64,000 bases of DNA from NCBI GenBank assembly GCA_950295325.1, contig OX485808.1, positions 20,912,527 through 20,976,526 of the forward strand. The letters are read 5' to 3'. The stretch comes from Polytrichum commune. Its lineage: Eukaryota; Streptophyta; Polytrichopsida; Polytrichales; Polytrichaceae. A program made the position numbers and the translations under genes. Shown piece after piece: positions 1 through 64,000 of the stretch. Position 1 is the stretch's first letter. Every line of letters starts with the position of its first letter. Under the pieces are notes generated by a model. The model had not been told where the DNA came from. It saw only the letters and a program-made list of their open reading frames with translations, and made no database searches.

Positions 1-2652
1 TAAGCATCCAGATGATGGTCTCTTTTCTAAAGAAAGAGGTTACAATTACAAAACTCGCCTAGTACATGGTCCCATGGAACGCAGCCAAGGAGCTAAGTGA
101 TGCTATAATTTTATTTTATTTACTTCTCCTTCTCATTAATCCTTTCTTTTCCAAGCTTTCTTGTGATGGGAAAGTACTTTATAACCTCCCCCCCCCCCCC
201 CCCCTTACCTTCTCTATCTCGAGCTCGCAAACATATACATGATATGAATGTTCAGTTCAATGAATGGGGAGAATCGATTTATATATATATAAAACCTAGA
301 AGATGTCAACATGAAATTGGTTGGGCTTGGAAACACTAAGATCTCAACCTATCATGTCCAAAAATCTCACTAAACATTGGTTTGAATCCAATATGAGAGA
401 CACCCATCACATGGTCAATGAACTTTGACCTTATCTACACTAAGCACATGAGCTCCAAAAAAAATTATTTTTAAAATGATGGTAGTGGGTTCCAATCAAT
501 ACTAGGGGTGTTGGAGCAAAGAATGATGTGGCAATTGCATGGTGGACTTCCTATATAACTTTCTAACACATCATTAAACACTCGATCATCCCCTTACAAA
601 GAGCATGTGTGGATGTGTGTGCATGTGCAAGTTGGTGTTGGAAAGGTGGTGTTGGGAAAGAAAACACTAGGATCTTATATATTCAAGTATGTTTTCTACT
701 CATTTGGACCGACTTTTGACCTTCCAATACATATGTGCCCAAATATGAGCACACATGGGCCCCGCTACAATGTCCACGTGGCATTTGGTCTTTAGAAGTA
801 GCTTATCATTTGGGAAGACTCCAAAAAGACTTGAAAACACCCATGGGAAATTCTAAAACTTGTATCTAAGTAAACTTGGACATATTCGTAATTTTTTTTT
901 TGTTACTTTCACTATGGGCAAATCCGTCAATACACTTCCAAATTATACACAAATTCATAGGAGATATGTGAACCCTCAGTGATTACTTGAATACTATGGT
1001 ATAAAAGAATACAATGAAGAAAATCATTTCTTATGCTATTTGATGTTGATTCCGTATAAATCAATAATACAATAATGAAAAATATATTAAAAATATATAT
1101 GATATTACCATAATTAGCTTTGCATGTCCTATCAAAGGATCCTATGATACAATTCTTTCGGAGGATCGTACAATACAATTCATCACGCTTTAGGATTAGG
1201 ACTTAGTCCAATTTTACTTAAATATCAATTCTAAGGCCTTGGGCACATCGTGTCTACCTTGACTACAAGTGCTTTCTTTGTTTAGTGTGGGCCACACTAT
1301 TTTCAACACCCATACATTATTATTGAACTGACCTAATAGTGTGACACCATTGTTTGGAATGCATGTTGAAAAGTGTGTCGTTGAACCTAAGAGTTTTTCT
1401 TAGATATTATATCAAGGTTGGTTTTCTTTATCAAACCTCCACTCAAATCATCTTCAAATGACAAAATGTTACCCTCGTTCAAAAAAGGCAATATACCTAC
1501 TCAAACCAACTCATAAATATTGAAACCATTATTTTGTGATGTTTTGGGAAGCTTTGGAATTTGAGGCAGCGGTGCCACAACTGTGCACCTTCCACATGGA
1601 TTTATACCCTTACCACATGTCCAACTAAAAATTTCAATGGTAAATGTTTAGGATATGTTGTGTTTGAGTGTCATGCAAATTTTAGAATAATTAGGATTGT
1701 ACTAAAGTTGTAGTGCATGGGAGGGGCGGGGCTTTTCTTCATGGTCGGAACCGTCATCCGGTCACAGACAAAAAGCACCACTCCTCCATGTAGAAGAGAT
1801 AGAGGTTTAGGGTTTAGGGTACATGGTAAAGTTCGAATACGATTTTGCAATTTCATTATTTGACACTACAATTGTTCTAGAGAAGGTTAAGAAGGTTCAT
1901 GGCAAATCTACAAACCTTTGACTAAAATAAAGCGGTATATGTGAAAGGTTCATAATATAAGAAAGGAAATTGGAAAAGGGTGGGTTGAATACATGGGCCA
2001 ATCAAGCTCATGGACCGGAGTTTCTCATATGAAGGTAAGAGGCTTTACGAAAATCAAACCCAAATGGGTTGATGTAGACATATGATTCCACAAACCATGT
2101 TATCAATGCTTTGTCATCAATGAATTATATAATTTTGGATAGCTTCCACTCCCATAAGGAGGTAAGTGCTTGCAGGCAAAGAGGCTCTTTGTTCATGTTT
2201 GCTCCCTTGAAAACTAGCAGTATCTACTTATCTATAAGCTTCCAAATGTATATCTATTATCTTTAGGTCAATTATGAGCATTCTTATCTTAAGACACTCT
2301 ACTTGAAGGTCATTGGGCCTCTCATCCTATAAAAAAGAACGTCAATGTCTTTTACATTGACATAGGATGTTTGTTCCACACCTCCTACCCATGTCTACAT
2401 GAACATGAGGAGCATGGGGGGGGGGGGGGGGGGGTGAGCTTAATACATATTTTCAAAAGGTGGACTGCCTCTCATCTTATGTCATCTTGTTTTTCATTAA
2501 ACACCTCAAAACTTCAAGAGTTAAGTGCGTAAATGTAATTTCCTTGTGCAACTTTATAGGAGAATGATATGATATGATATCAATATGTGTTAATATATTT
2601 AAAGTTTTCCAAAAATATCACCATATTCCATACCAAAGAGCAAGACACAATA
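1..2652. other. Gene-free AT-rich stretch
   Basis: No reading frame here looks like a real gene; all are short and unrecognised. The visible structure is a run of 17 C at 188-204, a run of 19 G at 2416-2434, and two copies of TTTAGGG near 1806-1819, which are too few to be an interstitial telomere. Confidence 0.6.
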
Positions 2653-3372
2653 GAGTTATCCGTAAAGTGAGCTGAAGAGAGGGTTTTGGGCCTGGATTTG
2701 AGAAAATTGTGTGACAGGCCCTAAAAGTGGAGCAAGTGTCTGTAGCTATAAAAAAACACAGGCACAAATCTTTTGAGGGACCGGAAATGGTGAAAAAAAA
2801 AATTTGCTCCTGTGCTGTGAGCGCGCCCTGGGAATTTAGCGTCGCTTTGTCAAAGGGCCCTCTCCTGTTTCGCTAATTCTGTCAACAAAGAAGATCCACT
2901 GACAAGGCGGGGCGAAAGTCATAAATAAAGGCAATTGAATTATTAGGAACAATTTCGGCAATTAGGTATGGCCCTAATTTTAGGTCACACATGGCAGACA
3001 AGGGGACTTGCCCCCCCCCCTCCTGCCCGATGCTTGTTATATGTTGGGAATCTTCAAGCCCACTTATTTCAGGGTTTTCAAGAGGCTCCTCAACTTACAC
3101 AATAAACACCTGAAAATAGGCCCATACAAAATGAATACTATGTGTTGTGGGCCAGACGCCTGTTTTAGTCTCTGAAAAACTCTTAATTTCTTTTGACGAA
3201 TAGGCGGACCCCGATTCTCTCATCCAAAAACAAGCAGACCAACTCTGACCCTAAACCCTGGCCTTGTGTATTATGCCCCGGAATTCAAGAGCCTTACTTT
3301 GCGTTTCCATGGGTTTGTGTGAATAGTGCACTCAAAATCTGTCAAAACACCAGCTTACTTTACGGATAACTC
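2653..3372. mobile_element. 720-bp TIR DNA transposon, non-autonomous
   Basis: The ends are perfect 16-bp terminal inverted repeats, GAGTTATCCGTAAAGT at 2653-2668 and its reverse complement at 3357-3372. Similarity continues inward for a few bases (AGCTG on both sides after one mismatch). No transposase frame is present, so this is a non-autonomous derivative. A second element with the same termini lies at 48899-49884 inside an intron, which shows that this is a dispersed family. The interiors of the two copies are unrelated by eye. I could not find a convincing target-site duplication (flanks end ACAATA and begin AAATAC), so the superfamily stays open. Confidence 0.8.
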
Positions 3373-3492
3373 AAATACTTCATTCTCTTTAAAAACCAAG
3401 CCCCATATTTAAAGTATGGCCAATAACTTCTTCTATTTCATATGTACAAATTGAATGCACCCAATTGCAAAGGGGAGAACTTACAACCTTCC

Positions 3493-3565
3493 ATTGTGTG
3501 AATCTCCTCCATGAGTTATGGATCAAAATTCATGGGCCATAAGTTATGGAGGAGATTCACACAAT
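3493..3565. repeat. 20-bp perfect inverted repeat
   Basis: The arms at 3493-3512 and 3546-3565 are exact reverse complements (core GTGTGAATCTCCTCC) separated by 33 bases. It could be the two ends of a tiny element or a hairpin. No gene is adjacent. Confidence 0.7.
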
Positions 3566-3816
3566 AGAAGTCAAAGGCGGTTGTGCTCAAGTGTGGAGTT
3601 ATAATTCATAGTAGCTCTCGAAGAGCGCACGACTTATTATTGATGTCGGTCAAGCTCACTCATGCACTTTTTGTGAGGGAGCTTTTGATGGTCCTCCTTT
3701 TGGGACTTTTGGGGAACTTCAAGACCCAATTGGCTTCCAAGTTCTCTTGTTGAGAGTAAGTTATTGCAACTTTCATGGGAGCCGCTACAGTTGCTAAGTT
3801 GACGATCACACCGAGG

Positions 3817-4171
3817 GCCGGTTCACACGGGTCCCAAGTCCCAAGTCACTTGAGGTCAATCCGTGCAATCTCAACCGTTGAGAGCATGGAAGTTGGGACT
3901 GACCACTTCCCATGGGTCCCAAGTCCTAAGTCCCAAGTATGACATGGATGTCTACCTGGCATCACTTTTTGAAGGTGAAGCTTGGGACTTGTGTTGAGAG
4001 ACAGGTCAAGCAAAGAGCTAGACCCAATTCTCAACACAAGTCCCATGAATATTTTTGCATGAATAAATCCAAGATCGACAATTAACCATATTTCAGTGGT
4101 TTATTGAGGCTCAAAAGTTGGGACTTGCTAACATGCATGGGACTTGGGGCTTGGGATCCCGTGTGAACCGG
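3817..4171. mobile_element. MITE of the GGCCGGTTCACACGGG family, copy 1
   Basis: The element starts GCCGGTTCACACGGGTCCC and ends with the near-exact reverse complement (GGGATCCCGTGTGAACCGG). The interior is filled with short inverted copies of GGGACTTGG/CCAAGTCCC. There is no coding capacity. A second, inverted and interrupted copy lies at 32158-32808. No clear target duplication was found, so the superfamily is not assigned. Confidence 0.85.
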
Positions 4172-5784
4172 AATTGATTAATTTGACAAGTCTTTGGTAA
4201 GGTACCTACCTAGTAGGTTCACCAATTCCCAACAACTAGGTAACTTTTCTTTCTTTATTTATTTCTTTCTTTCTTGCTTTTAGTCAACACCATCAATGAC
4301 ATTTCATGTCTTGTTTGTGTGCATCTCGGTTCATAAAGTATCTCATAGACCTAGTCTTAAATGAAAGAGAGTTAGACAACAAACAAGCAAACAACCAGTG
4401 TACCCACCATAGGAGGACAATCCTTCCTAAAACCTGGTTGAGGTAGGAAAATGGAAAATGATGAAAAGAAGTTGATTCAAACATAAAGAGTGGCTTGCAA
4501 ATTTGTGCAATATTTTTCAGAGATGGAGTAGAGGAAATGATGGAGGAATGCAAATTGTTTCGCAATTTTATTCCTTGTAATATTTAGTTACGTTTTTCCA
4601 AAGAGACGAGTAAGTCAAACCCCCTAATTATATAGTAAATTCTTCGTAATTTGAGCATCAAAACATCCCACTCCACATATGAATGCACACAAACTAGTTA
4701 ACTCAATGGCATCCAAAAGCGTTTACAAGTGGTGTGAAACATGGCCTATATGACCAATCACTACATCTAGCCTATTACTGCATCCTTTTTCGGGCCACCA
4801 CTATTACATTTAACCATTTTGGGCCCACACAAGAATCAATCTATTACTATTCCAGTGCACAACATTCATCGTTTAATTTTTTGTATGTCTACCTTATACC
4901 CCCCAAAGGAGCCTACCCTATGAAAAGAAAGAAGTACGTTACATTGAAGCTTGATAAAACATGATCAAAGTAAGGAAGAGCAAGCTCCCATTCACGTCAA
5001 TGTCTAGGAAAAATAATATCGTTATTTTAATTTAATTTATTTACAACTTGTTTTTCTAGATTTCATAGACATGTGAAGTTCATATTGTGAACTCACCTCA
5101 CCTCACCTCTGCAATAAGGGCATGAGGCAAATAAGTTTTGCATACAAGCTTCCCTTTCATTCATCCATCATTTAAACCCTTGAAATAGTGTGGAGCTTGT
5201 TTTTGTACTTGGTTGATTTCACACTAGAATCAGTTTCAAAGACCTCAAATTAGTCTAGTCCAAGCCATATGAGAATAATCGGTCACCAAACTTATAGGGG
5301 GTCAATAAATTTTTAATGTTGGATGAATGAAAGTTAGGTTGGTGAATGTTCATTTCCTCTCGCCTGCAATAAATACATGTGAGTTGCTTATCAGATCATT
5401 TTTTTTCTATGTATGTGGAATCCGAATTTCCACGTGGGATACAAATTGGTATCAAGCAATGTATGACTGACATGTGGCACATTTTCAAGACTTATCATCC
5501 CCATGAACACGTAAGCATAGAGCACTCTATGACAAATCGATTTAAAACAATTGCACAAACCAAGCGTGCATGTTCCCTCTTTCATTAGTGGACTATCCAC
5601 ATGTGACGATGTCATTGGCTAGTATTTGATGTCACGATTGTATATATATTCACATAATAAAGAAAGAGCATGAGATGGGCCATAAGTTATATCTAGTCAC
5701 AACTTCCCTTCCATGTGTTCTTATACTAACTAAGCTTGAAAGTGTTCACATTCCCATGTATTTATTTATTGAGCAATACTCGTC
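4172..5784. other. Gene-free stretch
   Basis: AT-rich sequence with only short unrecognised frames and no TIR or tail structure that I can delimit. The only low-complexity feature is CTCACCTCACCTCACCTC near 5093-5109. Confidence 0.5.
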
Positions 5785-6175
5785 AACACTAAATGTGATA
5801 TTTAGTGTCTTACGGTATTTAATGTCACTGTGGTAACTTTTTGGATGACACTTATGATGAATAAGTGAACGAATACTGTCATGGATGATGGATGAGTTCA
5901 TCCGTCGGCCAAATCCCTACCTTCTCTTGTCGGTAACTTGTGATGAAATATTGTCATGGATGATTAAAATTTGGATGAAAATTCACTAGGTAGGTGACAG
6001 TAATTGCAACACTGCAAATCTATAATGCCCCCAAAAAATTTACAAGGAATGACACATGATGTTGGGTTAGCATTTAGTGTTGGTGATACTATACCATGGT
6101 TTACGATTAGTATTGAGCAAGACCATTGGATTTGGTGACACTCAATATCATAGTTAGTGTAGTTTCATCCGGTTC
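5785..6175. repeat. Dispersed repeat family F, copy 1
   Basis: This segment shares ordered blocks with 53935-54210 (same orientation) and 39895-40345 (opposite orientation). The shared blocks include a CATGGATGAT..AAATTTGGATG block, a CAGTAATTGCAA block, an ACAAGGAATGACA block and a GGTTTACGATTAGTAT block. It begins and ends with CACTAAAT-like motifs (AACACTAAATGTGA and GTGACACTCAATATCA), possibly degenerate terminal repeats. It is non-coding. Confidence 0.65.
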
Positions 6176-6436
6176 TTGGGACCACGTAACAATTTATTAT
6201 ATTATAGTAATAGTATGCTCTAAAATACATGTACTATGAATTATTGAAGCAAAAATATTATGCCACAAATCTAGGTTCTAGAATTCTATACGACTCAACA
6301 AATTATTGATGTTACGAAAACATCATGCTACAATACTCACACCATTGCATCATGTTTTCAAGACTTGTAAACTATATGAGCCATTTTATCAAGAACCTAG
6401 GTTGTCACTAATGACCACATTGCTATGGGGGAATGA

Positions 6437-6805
6437 GGCACGACGGGCCTGGGCTTGGTGGTTAGGGCTCATGACCCCCAATGAGGAGGTTGTGGGTTCT
6501 ATTCCCCATGCCGGTGTGGTGCTCACCACCTTAGTCCACCCAACTATGGTGGGGGGGTCCTTGGACCTTGTTGTGTGGGTACCTCAAAGCCCTTTGGGGG
6601 GGATACCATATCCGGTATCTTCAAGGCACTAGTGGCTAGCTAGGAACTAATATAGTGTGTCACTATAGTGCCCATCCTCAAAAGGGGAGAGTAGTATTGT
6701 CCCAATGTGCCCTTGTCTGGTGGGCATCGGGTCATTGGCATTACGAACAGACACTTTATTCACGCCGGCCCCTTAAAAGGGACCGGAGTTTCTATCTATC
6801 TATTT
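6437..6805 (+). mobile_element. tRNA-derived SINE with LINE-like 3' tail
   Basis: The 5' head has a polymerase III A-box-like segment (TGGTGGTTAGGGC near 6456-6468) and a B-box-like segment (GGTTCTATTCC near 6493-6503) at tRNA-like spacing. The 3' part (about 6668-6795) matches the 3' end of the large LINE at 31007-31130, including CGAACAGACACTT and ATTCACG. It then forms a hairpin at 6765-6786 and ends in a CTATCTATCTA tail. The flanks GGGGAATGA (6428-6436) and GGGGAAATGA (6806-6815) are an imperfect target-site duplication. SINEs that share a 3' tail with a LINE are usually mobilised by that LINE's reverse transcriptase, and I infer the same here. No protein is encoded. Confidence 0.85.
6765..6786 (+). 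other. SINE 3'-terminal hairpin
   Basis: The arm CCGGCCCCTT pairs with AAGGGACCGG with one C/A mismatch around an AA turn. It occupies the same place as the LINE hairpin at 31104-31122 but has different stem bases, so the pairing is kept while the sequence changes. Confidence 0.7.
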
Positions 6806-6815
6806 GGGGAAATGA

Positions 6816-8180
6816 TTTCCATAGTCCTTCATGGCCGTTTTGAACCCACGTTATAGATTTTTTTGGCTGCTACTATAAATTCTAGAATAAAATATGTATT
6901 TGCACTTTGAGGTTCTTAAACTTACATGAGGCATTTAGAGACAACTTTTAAGGACTATGTTCTTTGCTTATGGAAATCAAAATATAGGTAGATTGTAAAA
7001 CCATTTGTACGTAAAAGAGGGGAATGACTCATCGCCACCTCTAAGAATTTATTCTAAGTGGCCACCTCACAACCAAAATATTGAAACATTGGTTTAGCCT
7101 TATTTAAGATCGTTCTAAAAATTGAAGTAAAGAGACACGAGGATGCCTTAGATGGATACTTTCCTCTTTGCACTCACTTCTCGAAAGATACGAAACACAA
7201 TTAGTGTGAGATGATTAGCATATCCAAGTTGTGCATGTAGCCGATTGTCTCGTAATTTTTAGAGCTCGTATGAATATCTTATGCATCATCAAAGTGAAAC
7301 TTCTTGTGTTCATATAAGTCCCCCCCCCCCCCCCAGTCCATGTTGACTATTGAATCTAGCAGGGTTATTATGTTTTGAGCACATAATCACATCTTCTTTT
7401 GAACACATGTCTTGTTGGGTGCTGGTTCCTTAGATCCACACTTGACCACATACTACCCAAATATAAGTGTCCAAATAATTGTTGTGTTTGATTTAGGCAT
7501 GTCTACCTTACATGTGGATGAAGACACCCTCTACAATGACTTCCCATTGGACCGCCAATGTGGAAACAACAAGTGGCATGTTTTCATGCCGTTTCTAATT
7601 TTACGAAAGACCTCAAGGGTTAGTTAGGGACTTAGATGCCTTCAAGCAAGCAAATGTCAAAGGATCGAGCTACAATCATCTCCCACGAGTTCACTATGCC
7701 AAGAATAAACAAGATTTTTTAAACTCACGGTGCCCAAATTATTGTTTGGGGATCCTCCAATCGCCATATTAAGGGTTGGCAAGAACATATGGGCATGTTG
7801 GATGAAAGTTTTTGAAGCCTTTCTAGTGGCTCCTTCAAGCAAGGCATTGGCTGCTCCAATTGCATCGAAGAGCCGTAGTTCAAATAATGTGCCCCAAGTC
7901 CATCCTTAGGAACCTTTTTGGGCATTTGAGTTCCAAAAAAGGCCAAAAAAGAAACTATTTTTGCACATGGAGCTCATATCGAGTGATGAGCATCTACAAA
8001 TCAAGAGTGCATCCCAAAACGTTTCGTGTGAGAACAATGCAAACCAAATAATTGGTGTTTTTAAACATTAAATTGGCCCAAAAAGAATGAAACATTTAAT
8101 CATAATTTTTTTTTTGTAAGAAATGGGATATATTATCAGGTGGCTATTGGGGTCACTTGAGGGGTCTTGACTTGTGCTAT
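6816..8180. repeat. Gene-free stretch containing repeat family D, copy 1
   Basis: About 7140-7530 is a copy of a dispersed repeat (family D) also seen near 12340-12600, 49930-50330, 62966-63330 and 63500-63830. Shared landmarks, in order, are ATGATTAGCAAATCCAA, GGAGCTCGTATGAATAT, ATCAAAGTGAA, a poly-C run (7321-7334 here), ATGTTGACTATTGA, TTTTGAGCACATA, CTTTTGAACACATGTCTT and a TCTACCTTA block. It is non-coding; the short frames inside it are incidental. Confidence 0.6.
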
Positions 8181-8450
8181 ACAAGATTATGTGATTGGCC
8201 GAGAAGCCAAAGACAATCCAAGTTCACTTTACACTAGACCTTGAAGGTACAAGGGACCGATGAACTTCGAATGGATGAAAATCCTACATGGCAACAAGTA
8301 GATAAGTTCACATGGTCTATTGGATATTGTGTTTGGTCCATCATAAAGAGGTGGGTCTAACTCAAAACTAGGGGATGGGGCAATCAATGAAATTTCCTTT
8401 AGCTCCTAGAAATATTATATTGCCATGGTGGGGATCCAGGCCGAAACCTA
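8181..8450. repeat. Dispersed repeat family C, copy 1
   Basis: Shares ordered blocks with 10695-11005: TTATGTGATTGG, ACAGTCCAAGTTCACT-like, CACTAGACCTTGAAGG, AAAACTAGGGG and CCATGGTGGG. Neither copy codes for protein, and no termini can be delimited with certainty. Confidence 0.7.
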
Positions 8451-8700
8451 TGTCGTGGTTCCTCGACATGGTCCACTTTTACTTACACTAAGCACGAGGA
8501 CCCATCAACAACAAATTTTGATTTTGAATTTTTTTATTTCCTACGGTATGGTTGTTGGATGATTTTCAAGGGCCCTTAGACTATCATGGTCATGGCTCTT
8601 GGTTTGTTTGTAAGGTGGCCTTAGGATCCATGGTTGTGCCAATGACATGGAGATGTTTGAAGCCTTGGTTAACCTTTACAATCCATCTAAAATAGTTGAA

Positions 8701-8741
8701 CAACAACGACGACGACAACAACAACAACAACAACAACAACA
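8701..8741 (+). repeat. CAA/CGA microsatellite
   Basis: A run of CAA triplets, with three CGA variants at its start, of about 40 bases in an otherwise gene-free region. Confidence 0.9.
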
Positions 8742-10162
8742 TTACTAGTTCTTTTCATTTGCTTTTTTAAAATCCCAATCCCCCGCCCATCCTACCCCTT
8801 GGACTTGTGAATCACCATGCCATCAACAATATTTGAATGTTCTAGGTATTAAAATTTCATATTTTGGTACTAAACTTAGTACACCAAGAAGGCATTGTAA
8901 TTCTTAATCTCGTAAGTATTGTCAATCTAGATCACGTCAGCCAATTCTCACTATAAATGCATCTCCTACACCACCATGTGCATAGCATTACACAACGCCT
9001 TGGTTGCATTCCATGGACCATATTTCACATGAGCATAATCATCCTTTAATTCCCGGATGTCCCATTTATGGAGAGCACTCATGGTGTATATGTGATCTTT
9101 TCAACAAGCAACTGTAAATGATCATAGTTTTTTTTTAAATCACAACCTCTTTCTTTGGAACGAGACCATCATGTAGCTTCTTGATATTGGTAGGTGTTGC
9201 TCCATAGCACAACTCTTAATTCCTTAAAACGGTTTGAAGGATTAGCACAAGTTTGGGGCAAATAGCCCACACGTGTTCTCAACATTGAAACTCTTTGCAA
9301 CAATATTCACAAAGTTCTCTACAAATTGACACGGTTGTTGGAACCCCTTCTACAAGCACCGTCACATGACTAGCTTTGATGAAGACTTCCTTGGGCCATT
9401 GGTTCTTTGAGCGGTTGTGCTCACTCGGCATGTTCTTGCAAAAATGAGGATTGGGGTCATTGGATTACCTCGGTGCATAGAGTGCAATAGCACTTGACCG
9501 TTTAAGAAATTATTATGAGGAAACAAGCGAGCATAAACAAGGTCTAAATTTATCTTTAATAAATTTGTAAATGTATTTTTGGAAATAAAGTGGTTCTCAA
9601 TTGGTATGTCTTATGACGAGTGGTCTACAATAGCGAATGTAGATTAAAGATCACTCTCTTGTATTGGAACTTCCCATACATAACACTCTTAACGAGGGTT
9701 CTTACTAACCCCGTTTTTCCTCCTAGTAAGACCCTTTGATGTTTTTTCTCCATACTTCAAGGAGATTGCTCCATTGTTAAACGAGAAGGCCTAAAGTTAG
9801 TACATACAATTAGAGTGAAGATGGAAGACATTGAAAATATTTGAGAATAACCAAAGTGATGCTTATTCCTATGGGTGAAGGTAGACCATTTTGGAAAATG
9901 TTATGTAGGTCTCCATATCATCTCCCAAAGTTATAGAAATTTGTTTATGATGGAGTCATTATGTACGTTTTCAATGTAAGTAATTTAGCTAGGTATCCTT
10001 TTGATCACGTATGCCAAGTGGAACTAGTTTTTTAGTTTTTAAAGTTCCGTGATGACATATAGGTAGATAGAAAATTGTATTAGTCAAAGGGGTTCAACCT
10101 CACCAAAATCTCTCCACTTTTTGAGTGGGCTATTAGACACCAAGATTCTACATTGACGGAAC

Positions 10163-10193
<31 letters not shown>

Positions 10194-10694
10194 AAAACCT
10201 AGATTCACCTAAAATCTTATAAGTACTAAAATAAGTAGTCCAAGCTCTAGAAAGTATTATATTATAATTATGATATGTAAAAAACTGACAATATTTGTAG
10301 GTAAAGGAATGATATTCTTGATGGCATCTATGATAACTTTGAAGACAGATTTTCACTTTTGAAGAAGATGTCATACTTAATTGATTAGTTTTGGTTTAAG
10401 GGTTGGAGGATACTGGCTTTAATCTCCAAAACCCCTTTAACTTCTTTTTTCATGCAAACATTATTGGTCAATGGGTCCATTTGGAAGACAACATACCATT
10501 CATAAGCAGTGTGCGTTCGTTCAAATTGAATTTGCACTAGCTGTGACATCTCATGGTCGTATTATTGAAGTCCACATGAACGAATGCACAGTGCTTAATA
10601 TTGTTATGAAATTGTTGTGAATACTTGAAGCCCGGGTTTGTGTATTGGTCATTTGCTTAAGTCACTTTACAATAGAGCTTGAGGGCCCTTGCCC
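8742..10694. other. Gene-free stretch
   Basis: Nothing is recognisable apart from a run of about 30 A near 10163-10191. That run could be the tail of a retroposed sequence, but no matching flanking duplication was found. Confidence 0.5.
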
Positions 10695-11005
10695 CATGAT
10701 ATAAAAATTATGTGATTGGTCAAGACAGTCCAAGTTCACTATGCACTAGACCTTGAAGGCCCAAGGGACTAAAGAGATTTGATTGGATGAAGATTCCTAC
10801 ATGACATCCCACATGGCACTAACTCGTAAGTGGATGAAGCCTCATGGTCTAGCAGATATTGCGTTAGGCCTCTCAAACACAAAACTAGAGGTGGGGCCTA
10901 ACGCAAAACTAGGGGTTGTGGCAAGCAATTAAATTGCCAGTGACTTCTAGAGATACCATATTATTGTCATGGTGGGACCCCGGACTATATATGTGATGTA
11001 CAATT
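10695..11005. repeat. Dispersed repeat family C, copy 2
   Basis: Second copy of the family seen at 8181-8450, in the same orientation. It contains its own short internal duplication of an AAACTAGAGG/AAACTAGGGG segment around GGGGCCTAACGC. Confidence 0.7.
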
Positions 11006-11136
11006 GCTAACCAGAGGACACAATTCTCAATTTAATTCAAGGGCCAATACCATATATGGAGTGGAAAGTGCCTACAATAAGGCACATATTCTCAAGTGCT
11101 ATTGGTTAATTTTGATTTATTGAACTTGTATATTTC

Positions 11137-12339
11137 AATGGTGTGTGGTTAGGTTTGGATCTAGAAACAAACACCAGAGAGACACATGTTTAAAAAAAAT
11201 TACACTACATCTACAAAACTTATCAACTACTCCACACTCAATAGTCAACATGTTTTCACTTGAGGAATTTTATCAACATAATCAACATGTTTTCACTTCT
11301 TTTTGGCACAAATTGAAAATCCAATCGCAAGAGAGTAACCAAAATACACATGTGCATCTCACAAACATAACTTTGTCATTGAAAGCACAATGCTCATTCC
11401 GATGTTTGTTAATGTTTTCCATTGCAGGTTTGCAACTTCCATGATGTAAATTTGATCAATAGAAGATGGAAAACAAGACAACCAACCAAATTGCACGCGC
11501 GTGCGTTTCGTGTGGTCGTTTTCTTTAGTGTTAAGGCCATGGGGTTAAATCGACGTCTTTGGCATTCCTTACTTTACTTGGTAGTTAGTTTTGGGGTAGT
11601 GAGTGCGGCCCTTGAGTTTTTTGATGGGTCAAGGCTTGTGGTCCCATGGGAGGCCTTTCTTAGGGAGGAGAGCACCCGAAATGCGAATGATTGGAGCCAC
11701 TTTATGTCCACCTGAGGCTCATAATTGAACTCCATCGCCAGTTTGTGCCAATCAATCCCATTTCGTCGGAAGGGAACATCATGTGCGTTGAAAAAACACA
11801 AGGAAAATCATTTTTTGTGGATCGAGAAATCTCATTCGCTCAAGCGTTGGGTTCCAAAATATGCCGTCGGTGGATTGAATGTCTTGATGATGTGGTGGAT
11901 CGTCACATTGGGTAGATGCAATGTTCAATTGAAGCCCTCATGTGAGTTTCATTTTGAAGGGCTCTCAAATTTCAGCTCTTCAGTTAAAGGGCTTGTTCAA
12001 ATCCAAGACACCCATCTAAGAATATAGAAATGGAATACAAAACTCATATTAAACTTGTGCATGAATTATACGGTACATGTTTCCAGTACAATGTGAAGAA
12101 CGAAGAATTAAGAATAAACCATCTAACTCCACGTCTTGTTGTGACAATGCCCTACGTTTGTGGGTTCTTGTGGTGGGCAAATTATATTGAGGACTTCAAG
12201 TGACGTCTTCATTTTCAATTTGGAGTTTCGTTTTGAAGGGCCAACTCGTGTTTGAAGGGCATCGAAGAGTTCAATCTTGAACATTGGGTAGATGGGTCTT
12301 CCATGGTTGCTTTATTCCGAGTAGCCCCGTTTCTCTTAT
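11137..12339. other. Family D fragment and unrecognised GC-richer block
   Basis: 11137-11280 resembles family D in reverse orientation (GACACATGTTTAAA followed by CACTCAATAGTCAACATG). 11490-11990 is noticeably more GC-rich than its surroundings. It holds two overlapping frames, 11422-11715 and 11691-11915, whose first ATG after 11536 gives a short product with a hydrophobic N-terminus. I recognise no domain and cannot call it a gene. 12190-12300 repeats phrases of 11900-12000 (GTTTTGAAGGGC, CATTGGGTAGATG), suggesting an old local duplication. Confidence 0.35.
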
Positions 12340-12599
12340 GATACGGAAACATCAAATTATTACAAGATGGTTAGCAAATCCAAATTGAGGCCGTACACAA
12401 TTTCCTTATAATTTTTGGACCTCATATGAATTTGATGTTCATTATCAAAGTGAAGACTAAATGGTCACATAGGTTCTTCCCCCCCCCCCCGCCCCCAATT
12501 ATGTTGATTGTTGAGCTTAAAACGGTTAGTATATTTTGAGCACATAGTCCAATTTCTTTTGAACACGTGTCTTTGTGATATCCATTCTTGCAGTCATAC
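12340..12599. repeat. Dispersed repeat family D, copy 2
   Basis: Carries the family D landmarks GGTTAGCAAATCCAAATTG, TATCAAAGTGAAGACTAA, a poly-C run at about 12480, ATGTTGATTGTTGAG, ATTTTGAGCACATAG and CTTTTGAACACGTGTCTT. The hAT-type MITE at 12608 is inserted at its edge. Confidence 0.65.
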
Positions 12600-12607
12600 T
12601 GAGCCAC

Positions 12608-12893
12608 CTCAGGGGGTTCACTGGTGAAAATCGTAGAACAACGTGCGATAAAAAATAATGTCTAATATATTCATTGTAGATAAATTTTGTAAAAAACTTA
12701 CATATAATATAGGGAGTTTTAAAATAGTGAAAAGGGATTACATGTAAAATACCATCACATGTAAAATACCATCACACCTTTATTTTGAAAAATACCATAC
12801 CTTATAATCTTTTCTGCAAGGTAAATAGCCCCCCAATAAATAGGTCCCGAATGCACATGTATGCAAAATATAAGAGGGAGTGAACCCCCCGAG
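12608..12893. mobile_element. hAT-type MITE, copy 1
   Basis: The 286-bp element begins CTCAGGGGGTTCACT and ends AGTGAACCCCCCGAG (imperfect terminal inverted repeats, one mismatch). It is bracketed by a perfect 8-bp target-site duplication, TGAGCCAC, at 12600-12607 and 12894-12901. An 8-bp duplication with short TIRs is characteristic of hAT elements. No transposase is encoded. A second copy at 32310-32577 has its own 8-bp duplication. Confidence 0.93.
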
Positions 12894-13179
12894 TGAGCCA
12901 CATATCACTCGAGTATATGTGTCCTACACAAAGAAAGGCGACTTTGATGTTGCCACCAACATGAATTATTGTGTTACTTCATTTTCGAGCTGGTCTAAGT
13001 GTATACATATGTAATCCCAAAACATACATTACAAGAAGTACAAGGCTCCCGCTGACTACTCCCTCCTTTCAAAGGTGAACACCTTGAATGGGCGTGGACA
13101 AGCCCTTCGACACCTATCTCCCCAAGGCAACCCTCCGGCTTCCCACACGGTTGGTTGAACATATCCAGTTCACATGGAT

Positions 13180-13221
13180 ACCCCCCCCCCCCTCACCCCA
13201 CCCCACCCCACCCCACCCCAC
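13180..13221 (+). repeat. C-run and CCCCA repeats
   Basis: A run of C is followed by repeats of CCCCA up to 13221. On the opposite strand this lies directly downstream of the 5S-like sequence at 13248. Confidence 0.85.
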
Positions 13222-13247
13222 TATGACGAGGTGGACATTAGGTGGTA

Positions 13248-13362
13248 GGGTGCACCCAAAATCAAGTGCTAGGAAGGTTACCCATCCGAGTACTGTTCCA
13301 TATTTAGGTGGCTTAACCTCAAGGTTTCCATGGGAGTTGTGTTAAGGCGTGAGGTTTAAGCC
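13248..13362 (-). pseudogene. 5S rRNA-derived relic
   Basis: Read on the minus strand, this stretch matches plant 5S rRNA in order: a CCCATGG segment, GAGGTTAAGCC (the GAAGTTAAGC region), GTACTCGGATGGGTAACC (the C-box region of the internal promoter) and a GGGTGCACCC end. Length is close to the 119-120 bases of 5S, but the 5' third is strongly diverged and many internal bases differ, so a functional rRNA is unlikely. It could be a dead 5S copy or the head of a 5S-derived SINE (SINE3 type) running leftward into the CCCCA tract. Confidence 0.75.
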
Positions 13363-14041
13363 ACTTGTTTAGTGTCCTAATAAGAAAATAGCAGACTAAG
13401 GATTTTCTACCTTATTGGTACTTGATAGGGAGATTACTTAGAGTGGATTTACATTGGGGTCTAGGTCCAAGAAATGTGGCATTGAGAAGGAGAATTTGGA
13501 ATCAAGTTGTTTGTTGACAACTTTAGACATTGGATTAGGAAGTATCTCATATGATTAGCAATTGCAAATTGCAAAAATTGTCACTTCAAATTTAAAAATT
13601 GGAGTTCGGATGCAAAAGTTTTAAGAGATCAAAGTAAAGCTTATGACTCTCTTTAATCCCTAAAGCGCAAGCCTTTTTTACATAGTAACAGAGTTTCTGT
13701 CATGTGCTATAAAATGAAGATTGCTAGGATATATAGAAAGCAAAAACTTTTGTGGAGGAGACTTGTTCATATTGATTATATGCTCACATCTATATGGTAG
13801 GTGAAGTCAAATAACTCGATGTACTCCATGAAATCAAATCTTAGTATCAAATCAAATTAAGTCCTCATAAGTCAAGAGTACACATGTTTTTATGATTTTG
13901 AAGCTCTTCAAGTGTTATGAGCACATGTAGCTTTATGATGTATCAAAAGAGTAGAAGCCACATAACCAAAAACTTCAGATTGTACAAATATGTCCAGATT
14001 TACTTAAATACAAGTTACAAATGGGAGGCTCTTACTTATCA
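13363..14041. other. Gene-free stretch
   Basis: AT-rich, with no recognisable gene, tail or TIR. Confidence 0.5.
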
Positions 14042-14058
14042 TTTGAAGTGTGAACAAG

Positions 14059-14181
14059 TGTCTACTCTCGAAAGGGGGAAGTAGTTCTTTACTTCTATTC
14101 CTATGTCCCGTGGACATAGGTCTAGGGGTGGAACGAACAAACACTTCATTCACGTCAGGGATCGAAGTTTCTTCTCTTCTC
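14059..14181 (+). mobile_element. 5'-truncated LINE (or SINE) 3' end with 17-bp TSD
   Basis: A 123-bp insertion starting TGTCTACTCTCGAAAGGGGG and ending CGAAGTTTCTTCTCTTCTC. It matches the last part of the large LINE (from 31008), but its terminal hairpin is partly lost and its tail is TTCTC-rich rather than TTA-rich. Perfect 17-bp target-site duplications, TTTGAAGTGTGAACAAG, lie at 14042-14058 and 14182-14198. This is classic target-primed insertion of a severely truncated copy. Confidence 0.93.
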
Positions 14182-14198
14182 TTTGAAGTGTGAACAAG

Positions 14199-17100
14199 AT
14201 TCTTCACTTTGACTTCTCATAACTTTTGCATTTCTATTGGAATTTTGCAACCTGACACGTATGAGAAATCCCCTTCGCATACATATTTGATTACGTGAGA
14301 CGTATTTGTTACCATATATATATCCTCATGAATCACAAGCGGCATTAAAAAAAAGGCCACTATTCAGGACCAAAAAGCAACCTAGAGAGAAAAATGGTAC
14401 AACTACAACATGCTCGACTTCTACCAATATTTTCAATACATGCCGACGTAGAATAATTCAATCTTTGAAAGTTAACGGGCGTGCAACTTGGGAATCTAAT
14501 TTTGGTGCACGTGTGACCACCAACTACTATAAATTCCCAAGGGAGAGGCCATGTCAACCTTTTGGAAGACTAGGACCTAGTAGTAAAAAGTTATTTTTTA
14601 ACCTCTCATTTACAACACTTTGACATGACACATCGAGTTGCCATGGAAATTTACATCTTTATATATATATATATAACTTTGAGATCCAATGAAACGGTTT
14701 AGTCTTTTATCTTTTTTTGCGTAACATTACTCAACTTCTTGGTTGAGTGTTGTGGGACCAGGTAGTAGGCAAGCATGAGTTTCCCTTAATTACAGGATTT
14801 CATGTCTATGGGGAACACTCAGGTTGTGTGTTGTGAAGTTTTTGATAAGCAATTACAAATGCAAAGTTTTCTAACTGCAACTTCTTTCTTTGGAAAGAGC
14901 CCGCTGTCTACTTGCTTTGTAATTTTATGATATAATAATTTGTTCTCCTTAGGTTGGATTTTATTGGACCTCAAAGGACTGTGTATTTCAAGAGAAACAA
15001 AATGAAATCCTACATGACCCGAAATGGATATTGTTTGGTGATCACCTGGATTTTACAATGAGACATCTAAATTAAGTTGTCTCATTAAGACACGAAGAAA
15101 CATGTTTAGAAAAATCGTTTTTCTTGACGATTTTAATTTTCTTTTATTATTGTGTAAGTTTTTTTTTCTTATACTTTTTTCCCATCATTTCAGCTTGTTT
15201 AGTAACGATAATCGATCAATAAATATTGACAATGCACATTGATTTGGTTGCAAAAGTTGGGAAGAAAGTCATTCCCTTTATGCAAGTGGAGTTAGGTTAG
15301 TGTGAAGTAGGGTCCACAGTGCACATTTGGGATATTCATGCTTGAGATGAGGTGCTAAGTAGTCTTCTTCTAAGTATTTGTACATAAAAATATTTCAGGC
15401 CTTGGAATCTATTTTTAGAAGTGAAGGTTTGCTTGATATTTAACCCTTTTTTAATTGAACATAACTCCAAAAGAGACACTATTTAGTTATTTATTTATAT
15501 TTTTGGTATAATCAAGCTCCGAAAATATGTTGATAACACATTTCTTTTCTCCTTTGAAGCTCCTCCGTGTTTGAAACAACTTGTGAAATATGCTCATATT
15601 GTATTATGCAAAAGACTTCTAATCACAAATCGGTTTTCTCGAGGCAATACATTTTTCGATTTCCCAACTTTTTGTAGTTGGACCCCCCCCCCCCTACCCC
15701 ACTCGGACACATTTTCAAATAAGTCAAATCTTGTGTGTGCAATTGAGGTCTGAGAACTTTGACCAAACTGTACATAGTCGTGCAATTTTAGATAATCCAT
15801 CTCCTTTGGGAATGATCACAAGCAAACTTGACTTACAAGATGAGCTCCTACTCCACTTGTTTTTTTAGAACTATAACCAATCACAAGCATCCCAAAAGTG
15901 GTAATCTCTCCATGTTTTGGCAATTGTGAAAGATAAATACAGACAACTCTTACACAATACAACTAGATTTCTCATATTGATTTGTCATCTATTTCTAGTA
16001 TAACTTCGTGCCAAAGCTGGTATCGATCTACATGGCTGATGAACTCTCAACTTGAGGTTTTTTATTTGATTTCTTAAAAAAAACTTTCCCTTTAAGATGT
16101 TTTTATCAAAAAAAGACTACTCTATGTTTGCTTCAAATTATGTCCCACAACCAAGTGTTTTAACAAAGTGAGGTGGATTTCTCATGATCGTTTTTATGGA
16201 CCACGGGGCTTGACTACAAGAAATCCTTAATCGTTTCTTTTTCATATGAATGATTGAACAAATATCATTTTTAATTGGTTTATTGACAATCAAATTCATT
16301 TATGGTATACTAAGAGGTGTTAAATGAGTTTGGTCCTCAATGAACCATAATAAGTTGCTCATTATGGTATTCAAAGTCAAACACTGTCTCCAAGCATACA
16401 CTACAAATGGATATAAATTCATGATCTCACATGCACAACAACCCATGAAATATCGTAGGGGACCTACTACCAACAACGAATAGTCTCATTGAATCAAAGG
16501 ATAACTCTATCATGTGTTTGAATTGAGGTTACACAAATTTTTAGGGACTTGCATGAGGAGATGAACTATCAATGAAGTATTTTGCAAGTCACATAACATA
16601 ACAATTCTAAGCCTCATGACCTCCTCTCCTAGTTCTATTTAGACTTGAGGAACAAATACTTGGCAATTGGGCTCGAATCGGAGTCCTCATTTCTAAGAAT
16701 GTAGGATAACACTTCTTAGTCAAATGCCAAGCTCCTATTATTCCTCACCTTAAGATGTATAACTTTTAGACATTCTCTAGATTCAACTCTTACGCTTAGA
16801 ATCGATGGGCGTATTCTCATAAGGGTGTTTTGGGGAAAAAAATGCCACATATAGCTATTCAAAAAATTTGAGATTCTAATTTTTTAAATATCATATCATG
16901 CTTGTAACTTTCCTATAATTCCTAGTACGTACAAATTTTAATCAATCATATTAAGTTATCAATGATTACAATGAGGTTTGTAATTATTATCAAAATTTCA
17001 AATTTCTGATGCTAAATTCATTATAGGAGGACTTTTTGTTTTGATTTGTTCTTTTATTTCATTTTATCCCATCATATGGATGTGATCATTTGATGAAACC

Positions 17101-17336
17101 TCACAACCTATTTTTTTTGTAATAGTTCTCAATACACCCCTAGTTATGTTATTTATAGAAAATATTAGAATAGCATTTCATCCATGATCCATTTAAGCAT
17201 TAAAACATGTGCCATGTTATACATGTTACGTAACTTGCATGATGCACTCTATGTAGCATAAATTGAGAAGAAGAGCCTAGTGAAGGATTCCACGTGACTA
17301 AAGGGTTTTTGTATGTGATATAATCCCCATAAAATC
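14199..17336. other. Gene-free stretch upstream of the LINE
   Basis: AT-rich sequence with scattered homopolymers (poly-C near 15681-15693), a TA run near 14661, and only short frames without recognisable products. Confidence 0.5.
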
Positions 17337-17349
17337 TTACCAAGCTGGA
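17337..17349 (+). repeat. LINE target-site duplication, left copy
   Basis: TTACCAAGCTGGA occurs here and again at 31141-31153, exactly flanking the large LINE. Confidence 0.95.
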
Positions 17350-18082
17350 ATATCTATTGCGTGTGAATCGATGAGGAGCTGCTAAGGGCTCCGTATTTTC
17401 TGGTATGGTGTGAGATTGTGAAGTAAGCCGCTGGAGACTAGTGCGTGTGCTGCCAGGAGCTGGCCTCGCAGTGACCCCGCATACACTAGACAACAGATGG
17501 TCAGGGTGCTTGAAGAGGTGATTGGATGTGTTGAGGGGTACTTGTGAATGCTCAAAGTCCCAGATCTAGAGACTCAAGCGTGTAAATGATAGTTAGATCT
17601 CAAGGGGAAGAGTACTCTGAAAGAGCTGGGGCTCCGATTGGTTGTGATTGAGATTAAAACTTCATTTTTGCTTGTAGTTATCTAGATCTGAGATTTCTAT
17701 GCAAACACAGCGGGAGAGGTAGCAAACACCCAGGACTTAGGCACATTGATACTTCCGATCGTCACATTGTACCAGAATTACAGTTTCAGCAATAGCCAGA
17801 GAGTCGCACAGAAGGAGCCGAAGGCTCCTTTTCTCTTTCATTTATATCATTAATACATTTATCTTGCTTTTCAAACATAGCATAGATGCATGTCCCCTAG
17901 ATCTAGAACTAAACCCTTGTCACAAGCCCGATCCACTGGTGGGAGAACCATCGACCCAAGATAGTGGAGCGCAAGAAGGGATCGTTGCAGAAGGTGGAAG
18001 AGGTTGCATAAAGGGTGTCGTAGAAGAAATCCAAGGAGATTACAAAAAAGACAACGCCCCACATCGAGACGTACGCAGAAGA
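17350..18082 (+). promoter_or_regulatory. LINE 5' leader, unique part
   Basis: This is the beginning of the element immediately after the target duplication. Short frames are present, but none has a recognised domain. By position it should contain the internal promoter of the element. Base composition is balanced, unlike the A/C-rich ORF2. Confidence 0.5.
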
Positions 18083-18990
18083 GGAGTAACCCACAGCAAA
18101 ATAGGCAGATCTCGCACACACTGCAATCAGGGAGTAGAGCAGCATCAGAAAACCTGCGATTACACCGAATTTGGCACCGAGCTCACTGGACAACAAACCC
18201 ATCACCGAGACAACGAGTGGAGCTAGAGAAGAGGTGGAGTAATCCCTAGCAATACAGGCAGATCTCATACACATTGTATTCGGGAAGATGAGCAACACCG
18301 AATCACCTGTGAGTGCACCGCACCAGAGCAAGGAGAGCGGTACCTGAGCACCCACAACCCCGACCTTGCAGATCAGACAACCTGCGATTACACCGAATCT
18401 GGCACCGAGCTCACTGGGCAACAAACCCATCACCGAAACAGAGGCTACATTCTACACCGAGACAACGAGTGGAGTTGGAGAAGAGGTGGAGTAATCCCTA
18501 GCAATACAGGCAGATCTCATACACATTGTATTCGGGAAGATCAGACAACCTGCGATTACACCGAATCTGGCACCGAGCTCACTGGGCAACAAACCCATCA
18601 CCGAAACAGAGGCTACATTCTACACCGCGACAACAAGCGGAGCTGGAGAAGAGGCGGAGTAATCCCTAGCAGTACAGGCAGATCTCATACACATTGTATT
18701 CGGGAAGATCAGACAACCGGCGATTACACCGAATCTGGCACCGAGCTCACTGGACAACAAACCTATCACCGAAACAGAGGCTACATTCTACACCGAGACA
18801 ACGAGTGGAGCTGGATAAGAGGCGGAGTAATCCCTAGCAGTACAGGCAGATCTCATACACATTGTACTCGGAAAAGTGAGCAACACCGAAACACCTGTGA
18901 GTGCACCGAACCAGAGAAAGGAGAGCGGTACCAGAGCACACACAGCCCCGACCTTGCAGATCCCACAAGCAGAAGCAGACCCCGAAGCCC
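18083..18990 (+). repeat. LINE 5' tandem monomers
   Basis: About five degenerate to near-identical units, anchored by GGAGTAATCCCTAGCA at roughly 18083 (diverged), 18236, 18488, 18656 and 18824. The last two intervals are exactly 168 bp. Each unit contains GGCAGATCTCATACACATTG, CTGCGATTACACCGAAT and CACCGAGCTCACTGG. A second module (CACCTGTGAGTGCACCG) appears in the 18236 unit and again just before ORF1. Mouse L1 carries comparable promoter monomers at its 5' end, and by analogy these may drive transcription. Confidence 0.85.
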
Positions 18991-19003
18991 AAACTTACCT
19001 GAG

Positions 19004-20809
19004 ATGGCCGCGTCAAGAGCCCCTCCCCGAGATAACAACAACATGGAGGGAAGGGACCTGATTCCGAAAACCCTAGCAAAGGTTTTTGGGGACGAGGAAG
19101 ACATAATGGAGATTGACTCGCCTACTCAGAGCCTAAAGAAACTCCTTGCAGAGAAGGCCAAAACAAATGCCCGAGCTGCAGCCAATGGGAAGAGAGCTAG
19201 AGACCGGGCCGGGACATCCTCACCCTCGAATTCCCACAAGGTGATTTCTCCCCGTAATGTAGTTCATGCCACAGAGCCCACATCAGACCCAAAACTCAAA
19301 TTATGGTTAGGATTTGAAGTCATGGAAAAACTTGCAATTGAGCAAGGAATTGATGAGTTATTTAATGATGAAACCATTGCTGATAGAACCACAAGAGGCA
19401 TCCCCCGTAAGGAAGCCGAGGAATTAGAGAGTGTAAGCATTTCATACCCAAGAGTGCCACAAACTTTGTACCCAAGTGAGAGAAGTGATGGATTACCGGG
19501 TCAACATCTTAACCTCACTCAACTCCCATCAGAGATAGAAACTGATCCCATCTCTTGCATGTCCCTAGACTTTCAAATTGCCATTCATTTTCAACTCCCC
19601 AACAACCCCCTATTTCATAACCATGTCAAAGAGCTTGTTAAAGAGAGGCTAAATGACATGCACATTCCACTAGGAACTAACCTCATCGAACCTATCTCGG
19701 TTCTATGCATGAGTATTAAGAGAGGAGGGGTTAAGGGCGTTTGGGTTGGGATAGTCAAACTCCACCTCCTTCACCCCCAAACCGATGGAGTAGCCTTACT
19801 CACGGGTCTTAGACCCTTCATTCTCCACCTTGAGCCCCACTCAAATGTTGGAAGCCTAGGCAAGATATGTAAATCATATCACTCCATTGCTAGGAATAAC
19901 AACCTCTCCATCAAAATTTCAAATGACACTCTAGTAGGATTGACATCTCATGCTCTCTTTCTTGATATCCTTGAAAATAGCTTTAGAAGAGGTCATAACT
20001 TTGAAATTGTAGAAATACAAAAGACCACCGCTAACAACCATGCCTACATTGTTGCTCCTACCCCCCTACAAGCTAAGAAAATACAAACCCTCCAAATATC
20101 CACACACCACCAAATTCTTGATGGGCAAGTAACAAAGGGCCCCTCTCTTACTATGGAGCAAAAGGCAAGGAAAGAGGCTCTTACCCTAACATTCTACAAC
20201 CTCCCCATTTTGATGAATATTGAAGACACCTCCCTTGAAATTTGCAAGGTACTAGGAACCAAAAATGTGGTATCCATTTGGTTCCACAAGCAAGATGGCT
20301 TGAGACACAATGGGAGTGCCAATGTGGAATGCCTCAACCCCTTTGTGTATAGGAAGCTTGTGGGTAAAGAAGCAAAAATTGGGGCCTACCATGTGGAAAT
20401 TACCCCACACCGCCGTAGCCTAGATGGTAATGACAAACCCCCCAAAGAGTTACTAATCAAATTTGGTTTTGAAGATACTAATACGTGTTTGGTAAACACA
20501 ATTGAAGCCATCCAAAACCAAACACAAGGAGAAGAAAGTGCAACAAAGGGGGATGTTCTTACTGTCATGAAAGAGGCCATTGAGGAAGGTAACAAAAAAC
20601 TCAAACTTGAACTCCACAAGGATATGAAGGAGTTAAAAGATGACATAGTAAGAGAAGCACACATCTATGCGGATGAAATAAACGATAAACTCAAAAAACA
20701 GATGATGGACATCCAAAGCACCTTGACTTTGGCACTTACGGGAATGCAACAAATTACGGGTGTGGTTAAACCAAACCTTATGCTAAAGGACCAACCAAAT
20801 GTGGATTGA
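19004..20809 (+). CDS. LINE ORF1 protein (RRM-like domain plus coiled coil)
   Basis: A 601-residue open frame immediately upstream of the ORF2 block of the LINE, in the position of LINE ORF1 nucleic-acid-binding proteins. Residues about 392-468 look like an RNA-recognition motif: an RNP2-like strand LTFYNLP, an RNP1-like strand GSANVECL and the alternating beta/alpha pattern. Residues about 515-580 are rich in charged heptads (for example KKLKLELHKDMKELKDD) and should form a coiled coil, probably for oligomerisation. A second weak RRM-like stretch may lie around 185-285. No CCHC knuckle is seen. The order RRM then coiled coil is the reverse of mammalian L1 ORF1. I chose the first ATG; an in-frame ATG at 19043 is an alternative. 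Base composition is ordinary, in sharp contrast to the following A/C-rich sequence. Confidence 0.85.
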   Translation: MAASRAPPRDNNNMEGRDLIPKTLAKVFGDEEDIMEIDSPTQSLKKLLAEKAKTNARAAANGKRARDRAGTSSPSNSHKVISPRNVVHATEPTSDPKLKLWLGFEVMEKLAIEQGIDELFNDETIADRTTRGIPRKEAEELESVSISYPRVPQTLYPSERSDGLPGQHLNLTQLPSEIETDPISCMSLDFQIAIHFQLPNNPLFHNHVKELVKERLNDMHIPLGTNLIEPISVLCMSIKRGGVKGVWVGIVKLHLLHPQTDGVALLTGLRPFILHLEPHSNVGSLGKICKSYHSIARNNNLSIKISNDTLVGLTSHALFLDILENSFRRGHNFEIVEIQKTTANNHAYIVAPTPLQAKKIQTLQISTHHQILDGQVTKGPSLTMEQKARKEALTLTFYNLPILMNIEDTSLEICKVLGTKNVVSIWFHKQDGLRHNGSANVECLNPFVYRKLVGKEAKIGAYHVEITPHRRSLDGNDKPPKELLIKFGFEDTNTCLVNTIEAIQNQTQGEESATKGDVLTVMKEAIEEGNKKLKLELHKDMKELKDDIVREAHIYADEINDKLKKQMMDIQSTLTLALTGMQQITGVVKPNLMLKDQPNVD

Positions 20810-23596
20810 CCACAAACCGCCAAGAAATAAAAAAGTATTTATCACAATACTACCATATACATATATACATATATAGACATATACATGAAACATATACTGG
20901 AATAACTACAAAATACCATAACAACAAAGAAGGTATTCCACAACACCCAAAAAACCATATGGAATACAAATACAAAACATGCCTCATATACCCGAATAAA
21001 TACAATATACAACAAAAAACTACATACCCAATACTTAAACCAAAATACAATCCCCACATACAAAACAACAAACATAGAAAGTACTACCATTCAACGTACA
21101 ATGGTCACACAAAGCATACCCTCAACTCAAAATACCTCCCACCTCATTCAAAAAACAATCTCCATACGAAATACGGTAAGTGCCCAAAACGCATACTCCA
21201 TCCAACGAACGGATGTCATCTAAAACGCATATTTCATCCAAAACATAGTTCACACCCAAAACAAGCAACACATCCCAACTCAAAACCACACCTACAAAAT
21301 AAACTTCACTCTAAACACAACCCACATCTAAACCCCAAACCCTGCCCCCTCTCAAACCCTAACTCCTATTTCAATCACAAAAGACACCCAAAAAGCAAAA
21401 TGGCATCGGCCTACCGGCCTTACCACAATCCTAATGGCCAACATCACTTCATAAATAATTGGAAACCTCACTCAATAACAATTCAAATACCAACAAACCA
21501 TGCAAAATTACACTCCGTACCCAAACAACCAAAAAACATTATACCCACCCTACCCAATATCCCTCCCATAACAAAACTTGCACTCACCAAATATCAAAAA
21601 CCAAATAAGAAAAAACCAAAGATACTCAACTTATATAAATACTACCTCATTACATCAAGTATATCAAGTACGCATCAAAAACCTCGCACAATAACAACGT
21701 ACATCCCTAAAGACAATAAATTACATCCTAAACATCATTCACACCCAAAGTACAAACAATACTCAACAAACAAAATGGCCTCGGCCTACTGGCCTCGCCA
21801 TAAAACTAACCGCAAACTCCACCTCACTAATTGGAAACCTACCCCAATAACAAACCAAACATCTAAACACGATGCAAACGCATACCCCTTAACCAAACAA
21901 CAAGAAAACATAATACCTGCCCTACATCACACCTCCTCTAAAATTAACCGCGCACTCATTAAAATACCAAAAATCAAAACAACTAACCTACATAAATACT
22001 ACCCCTCTACCTCAAGTACAACAAAAGTAAATCAAATATCTATAAACAAACCAAATTACACTAACCACCCACACAACAACAACCCAAAACATACTCTCCG
22101 AACAAAACACACCACACATCCAAATTATACTTCTCATCCAAAACACAAAATACAACGGCCTCACTCACAATGTAGGTACCTCACAAGCAACGAACTTCAT
22201 CCTACATCCAAACCGCATCCAAAATATAGGCTACACCCTAAACAAAGGCCACACCCACAACTAAATCCCCCCCTCACATCTAAACAATCAAGTAACATTA
22301 CACATGCCCTGAATTACGGAAAGTACCCAAAACACATACCACATCCAATGAACTACCTCCATCCAAGATATGGATCCCATCCAAAACACATAAGCCACTC
22401 AACACATATATCTCATCCAAAACATAACCCACATCATGAACAAGGAACCTACCCTAACCTAAAGGCATGCCAACAAAATAGACTACATCCTAAACATAAA
22501 CCCCAACAAAAATCCGTACTCTACCCCCACTCACAACCAGACCCCTACTCAAAATACAAACGACACCCAACAAACAAAATGGCCTCGGCCTACCGGCCTC
22601 GCCACAAAACTAACCGAAAAAATCACCTCACCAACTGGAAACCTACCTTAGTAACAAATCAAGTACCTAAATACTATGTGAACTCACGCCCCTTATCTAA
22701 ACAACAGAAAACATAATACCCACCCTACACCACATCCCCTCTACAACAAAACTAACATTCATCAAAAATCAAAAACCAAGTAAGACACAACCAAAAACAA
22801 CTAACCTATATAGATACTTCCCTACTATCTCAAGTACATCAAATATTAAACTTATAAATGTACCAAATTACACTAACAACTACACAAAATACAACCCCCG
22901 AACACAACACACTACGCACCCAAATTTTACCACCCATCCAAAACAAAAAATACAACAGCCTCTCTCACAATACAAGTACTCATCAAAAAATAGATTCCAC
23001 CCTAAACTCAAACCACATCCAAAGCATAGTTTACATCCTAAACACAATACACAACCAAAACCTAAACCTTCCCCCGCACCTAAACAACCTAGTAACATCA
23101 CACACACCCCACCCAACCCGATTACCATAATTAAAACCATAAGCATGAAAAACCTAAAAACAAACAAAACACGCCCTTCACCCAATCAATTAGGAAATAT
23201 AACACCCCCCCCCCCCCACAACAAGATTCCTACCCAAAACAAAAAATACCTCGGTCCCACCCACAATACTATTCTCATCCAAGATATAGCCCTCACCAAA
23301 AGCACAATCTTCATCCAAAGGGTAAGCTTCATCCAAACCATAGAGTCCACCTAAAACATATACTTCATCCAAAAGCCAAAATATACCCAAAACACAAATA
23401 CCAACAACCGTATTGGTACCAACCAAAACAAGAAACCCAATCCAACTCAAAATCTCACAAGCCTCACCCTACATACAACTTGTACCTAAACCCCACACCT
23501 TACCCCCACTCCAAACACCACCTACACCCTAAATACAAACCCTACCAAAAACATAAACACCCATATTCAAAATACAATCCCTACCCAAATAACAAA
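20810..23596 (+). repeat. A/C-rich block of tandemly repeated ORF2 leaders
   Basis: Between ORF1 and the working ORF2 start lie three decayed copies of the ORF2 N-terminus. Each copy starts with an ATG in the phrase AAAATGGCMTCGGCCTAC (21400, 21775, 22579), and the functional one follows at 23597. Each start encodes MASAYRP/WPRH and is followed by a tract with NWKP about 20 residues later. Between them are minisatellite-like stretches coding for His-Pro-Lys-rich peptides (for example HPKHSSHPKQATHP). The 20806-22716 frame stays open for 636 codons, largely because this strand has very few T and G bases, so it is not good evidence for a separate protein. Only the last leader keeps the 2A-like motif. 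Confidence 0.75.
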
Positions 23597-26500
23597 ATGG
23601 CCTCGGCCTACCGGCCTCGCCACATAAATAACACATACCACTTCATAAAAAATTGGAAACCTAACTCAGTAACAAACCCACTACCTACAAACAATGCAAC
23701 GTCACACTTCTCACCCGAACTAGTAGAAAAAACCACTCCCGCTATGCCTAACCTCTTTTCCACAACCAAATTCACATGTTTGAAATATCTTAAAATAAAT
23801 ATGAGAAAACCAAAAACACTTCAATTCTACGGATATTACTTCATTGACATACTAGATCTACTAAAATGCGGAGATATTGAACTTAACCCGGGACCAATGC
23901 CTGATATTCTACGAACACACCCTATTACACACAAAAAAAGAGCCAACACGTATTTTATCCCAAATACTATAAAACTACAACCTGAATACCAACACCTAGC
24001 AAATACATTCGCCCCTATCCTAAAACACACACACCGACTACACCTCCAAGCAATCACCACATACCCACATCTACACCATTATACCCAAACACAAAACCAG
24101 TCGCCACCAACCCATATGCTATACGCCCTAATTATTACCATCCACCCCGCAATGGACATATGCAATAACATGCTAGCCCAACCCCAAAACTACCACTTTA
24201 ATAACATATGGACCAACACGTTAATCATTAGGCTAGCTAACCTCACCAACCCCCCTGAGCGACACATACTGACACCGCACCCCTACACAACATTCATAGA
24301 AAACAATCAACATATAATACTCCCTCAAAACTCAATACACACAAAAATATACGAATTCATCCACAACCAAGTAACCACACCCACATCAACCACCCTCAAG
24401 AAAGAATTCCCTTTCCTCCCAAACCAGTTGATAACCGAAACACTTAGATGTTTAGAAAACATCAGCGAATACTCACACCCACCCCCACTCCCAGCCGCTC
24501 CTACACCAATCACAAGAATAAACACCAACACCGAATATGAAACAATCATAATAACTTGGAATGCGTCATCACTCAACACATCATTACCAAACTTACAAAG
24601 CTTAATAAACAACTCTCTAAACAACACAGCAATCATACACATCCAAGAAACCAAACTTACTGCAAACAAATCTACGAAATATATACAAAATCTATTCCCG
24701 GAATTCAAACTCATTTTCAACAACACACACGCATTCACAAGGTGCATCCAACAAATGATGTCTTATACCCCCGGAAGAGGTGGCCTACTTACACTTATCC
24801 ATCATAAATATGCATTCCCAGGGAATGTCACCAAAATCCCCACACCAGCAAACATCTCTCCATATCTACAAATAATAAAAATAAATAACCACCCACTAAT
24901 ACATTGGCTAATCATACACATGTATATGCCCACGCACTTAGAAGACACATGTCTTATCCCACACCTTAAGAATGAAATCACTAACCAAATCACTATACAC
25001 CCTAATCACATATACACACTATGCGGAGACTTTAACAGAGATATTGCACTCAGGGGCAGACAAAATAACAACACTAACACCCCCCCACAAGAAGAAGACT
25101 TCCAATGGAAAAACTTCACCACATCTCTCAACTTAGAATATATTCAAACCAACACTAGTATCTCCAGACAAGGTGGATACAACTACACATCAAGAAGCCT
25201 AATAGATGGTTTCTATATTCACTTCCCAGACAACAACAAATTTACCTTCACTACAAACACAAACATGAATCTAAATTCAGATCACTATCCAGTCACATTA
25301 CACATCCCACACAACACACTTATAGCCAGACCCCCACCCCCTACAAACACCTCACCAACTAGAATATTGAACCCGATACCACCTGAAAACCTAGAAAAAT
25401 TCAACATAACATTCTTTGAAGAAAACTCCATCCAACTTAAAATACTTACCACACTCTTAGAAAACCACCAACACTTAACATCTGATCAATGGCAAGTTAC
25501 ATGTACATCACTGGACTACATTATAAACAAAATCTCAGAAACAATTGAAAAAACCTGCAAAGCAGATCCACTACCCAACCTTGCAACCAGAACATCGCAA
25601 CAAGGTGGTTTTCTACCACGTAAACTAGCTAGAGAATGGAAAAGGCACCTCAACACATATCACCTCATCAGGAAAGCCATTTACATAGCACAACATGACC
25701 CACGCTGGCAAGTGCACCCCATCCTAAACGATATCCGAAACCACCAACACGTCAGCATTCCGCACCCACCCGCTACAGCAGCATCCCTTGATGAATGGAT
25801 TAACACAATAGCAGCCATCGCAAAAATTGCAAATAAAGAAGCCAGAAAAATCACCACAAAATATACTAGAGACTGCATTCTAAAAGCCGTATCGAAATAC
25901 CGCCAAATGTATGAAAAAAACCCCAAGAAAATAAACCGAAAAGTCTTCAAAAACACTGAAACCTCACCTCTTGACTCCATCATTGATAGACAAAACAACA
26001 TATTAACCAACCCTGTAGACATTGCATCAGAGATTTACGCACAACAATCCATCAGTAACCGCCCAACAGTCCCCACATGCCACCATCAAAATACACATCC
26101 ACTACACTGTACATGTGGAGTCAGACAATACCCATGGCACGACTTAGAAGGATACATAATTGACAAACGAGGCGAACCCCAAATCCCCTTACACACATAT
26201 TTTGATCAAGAAACCTACGACTTCTGTCTTAAAAACCTAAGTAATAACAAAGCTTCAGGCCCAGACAAAATTTCCAACTCAATCCTAAAAAATATGCCTC
26301 CGCGCTTTCACAAATTACTTTTCCTATTCTTTAAGCACTGCTATAAACAAAAACAAATTCCCGCATCATGGAAAACTAGCCTAACAGTTTTATTATATAA
26401 AAAATGTAACCCATCACAACTAACAAATCACAGACCTATTGCACTAGCTAACACCATATATAAACTTTACACAAGTACACTAACATCTATCCTATCAGCA

Positions 26501-27775
26501 TACGGAGAAAGATACCAAATACTACACGATAGCCAAGAAGGGTTCAGAGCAGAAAGAAACACCTCCAGACAAATCCAAATACTAATTGCAGTGCTTGAAG
26601 ACGCAAGACTCACAAACCAAGATATATACATTTTTTACATTGACTTCAAAAACGCCTTTGGCTCCATTGACCACGCCAGACTCTTAGCCATAATGAAAGA
26701 CTTGGGTTACCCCAATGACTCAATAAACCTCATAGAAAATATATACTCACAATCTTCAACCATATTCACTGGCGAACACTTCGGAAAAATCCTACCAATC
26801 CACATTCAAAGAGGTACAATACAAGGCGATACCCTTAGCCCATACTTATTCATTATATTTCTAGAACCCCTACTCAGATGGCTACAACAAGGAAACAATG
26901 GATATACTTTCGGTACGTCCAGAGTTAAAATCTCATCAGCTGCATATGCAGACGACCTTGCAGCAATCGCCAACAAACTAGAGACACTACAAACACAATT
27001 AAATAAACTAGGCAAATTCTGCGAATGGGCAAGAATGGACCTAGGAATACCAAAATGCGCAGTAACTGGATGCCCAAATAAATCTAAACTTAACCCCACA
27101 ACCTTCAAGGCCCTAATCCAATCCATCAACATAAACTATAGAAACCAACCTATACCAGTCCTAAACCAACACGAACCCTATACATACCTAGGAATAAATC
27201 TCGCACTATCACTTAAGTGGAAAACACAAATAAATACCACTACAGCTAAAGTAATCAAACAATGTCAAGCCCTCGTAGTATGCCCAGCTACTATGAAACA
27301 AAAAATCAACATGGCTGATACAGTCATACGCGCTGGAATAGCATATAGCTTTTATGCAGTACCATACTCCATACCAGCCATAAAAAAACTTGACAAAAAA
27401 ATCATCGCACTCCATAAAACAATATGCGGAATACCCAAATGCACATCTAATATTACTACACAACTCCCCCACAACATATTTGGAATTGAAGCATTTTCAC
27501 TACAAAATGCCTACCTACGGTGTATTGGAGAGCAACTACAAAACGCCCTTAACGATAAAGGCCGAATTGGCAAAATTTATACCGGCCTAACGCAATTTAT
27601 ACTTGCCAAATACGGAGGTTCTAAAGAAATTACCCGTATTAAATACTACCATTGTGTTAGATCACCTATTACTAGAACATTATTTCTGCTCAAGCATGAT
27701 GCAGGAGTCCACCTTAAAAATACAATAAACAACTTCCTCCTACACCCATCCCCACTTAAAAACGCGTGGATGTAA
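23597..27775 (+). CDS. LINE ORF2, 5' part: 2A-like leader, APE endonuclease, reverse transcriptase
   Basis: 1392 residues from the MASAYRPRH start. The frame is open upstream to 23480 but without an ATG. Residues 93-100 are DIELNPGP, the 2A ribosome-skipping signature. An APE-type endonuclease spans about 315-570, with N322 (TWN), E351 (QETK), D478/N480 (GDFNRD) and D562/H563 (SDH) all kept. The reverse transcriptase spans about 860-1160, with NKASGPD, RPIALANTIYK, D1016 (YIDFKNAFGS), GTIQGDTLSPY and Y1117-A-D-D. Together they nick target DNA and prime cDNA synthesis. The frame stops at TAA 27773-27775, but homologous-looking sequence continues in the same frame beyond it. I therefore read the stop as a nonsense mutation in a once longer ORF2 reaching 30925. 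Codon use is extremely A/C-rich. Confidence 0.93.
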   Translation: MASAYRPRHINNTYHFIKNWKPNSVTNPLPTNNATSHFSPELVEKTTPAMPNLFSTTKFTCLKYLKINMRKPKTLQFYGYYFIDILDLLKCGDIELNPGPMPDILRTHPITHKKRANTYFIPNTIKLQPEYQHLANTFAPILKHTHRLHLQAITTYPHLHHYTQTQNQSPPTHMLYALIITIHPAMDICNNMLAQPQNYHFNNIWTNTLIIRLANLTNPPERHILTPHPYTTFIENNQHIILPQNSIHTKIYEFIHNQVTTPTSTTLKKEFPFLPNQLITETLRCLENISEYSHPPPLPAAPTPITRINTNTEYETIIITWNASSLNTSLPNLQSLINNSLNNTAIIHIQETKLTANKSTKYIQNLFPEFKLIFNNTHAFTRCIQQMMSYTPGRGGLLTLIHHKYAFPGNVTKIPTPANISPYLQIIKINNHPLIHWLIIHMYMPTHLEDTCLIPHLKNEITNQITIHPNHIYTLCGDFNRDIALRGRQNNNTNTPPQEEDFQWKNFTTSLNLEYIQTNTSISRQGGYNYTSRSLIDGFYIHFPDNNKFTFTTNTNMNLNSDHYPVTLHIPHNTLIARPPPPTNTSPTRILNPIPPENLEKFNITFFEENSIQLKILTTLLENHQHLTSDQWQVTCTSLDYIINKISETIEKTCKADPLPNLATRTSQQGGFLPRKLAREWKRHLNTYHLIRKAIYIAQHDPRWQVHPILNDIRNHQHVSIPHPPATAASLDEWINTIAAIAKIANKEARKITTKYTRDCILKAVSKYRQMYEKNPKKINRKVFKNTETSPLDSIIDRQNNILTNPVDIASEIYAQQSISNRPTVPTCHHQNTHPLHCTCGVRQYPWHDLEGYIIDKRGEPQIPLHTYFDQETYDFCLKNLSNNKASGPDKISNSILKNMPPRFHKLLFLFFKHCYKQKQIPASWKTSLTVLLYKKCNPSQLTNHRPIALANTIYKLYTSTLTSILSAYGERYQILHDSQEGFRAERNTSRQIQILIAVLEDARLTNQDIYIFYIDFKNAFGSIDHARLLAIMKDLGYPNDSINLIENIYSQSSTIFTGEHFGKILPIHIQRGTIQGDTLSPYLFIIFLEPLLRWLQQGNNGYTFGTSRVKISSAAYADDLAAIANKLETLQTQLNKLGKFCEWARMDLGIPKCAVTGCPNKSKLNPTTFKALIQSININYRNQPIPVLNQHEPYTYLGINLALSLKWKTQINTTTAKVIKQCQALVVCPATMKQKINMADTVIRAGIAYSFYAVPYSIPAIKKLDKKIIALHKTICGIPKCTSNITTQLPHNIFGIEAFSLQNAYLRCIGEQLQNALNDKGRIGKIYTGLTQFILAKYGGSKEITRIKYYHCVRSPITRTLFLLKHDAGVHLKNTINNFLLHPSPLKNAWM
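23873..23896 (+). other. 2A-like ribosome-skipping motif
   Basis: Codes for DIELNPGP at residues 93-100 of ORF2, preceded by the hydrophobic stretch FIDILDLLKCG. This fits the 2A consensus D-V/I-E-x-N-P-G-P, where the Gly-Pro bond is not formed and translation resumes at Pro. 2A-like motifs are known in some trypanosome and animal LINEs. Here it would release a leader of about 99 residues from the enzyme part. Confidence 0.85.
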
Positions 27776-28161
27776 GAAGCACAAATGCTACAGGGTCTAA
27801 ATCCCAACACCTCACTTAAGCTATTACACAAATTGCTCATACATAATATAACAACACTAGACCAAATTACCATGCCTAATGGCACCACACTAATGGCACC
27901 ACACTAATGAACCTAGATAAATTCAAAATCTACCACTCCACCCCTTCCAAACTCATCCAAAGTGCACTAAACATCGCTAATCAACTATTTTGCCAACCTC
28001 TCTGTAATCCCGAATGCCCCCTACCATGCCAACGACACCATCCATCCAGATCCCTCAAAGACAAATATATACTAAGACACCACAACATTCTACCTCACCT
28101 ACCGACTCCCCCCAAATCCTCCCATCACCCCTCTACCCCCTCCCCCCAACAACATACTTAA
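27776..28161 (+). pseudogene. Lesion zone inside LINE ORF2
   Basis: After the stop at 27773-27775 the same frame stays open up to a perfect 14-bp tandem duplication of TAATGGCACCACAC (27878-27891 and 27892-27905). The duplication throws reading into the frame used by 27907-28161. That segment contains a Cys/His cluster (FCQPLCNPECPLPCQRHH). Reading must return to the original frame between 28076 (after the last stop in that frame) and 28161. The C-rich run around 28136-28147 is the likely place for a one-base insertion. The net changes of +14 and +1 add up to a multiple of three, which supports a single ancestral ORF2. Confidence 0.75.
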
Positions 28162-30925
28162 GGACCCCCGACAATATCCCATATACAAAATACTTGATCA
28201 CAAACAAAAACAATCTACCGACCATAATGGAATAAAAAGAACAGTTACGTCATACTTATGTCAATGGACTACAATAAATAACCACACATACAACAAATGG
28301 CAAACCCCAAGGGACCTATACCCCTATTGTGATGCCAACACATGCAACCACAATACCACCCTACTTACCTACTACTACACGGAAAGACAACACAAACACT
28401 TCTCAAACATTATTAATGCCTACTTCTCCACCGAACAACAAAGAGACACGAGATATGTCATACCTACCACAATAATCCCACTAGCACATATCTCTATTAA
28501 TGAGTGTAACCCAGAAAATGACATCGAAACCAACTCCGATACTATCCAAATACAATTCGACGTCGCTCACATATACGAAGATAATGGTAGGCACCTCATC
28601 ACCATCCCGAAAACCAGACTAATGTGGTTATGGAAACAATACCAATTGGCAAAAAACACCACACATGGTCTAGAACCGCCCACCCAATCTTTCGAAACCG
28701 AAATGGTTTGGCTATATCAAAGATACAAATACCGAATCCCGAAAAATGGCCCACTCAAACGTGCCCAATACACAATACCAACCCCAATATTAGATCTCCT
28801 AATAACCACATTCAATATCAACCAGTCATACTTCTCATCCCCAGTGACATGCCCCACGCAACTCACCCAATTCTACTCGCCATTCTCACGGGACATAATA
28901 TTTGGATCCTTAGGGAAAGCATTCGACCACAAATGGCAAGGAACAGGATGCGCTCACCCCCACAACGCAACAGACTTACAACAAGCCATTCACTGGGCTC
29001 GCATGGCGGCCCAAAATGATCCATATACAATCACTATACTTATATCTCCGGATACCGACTGGTACAAAAACCCAAACCCGCACATAGGTCCATTCTTGGA
29101 CACACACATCATTGCCCAATTTGCAGCCGATACGATTGCATATGAAGAACCCACAATACCTCCCGAACTCAATATTACAAGAAAAGAACCGTCTACCCTA
29201 CAAATATTTTGTATCCACCACCAAAACAATAATATAGGCACCTATGAACAAATGAAATTACTAAAGGACATAGCAGACAATATCCAAATATTACAAAGCC
29301 ACACCCAAATTGCACCACCCGCCCCTTCAAACATCACAGTGAACTCTAGTAAAAAATGGTCTAAATCAAATTACCCAAAGATACCCCCAAACAATAACAC
29401 CCCCACCCCACAACTCCCAAACTACCAAACGAACCTACCACTAAAATTCCACCCCCAATTCAGCTACTACACTGATGGCTCCTTTATGAAACCCAAAGAA
29501 ATAGCCCCTGGGGAATGGAGAAGAGAAAGAGTTGGATACGGTATCTACAGCCCCAAAGGGCTAAACATCGCCAATAGATTACATGGACATCAAAACATAT
29601 TACGAGCAGAAATGATTGCTATACACGAAACACTAAGCATCATCAACACACAATATCCCAACGAACCCGCATTCATATTCACAGACAGTCTAAATGTATT
29701 ATACCTACTTAACACTCAAATTAAACACCCCACACTTCATAATAGTCACCCAGACCAAACCACACTAGCCTCCATGGTAAAAACTCTTCAAAAAAGGACA
29801 CAACCAATTACACTATACAAAGTTAGAGCACACGTCAACATTGACGGCAATGAAAAAGCAGACAAACTAGCAAAAGAAGGATTAGAATTAGAGCACAGAA
29901 TTGCCGCCCACCCATACGAACATGCCCACGCCACCCCTTACTATTACCAAAAAGACGTATGGGCCTCGATGGAAGACGTTCCGGACAAAGGCCCAGTTAG
30001 ATTCTTAGAAAAACAAATTAAAAAATATGATAGGGAAAAGAACCTAGCAATCATGGCCACACAAACCTCCAACACCTGTAAATGGACAGAAAACATAGAG
30101 ATAGACAACGAGTTGTCGAACGAGTTCTGGACAGATCCCGCTATCACCGACAAACAAAAATCATGCCTCATCAAATTCCGCACAGGAACCTACATGGGGA
30201 ATGCGAGAAAACAAATGTTTTTTGGCCACCAAAGATTTCCCACTATCACGTGCCCCATATGCAACTCAAATGAACCAGATACATGGATACATGTATTACT
30301 TACATGTAAACACCAACATATACACTCACTTAGAGTTAAAAGACATAACAAAGCAGTCGGAGAAATTAAGAAGCTCCTAATCTCATCAGAAAAATCCCGA
30401 TGCTTTACTCTCATGAATGCTGGCACCTTCAATAACAACCCCCAAGAAAACACAGTCCCCAATTGGCTACTCCCCTGCACATGTAGTACACAAAGATGTC
30501 ACTGCAACGCAAGATTTAGACCTGATATCCTCTGTGTTAAAGGACTACCCTATCAAAATGCCCCTCCCAGAGATGTCGACCCTAACCTTACCATACAATT
30601 CATTGAATTCACATACTGCAATGACAGATTCTCCCCAGAAGCAATTGAAGCAAAAAATAATAAATACAACTCACTAATTGCTAGCATTGCTTCCAAAGGA
30701 TGGAAAATCGAACCACTTATTGTTATCACTGCTGGTGCCAGAGCGATTGCCCACATCCCATCTATGAAAGCACTAGAGACCAACTTCAAAATACCTATGG
30801 CCACCATCAAAAATACTTTCAAAAATATTAACACCATTGCAATACAATATGCTATGTCTATTCTCCTCCATAAAAGGAGAATTGAAAACCACCAACCACT
30901 CCCCCAAAATCCAGACCCCCCATAA
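28076..30925 (+). CDS. LINE ORF2, 3' part: RNase H, CCHC finger, putative restriction-like endonuclease
   Basis: The frame is open from 28076; the first ATG is at 28622 and numbering here is from it (767 residues). An RNase H domain spans about 280-420, with D285 (YTDGS), E330, D355 (FTDS), H404 and D414 (GNEKAD). A C-x2-C-x9-H-x4-C finger follows at C544, C547, H557 and C562. Downstream, RPDIL (P634, D635), then IEFTY (E662), then AKNNKY (K678/K681) and a hydrophobic strand EPLIVITAGARAIA resemble the PD-(D/E)xK nuclease of R2-type LINEs, which also sits after such a finger. If right, the element carries two endonuclease types, APE and RLE. This half is in the same frame as the 5' half of ORF2 and was probably part of one polyprotein. 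The nuclease call is by motif only. Confidence 0.85.
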   Translation, partial: DTTTFYLTYRLPPNPPITPLPPPPNNILKDPRQYPIYKILDHKQKQSTDHNGIKRTVTSYLCQWTTINNHTYNKWQTPRDLYPYCDANTCNHNTTLLTYYYTERQHKHFSNIINAYFSTEQQRDTRYVIPTTIIPLAHISINECNPENDIETNSDTIQIQFDVAHIYEDNGRHLITIPKTRLMWLWKQYQLAKNTTHGLEPPTQSFETEMVWLYQRYKYRIPKNGPLKRAQYTIPTPILDLLITTFNINQSYFSSPVTCPTQLTQFYSPFSRDIIFGSLGKAFDHKWQGTGCAHPHNATDLQQAIHWARMAAQNDPYTITILISPDTDWYKNPNPHIGPFLDTHIIAQFAADTIAYEEPTIPPELNITRKEPSTLQIFCIHHQNNNIGTYEQMKLLKDIADNIQILQSHTQIAPPAPSNITVNSSKKWSKSNYPKIPPNNNTPTPQLPNYQTNLPLKFHPQFSYYTDGSFMKPKEIAPGEWRRERVGYGIYSPKGLNIANRLHGHQNILRAEMIAIHETLSIINTQYPNEPAFIFTDSLNVLYLLNTQIKHPTLHNSHPDQTTLASMVKTLQKRTQPITLYKVRAHVNIDGNEKADKLAKEGLELEHRIAAHPYEHAHATPYYYQKDVWASMEDVPDKGPVRFLEKQIKKYDREKNLAIMATQTSNTCKWTENIEIDNELSNEFWTDPAITDKQKSCLIKFRTGTYMGNARKQMFFGHQRFPTITCPICNSNEPDTWIHVLLTCKHQHIHSLRVKRHNKAVGEIKKLLISSEKSRCFTLMNAGTFNNNPQENTVPNWLLPCTCSTQRCHCNARFRPDILCVKGLPYQNAPPRDVDPNLTIQFIEFTYCNDRFSPEAIEAKNNKYNSLIASIASKGWKIEPLIVITAGARAIAHIPSMKALETNFKIPMATIKNTFKNINTIAIQYAMSILLHKRRIENHQPLPQNPDPP

Positions 30926-31140
30926 CTCAGAACTTAAAAGTTAGGGTAAGGGGCAAAGGGTATTATATTAGGCGTAGGTTACTTTACTGGTTTCTTGTGT
31001 CTAAAGTGTCTACTCTCGAAAGGGGGGAGTAGATCTTCTCCTTCATACCTCTGTCCTGTGGGCTTGGGATTGAAGGTAGATCGAACAGACACTTAATTCA
31101 CGTCGGTCTCCTTCGGAGACCGAAGTTGTTATTATTATTA
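30926..31140 (+). other. LINE 3' region with terminal hairpin and TTA tail
   Basis: From 31008 (TGTCTACTCTCGAAAGG) onward this sequence is shared with the truncated copy at 14059 and with the SINE tail at 6668. A perfect hairpin (CGGTCTCC, loop TTC, GGAGACCG) lies at 31104-31122, followed by AAGTTG and a TTATTATTATTATTA tail that abuts the right target duplication. Such a hairpin is the expected recognition site for the LINE's reverse transcriptase. Confidence 0.88.
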
Positions 31141-31153
31141 TTACCAAGCTGGA
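31141..31153 (+). repeat. LINE target-site duplication, right copy
   Basis: TTACCAAGCTGGA, identical to 17337-17349. Confidence 0.95.
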
Positions 31154-32157
31154 GGGTGTCTAGTAAAAACTTGCTTTCCATAGGTTTGTAGTCGATTTAT
31201 CCCAATTGGATGGGTCTAGAGGAAACTAGGGTCTCTTAAGCTAAATTGGGAATTGAATTATCCTAAGAAAATATTATTGTGTTATAATCTTGTTGATTGC
31301 ATTTCCACTGTAGGCAAGGATGGTTGGGTGCAACTCAAAGAGCAAGGCATCTAATCCAAGGGAGGGTAGCCAAAAATATGCTAGAAAATGTAGTGTAATA
31401 AAAGATAGGGTTCATTTAGAGTTTCAAAGTATTAGAAAATATTAGAAAATACAAGGTATTGAAATTTTCACTTTGATAGTACAATATGCTTATTCCAAAA
31501 ACACTTGTCAAATGTGCCCAAAACTATGTGCATTACATTGTAGCCTCCTTGAAAATACACCATTCTCATCCGAGATGACCCTAATCTATTGGATGATAGT
31601 GCAGAGATACCCAAATCAAACAGAGTGGTTGGCGGTTCGATTCTTCACTGTGAAATCGTCTCTCTACTTAACAGAAAACTAGCCAGGTGGTCAAAAAACA
31701 CCTCATGTGTTCCAACCAACCCCCCCCCCCCCCCCCAAAAAAAAACCCACACACACCATTCACACATGTAATTTATATTCCCAATGGAGTTTAACCCGTG
31801 CAATCAGTGTCTATACCCACAATAGGCCATTCAAACGTCAAGATCTCTAAGACTTGTAGTTTGTACATCTTAATTACATCTCAACAATTATCAAAAGAGA
31901 TGTGACACCTTCATCTTGGGTAGCTTGTATGCAAACTCGGGAAATGTTTACGGAGCGAAGGTCTAGACTAGTGTTGGTTGGGTATATAGGTGAATGCATG
32001 ATTTCATAATCAACATCAATAGCGGTACCTAGAAAAAACCTACTTGTGGGTATCAAAATCGTTATACCAATCAACTGTTGATATTCGGTGGGTCTGTCAA
32101 GGTGAGGGAAATTCAATATAATCCAAGTTATTGTTTAGGTCGATATCATTCTATGGG
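31154..32157. other. Gene-free stretch
   Basis: Continuation of the pre-insertion locus. 31300-31500 has phrases reminiscent of family D in reverse (GAAATTTTCACTTTGATA). A long C run lies at about 31719-31736 followed by A. No gene was recognised. Confidence 0.5.
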
Positions 32158-32808
32158 TTGGTTCACATAGGGTTCTAAGTCCCACTCATGTTAGCAAGTC
32201 CCAACATAGAGGTGCAGTCTCAGCTTTTGAGCCTCAAGAAACCCTTAGAATATGGTTAATTATCATGAAAGTCGAATCTTGATTATTTTATGCAAAATAG
32301 TCACAGAACCTCGGGGGGTTCACTGGCGAAAATCGTAGAACAACGTGCAATAAAAAATAGGGTCTAATATATTCATTGTAGATAAATTTTGTAAAAACTT
32401 ACATATAATATAGGGGGTTTTAAAATAATGAAAAAGGATTACATGTAAAATACCATCACACCTTTATTTTGAAAAATACCATACCCTATAATCTTTTCTG
32501 CAAGGTAAATAGCCCCCCAATAAATAGGTCCCGAACGCACGTGTATGCAAAATATAAGAGGGAGTGAACCCCCCGAGCACAGAACATGCGTTGAGAGATT
32601 GGTCTAGCTTTTTGCTCGACCCAACTCTCAACACAAGTCCCAAGCCTCACCTCCAAAAAGTGTTGCCATATACGCATCCATGTCATACTTGGGACTTAAG
32701 ACCTTGTGTGAAGTGGTAAGTCCCAACTTCCATGCTCTCAACGGTTGAGATTGCTCGGATGAACCTCAAGTGATTTGAGACTTAGGACTTGTGACCCGTG
32801 TGAACCGG
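32158..32808 (-). mobile_element. MITE of the GGCCGGTTCACACGGG family, copy 2, interrupted
   Basis: Inverted relative to the copy at 3817-4171. It ends CCCGTGTGAACCGG at 32808 and begins TTGGTTCACATAGGG at 32158. Shared interior phrases include CAACGGTTGAGATTGC, CTCAACACAAGTCCCA and ATGTCATACTTGGGACTTA. It is split by the hAT-type MITE at 32310-32577; removing that leaves about 375 bp. Confidence 0.87.
32310..32577. mobile_element. hAT-type MITE, copy 2, nested
   Basis: The 268-bp element has terminal inverted repeats CTCGGGGGGTTCACT and AGTGAACCCCCCGAG. It is flanked by a perfect 8-bp duplication, CACAGAAC, at 32302-32309 and 32578-32585. It is closely similar to 12608-12893 throughout (for example ATCGTAGAACAACGTGC and TTGAAAAATACCATACC), so both moved recently. 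It sits inside the older MITE at 32158-32808. Confidence 0.95.
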
Positions 32809-35621
32809 CCCTGAACCATATTGATACTAAGACAGTTTCACCTATGTATGAAAGTTCTTGGATGGTATATAGATCTGAATAATATCTAGACATTACAATA
32901 CCCTAAATTCAAAAAAAAATCATATCACATTTATAATAATATGTTTATAAGGAAGTGAACTCCATGCAAGCTTGTGTCAAACTTCGAGAAGTGGTATGCA
33001 ATTTTCTTTAAAATAATTATAAGACTATCAAAACTTGGATATAACTAATATCTACAAATTTTATATGTTGAAGTTCATCTTTCACATTCACTAAACAATC
33101 ATACTATGAGCCCATACCTACAAACTAAAGTGGAATTTTTCTCGAGGGAAACATAATACTTCAAAGCTTGAAACTTGTTTTCTAATCTATCGGAGGTCAC
33201 ATCAACAAACACGCACATGAAGTGTAGAGGAAGATTAAGACATGTAACCAAATTACGTGACAAGTATGCGGACTTTGGAGGAATCGATGTTCTGTCCTTG
33301 TCACTCTTAATAACCTTTTTGTTTAGTTATCCTAACCCTTTATGGCCTCAAGTTCCCAACATAGGACTTTCAATTTCAAATGATTGGATCTTGCTATAAA
33401 ACAATTTTTTTCATACATTTTTGTTCCTTCTAGATGTAGCTATTGAAATCATACATCACCCTCAAAAGCTCAATTATAGAATTTTTATGCATGGTTATCA
33501 TACATACACCTCATGAAGTGATCACTCTCAAGAGACAAAGTGATCACTCTCAAGAGACATTATGATCACTTCAAGGTCATATCATATTTGCAACTTTCCG
33601 TCAATCCATGATATCGACAACAACTACCAAATTTCTAACAATTTCTATCAAAATTTTTTTTACTAGAATAAGGGTGTTGTAATTATTCTATACGCATTAT
33701 GGAGTTTAATGATATAATAAAATTTTGAAACTAGCTTGAAGTAAGTTATACTACAAGAATCACAAATTGTTGCCACTAATTTTTTCCTTCTATTACAAGG
33801 TAAGTTTTAGGTAGTTAAAAACTATTACGTTTTTAGACATTTAAGAGTCTAACACTGAAGTAATTTAGGTCTATGTAGTATGTGCCTATTCTTTTTATTT
33901 TATTCATCGAGACGTACTCAAAAACCTACATTCATGAGTGCTCTTTTGTGCATGCAAGGAGTGCTCTTGAGATCTAATGATGCAAATCAAGTAATCAATG
34001 TCAAGGACTGCATACTAGGAGTCAAGATATTCTATACTTCATCATGTGTTTGTGAGGTGGCTAAATTATGAGTGACCACTTTGCTCTCACTTTGAAATTT
34101 GGATCGTAGCAAATAGCTTTGAGAGTCTTGAGAAGTGATGTGATTGTGTAATTGATGCCATGACAATAAATAATTGAGAGGGGACGGCCGCATCTAAATT
34201 CTCATTCAAAAAGATATCCGATTGTATTCCAATTTTATTTTTTACTAGTGGGTCCTTTTAACTTCTCAAATAAAGAATCAATACTAGTCATAGGCAAAAT
34301 AGTTTCCATACAATGGTACCTTGAAGGCAAGGTTGTAATCATCCAACAAGGAACCGGTGTATGGGTTGGTTTGCCAATTCATGTCAGCTGATCTCAAGTA
34401 TAATTCAAGGTCTTTTAAGCTACTTCTGATGTCAAATCAACTAAAGCAAGTTATATCCGAGTTACATACTATCTCAAAGTTTTTATCTTGGATGAATGAG
34501 AGGTAAGCTCATATATGATAATACCCTCTCTCTTATTCTAAACTTGTGAATAATAAACTAAAGTTCGGAATTGGTCTTCCTTCATATCCCAGTTGAACTA
34601 CACCGGTATGTGGAATTAGGTTGCCTATGCGAATCGTTTGCTTCTTTACCCATGCAAATTATCTAGAGTCAAAACTAGATTTAAAGTGAATTCTAGCTTT
34701 GTTTATTCATTTGTATAGCAACCACAAGAAGAAGAAGAAAATATTTAATTTGTTACTATGGTACTAACACATCAAAGTAGTGTGGAATGTCAGTAAATGA
34801 GGGTGAGGCAACCTATTTGCATATATTAGTGTAGATGTAATAATTGCTTTCTCAAAGTTTGTTGTCTCGTTCAGGTACATGTTCACAATACCTACTATTG
34901 GAGAGGGCAAAAATGTTGATTTCAATGTAGATCCCGGGGATTGCTATTCTAAGAAAGATTAGCACCTAATTTGGGGTCAATGAACAAGAATTACTCTCTA
35001 GAGGTGAATCATGAATCAACAATAGATCTATGGGGACAACTTTTTACTGCACCTGTACTGGTAGGTGTTGGGAAACAAAATTCACCTCGTTCATGCAAGT
35101 TCCAATGACTTGTTCACACATCAAACGTTGATGTACAAAATCTTTAAATGATGAAGTATGGATTCCATTGCCAAGCAATTTCAAGACACATCCTTCCTGA
35201 GTTATGGCAACATTAAGAGCAACCACAACAATATGTTGTTAGAATCTTGGGTAGGTCACTTAGTGCATTTTAAAAACAGTGCGCAACCTAATACATGGAG
35301 GAATCAATTCCTTTGACATAAAACTTATAAAAGACTTCCACATAATTTAGGGTCTGTTAGAAGTAGATAATCATATTGCAGTAACGTAGGCAAACTTTAA
35401 ATGTGGGTCGTTCAATTTTTTTCATGAATAATACAAGGGTCGAAGATAATGACCTTAGGATTATTGTGTCTCCACTCTAACACCCCCCCCCCCTTTTGCG
35501 ATGCATGATGATACACTAATATTGAACCCTAAATATGAAGACTTGTAAGCAATTTTTTAATTTGTTGCCTAATTTTCTTGCTACATTTTTCATTCATGGT
35601 ATGCTCTTGGAATGATTTGCT
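32809..35621. other. Gene-free stretch
   Basis: AT-rich, without recognisable proteins. A 22-bp unit (TGATCACTCTCAAGAGACA...) is tandemly duplicated near 33519-33562. A C run lies near 35483-35493. Confidence 0.5.
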
Positions 35622-35626
35622 TCATG

Positions 35627-36236
35627 GGGTGCAAGCACGGTAAAGTGGACCAAAAAAATGCTCCAGTATACTAAAACTATAGTTTTTTATCAACAGCCTA
35701 AAAATAGTAACAATGTGTTGTTTAAATTGGATTTATTTCATGATGGCCTATATTGTTGTGTTAAGTACTCAAACATAGAATACCAAGTTGAGTTCTTCAA
35801 ATTTTATCATTAAAAGTGATGCTCAAAAGCAAATGATTGAATCTGGTTTTGGACATAAATTTCATGACCTTAAATATTTTGAAGTTAGATTTTTTTCAAA
35901 TTCCTTGAATTCATTATACACTTGATGGCATCATCACAAAAATTTGTAAAAATATGTCAATTTAATGTTATTTTATTGTATTTGAAAAAAAATTAGACAA
36001 TTACTTGTTCAATATCACCTACTTGCACACCACTTGCATTATCTTCTAAAATATGTAGACTTTTCTTGGAATTGTTTTGGTCATCATGAATTGCTTGGCC
36101 TTGTAGATCACTATGTTTTAAAAATGTCTATTAAGATTGTCTTTTACAAAATTCAAAGTTAATATATAGTTTTGGGTCACTTTCACTGAAACCTAGGCAT
36201 GGATCAGGAGCTACCCACTTTACCGTGCTTGCACCC
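35627..36236. mobile_element. 610-bp TIR element with 22-bp perfect ends
   Basis: Perfect 22-bp terminal inverted repeats, starting GGGTGCAAGCACGGTAAA, lie at 35627-35648 and 36215-36236. They are flanked by TCATG at 35622-35626 and 36237-36241, a probable 5-bp target duplication. The interior is AT-rich and non-coding. A 5-bp duplication does not fit the common plant superfamilies (hAT 8, PIF 3, Mutator 8-11, mariner 2), so classification is left open. Confidence 0.88.
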
Positions 36237-36241
36237 TCATG

Positions 36242-38862
36242 TTGTTGCAATTGGGGGCATTCATGGTTGAGGTACTACTTTTGGGACAAAGGACTTAAGG
36301 ACTTAAGGAATAGTGGATTTCGGTGTTTATCATGATTTACTATTATTTGATCAATAAATTTTAAATAAATAAGTAGATAGTTCATAGGCTATATCAAGAA
36401 AGATATTATTTCTTATCAAATAAACACCAATAATAGAGAAATTCCCTATGAAATAAGTAGATAAGTCATAAAACTTGAAAAGGGGTCAAATGACTTGTTT
36501 GGGCCACATCAATGGCATTTTTTGCTATTTAGGTGTGCATTGGTGGTCAATTATTTCCTGTTTTGCATCTTGGTACCTTGGTATAAGTGTCATGTGTCCA
36601 TTCATATAATTTTTTTTGTCCAATTCTAATACTAGACGTTCCTTTTAGGTGTGGCCGTGATTATATGTATTTTTGGCCATGTTTGGTGCCACATGTAAAG
36701 TTGGGCAATTGGTATTCAATACATGTTTGGTTCTGTTGGTACACACTTGAACGATGATTGTGAGGGAAAAAATTGGGATCGTTTCGATTAATTCTTGTCG
36801 TCCTTTTCATTCCTTGATCCTAAGGTGAACAATTAAGACAACACTCCAGATGTCCTTTAAGGAATCAAAATGATATCTTAGATGACCCTATTCCTTCTAA
36901 ATTAACTTTGTCGGTGTACTCAATATGGAGTATGAATTGTAGGTATGATCCAAAATATGCTTCACAATACAAATCTAAGCATACCAAGCATGTGAAGTTA
37001 TCTAAAAAAGTCCTTTTTCCGTTAGACACCCAAAAGTAGAACCCCAACCGTAAATGCCCCCAATTATATGTTGTGTCTCTTTGAAGTGTTGCACTTGTAT
37101 GTTTGCAATGATACGTACGCATCATGCATTTTTGTTGCCATGTTTTTTGGCACCACTTTTGCAATGAACTAGGATTTAAGTAAATATGGACTAAAAACTT
37201 GTGCAAAATTATAAATGCCTTTGAGAGTATATTTTGCAAAGTTGGGACATGAACATTGGAAAACAAATTATTTGGGGGAAGGAGCAAGAAGACTATGATG
37301 AAACTCCCAATTTTCATATACTTTGAGGAGGAATATGGTCAAATAATCCCATTAATTTAGTGTTATTTTTCACAAATAACATAGTGTGCATGCAACTAGT
37401 ATAAGCTACAACAAAAAGACGCAATCTAGAACTATAATTGATTGCCGTCATTTCCATCATTGGGTCTGCCGATAGAAGTGCACATATGAAATTACATTAT
37501 GTCCAAAATTCATGCATAAATTCAAATTTACTTAAAACTTAGTTGATGCATATACTTTTGAATTAACGTTTTCTAGTTAAAAAGAATATAAACTACCAAA
37601 ACATGCAATAACACTAGCAATATAACTAATGATAGGGTGGAATAAAATACATCATTTTCAAGAATTAAGTAATGCTAGGGAGTTGTTTAATTTGTGTTTT
37701 GGAGGTTTGTAGCCCTTGCACAACGACCCCTCAACTGCACGTGGTGCATGAAAATTCTATAGAGTGACTTACCCAAAGTTAGAATTGGTTAACTTTCAAA
37801 CCTACATAAATTCAAGGCGAAGAGGCTCATAGAGTTGCAAAACTACAACATCAATATATTTTATGTCAAGGACATGCGAATTGATTATAGAAATGCAAAA
37901 AACTTACCATGCCCGGCCATCACTTTTATTGGGTTTAAGACACTTATATTTAAGGTGTCTAATTTCAAAGAACCCTAGAAAAAAAAACCCATTTTTGACA
38001 ATCGGGTGTTGAAATTGACATGAAGGTATGGTGCCCAAGTCAACATTGGTCATGTTGGAGTCAAGATTGCAAAGTTATGGTCATTGACTTATTTGGTGAC
38101 TTGTCATAAAGACTTTGATGCATAGCATTTAAGAATCCACACACTAGGCATAATTCAATTAGTGTAGTGTTAGCTAGCATTTGAAAATATGAGCATATGA
38201 GATCTAGGCAGCTTGTCTTGTGTTGGTGAAAAAATTCTTGCAAATCTACAACAATGAGTTTCAAAAATTTCAATGACATAGGATGAGTTTCACCAATGCA
38301 AAATAAGTTGCCTAAGACTCAAGAGCTTGTAGTGTGGAGTGCTCTTACAAAGGATATAAAATTCTACATATTACATTTTGTGTGATCTATAAAGTGTATA
38401 CTACATGTTTGTGTTGAACTTATTATATACTTTAATCCAAAGTAAGGAAATATGACACCAAGTAGCTCAAAGTTAATCTTTTGGTAATCCACACTAATTG
38501 GATAAACGTTGTAGTTTGCTTACAATGTGTTACACTTAATCGGCTCAATATTGTCTTTGACATTATTTGTCAACTTGACATCGCTTGTCTTTATGCCAAA
38601 TGGTGTTGGTGTAATAAAATCATGTTCTATGGTAACATGCACTTCTAATTTGTGGATACATGAATGCAAAAAAATTAGTGTCATCTATTTTACTTTGGAT
38701 TGATAACCATATTTGCACTTGAGTGGCCAAACTTGATGATTGTGTCAACATGGTAACACTAATAGCTATTGCCTTAGATCATAAATGGGTAACTTACATT
38801 GATTGTCTATGCCACAAATTAACTGATTTCATATAATAACCACACTAAATAGGCAATTTGGT
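36242..38862. other. Gene-free stretch
   Basis: AT-rich, with short unrecognised frames only. The longest, 36865-37317 on the minus strand, shows no known domain. Confidence 0.5.
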
Positions 38863-39420
38863 GTGCCATTGGAATTGATGCATTGTATTGATTAGAGTGG
38901 CCTCCATGACATGTTATCTAACGAAATGTGTCCCATGTCACGTTCTTAGGTTGTTGCCTACTGTTTCCAACATTGATTGCATGGGTTGACGACAAATAGT
39001 GTGAGCCACACTAAATCAAATATTGAGTGTACCCAACCTTGCCAACATGACACTCACTAACCAATTATTAATGAGTTAGTGTGGCATTAGAATTGATGTG
39101 CCATGTTGATTAGAGGGGCCTCCATAACTTGTTGTGCAGCGACAAGTGTCCCATGTCACCTTCTATGGTTGACATAATCATTGCATCAGGTTGACGATGA
39201 ATAGTGTGGGTGGCACTAAGTCAAATTTTTGGTGTACCAAAGCTTGTCAATAGCCTAACATTTAGTGCATGCACAAAATAAATTTGCTTCAATCAAAAAT
39301 GGGTAATACACATCAGTTGTCTACAACATTGATTAGCAAACTTAGAGTAATAACTAAACTATAAATATGATATAGTGTGGCATTGGAATTGATGCACCAT
39401 GTTGATTAGAGTGAGCAACA
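38863..39420 (+). repeat. Three-copy degenerate tandem repeat
   Basis: Units are anchored by GTGTGGCATTGGAATTGATG-like phrases near 38863, 39085 and 39380. Each is followed by GTTGATTAGAGTGGCCTCCAT-like and GTGTCCCATGTCACCTTCT-like sequence and a TTGACGACAAATAGTGTG block. Periods are roughly 220 and 300 bp. It is non-coding. Confidence 0.65.
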
Positions 39421-40477
39421 TGCGGCCACCTTCTATGTTTGCCACCTAAGGTAGACAACCCTAATCTTAATCTTATCTTAATCTTATCTTAATCAGGAAC
39501 CTATATATGAGTGGTAGGTGGTAGGTGTGGCTCCAAGAACGGCTACTAAAAAGACACGTGTTTAAAAGAAATTAGAGTACATGCCCAAATTATGATAATC
39601 ATTATAAATTCAAGAGTCAATATGATTAGGGGGGCCTACATGAACATTTTACGAGCATGAAATTTTCACTTTGATAATGAATAGGTATTCACATGAGCTC
39701 CAAAAATCACGAGGAAAGTGACTATGGCCTCGATTTAATTTTGCTAACCATCTCATCATAAATCACATGTTTCATATCCTAGGAAAAGTGGCGAGTGGAA
39801 AAAATAACTATTAAAGACCCATCTACCTTACTAAGGATTGCAAATCTTGTTTATGTGGGTCAATGATGAATCATGTGGGCCACACTAAATCATCATATGT
39901 TTAAATTGTACTTAGTGTCACCAATTCTATTTGTCATTGCTCTATAGTAACTGTAAACTGCCAGTGTAGTGTCACCAACACTAAATGTAAAGCTAATATT
40001 AATCGTCATTCCTTGTTAAATTATTTGGGCATCATAGATCTACAATGTTGCAATCACTGCCACTTGCAAAACTAACTATTTTTTATCCAAGTTGCAATCA
40101 TCCATGACAATGTTTCATTCCATGAATGTTAAGATGCAGTGAATACCAGATTCTCATATTCATTTCTCAATAATTCACGTGGATTTCATCCAAATTTCAA
40201 TCATCCATGACAACATTCATAAACTCATACATGAGAAGCGTCATTAGAAAAGTTACCGCAATGACATAAAATAGCATATGACACTAAGAATTAATTGTAC
40301 ACCTTTTATGATATTTAGTATCGCTTACTAGTTGTTATTACACATTGCAACAACATCGTACTTAGAAGTTCAATTTTTACCAACCAAAGTTCAATAGGTT
40401 GTTCAAACATTGCAGAACATAAATGACTTTGCTTGGTAAAATATTACATTCTCAATAATATTCTCATTAAGACTGCC
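39421..40477. repeat. Repeat family D (reverse) and family F copy 2
   Basis: About 39520-39720 carries family D phrases in reverse (GACACGTGTTTAAAAGAAATTAGA, TTCACTTTGATAATGAATA). About 39895-40345 is family F in reverse (GTGTCACCAACACTAAATG, ATTCCTTGTTAAATT, CAATCATCCATGACAA). No gene. Confidence 0.6.
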
Positions 40478-40720
40478 ATTTTTTCTCTTACAATGCAGTT
40501 GAAAACGAGGCATGCTTTTCAATGTTGGAGTGTCCCTTATACAACCCCAGTGTAGATAAATTTCCATCAATATTTTAAAATGTAGTATTAGGGATCCTCG
40601 AGTCTTTCTTCCAATTGGATCATCAAGTTGGCATTAGTCTCTATCTCACGGAGGCTACTGCACTTTGCCACTCTAGAAAAGTTGTTGGTTTGAGACCATC
40701 TTGATGTACATTCAGTCTCA
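40478..40720 (+). pseudogene. LINE-type CCHC finger fragment, + strand
   Basis: Translating on the + strand gives YNAVENEA...LECPLYN followed, after stops, by a tract ending LYLTEATALC. The same peptide, better preserved, is encoded on the minus strand at 56017-56275. It is the C-terminal zinc-finger end of a retrotransposon ORF, decayed by stops and loss of the first cysteines. It belongs to a different LINE family from the large element at 17350. Confidence 0.7.
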
Positions 40721-43719
40721 TTAGCCTTTTGACTTCTTGGATTCAAAAATCAATTTCATTTCATTAATTGGTCACAACACTGCGTAACTCTGAATAGTAA
40801 CATGGATAATCAGTGTAGCAAAAAGTTGAATAAGTTGTTTGGACATTATAGAACACAAACGACAATATTTTAGTATGGTAAAATATCACAATCTTAAGTA
40901 AACAGTTCCGTAAAGTCCAAATAGTAAGCGACACCCAAAAAAACTATAAACAATGGTGTTCCCATAGAAGATATGCCTACATCCTCCTTACATAGTACCT
41001 CCCACAAAACACCCACCCAAACTTACGCCAAAATGTTGGGTAAAGTTGGCCAGGTGGCATGTCCACCTATGATTCCAAAGGTCACCAAGTCATGCCACCT
41101 AGGCAAGTAGGTGTAGGAATAGGTGTAGGTATAGGCCCACCCACCAACTTTAACCCCCAAAATCCCACTAAGTTTCCAAGGTGGTTGGGGAAGGGCGGAA
41201 GGTACAAATGTACATCCTCCGTAGATTTTGGGCCCCAAGGTACATTATGTCCCACCTACATATATTCTAGCCCTAAGCCTAGGCCCCCCAACGGTTAGCT
41301 CCCCTCTTCCTCATCAACCTCCTCCCTCCACCCAAGGGCTTCCTTAAATGATGTGGTGTTTCCCTACTCCACTTTTGACTTACCCCCCCCCCCCCCAACA
41401 ACCCCATTTAAGAGTGTTTTTGTAGCTTAAGATGTTGGCTATGGCTCCCATGACCATGTGCAACCCACCCCACCTCCCCCCATCTTTCTTGTCCACCACG
41501 TCCATTTTAGATCCCCCCGCACATGCACTATATTCACACCGATTCCATCTCCAATTTCGCCCGTCACGCTTTCTCGCAATTTTCTCTCCGTGAATCTCGG
41601 GTGTGATTTGTAAATGGGGTTTTGTTTCGTCATGTTGTTGTTTTTTACATCTTAGTCGCACTTGAGTGTTTAGCGTTGGAAGCGGGTGCACAAAGAGGTG
41701 CCATTTTTTTTATCATGGACTTTGGACGGAGGTTTGTTTTGTTTAGTTGTGCGACTGCACTTGAGATTAGTGTTGGAGCCGGTACGCAAGAGGTGTCGCA
41801 ATTTGGTTGCCATTTTCATGAGTTTTGTTCTTGGTTGTGGGTTAGGTTGGGTTTGTGTTGTGTTTGGCTACGTTTTTGTTGATGTTTAGTTGCGGTTTAG
41901 TTAAATTAGCAAAGGAAGTGGTGAGAGGGAGGGAGGGACGGACGCGGTTTGTCGCATTTGTTGTTGTTTCTTTTTTGGGGTCAAGTTTGATATCGATTGT
42001 GGGGTTGGTCGTGTGTTTGGCTGTGAAGTTTCACGTGGTTTTGTTTGGTTTTTGTCGCACTTTCCTGTAGCGCTTGCATTGGAGTGGAAGGGGTTAGTGG
42101 CAGGCTTTCTCATCTCATTTCGCTTGGGTTTGGAGGAGGAAGATGATCATCTTGCTTTCACGATGCAAGTGAGGTTTCCCGTACAAATCATGGCACTGAC
42201 ACTCGAGGAACAGGGAGAGCAAAAGTGGTTCATTCCCCGACTCGGAGCCTCAGTGACACACAATTAAAATTAGCCCATTTTGTCTGCAAGGGCACGCTGG
42301 CGTTGGAATCCATCCAGTTTGAGATAAGATGTAACTTAAAAAAAACGTATATCTTCATTTTCGGATCCACGTCTTGTGGACTCATCGTATTAATTAACAC
42401 TCTCTCTTCTCTTCTCTCTCTCCCTGCACCAAGCGTGAGTCGGGGAATATTCCTCCTTCTCTTGACCTCCCTTGCCTTTTTATTTACAATTTCGCTCACG
42501 AAGCCGGAGGTTTTGGAGTTTTGCGGTTTGAGTTTTCAAAGGAAAGAAAGCTGCTGTGCAGTCAGTAACTTTTTTGACTTTGCATGGTTTTAGTGAAACT
42601 GAACACCCCTTTAGACCGTCGTTGGGCGGTTTTTCGACCACCTTTCGGATTCCGGGTGTCTCTTTAGTTTGTTTTGGAGAGTATCTTTTCCCCCCTCGCA
42701 GAAATCGAGTTTTTGTGTTTTTAACCCTTCCAACCCATGTGCACGAATCGACGAAGGTTTGCACATTTTGCACGTGACTTTGTTGACGTGCAAAAGAATT
42801 TTGGATGCAGTAGTAATCAACGACGATTACGACGAGAGTGGGTGGCGAGAAATGAGCACAATGGTTGAGATAAATTTGCGCCTAATTTAACCCATGGGAT
42901 GGCCATTGACATGGCCATAACTCACCCTTCCTCAATGTGGGTGTTGAATGAAGAGTTGATGAGCGATGAATTTTGGCGAAGATTGAAATCTGGAGGTAGG
43001 TAACTCCCACCCACATTTTGTCAGGTGATGGGTGGAAGTAGTAATTAAATTTGAATGTTTTTCAGAGAAGGCAAGTTATATAGCAGCCTCAGAAGTCAAG
43101 GATTTGCATTGAAGGTGTAGGCTAGGTCGAGGGTAATTAATTGGTTACGACCTTTCCGGTGTCATGAATGTCTGCCTGAAGGAAAAAAAGTGTGGATCCC
43201 ACCATCATCCAGATTCCATGGTACTTACACTCTGTGGCGATTCGGAGGCTTCCAAAATGAATCATCATCAACTATCCTCAAAAGATTTTAAAATAAAATA
43301 GAATTATTCAAGCCGAAATGAGTGACCTACATGCCACAGGTCTACCTTCAACAGTTGAGCATCCTCCTTCCAATTCTTCAACTTCAACTTTCAACTTCAA
43401 CTTCTTCTTCAGCACCCAAGTTGTGGAGTGTTTCTTGGCTTCATCAACTTGTCAACCATAGTTTTGGGTTAGGTAGATTTTCATTTTTATTCTTATTTAT
43501 AAGGTGGAAATTTAGCACAAAGCCAGACTCATCTCTCCTTCAATTTGCCACTTCTCACTACGATCATCATTGTTGCTCATCTGATCCCAAAATCTGCACT
43601 TGAGTGAGACTCACTGACTTCTGCGGAACTCAGAAGAGAAAAAGAAAAAGAAAAAGAACGGGCAAGCGCTAAGAGAGAGGAGGGCAATCGTTTCGGTTTT
43701 TTGTTGTTCTCATCGGAGG
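40721..43719. other. Gene-free stretch upstream of the membrane-protein gene
   Basis: 41100-41150 is a GTAGGTGTAGGAATAGG-like low-complexity run, and 41384-41397 a C run. From 41440 on the sequence becomes more GC-rich with many overlapping short frames on both strands, typical of promoter or untranslated sequence. A CT-rich patch lies at 42398-42424. I could not support any coding exon. Confidence 0.4.
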
Positions 43720-43728
43720 TATATAAAG
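43720..43728 (+). promoter_or_regulatory. Candidate TATA box
   Basis: TATATAAAG about 1.4 kb upstream of the ATG at 45105. The interval would then be a long, possibly spliced leader. There is no direct evidence for the transcription start. Confidence 0.35.
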
Positions 43729-43796
43729 GTGCACATATTTGGATGTTGGAGTTGTATACTTGCAGTACGAGAGGGCGAGTATATTTTCATGTAGTT

Positions 43797-43827
43797 ATGT
43801 ATGTATGTATGTATGTATGTATGTATG
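43797..43827 (+). repeat. GTAT microsatellite
   Basis: About seven tandem GTAT units in the presumed leader of the membrane-protein gene. Confidence 0.9.
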
Positions 43828-44049
43828 AATGATTGATTTGATGATGTTGTATTCGAAGCCAGCTCCTGAGATTCTTCTTGTGCAGTGAGTTCCTGCAGCT
43901 GCAGTTGCTGATAATTGCTTGCCAGTTGATGCGCTCGAAGTTCGTGGGCTAAGATTTATTTCGATTTTTTTTTGTTGAAGTTACACCTTTCGGTGCTGGA
44001 GTTTCCCTCTGGATTTCCAGTGTGCTCTTGGGTGATGAGCGGAAGAACT

Positions 44050-44480
44050 TTGTTGCGAGGGAAGTCTAGCTTTGTTGGTGGTTCTGGAGCTCCTGCTGCT
44101 GCTTCAGCTTGTGGGTTACCTTAACTCCGACTTTGACAAAAACCTCTTTTGCAATAAAACTTCGGAGAAATTTGGAGAAGGTCACTGTCGGAAGGAGAAA
44201 ATCAAATTTTGTTGCGAGGGAAGAAGAGCTAAAGTTAGCCTTCGAAGTTCGGAGCTCCCGACCATTTGCTCTTAGTGGGTTAATAACTCAAGTTCGGTGG
44301 CAAACCGCTTGTGCAACAATACTCTGGTTGAAATTTTTGAGGAAGATTGCTTTCGGAGGAGGGAAAGAGGGTTTTAAGGCTTCTTCGGAGCTGCTGCTGC
44401 TGCTGCTTCTTCTTCAACCGGACCATTTTTGCGCTTGTGGGTTAACTTGAGCTCAGTTGGCAAAACCACAACTTTGGGGA
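44050..44480 (+). repeat. Three-copy tandem repeat in the presumed 5' leader
   Basis: Degenerate units are anchored by GTGGGTTA at about 44110, 44275 and 44437 (period about 163-165 bp). They share a GTTGCGAGGGAAG block and a CTGCTGCTGCTTC block. Frames across it are inconsistent between units, so it does not look coding. Confidence 0.65.
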
Positions 44481-44492
44481 GAAATTTTGGGA

Positions 44493-44522
44493 GGAAGGGA
44501 AGGGAAGGGAAGGGAAGGGAAG
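44493..44522 (+). repeat. GGGAA tandem run
   Basis: Five-base units (GGGAA) repeated about five times, in the leader region. Confidence 0.85.
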
Positions 44523-45104
44523 GTCGGTTCGGGTGGAAAGGGTTTGATAAACCAAGTAACTTTGATAAGTTATTCCACCGCTTCAAATCTCCACATTCGT
44601 GCTCCTTGGGTTTCGTAGAATCGTTGCCAAGTTTTCATGGCTACTCTGAACTAAAGTGGCTGCTGTCTACTTACCGAAGAAGGAAAAATCCCCTCCTCCG
44701 CCTTCAAATTGCAGTCTTGGCTCACAATAAGGATGTCTTGATGTGTTTGCTTATCGCCCACTTTGAGGCAGCCCATGGGTCCAGGTTCTTGAGGAGAGAA
44801 TGAGAAGAAGCAAGACACTCAAACTCAAACTCAACCTTTACATGAAAGTGGGTTCATCAGCTATGGAGTTGATACTGATGATGAACTCTGGAAGGAGTCT
44901 CGATGGCTAAGTTTTTTAGGAGCTTCCTTTCCTTCATTATTGCGGAGAACGGTAGGCAGATGAAAGTTGAAAGTTGGTCCGCTGATGATGGGCGAGCGCC
45001 TATGGTTTGAGGAATTTTGAGGAGGGTTAGGGATCCGGAATCAGTGAGTTTGTGGTGTGGTTGGGAAGATTTTTTGGGTGGAGAGGAGGATTTTAAAAAA
45101 AAAA

Positions 45105-48100
45105 ATGGAGAGTGCGACCATAGAGCAAGTGCGGAAGCCTTCGATGACTACAAGTCCAAGCGAGTGGGAAGAATCGTACAGGCCGCTGCCTTACCTTTTC
45201 TTCGGACTCTTGATAGTTTGGACACTTTTGGTGTTCGTCTGGACAATCAACACCTGGACCAAACGACGGTGGCAGGTACCAACATCCTAGTTTCCATCAC
45301 AAAACTTGTTGGTTTTTTTCCTGGGTGAGGGGGGGGGGGGAAGGGAAATTTCTATCTCCTCCATCATCGCACAACATATTAGAAAGATACTAGTTTGTGT
45401 GGAGTTAGTTTTTTTTTGGCAATGAATTTCAGCTGCAGCAGATACATCATGATAAGCCCAAAGTTTGAGGGTAACCAATCACTTTGTATCACAAGTTTCT
45501 GGGCTTTGAAGCACTGGGTTAATGGTACTAGAGGATCATCATAAGACTCGAAGGGCTTAGATGAGGAGGGTTAGGGGTGTTCGGAGGATTGAAGACGATA
45601 AAGAAATTCACGAAGGTTTCTTAGGCTGTTTTCTTCATGCATGGGTGGTTAGAATCTTTAAGAGTTTTATGTATGTGAAGAGATGAGTAAGCCGGTTGCT
45701 GATTGTAATTGGTTTTGAATAGTAAGTTACAGTGGGAGAATTTTGAGTTTTTTTTTTTTTTTTTTTGGCACACACCTATAATGGATCGGAGTCAGTTGGA
45801 ACTGATGTGAGAGGAAAATGGTTGCAATTGCAGACAAGTAACTTGCAATGGGTGTTGACAGCGGTTCCAACTCTCAAGTCACTTGTTCTAAGTCTCTCCT
45901 TCGTATTCTGGTACCCGCTTTTCATTCCACCGAACTCGCTCTCTTACGCTCGTACCCCTCTTGGCTGTTTGTTTTTCGCTTGCCGATTTTGTGAAAAAGC
46001 CTGACAAATGATTCTCGAACAAATAAGTCAGTGTTCATGAATGGAAGATGACATTTTCGCTGCTTCAAGTGATGCCCCAATCCATATGAACACGAGAAGT
46101 TTTTCTCAGGCTGAGATTGATTGCTTGCAATTGTGATGACGTTTTCATTCGAACTCCCCTCCCACCCTTTTGCCAATTTTGTGTAGAAGGACAGATGATT
46201 CTTGGAGCTAATCATTCATTGTTCGGGAATGAATGGCCGATCATATTGTCCCAACCCACATGACAAAGGGCTTTGATCTGAAAGATGATGGCAAGTTTGA
46301 GATTGATTGATCGATTGATTGGTTGGTTGGTTGGTTGGTTGGTTGGTTGCACTTGTGGTGATGGTGGTGATGATTTTGTTTCAATTGTGCAGGTATTCGT
46401 GCCTAAATTTGAACACATGTTCGTTCTGGGTGGCATTTGGGGTGTTTGTGTCGAGGATTTTCTTCGAGACAGCATGCTTCATCGCCTTTTTGTTGATAGC
46501 GCATGGCTATTGCATCATGCACGAACAACTTGCGGTCACAGATCGAAGAAGCATCGCCGGCCTTGCTTCCTTGTTATATCTCACTCTCACCGGCTACAAA
46601 GCAGCTGTGCCCCAATTTGCAGTAAGAAATACAAAAACCTTCTTGCAAGGAAAATCTCTTTTCAAAACGGAAACTACTGTAACTGTCTACTTGCAGTCTT
46701 CACTTGAGAGAAATCTCAAAGCTCAAAAATGAGTGAATGTGTGACTTCTGCTTTGCTTTTAGTGAAGCTGCACAGTGTTGGTGAAGGCCATCACAGGAGG
46801 ACATAAAAATGAATAGTCCTCACACTCTCAAAATCAAGTTGAAATTAGTAGCTGCAGAGGCTGAAATTAGGTACACGGTTTTGAAGCGTCATGGTGAAAT
46901 TAGGGTTTCTGCGCCCCAGTTTGCAGTCAGACGAACTATTTGCAAAGGATCTTTTTGAGGATGAGGGAACTGTAGCAGCTACAGTCTTCACTTGAGAATT
47001 CCGATCCCTAAATAATGAATGTGTGACTTGTGCTTGGCTTCTTCTCGGAACTGCACCATTTTGGTAGGGTTCATGAAAGGAGGAGGGCCTCAAATAAATG
47101 GTCCTCACACTTTTGAAAATTAAGTGGGATAGCTGCAGAGGGTGAAAATCTGCGGTTTGAAGCGTCGTGATGAACGTAAAGGTTTTTCAGCCATCGTATT
47201 CATCTCCATTGTTTCAATTGTTCATCGAGTTTTTGGGGATTCAATCTTGAGAGGATTTATGAGAGGTGTTTGAATTCCATCCAGCTTATTTTAATTTCAT
47301 TCAGTCCAAAATAAACAATTGTTCCTTATCATTTTTGCAGGTTCTTGTGATATTGATCTATGGAGTTCTCCTGTATGTCATTATGGCACATGTCGCACGC
47401 AACTTAACAACACTTCGGGAGCAGCTCCAACACATTCAAGAAGAGGGCGTTCACATGATGCATTCTGCTATTTACACCAAATATACCATGTTCAAGTAAG
47501 GATATTGCATACATCATGTGGAGTTGTTTGTGGGAAATTGTGATTATACCGTTTTCGTAAGGTGACTGATTTTGGAACCAATTTCTTTTCTTTGTTTTTG
47601 GCGTCTGCAGGAAGTTCCAACGATCAATGCTAATGATGGTTGTCGCCGAAATTTTGGTGAGTGGATTTTCATCTGCGTACTCCAGTATTTGCAGTCATCT
47701 CATAAAGTCATAATGTAAGAGGCCATGACAATGCATGGAATTTGTGAGCGAGTCACAGAGGCTGAAAACTGGAGAACTCTTTGTTCTGAATTTTGAGATA
47801 TCAATAGCTTGTTAAGAAAAATAAAATCCATCATTGCTTCCATTTCGAGGCACGAGTTGTAATTGCAAAGGGTTTAAAGTTAATGTTGTTCTTCCTTTTG
47901 CGCAAACAGATGCATGCCCGAGCTGAAGGCATGGCAAATGATTACTGGATACGGCTACTCGTTCGTGAATTTGCTGAGATCAGCATCTTCTTCTACATTG
48001 GGTAATTAAAACCTCTGGACCCTTTCTCCCTTTTTCCTGCTGAAAGGAAGTTGACCTCTAGAATAAGAATGAATTAACCGCCTCTTCTTGTCTCTCATTC

Positions 48101-51084
48101 CCTTCATCACAAATATGGAGCAGGCAGAACGAATGCGAAGTTAAGTAATATTGACTAACCCCCCCGCCCACATTAGTGCTATTTAAACCGACATCTTGAA
48201 TAAATCTCTTGGTGTCATTGCAGGTGGACCTTCAGATCAAGGGAGATGACTCCATTTTTTACAGTCATCCCTACCACACACACGCAAGGCCAACGCATGC
48301 TGCCCCCCATCTACAGTGTGGTAAGCTTCTCCAAGCATAAATATCGCAATAAAATTATGGGTCAAGTTGGTGCAACTTGCAACGGAGATTGCAGGATGAG
48401 TTTTTGAACGATGGTGTGCGATGCTTTTACTAAGTTGTGTAAGTGGGTGGTTGGCACGCGCAGGAGATGAATGAGAAGCAATTCAACAACTTGGATTACA
48501 AAGAGTGGCACATCGGAGTGGTAAGTCCTCCTCTCTCCCAGGCTTCACAGGTATTATGTGGATCTGTCTTGCAAAAATATGAAATACACATCTAAATAAA
48601 TTTATATATTCAAACAAAATAATGATTTTCTTTATAGCATCATGAATATAATGTGCCAAATTCAAAGAGGGCATGAAATGAGAGACCCCCCCCCCCATCC
48701 ACTTGAGATTTGAAGACTTGATCTTTTTCTTCTTCTAGTTAAGGACTTAGATGGGACAGTAGTAGGTGAGCACTGTTTTTCGCTCAGTAGACAACGGTGG
48801 AGCTCAAGCGCCACAAGTGAAAAGAGAGGATGCATTAGCCTATTTAGAGAAGGTTAATGACCTCATTGCGCTTATTCAAATCACTCTTTTATCTATGAGA
48901 GTTATCCGTAAAGTCTCCAGGTCAAATTCCGGGTGAGTTGGAGAGCTTGTGCATAAGAGCATCCCCGCTCATGGAGCCATGAACATGTCTTTTTAGACCT
49001 TTTTAGACCTTTGTCAACGCATGATCGTGTGCTCTATCCTTCCCCAAAGCTCACATATATCTCAAATTCTCATTCGCCCCCCAATTATGTTATAGAGGGC
49101 CTCTAGCTCTCCAAAATGTACAGAGCCAAAGCCTTTTCTACGAGATAACATGGTGGTGAGCAATGTCCGGAGAGATTTTTGGGCTTTGTCCGTCAAGATT
49201 CTAGTGTTTCCAAGCCCAACATGGTGTGATCTTTCGGCTTTTCTTTATTAAATTGAGGTATATTCCATAGAGTCCTCTAGAATGATGGATAATTCTCCTG
49301 AAGTCTTGAACGTTAACGGTTATTTCTCAAACTCAACCGGTTCATCTGTAACTAGCGGTCAGTTCTCCCCATTTTGGGGGGGGGGGGGGGGGGAGGGGCA
49401 ATTTAAAATATATGTGGGCTTTTGGGAAGTATGGGAACATGCGACCTTGCCTTACAAGGTCTAAATCTAGAATATATGTGGGCTTTCGGGAAGAGTGGAG
49501 CATGCGACCTTGCGTTAAAAGGTCTTCAAAGCCTATGGTAGAAGCCCATTTGTGGCTCCATGAGTGGGGATGCTCTAAAAATCGCCTGAGTTTTCTTTGT
49601 GTCTTAATAAATTAAGTCACTGCTGAAAGAGTGGGGCTATAGAAACACGTATTTGTAGGTTGTCATACTAGACCCAGTGTGCCAAGCTAGCCTTGCATAG
49701 GCAGAGCTGGGGATGAATCATGCCGAATGCTAGATACCAAAATTCTCTCAGTTTTTTGGTTTGAAAGAGGAGATCCAAAGTCCGAAGAGCTTCATCCATG
49801 TGTCAGTGTAAGGCTCTGACACAAGATGCTCGTGGACCCCCTTACTCCTAAAATTCCTCGAGGGAGGGACTTTGCGGATAACTCACTTAAGCCACAAATG
49901 TATTTTGTAACTCGAGTGCTCCTTGAAAAAATCTCTTAGGTAGATGTGTGTTATTTGGATACTTTTATCGCTGCACCCACTTCACAGAGGATATGAAACA
50001 CGCAATCATTGCATGATTAGCAAATCCAAATTGTGCATGTAGCCTTTTGCCTCATGATTTCTGGAGCTCGTAAGAATAACCTATTCAATATCAAAGTAAA
50101 GACTCTCTTGTTCAGTAACTGGTCATCTAGGTCCCCCCCACCCCCAATCATGCTGGCTATTGAACTTAGAATGGCCAGCATATTTTGAGCAAGTAGTCCA
50201 ATCTCTTTAAATCACATGTATTTTTGGTGTCCATTATCAAATCCCCACCTAACCATATACAACATACCACTCAAATGTTAATCTTGTGTTGGAATTAGAC
50301 ACGTCTACCTTAGTGTCTCCTGTGCGCATAGATGTGTTAGATCTGCTTAATACATTACACATCTCCATCCTTGCCTTGAGATATTTGTACTCAAACAAAC
50401 AATGTAGGCTTTTGATCTCAATGCGATTGTCTTCTTTAGACAAGGCTTTTCCTTAACAAATTTTGTGCTCACCAAATTTGGCAGCCGACGTCGATCTCGA
50501 AAAGTGGAGGTCACGGCAACAAGCCAATGCTCGTGATTGTGCAGAACCCGGGAATGTCCAACTTCTCCTTCACCGACGACCAACCCGACCCAGAAGGTGC
50601 CTTCGATGTCCCATCCACTAATTTCCATCCACAAAAAAGAATCTCCTCTTCTCCTGCTCCACCACCACCATTTCCATTGGCCCACATTCATCAGATCCAC
50701 CACAGCCCTGATTCGTCCTCGTCTTTGCCAGAACACCAGGGTCCACAACTTCGGGCGCGCAGCAACAACTCTGGCGACCTAGTAGTTTCTACTGCGCCAC
50801 CTCCTAACGAATCCGGAGAAGTCAAAGACACCAACACCAACACGACTGGCGGTAATAAAATCCCGGACAACAACAACATCCTCATCAACGGTCTACCTTC
50901 GGTTTATGGGAACTCGAACTCGAAAAACGAGGTCGTCGTGGACGTGAAAGGATTGACGAGTTACGCATCGTCGTTCCTTCCGTTCGAGAGAGCGTGTGGC
51001 GATTCCCGCCTCTTGCATTCGAGGTCGACTTCGGCTTTGAATTCGCAGGGGTTTTCTTCGCCTCACCCGTCGAGCATCGTATGA
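45105..51084 (+). CDS. Seven-helix-type membrane protein, nine exons (GPR107/lung-7TM-like)
   Basis: Exons 45105-45275, 45834-45910, 46393-46621, 47341-47495, 47611-47656, 47910-48001, 48224-48320, 48464-48520 and 50485-51084 join in frame at GT-AG borders to give 507 residues. Hydrophobic helices lie near 29-50, 61-84, 95-125, 137-152, 160-178, a segment near 215-226, and 240-256. The layout resembles the transmembrane core of GPR107/TMEM87-type (lung-7TM/GOST) proteins: E108 in helix 3, a GY turn, a loop with amphipathic LREQLQHIQ, and a final helix before FRSREMTPFF. The large luminal N-domain of that group is missing. The tail (about 309-507) is Ser/Pro/Asn-rich and probably cytosolic. 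The ATG is the first in frame after A-rich sequence. The gene is clear; the family is an inference. Intron 8 carries nested MITEs. Confidence 0.82.
45911..46392 (+). repeat. Tandem duplication inside intron 2
   Basis: A block with GCCGATTTTGTGAAAAAG, AAATGATTCTCG and GCCCCAATCCATATGA (from about 45920) is repeated, diverged, about 175-195 bp later (GCCAATTTTGTGTAGAAG, AGATGATTCTTG, TCCCAACCCACATGA). The intron ends with a GATT/GGTT microsatellite (46300-46348) before the acceptor. Confidence 0.65.
46609..47160 (+). repeat. Exon-3 end and intron 3 tandem duplication
   Basis: The last bases of exon 3 with its donor (GCCCCAATTTGCAGTAAGA at 46609) are repeated at 46913 (GCCCCAGTTTGCAGTCAGA). About 250 bases of intron follow in both copies (CAGTCTTCACTTGAGA, GAATGTGTGACTT, AGCTGCAGAGG). 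The spacing is about 290-304 bp. The second copy preserves a GT at the donor position. Confidence 0.8.
48899..49884. mobile_element. TIR transposon in intron 8 (family of 2653-3372)
   Basis: Ends are GAGTTATCCGTAAAGT at 48899-48914 and ACTTTGCGGATAACTC at 49869-49884, the same termini as the element at 2653-3372 with one change. It lies entirely inside the last intron of the membrane-protein gene and itself carries the nested element at 48956-49576. No target duplication is evident. Confidence 0.8.
48956..49576. mobile_element. Nested PIF/Harbinger-like MITE
   Basis: 24-bp inverted ends (AGAGCATCCCCGCTCATGG... at 48956-48979 and its near-exact complement at 49553-49576). If the TIR is taken to start at GAGCATCC, TAA flanks it on both sides (left 48954-48956, right 49576-49578). 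A TAA duplication is typical of PIF/Harbinger elements. The interior has a G run (about 49375-49394) and a duplicated segment AATATATGTGGGCTTT..GGTCT at 49409 and 49472. Confidence 0.75.
49930..50330. repeat. Dispersed repeat family D, copy in intron 8
   Basis: Landmarks ATGATTAGCAAATCCAAATTG, GGAGCTCGTAAGAATA, ATCAAAGTAAAGACT, poly-C, TATTTTGAGCAAGTAGTCCAATCTC and GACACGTCTACCTTAG, in the order seen at 7140-7530. Confidence 0.65.
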
Positions 51085-52649
51085 GATTTTTATTTTTATT
51101 TTTATTGATTCATTTTTCTCTGCAGGCATGAAAGGAAATGACATGCCGCCGACTCACCCGGAATTCATAACTTGTCGTTGTACACTAAGAGCCTTAGAAT
51201 CCATCATTTTAATTATTAGGTTCAAAACAGGCCACCTTCTGGCTGACCACGAGGAGAAAAAAAATAAGTTAAGAAAAGTAGCTGTAGGAACTTCATGTAC
51301 AGGCCATTCACTTTCATTTTAGGACAAAACGCGGAGATTATGACGACACGTAGATTCATCCCCTGAAGTTTAGTCCATTAAAAAAAGGGGGGCAGTAATC
51401 GAATTCGGTTACCAAGCGACGAAAGCGATTTTCAAACTGCTGTGGAGTTTGAACTTTGGACACTGCTACTTGACCTGCTCTTGATCTTCGGGAGCAGTTG
51501 TACCATAAGTTACCCATTCCATGCATACAAAGTGTGCGTTGGGAATTCAATTCCAATTATGATTGATTGTAAGATTGATTCTTCATTTTGGGCATTCAAG
51601 TGTGGATTACTTCATAGCAGGACTGAGAGAAATACAACATAATATTGGGTTCATGTTTAATCTCTTGGGTCTCCATGGGACAGTATGAATGATCGACAAG
51701 TTGCATAAATCTGTTAATCTACATCCCCTCTACAAGTGCTGTAGTATATCGGTTTGGCTGTTTGTATTCGGAAGGATTAGGAGGTTGAATTCTTCTCTGG
51801 AGGATGGTGGTCGCAAGTCAAGAAAATAATTTCTTGGTAATTAAGTGTAATTTCTTGGTCAATGAATTGCAGTTATATCCTTAAGTTGGTTTATCCATTA
51901 AACATAGTGGACTCTTTGAATGCATTTTCAAGTTTGAGACTTTGTGAAATTTCTTTACTTCTAACCGGCTACGAGGTTTGTTTGGATAGATTGCACCATT
52001 ATCAACCTCCTTCCATGGGCCTTCCGTCAACCATGGCTTAAAAGCATGAAATCAAGTTTAACCTCAAATCCTCACATGCATTTATTATGGTTCATATTTT
52101 GATCTCATTTAATCCATGTTTTCCCACTATGCTAGTTAATATGGTAAATATTGTGGGCTTACAGTGTGCCTTATCTTGGGCACACTATGCAGTCCACAAT
52201 GTCACTTGTTATGTTCATCTCCTTCCCCTCATGTTGGAAGTCTACCAAATGCACATTATTTCTATCCAAAAGAAAATACTATAGACTACAGAGGTTGAAA
52301 AATTATTGCACCCACAATATTATCCACAATGTTTTCTAGTGTGGAAACGGGCTCAACAGTGTGGCCCACAACATTTTCCATAATCAATGTAGTTGTCCCA
52401 ACCTCACCCTGACTTGAAAACTTCAACTTCACAACCATTGGATTTTCTCAGGTTTTGTTGGCATCAAAGAGATTCCTCTTCTCCATCTTTGTTAATGTGA
52501 AAACGGCATTAATTTCTAAGTGGCGGTACAGTAGATGTGTGGTACTACCATTGGTTCTCTTCCACATTATGGTTATAAAAACTTTTATTGTGGATTTAGA
52601 ATCTATCACTCTTACCATTCTAAATCATGAAACTATTACAGACCTTGTA
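51085..52649. other. 3' flank of the membrane-protein gene
   Basis: Holds the presumed 3' untranslated region and intergenic sequence. 52140-52400 has GTGTGGCCCACAACATTTTCC-type phrases also seen near 1285-1320, a weak dispersed repeat. No gene was found. Confidence 0.4.
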
Positions 52650-53470
52650 CAACCGCTAGCCCACGGACTTTTTGGGCCAGCAGCTAACCCAATAGCTAAG
52701 AGTTATGGCTGAAAAGAATACCTAAAAAAAATGGGCTAGCCTAATTATAACTAGATCGAGGCTTGAAAAATATGGGCTAGCCCAGTTATAGCTAGATCGA
52801 GGCCTAAAAAATATGGGCTAGCCTAGCTAGTTATTAGCTAGCTAAAGATAGGTTAGGTAGCTCAATCGGCTCAAGCTAAGGCTCAACCACACCTGACTTT
52901 AGGGTGTTGTGATTTTAAATGCTAAAACCTAGAATGCCCTGCTTGGTGAAAGTAGCCGCCGGTTTGCTAGCATCCAAGCCTGGATCAAGTGGGCTAGAAT
53001 GTGACTTCGGCAATCTAAATGATATCATGACCCCAAAGAGATCATCGCTTGGGGGAGGATTTGCAGAGGCGTCAATGATGTTGAAGTTGAACAAGCATCT
53101 AATGGCATACAAACCTGAAAAACTGATATTGCTGGACAATTCCAATTGGAAGAATCACATTCCAAAACGTCCTATTTTTTTTATGAGGAGTTGCAAATAG
53201 AGGACGATGACGGCTCGTTGGTAGAGGTGAGCAACATGAATTAGACATTGATGACGATGAGTGATTTTGACTAATATGAAATATGATTGTATTGATGAAA
53301 CGATGCCTCCTTGAATTTAACATATGAACTAGTTGAGCTAGCTTTTTAAGTCAGCTAGCCCAGCTATATGGTTGAAAACAGGACCTGAAAAATATGGGCT
53401 AGCCCAGCTATGGCTAGATCGAGGCCTCAAAAATATGAGTTAGCCGAGCTAGCTAATGGGCTATAAAAAG
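52650..53470 (+). mobile_element. Decayed hAT-related element with GGGCTAGCC subterminal repeats
   Basis: Both flanks are packed with copies of TATGGGCTAGCCCAGCTAT and CTAGATCGAGGCCT (52720-52860 on the left, 53335-53465 on the right). These surround a transposase relic at 52919-53200. Repeated subterminal motifs around a hAT remnant suggest an internally deleted hAT element. Exact ends are not defined. Confidence 0.6.
52919..53200 (+). pseudogene. hAT transposase C-terminal (dimerisation) fragment
   Basis: The frame encodes LVKVAAGLLASKPGSSG followed by LECDFGNLNDIMTPKRSSL and MLKLNKHL. It matches the pattern of the hAT C-terminal dimerisation region (small-Ser-Ser-x3-E-x2-F, then G-x-I-x5-R-x2-L, then L-x-L-x2-N). 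Only the last quarter of a transposase is present, without BED finger or DDE residues. The frame ends early at 53200, so it is not functional. Confidence 0.65.
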
Positions 53471-55379
53471 TATGAACTATTATAGTGAAAGAAAACCAGT
53501 GGTAAGACCCATGCGATTTCCATACTGGGACCAACTATACATTTGTTTTTTCTTTTTCTTTATGATTGGGAGCTTGAGCTCAAACCCAAACGCCTTTGAC
53601 ATCAAGAGTGGTCGGTCAAATGTCCAAGTTCATGGACATGCATTGAATCTCAAGCGGTTAAGCATAAGTATCCAACTTCTTAGCCTGCATGAGGGCAACC
53701 TCAAAGTATCCATTCAGAGGCCCCTACCAAGCTGCAGCTATGTCCAATATCGCATGTGAGCCTTTGTTGCCATTTGTTCATACTTAATTTGTAAGAAACT
53801 CGATTCTTGCAATTTTGTGGCAACTGTTGTAATGATTTCTTCTACATTTGTTAATCAGTAGACGTTTCATGGTTTCTGCTGATCACGAGAAACACCAAAA
53901 ACACTACACTGGAGATTGCATTTAAGTTTCATATGGCATTTCATGTCCTAGTGGTAACTTTTCTATTGACACTTCTTAAGAATTAGTTTACAGATATTGT
54001 CATGAATGATTGAAATTTGAATGGAAAATCACGTAGTCAGTGACAATAATTGCAATATTATAAATCTCTAATACCCAAAAGAAAAATTTGCAAGGAATAA
54101 CAAAGAATGTGAAGTTTACATGAAGTGCTGGTGACACTACACAGGTGGATTACAATTAGTATCGAGCAAGACAAATGGAATTGGTGACACTACATACAAT
54201 GTTTGGTGTAGAAGTGACTTGTGTACTAAGTGAACAATATCATATGAGGGTGCAAATACACACTTGAAAGTTCAGATGGTAGCAAATTGCAAACAGGTGT
54301 TGAAATGAGTTGCGATTTCTGAGGTGGATGAATTGATGCGCCTTTAAAGCGTTAGTTACTACCCATCATGTACACTTTGCTGTCAAATGATCCAACCATA
54401 CTTAAGACATTCTTTCCGAGAGATCTGCAACTCGTTGATGATTGGATACATTACTATTCAAGTTGTAGGAGCTTCAAATGAAAAAGTAGACGTTAATTTA
54501 AGTTCATTTATGTAGTTGAATGAAATGCTTGGAAAGAGGACTAGGTTATGTGCAGTCAACGTGAACTCTTTCAGGGTATTAGAGTTTTTTACTTTCCCAA
54601 ATCATGTTATTTGTGACATTTAGATTTTTTTATATAGAAAGTTGCATCTTCTTGACACAACATTACTTAGTACTTATTGTTTGTTCAGTGGACCCTCGAA
54701 ATATAATAGTCGGATGTTCGCAAAGCTTAGTCTCATGCTCAGCTTTTCGAGCATCTAATGGTTATATAAAGGAGGTCCATTGAACAAACAATGGGTGTTG
54801 AGTAATGTTATGAACCAAAGGAAGTCGATCCTCATATTAAAATCCCCATAACTACAAGTTACTTAAGGATTGTTGTGTACACGTGATTTAGGGGATTTGT
54901 GGTCATGGTTGGCAGTCAGAAGAGCATGACCATGAGAAATTCACATCATGTTTTAAATGCATTGGTCATGGGACATGTGTAAAGTGGACTTGAACTAGAG
55001 GTAGTGAGTTTGATGAAAAGAATAAAATATATTAGAATATACTACAAAAATAAGAGTTGTTGAAAATAGATATCACAAAAAACGAAATAGGACCAGCACT
55101 CGTTCTTCAACCAATGATAATTTAGAAAGTGTGGTCATGGTCCCTAGTCATTAAATTGGTTATCCCATTTAGTGAGAGTGGGCTAATCGTGCACATGGGA
55201 AGTAGCAAAAGTGATACTAGATTTCTTTAGGCTATGGAATTAGTGCCACCATAAGATTTAGGGTTTTGGGAGCCCAAAGGAGTGCCAAGATTAAGTGTCA
55301 TGAATCCCTCAATGCAAGCTCTCTTCAGTTTCTTAGTGCTAAGGTATGTGGGTGTTATGCAATTATTTTACTTCATCAA
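53471..55379. repeat. Gene-free stretch with family F copy 3
   Basis: About 53935-54210 is family F in the same orientation as 5785-6175 (GTGACAATAATTGCAATATTATAAATCT, TTGCAAGGAATAACA, GATTACAATTAGTATCGAGCAAGACA). The rest is AT-rich without recognisable genes. Confidence 0.6.
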
Positions 55380-56016
55380 ACCCCTAGATTTGATTAGTAT
55401 GTGATTAGGTGAGGATCAAAGAGCAAACATCATAAAGACACATGTTTAAATGAGATTGGACTATGTCTTCAAATATTAATAACTGCTCGACACTCAACAG
55501 TGAACACAATTGGGAAGACTTATGTCTTTAGGTAAGAAATCAATAAACATGCATGTCTGATAACCATAACTAAAGCAAGGTAGGTCCAATTTTCAATCCG
55601 GGTTTTGCATATATTTCATCGTAGATTTGCTAATGCAAAAGGAGTTTTGTTGTGTGAATCTAATTGGTAGAAATTGGAGAACATGAAAAGGAACCAAATA
55701 ACACCCACATACCATAGGAGATGCCTCATGAGTGAGTGGCACCGATTGGACAGAAGAGGCCTCTTTGAGCTCACCAAAACAAATGATGCACTCTACAAAC
55801 AGCTTACAGCACACACTAATTTTCACAAATGTATGGGAAATGAGCATGTATTCAAGAATTTAGTATCACTCAATAAAAATTACAACACTTGCTGATTTTG
55901 AGATTTGGAAAAATAATGTGTATTTCAAGAATTAGTACTATGCACTCTAAATGAAATGAAATGAAGTTGAGTTCAAAGTCTGGGAAGCCAAAAGGCTATT
56001 AAGGACTGAAAGTACA
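55380..56016. repeat. Family D copy (reverse) and flanking sequence
   Basis: 55395-55560 carries AGACACATGTTTAAATGAGATTGGA and CTCGACACTCAACAGTGAACAC, the reverse form of family D. The short frame at 55674-55895 is unrecognised. Confidence 0.55.
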
Positions 56017-56275
56017 TCATGATGGTTTCAAGCCAGCTATTTTCCTAAAGCAGCAGAGTGCGGTAGCCTCCGTGAGATAGAGACTAATGTCAACTTGATC
56101 CGAATGAAAGAAAGACTCAAGGCTCCCTAATACTACATTCTCAAATATTGATGGTACCTTATCTCTACTGGGGTTATTATAGAGGGGACACTCCAACACA
56201 AGGTGTGCCTCGTTTTCAACTGCATTATAAGTGCAAAAGTGGCATATAAATGGGATAATCAGTGTAGTGAACAGC
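56017..56275 (-). pseudogene. LINE-type CCHC finger fragment, - strand
   Basis: The minus strand reads CHFCTYNAVENEAHLVLEC from about 56250 downward, a C-x2-C-x9-H-x4-C finger like that of LINE ORF2 C-termini. It continues through PLYNNPSR to a natural-looking stop at 56017. No reverse transcriptase lies upstream, so it is an isolated fragment. The + strand copy at 40478-40720 has the same tail. Confidence 0.75.
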
Positions 56276-56568
56276 CCCTAACTTCTAATTCTTAAAGGAG
56301 AATGCAAAATACATGGAGATTAGTCTCAGTACCAGAAGCAGATTAAATATGTACTTACAGCTTCCATTGAAAGGAACACAATGAAATCTCTTAATGAATA
56401 GTTTCAAGAGGAGGATTGTTCGTCTCATTGGAAAATTTATGATACAAGCCACTTGGAAGAAACTAAAATGCAGTACCTAATGTACACTTATTTCTGTACA
56501 CTTTCATCTGTACACAACTTCCCGCGCACCAAAAATAACATGATTCTCAAGGTGCAAATAATGTTTTC

Positions 56569-59500
56569 TCATCTGCTGCCATCTGCACACGGAGGTGAAA
56601 ATTTTGCATCTCCGGCGAGTATTTCCGCCTCTATGAACCTACACGGCTCCTCTTCTCTCTTCCAGAGCACATCGACATGGCCAAACCCAGGAACGGTGTG
56701 CAGTTCCACATTACTAAACCTTCGCACCATCTCTTCCGACAATGAAATTTGGCATGACGTGTCATCTTCTCCATGGTAAACAAAAATGCGCTGATTTTGT
56801 TTCTGTAGTTTGAGAAGCGCAGGAATCACAGCATGTGTTCCACCTAGCAATGTGTTGTGGGTCATGTGCCATGCTGCATCATGGTGGTTGGTAATATAAT
56901 CAGCAATAAAAGAAACAGGATACCTGCACACACAAAATTTAAGAAAATTAGCGAATTATTCAAGGTGCGTATTGAAGTTATCTTCTGACTCACCATGACT
57001 TTTGGTTGAAAGTTGGTTGTTTTGCATACAATGAGTTAAAAGCATGACTCTATTGTGTGTACAAAATCAGATTGCAAACACTAGTATACTCACCTCTTCA
57101 ACTTGCTGTGGAAGTATGCAACCCAGAATCTGTGTCTTGCATAAAAGAAATATGCGGCAGCACGGCTTAAATTGTAATATTTACTCACTAAGAGGGCTCT
57201 TATCCCCTTGACCTGCAATAAAAGTCAAGAGTTGTATCAGCTTTCCACACCCTAAAATGTCAAAATATCAGAGAAATGAAAGCAAAATAACTGCTCGTCA
57301 AAGAGTGCAAGGATTCTACGATCTGAAGACACATAGCCATGCCCATGAAATTCCAAACTCTACTCTATTTTGGAATTTTTGTCCACCAACTACATTCACA
57401 TTGTGTTGAAAGGAGAAAGAAACTCATTCAAGCTTTGGAGGGTATATATCTGCATACAAGTAAATATTCTCTTCAAAGAGAGAATTATAAAATCTCAAGA
57501 ACGTAGCCATTCCTGTGAAAATCCAAACTCTTCTCTTATTTTGGAATTTTTTTTCCACCAAACACAACGATTCATAAATTATCTTGGAAAGAGAGAAAAA
57601 CCATTCAATCTTTGAAGAGTTCGTATTCCCTTCAAAGAGTGTAAAATCCAAAGATATGAAAAACATCTCCTAGCTTGTGACAAGGAAGACTCTATCTAAT
57701 GAGCTTTTGAGTATTCATCCACCACGCATCCCCCAAACTACACGAGTCGTCAATTGCATCTACATAAAATTCAAACATTCAACAGAATGAAATCTTTGGA
57801 TTTGTACCGTAAAAGGGTCGATGAAGGCAAAAAATGCATCACACGGCAGTTGGACCAGTTTCCCTGATTCGTCAAAATCACCAGGTGGGTAGACGGGGGC
57901 AATCAATGTAATAGACCGAACTCGCTCCGGGCACCTTGCCGCGAGAACCAAAGCCATGATGCAGCCCATGGAATGGGCTACAAGGTGCACACTTTTCAAT
58001 CCATGTCTTTGAAAAATGGATTTTTCCAGACACTCAATGTGATCGGATAGAGTGTATGCACAGTCAACAGGACGTGGGCTTCGCCCACAACCCAGAAGAT
58101 CGGGTGCAAGTACTCGGTGCCGCGATTTAATGTCATCGGAAAGGTTGGGAATTATCTTGGTATCAAACCAAAACGACGAAGAGCTGAAAAGACCATGGAG
58201 GAATACCACAGCAGTGCTATCTACATACCACACAAAAAAGAAGTTAGTCTAAGATTTCATCAATCTTCAATAACCACAGAAGATTACATCTCTTTCAGTT
58301 AAATAATATTAGTCCTCTAATGAATTTCGAAGTCAAAACCTTTGAGAAATTCATCATGTTTTGATGAATAACTTGATAGGGTTGGCTGAAATTGCAGATA
58401 CTATAGATTGGTGGAAAGTTGAAGGATACTGTGATCTTGAAGTGAAGAAACTGTCAAAAGAACATATCTTAATAAGATGTGAGCATCTTTATGAGGTATT
58501 ATCAAATACCCATGCATGCAATTTCGCCATCAAACTTTTGGAGGTGCACAAATTTATGCTTCGAGGCAACTTAGGGGTTAAAGATGCTGTGATGGATTCA
58601 GTAACCTTTGAGACTTCAAAAACCTTCAAGATGTGAGCACTTCATGAGGCATAGAGGATAACCATGCATGAAATTTCACCATTAAAATTTTAAAGGTGGA
58701 CACATTTGTCCTCACACACGTTTAGGGATTACAGGTGTCTTACAAGATCTTCATAAACCACATGGCCAAAAACTGAAGAAACAAACAAAAGCCTGATTCA
58801 AGAAAATCATATTCTGAATGCATCAATTCTACAAGACTCCGAAATGAGTTTTGTGGGACTTCTTTTTTTTAAAGAAAAAAATTATTACCTCTTGTTGCAG
58901 TGTTGTGCTGAGGGTTAGGTGCAGCAATAGGTGATGCAAACATGGGTTTCAAACTGTTTCTGCTAATGTCAGTGTTCACTTCAAATTCTTCGCCACTACC
59001 ATTTGTGCACCTTTCTTTTCCTGATGTCATGTCATCACACCGCACAAAAAGTTTGCTCTGGGCCACTTTCAATGGCATCAAGAGGACGGCACATTCAGGG
59101 CACTGACAGTCTGACCACCGCGGTCGAATAGGATCCATTGTTTTCACATCCACATCCTGCATACAACCCATCAAGACTCAGAATCTTCAATTTACAAACA
59201 AACTTGACCTAAATTCACAGTCGTGGTAGAGGAGTGAAGAATCCTAAGAAATACCAACACAACAACAACACTCTTAAATATCGAACCTTATCATAACTGA
59301 ATGGCATGTGTATGTTCCAAGAAAGAAACCAATCAATCGCCAACAAAGCTACTTCACCTTCTGCCAGGAGTAGGGTGAAGTTTCATCATTTTCACATGTT
59401 TCCATTCACATAACAACCACACGTAACCCGAATTCACACTCAAATTCGCAGGTTTGGTGCGAGGTGCAAACAACCCCAAGAATACCCACATGACACCAAA

Positions 59501-61281
59501 AAACTCAGATAGAAACCATAAAACAACTGAATGGCATGCACAACTTCCAAGAAATCAATCAAATCACCTGCTGCAAGGATGATGCAATCGCTCTGTGAAT
59601 TCTCATGTTTCCAATTACAAACAGAATAAACAAACATAACCCAAATTCACAATCAATGTAGTTTTCGTACAGGAGCAAAACAATCTCAAGAAATATCCGC
59701 GTGATGCCAACATAACAAGTGAATGACATGCACATTTTCAAAGGAACCAAAATTGACACCAAAGCTTCCCCACCTCTATCTATGATTTTCACATGTTTCA
59801 ATCTCCAAATCAAACGAACATAACCTGAAATCACACTCAATGCAGTTTTGGTACGAGGAGCAAAACGATCCTTCGAAACACAAACACAACACCAACAAAC
59901 TAAGATAGAAATTGCATAATAACTAATGACATCAGTTAATATGTTGAATGGCATTCAACATATTAACTGATGTCATTCGGATTTTCAAAGAAATCAATCG
60001 ATCACTGCTGCTTGGAGAATGCAACAGATCTGTAATTTTCACATGTTTCCATTTACAATATAAACAAACATAACCCAAATTCGCACTCAACACATCTGCA
60101 AGGAGCAAACAATCCCAAAAAATACCCACAACCCTCGAACAAATTGAGATAAAAACTGCATGATAACTAAATGGCATGGACATCTTCCAAGAAATCAATC
60201 AATCAGTCACCTACTACAAAAAATGAAGCAGTCGATCCGTGATTTTCACATGTTTCCATTTAAAGACAGAACAAACAAACATAGACCAAATTTTCAGAAT
60301 TAACACACTCTTGTTACGAAACTAGTAATACCGACATGGCGCCAAAAAAATGATATGAAAACCACATATTAACCGAATGAAATGCACATATTCGAAGAAA
60401 CCAAATCATCGGTACCGAAGTTCCTTCACCTGCTGCGAGGAGGAGGATACAGTAGTCGATCTGTAATTTCCACATGTTTCCATTTACAGAACAAACAAAC
60501 AAGCATGACCCGAATTCACACTCGGCGCAGTTTTGGTACGAGGAGCTTACAATTCTAAGATAGACCAACACAACACCAAAAATTGAGATAGAAACTGCAT
60601 CATAACTGGAAGTTTTCCGAGAAACCAAATCATCAACACCCGAAGTTTCCTCACCTGCTGCAAAGAGGAAGGTGCAGTCGATCCATCATCGTTTTCACAA
60701 GTTTGAATGTCTTGGACTTCATAACCCCAGCATCCACATGTATCTCCTCTCACCTTCCTAGGTCGAATGATCCCAGCTCTTCTCGGCTTGGGTTGATCAC
60801 TTCTTGTTTCCTTTTCTTCTTCCTCTTCCTCGGAAGACGGAGAAGGGTTTTTCAGATCTGGCTCCTTCACTTTAGCCAACTGATTTGCTACCGGGAAGTA
60901 ATTTGCGTTCGGAGGAGGCCTGCCTTCATGGTAAAAATCGAGAATCCAAAAGAAAACTCCCATGGCCATGTTGACACATGCCATAAACGCATACAAAGCC
61001 TCCTCGGCTATCATCCTGAGAAATCCTGAGGTTTTCTTGCGAAGAACTGTGAGGCGGGAGGCAGGATTTTTAGTTTTAGTTTTGGATGAGAACAAGCCTG
61101 TGCCCCAGCAGAGGGCCAAGGCGGATGCCATCGCCCAATACAAAGTTGGTGAACGGTAGAGACATTCCATCGCCGCGATAGGTAATTCTGCTTCCATGGT
61201 GGTGGTCAAATTCTTACGGAGAGAAATTTCAGAAACCGAAATAGGAGAACAAATCCCTCCCCAACCACCAAACACCTTCAT
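56569..61281 (-). CDS. BODYGUARD-like alpha/beta hydrolase, five exons
   Basis: Minus-strand exons 61281-60655, 59156-58889, 58220-57808, 57212-57094 and 56923-56569 join in frame (GT-AG) to 593 residues. Two hydrophobic segments lie near 43-63 and 98-119, then an acidic run (EEEEEEKE), then PRWSDCQCPEC, a signature of the plant BODYGUARD family. The hydrolase core follows: oxyanion loop VVFLHGLFSSS (303-313), nucleophile Ser382 in AHSMGC, Asp530 in YHGEDD and His558 in GFGHVD. Arabidopsis BODYGUARD is an extracellular hydrolase needed for cuticle formation; the substrate is uncertain. The N-terminus is longer than in the roughly 470-residue Arabidopsis protein, and in-frame Met29 and Met38 are alternative starts. 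Introns 1-3 contain tandem duplications. Function in cutin or suberin assembly is inferred from family only. Confidence 0.9.
57288..57690 (-). repeat. Tandem duplication in hydrolase intron 3
   Basis: The segment CGTAGCCATTCCTGTGAAAATCC... at 57502 repeats the one at about 57329 (ATAGCCATGCCCATGAAATTCC...) with a period of about 173 bp. Shared phrases are TATTTTGGAATTTTT and TCAAAGAGTG. A partial third unit starts near 57635. Confidence 0.75.
58478..58745 (-). repeat. Tandem duplication in hydrolase intron 2
   Basis: AGATGTGAGCATCTTTATGAGG ... CCCATGCATGCAATTTCGCCATCAAA at 58478 is repeated about 150 bp on, at 58629 (AGATGTGAGCACTTCATGAGG ... ACCATGCATGAAATTTCACCATTAAA). The short open frame across the first copy (58361-58636, + strand) is incidental. 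Confidence 0.7.
59190..60720 (-). repeat. Seven-fold tandem repeat spanning exon 1 end and intron 1
   Basis: Degenerate units of about 205-232 bp are anchored on the exon-1 donor sequence (CACCTGCTGC on the + strand). Anchors lie at 59355, 59565, 59771, 60003, 60208, 60427 and, as the true donor, 60652. Each unit also has TTTTCACATGTTTCCATTTACA, AACATAACCCAAATTCACACTCAA and ACATCTTCCAAGAAATCAA phrases. On the transcribed strand nearly every unit keeps a GT (mostly GTGA) at the donor position. The unit includes the last 60 or so coding bases of exon 1. Confidence 0.85.
59925..59977. repeat. 53-bp perfect palindrome in hydrolase intron 1
   Basis: Arms of 26 bases (59925-59950 and 59952-59977; core CATCAGTTAATATGTTG) are exact reverse complements around a single G. 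It lies inside one of the intronic tandem units and explains that unit's extra length. Confidence 0.93.
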
Positions 61282-61860
61282 CTTCGTACCATCCTGCCCT
61301 TCAAAAATGGGATTTCCAATGCACTGAACTCAACCTCTATTTCCTTTCAACCCAATGTGCCCACATTCCGCAAATTGAGCTTCCCCGTACCCACACCCCC
61401 ACGTCCAACTCTCAATCTCCTTCCCACCCTCTTTTTTTCTCACAGATCCAAATCCCACACAAAAGCAGACGGACTCAACTTGCCCACTTCGGTAGAAAGG
61501 GGAAAAAAAAAATGGTGTGCAACAGATGATCAGAAAAGAGCCCCTGTTTTCAAGACAATCTTCTTTCACGTTGCCAAACTAAACCACCTCAACCGCCGCC
61601 AGAAACAGCAGAACAGAAACACCAACCACCCAAAAGCCCCAAGGAGAAGCTCCTTCCAAAGGATTCCAGCAGCACTTCTGTGACAAGAAGAAGAAGTGGT
61701 CGGTGAATGAATGGTGCTCGTGAGATCTGCACACGTTAGCCCAAAACAGGCAATAACTTAAAGGCAAAAGCCACCTCCCTCAAAATCTGAAACCACAATC
61801 TCAGACAGGTCCAGCTGCAGGTGAGCCTTCTTCACAGAGAGAGAGAGAGAGAGAGATCCT
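61282..61860 (-). promoter_or_regulatory. Upstream region of the hydrolase gene
   Basis: Contains a GA/CT dinucleotide run at 61838-61857, about 560 bp upstream of the ATG. Such runs are frequent in plant core promoters or leaders. No clear TATA box was found on the minus strand. Confidence 0.35.
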
Positions 61861-62965
61861 TAGAAGTGCAAAATGGCAGCAGCTCCGTGGAGATTGAATG
61901 AATGGGAGGGGCCAGGTTTGATGGAGAAGTTATCTTATTGTAACGCTGCACCCCAAAGACCCGAAATCCAACACGAGGCTGATGATGACTGTCACAGACT
62001 ACCTACATAGCAGTTAGCACCTCGCCACTTGCATTCATTTGAATGCACCCTCCCTGTTGATTCAAGGAAGTTGGACTGGTAGTTCGAAGTTGCTGCTTGC
62101 CTTGAACACCCTCCCCACCAATCCTGGCATCAAAATCAAGTTTACCCCCCCCCCCCTTCCCCCCAAACATCCTACGTACTTCCTTCCGAGAAACTTTGTT
62201 GTGTCCTTCAAAGTTTACCTCGAATCCGGAGCTGCTGCTTTGACGGATGCAGACACCTGTCTGTGAACCTAAAGAAAGTTCCCTTCTCTTCGGAGAGCTC
62301 CGAGCTCACGGGAAGTCAGGGGGAAAAAAGAAAAAGATCAACAACAAACAAATGGGTAAGTTCTTACTTACTTTTCCTTTGCTTATCATCATGACCCACG
62401 GTCTCCGAATTGCATCAACATACCTAGTGCGAGTAACTTAGTGCTTTGTTTTCCTTCCTTTGATTGGCGTGGCTTGCAGTCTTGTTGCTTTCTCTGACAT
62501 TGGCTTACAAGGAGATCTGTGGAACAGCAAAAGTACTCCCGCAACAGCATTCAATGTCTTGTGCAGAGGAGAGAGTGGAGAGAAGAGCGAGGCCTTGGGT
62601 GGACCGCCGCCGATTTTCACCATTTTCACCATCATTGTGGCATCATTTCAACTCTTCCGGTGCACTTTCTAACTTAAGTTACTCCAAGGTAGACGGTTGC
62701 TTTTCCCAACTACACTGATCACTCTCCCAATTTTTTAGTGTGCGTGTTACTAATCGGAGTTACGCAGTGCTATAACTATTCAATGAGAATGTGACATTTT
62801 ACCAAGCAAAGTCATTTGTGTTCTATAATGTCCCAACAACCTACTGAACTTTTGTTAATGAAAATTGAACTCCTAAGTAAGACGTTATTGTGTTGCGTCC
62901 CTCCAAACAATAACATGCACTAACTGGGATAATTAGTGTAGCGCACTTCTCCTATGCTACGAGAC
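61861..62965. other. Intergenic stretch
   Basis: A C run at about 62146-62157 and several short frames. 62780-62945 has phrases shared with 40370-40460 and 40815-40880 in reverse (TTCTATAATGTCCCAACAACCTACTGAAC), a decayed repeat. No gene is supported. Confidence 0.45.
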
Positions 62966-63330
62966 ATTCAATTAGTACAAGATGGTTTAGAACATTTGAG
63001 TCAAAGCTACACGCACTTTCCTCAAAAAAAATTGGAGGTCATGTGAATATCTCGTTCATTAACAAAGCGAAGCTTCTCGTGCTCGTTGCATCGTGATATG
63101 CCCCCCCCCCCCCCCATCATGTTGATTGTTGAGCCTATAATGGTTAGCTATCATAGTTTAAGCATGTAATCCAGTCTCTTTTGAACACATGGTGTCTTTT
63201 TGGTATGTGTTAATCTTGGAGCGACAACAAACCACATACCACTCAGATATAGGTGTTTGATTAAGATAAATAACCGAATCAAACTTGTCTACTTTAAGGT
63301 GTGTGTGGCTCTCTTGTGGGCACTTCAATT
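62966..63330. repeat. Dispersed repeat family D, copy near right end
   Basis: Family D landmarks ACAAGATGGTT, ATTGGAGGTCATGTGAATAT, poly-C at 63102-63115, ATGTTGATTGTTGAG, CTCTTTTGAACACATG and a TGTCTACTTTAAGGTGTG block. Confidence 0.65.
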
Positions 63331-63499
63331 CTTCTGACAATAAGAGAGATGGTGCTAAAGCATCTAGTATTTTATTGAAAAAAATAGATGCTCCTTGATA
63401 GCAGTTGAAAAGGAATTTCCAACACACCAAAGTATGTCTTATTTGGATTTTGTATGCAAATGTTACAAGGATTTAAAGTTTCATTGGTAAGGTAAGCGG

Positions 63500-64000
63500 G
63501 ACTTAAACAAATACTTTTCCCTTTGCACCCGTTTCTCATAAGATTTGAAACACCCATATTAGTGCAAGACGGTCAATAAATCCAACTCGTGCCCATAGCC
63601 ACTTTCCTTTTGGTTTTTGGAGCTTGCATGACTAATCTCATTCATTGTCAAAGTGAAGATTTTATGAGTTGATGAGATGATCGTATAGGTCCCCTGCTTA
63701 TGTTGACTACTGCGTTTGGAATGGTTAAGTAGTTTTGAGCATGTACTCCAATATGTTTTCAACACATGTCTTTTTAGTGTCCACACTCAATCATTCGCCG
63801 CTCAAATATACATGTCCATTTAAAGCGAGGCTTTGCATTAGGCACGAGAAGAGAAGAAAAACATAAAGAATAGAAGAAGACAAAGCCAACCATTGTATTG
63901 GTGTGATTGAGGGATGCTTCACCTTTATTATAGTGGTGATCAAAATAGGCACACCTACCTTACTTAAGGTGTGTAGCCCTATTGTGAGCACTTCAACTTC
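63500..64000. repeat. Dispersed repeat family D, last copy
   Basis: CCCTTTGCACCCGTTTCTCATAAGATTTGAAACAC, TTTTTGGAGCTTGCATGAC, TGTCAAAGTGAAGA, TAGGTCCCC, TATGTTGACTACTG, TTTTCAACACATGTCTTTTTAGTGTCC and CACCTACCTTACTTAAGGTGTG follow the family D order. The copy runs off the window. Confidence 0.65.

Follow-up and report, generated by a model that had tools for sequence, protein, structure and literature searches.

A probable Dualen-like LINE family with two endonucleases in a moss-like land plant

A LINE copy in the window (the whole stretch of 64,000 nucleotides that was analysed) very probably represents a Dualen-like, dual-endonuclease family of non-LTR retrotransposons that occurs abundantly in a moss-like land plant and was probably active there recently. 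Sequence, selection and copy anatomy give good support for its identity as a dual-endonuclease, Dualen-like land-plant LINE. A preliminary description of this DNA had proposed two endonuclease modules in one ORF2 of a land-plant LINE, and both modules were found, each under purifying selection. The host is likely to be a moss: PsaB from its chloroplast contig was most similar to three PDB chains (6l35, 8htu and 7ksq, 1700.6-1702.4 bits), which belong to photosystem I of Physcomitrium patens, followed by 9lut (1665 bits) and by 7wfd and others (at most 1628 bits).

Extent and state of the window copy

The copy is delimited and interrupted as follows:

17350-31140, + strand: whole LINE copy, 13,791 nt between two duplications
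17337-17349, + strand: left target-site duplication TTACCAAGCTGGA, exact 13-nt repeat of 31141-31153
31141-31153, + strand: right target-site duplication TTACCAAGCTGGA, 13 nt
18118-18968, + strand: tandem repeats in the 5' part of the LINE, at a spacing of 168 nt
27773-28160, + strand: stretch in which the ORF2 of the window copy is broken

The first three letters of the left duplication can also be assigned to the (TTA)n tail. ORF2 is interrupted by an in-frame stop (27773-27775) and by frame changes near 27900 and 28150, and is spread over several frames: those of the spacer, which start at 20770; one at 23135-27775, which holds the 2A motif, the APE-type endonuclease (APE) and the reverse transcriptase (RT); and one at 28076-30925, which encodes a PCIF1-like domain, RNase H, a CCHC knuckle and the candidate restriction-like endonuclease (RLE). 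The interval given in the preliminary description (28076-30925) covers just the C-terminal piece; APE and RT sit in the frame 23135-27775. The ATG at 28622, taken there as a start, is not a natural one, because the break of the window copy, between the APE-RT and the C-terminal pieces, lies upstream of this codon; other copies read through. The break itself, the size of 12-14 kb, ORF1, the 2A/StopGo motif, the PCIF1-like domain and the 3' RNA structure were points absent from that description.

Copies elsewhere in the genome

Copies were searched for in the 408-Mb assembly (64 contigs), in which the window lies on contig C6, with the last 267 residues as the query. The counts are rough lower bounds: at least 144 places were scored of 5581 first-look candidates, and all 144 showed at least 85% identity. 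Uninterrupted ORF2 frames of 2625 aa were found at three other places, with 99.0-99.1% nucleotide identity over 10.7-12.0 kb. The family is abundant, and its recent activity is probable. Four long copies, of 12702, 12490, 11965 and 13791 nt, are each flanked by exact duplications, of 12, 12, 12 and 13 nt respectively. Their left ends are defined by the duplications only, and they are unlike one another in the 5' part; alignment of the C1 copy with the C2 and C5 copies starts only about 1970 nt inside the left end of C1, and the C5 copy has an alternative 12-nt match farther upstream. No target site common to the printed 3' flanks was seen by eye.

More distant copies, found via PF12237, were 57-66% identical to the C1 ORF2 over the longest match, and the domain order was unchanged wherever the fetched DNA covers it. 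In the DNA fetched for L042, one of them, 2912 codons are open, and in L043 (89% identical to C1) 2924 are.

These copies bear on the explanation that the element is a chimera or an assembly artefact of two different LINEs, as the different frames of the two halves of the window copy might suggest. Such an origin is refuted, and has next to no chance of being correct, because all of the domains are found together, at separate places, in uninterrupted frames of 2625, 2912 and 2924 aa and the four long copies examined all have duplications of their own.

APE, RT and RNase H

Three enzymatic domains of ORF2 were identified by Pfam matches and conserved residues:

24524-25321, + strand: APE-type endonuclease, identified by Pfam and motifs, dN/dS 0.05-0.12
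26228-27391, + strand: reverse transcriptase with YADD, Pfam RVT_1, E 5.8e-28
29462-29884, + strand: RNase H with residues D-E-D-H-D kept, Pfam PF00075, E 1.5e-13

The APE domain lies N-terminal to the RT, and RNase H lies downstream of it. The APE motifs TWN, QETK, GDFNRD and SDH, named in the preliminary description, are present and invariant in four aligned copies, as is a further motif, HxYMP. The Pfam family Exo_endo_phos_2 matched all four copies (best E 4.5e-8); with the window APE alone, the match (E 0.00028, 21.2 bits) was below the cut-off of 27.4. When the RT was compared with PDB sequences, R2 proteins were the best matches (E 1.1e-28) and human L1 came further down (8c8j, 3.4e-13).

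The C-terminal nuclease domain

Downstream of RNase H, the C-terminus of ORF2 carries two further features:

30251-30307, + strand: CCHC knuckle CX2CX9HX4C, invariant in 13 aligned copies
30341-30907, + strand: RLE, with RHNK at 30341-30352, PD at 30521-30526, E at 30605-30607 and KX2KY at 30653-30667

LINE-type RLEs are described as marked by a CCHC knuckle, an RH that opens the first helix, PD, D/E and a shift of the catalytic lysine, which becomes the first K of KX2KY (PMC5678591), and all of these marks occur in the moss LINE in the same order. In the last 261 aa of the 13 aligned copies, C43, C46, H56, C61, R73, H74, N75, K76, D134, E161, K177, K180 and Y181 are invariant, and the residues of the RLE stay so among copies at 65-90% identity. 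Of sixteen loci matched for this alignment, L046 was omitted as partial, and so were L011 and L013, both almost the same as L009.

The ordered motif RH[ND]-[RK]PD-[DE]-KX2KY, composed after the sequence had been viewed but from features published for LINE RLEs (PMC5678591), was present in 12 of the 13 aligned copies. When the window domain was shuffled 200,000 times, the full motif never arose, and the core motif alone arose 11 times. The RLE placed after RNase H and the CCHC knuckle by the preliminary description was borne out at the level of the motif. Of 43 fetched records in which 90% or more of the region is present, some of them duplicates of one copy, 37 fitted the pattern; among the six others (L005, L006, L029, L036, L037 and L053), [RK]PD is lost from five, and in one a stop falls at the first K. 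No match to the pattern was found in 191 open frames of at least 60 aa from 14 records without the RLE region. Two of three R2 reference stretches fitted it, and none of the three fitted the version that includes the knuckle.

The spacing of the residues was compared with that of R2Bm (numbering of PMC10499050): 27 versus 13 from D to E, and 16 versus 17 from E to K. The knuckle has X9 versus the published X7-8, and no GXW was seen after the fourth strand in the RLE. When the profile of the 13 copies was aligned by hhalign with three PDB sequences of R2 knuckle-RLE regions, the score was 26.4 (E 0.0015, probability 16.7%), with a match that spans the knuckle and RHNK only. None of 200 column shuffles reached this score (their maximum was 22.5), and neither did four other controls (9.1-15.2). 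For the PD..K core by itself the score was 17.3, which one of 200 shuffles exceeded. Searches of the RLE against PDB with phmmer and hmmsearch gave no match, and in Pfam no family was above its cut-off or common to more than two of the 13 copies, only scattered names at chance level. A single-sequence AlphaFold model of the 276 C-terminal residues of the window copy had a pLDDT of 33.5.

That low-scoring fold, the lack of a convincing profile or PDB match for the C-terminus and a core-only hhalign score not above its controls would all suit an APE-only LINE, in which the usual CCHC knuckle is followed by an unrelated conserved domain and PD, E and K are coincidental; moreover, two mollusc LINEs lacking the RLE signature also end in CCHC. 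This explanation is nevertheless very unlikely. The published placement, with RH before the core and the catalytic lysine first in KX2KY (PMC5678591), is found in that order, the residues are invariant at 65-90% identity, and neither the 200,000 shuffles nor the 191 frames of other records reproduced the pattern.

A PCIF1-like domain within ORF2

An additional domain sits between RT and RNase H:

28415-29167, + strand: PCIF1-like domain (Pfam stretch about 28667-28939), PF12237, E 7.2e-9, 35.9 bits versus a cut-off of 31.1

PF12237 was above its cut-off in all 150 places scored (697 candidates) and reached 52.1 bits in L042; a match to PCIF1 in PDB was weak (E 0.0027). The LINE domain and the PCIF1 methyltransferase have PF12237 in common, whereas the LINE domain is devoid of NPPF, which we take to be the catalytic site of PCIF1, the cap-adjacent m6Am methyltransferase. 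The corresponding place reads HP[HPY][NT] in 15 of 15 aligned copies, and HPHN in the window. Because of this replacement, methylation by the PCIF1-like domain appears unlikely.

Purifying selection on the ORF2 domains

Among the window copy, L009, L043 and L042, APE had a dN/dS of 0.05-0.12, RT one of 0.05-0.09, the PCIF1-like domain one of 0.06-0.09 and the RLE one of 0.07-0.14; the ratio could be computed in 22 of 24 pairs (in four of six for the PCIF1-like domain, synonymous sites being saturated in the other two). In the pairs with L042, dS was 1.6 to 3.1, a saturation that makes their ratios rough; the remaining pairs (dS 0.42-0.98) alone gave 0.05-0.10. Therefore, with dN/dS of 0.05-0.14, both nucleases are kept under purifying selection.

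ORF1, the open spacer and a StopGo/2A motif

Upstream of the APE domain, three features were found:

18227-20809, + strand: ORF1 frame of 860 aa
20770-23872, + strand: open spacer before 2A, in frames 20770-22716, 22701-23354 and 23135 onward
23873-23896, + strand: StopGo/2A motif DIELNPGP, preceded by LLKCG

Part of ORF1 (about 19241-20731) resembles the ORF1 of the C1 copy, with 39% identity over 504 aa, and a Pfam scan of ORF1 gave no family above its cut-off. The spacer, which in the window copy changes frame, carries K/H/P-rich and MASAYRPRH repeats. Its frame at 20770-22716 has 648 stop-free codons versus 30.8 stops expected from base and neighbour composition. All four stretches tested, of 270-648 codons, are free of stops (15.8-30.8 expected), and none of 2000 simulations for each of them was; as the stretches were picked as open frames, and on the 5' side only from records reaching that far, the informative point is their length.

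The 2A motif occurs in all six records that hold the place, which form four distinct groups: DIELNPGP in the window, DIExNPGP in L009, L011, L013 and L042, and DIKPNPGP in L043. In L042, the protein upstream of 2A is unalignable with that of C1, and the 2A motif itself aligns. Non-LTR elements of trypanosomes and animals bearing 2A have reportedly been described, by Heras in 2006 and Odon in 2013; they have D(V/I)ExNPGP in a LINE ORF in common with the moss LINE, which in contrast resides in a plant and is a dual-endonuclease element. The strict form D(V/I)ExNPGP, given as the 2A consensus in PMC12846837 and PMC4981915, is present in five of the six records, L043 having K for E. For plant viruses, PMC12846837 reports that no StopGo was found. 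On these sequences, the spacer is read as a translated, freely evolving leader that would be removed by StopGo at the putative 2A.

A conserved 3' RNA structure and a simple-repeat tail

The 3' end of the element comprises two features:

30986-31127, + strand: conserved 3' RNA structure, 42 pairs, six sequences
31126-31140, + strand: (TTA)n tail

Stem-loops are formed by the 142 nt that precede the tail, with 93.7% of cells paired in the six sequences, which amount to about three groups. Ten of the 42 pairs are changed on both sides (nine by the count of the folding program). The paired share was matched by none of 500 shuffles and the count of pairs changed on both sides by 4 of 500, and slid versions of the alignment gave at most four such pairs. 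Further pair types were not raised (480 of 500 shuffles were as high), and no Rfam family matched at gathering score in the whole window.

The (TTA)n tail is also found in L003, L005 and L007, of the window group, and the C1, C2, C5, L042 and L043 copies have (TATC)n; poly(A) is absent among the tails of all of these. In green algae, the tails of RandI are (ATT)n or (CTATTT)n in the eight of eight families given in Table 3 of PMC3747384.

Proposed life cycle

Every biochemical step of the following cycle, including which nuclease makes which cut, is one that we infer. An ORF1 protein and an ORF2 polyprotein would be made, and ribosomes would traverse the long, fast-evolving spacer until StopGo at 2A frees an APE-RT-(PCIF1-like)-RNase H-CCHC-RLE enzyme. 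This enzyme would bind its own RNA at the conserved 3' stem-loops and nick the target with one of its nucleases, and at the nick the RT would prime from the tail, (TTA)n or (TATC)n. The duplication would result from a second cut, at a distance of about 12-13 bases, and the RNA would be removed by RNase H.

LINEs with APE are thought to have arisen by APE replacing RLE, with Dualen as a link (PMC4640811). A joint reading would hold that the nucleases each nick one strand, about 12-13 bases apart, that the recoded PCIF1-like domain, no longer methylating, holds the capped 5' RNA end and so aids full-length copies of 12-14 kb, and that the element is a living intermediate of the RLE-to-APE switch, freed by a naturally used plant StopGo; taken as a whole, it is unlikely. 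With both nucleases retained in an abundant lineage of land plants, the role of each would become directly testable. As its protein appears to carry both cutters, of which LINEs usually have just one, and two unexpected parts, the element could help to show how one DNA-cutting enzyme replaced the other in the evolution of LINEs. It would also be a case in which StopGo is used naturally in a plant genome and a retrotransposon has domesticated a PCIF1-like fold.

Place among LINEs

The 2005 abstract on Dualen is said to mention a cysteine protease; no Pfam protease was detected in the parts of ORF2 scanned. The likeness to RandI/Dualen seen in the preliminary description agrees with the domain order and the (ATT)n-type tail, and the element fits Dualen/RandI on architecture and tail. 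Dualen/RandI, described from Chlamydomonas and other green algae, has APE, a PD-(D/E)XK-like nuclease and RNase H (PMC3636483, PMC4640811), to which APE, the candidate RLE assigned by motif and RNase H correspond in the moss LINE, and a simple-repeat (ATT)n tail is present in both (PMC3747384, Table 3). The moss LINE differs in its land-plant host, its PCIF1-like domain, its 2A motif and its size of 12-14 kb. Among the matches listed from the open-licence literature, neither a title nor the opening of an abstract mentions a land-plant Dualen or a plant LINE with 2A, which does not prove absence.

R2, CRE and NeSL share with the moss LINE the CCHC knuckle followed by RH, PD, D/E and KX2KY (PMC5678591, PMC10499050), whereas the moss LINE has APE, ORF1, duplications of 12-13 bp and a longer stretch from PD to E (27 versus 13 residues). 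A pure R2 identity was rejected, as APE is present. In an RT tree of 15 rows with long branches, built without Dualen, CRE and NeSL rows, the element joined R2 at 72/69, which equals no support. This position and the R2 proteins as best PDB matches of the RT are what would be expected of an R2-type RLE element that gained APE independently and is unrelated to algal Dualen. We consider such an origin quite unlikely, since the support in the tree is weak and the branches are long, and the combination of APE, RLE, RNase H and an (ATT)n tail equals that of RandI/Dualen. A scan of genome contigs for relatives gave the two mollusc LINEs, entered as tree rows only, and three scans of viral contigs gave none.

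L1 is a two-ORF LINE with APE, RT and RNase H, features in which plant L1 and the moss LINE are alike. The L1 loci of the host, found via zf-RVT, branch apart from the moss LINE in the RT tree; a clade with all four L1 rows is not rejected (p-AU 0.075), whereas one with the three L1 rows of the host is rejected (p-AU 0.012). The identity as a plant L1 was thus rejected, the RT lying outside the L1 clade of the host. The RNase H of the moss LINE has H where the archaeal-like type, which plant L1 reportedly resembles, has R (PMC4640811). One of three loci fetched via zf-RVT, L056, is a partial copy of the dual-endonuclease LINE.

Divergence of ORF1 and the 5′ part of the element

When the LINE copy of the window was compared with the long copy on contig C1 of the host assembly (L009/L010), the ORF1 products (18227-20809 in the window) were only 39% identical over 504 aa, whereas two long matches covering parts of ORF2 were 85-88% identical. 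Such a low identity in ORF1 against a high one in ORF2 could reflect either fast evolution or the swapping of 5′ modules. The 5′ parts of the long copies on contigs C1, C2 and C5 also differed from one another. In the window, this part of the element carries the following feature:

18118-18968, + strand, tandem repeats with 168-nt spacing, 5′ part of the LINE copy

Other copies in the host genome

Two further copies on the contig of the window, at 30.14 Mb (L003) and 30.55 Mb (L004) of C6, had the same 3′ flank across the few hundred bases compared; as this flank is common to both, the element had probably already inserted when the region was duplicated. A copy on the 34.6-kb contig C36 (L002), possibly an alternative haplotype, was 100% identical to the window copy in its C-terminal 267 residues. 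Partial copies were also detected, one inverted and directly upstream of the long C2 copy (L014) and another at a locus found through the L1 family zf-RVT (L056; 64% over 198 aa).

The PCIF1 family in the host genome

In a PCIF1 family (PF12237) search of the assembly, no scored place stood apart from copies of the element, one of which (L018/L053) gave the best score, 55.6 bits; the search thus brought up no canonical PCIF1 gene of the host. As matches were made exon by exon and 150 of the 697 candidates were scored, this negative result is a weak one.

LINE sequence in contigs assigned to symbionts

Two contigs assigned to bacterial symbionts of deep-sea molluscs (L057 and L058) also carried LINE sequence, which is probably contamination from the host.
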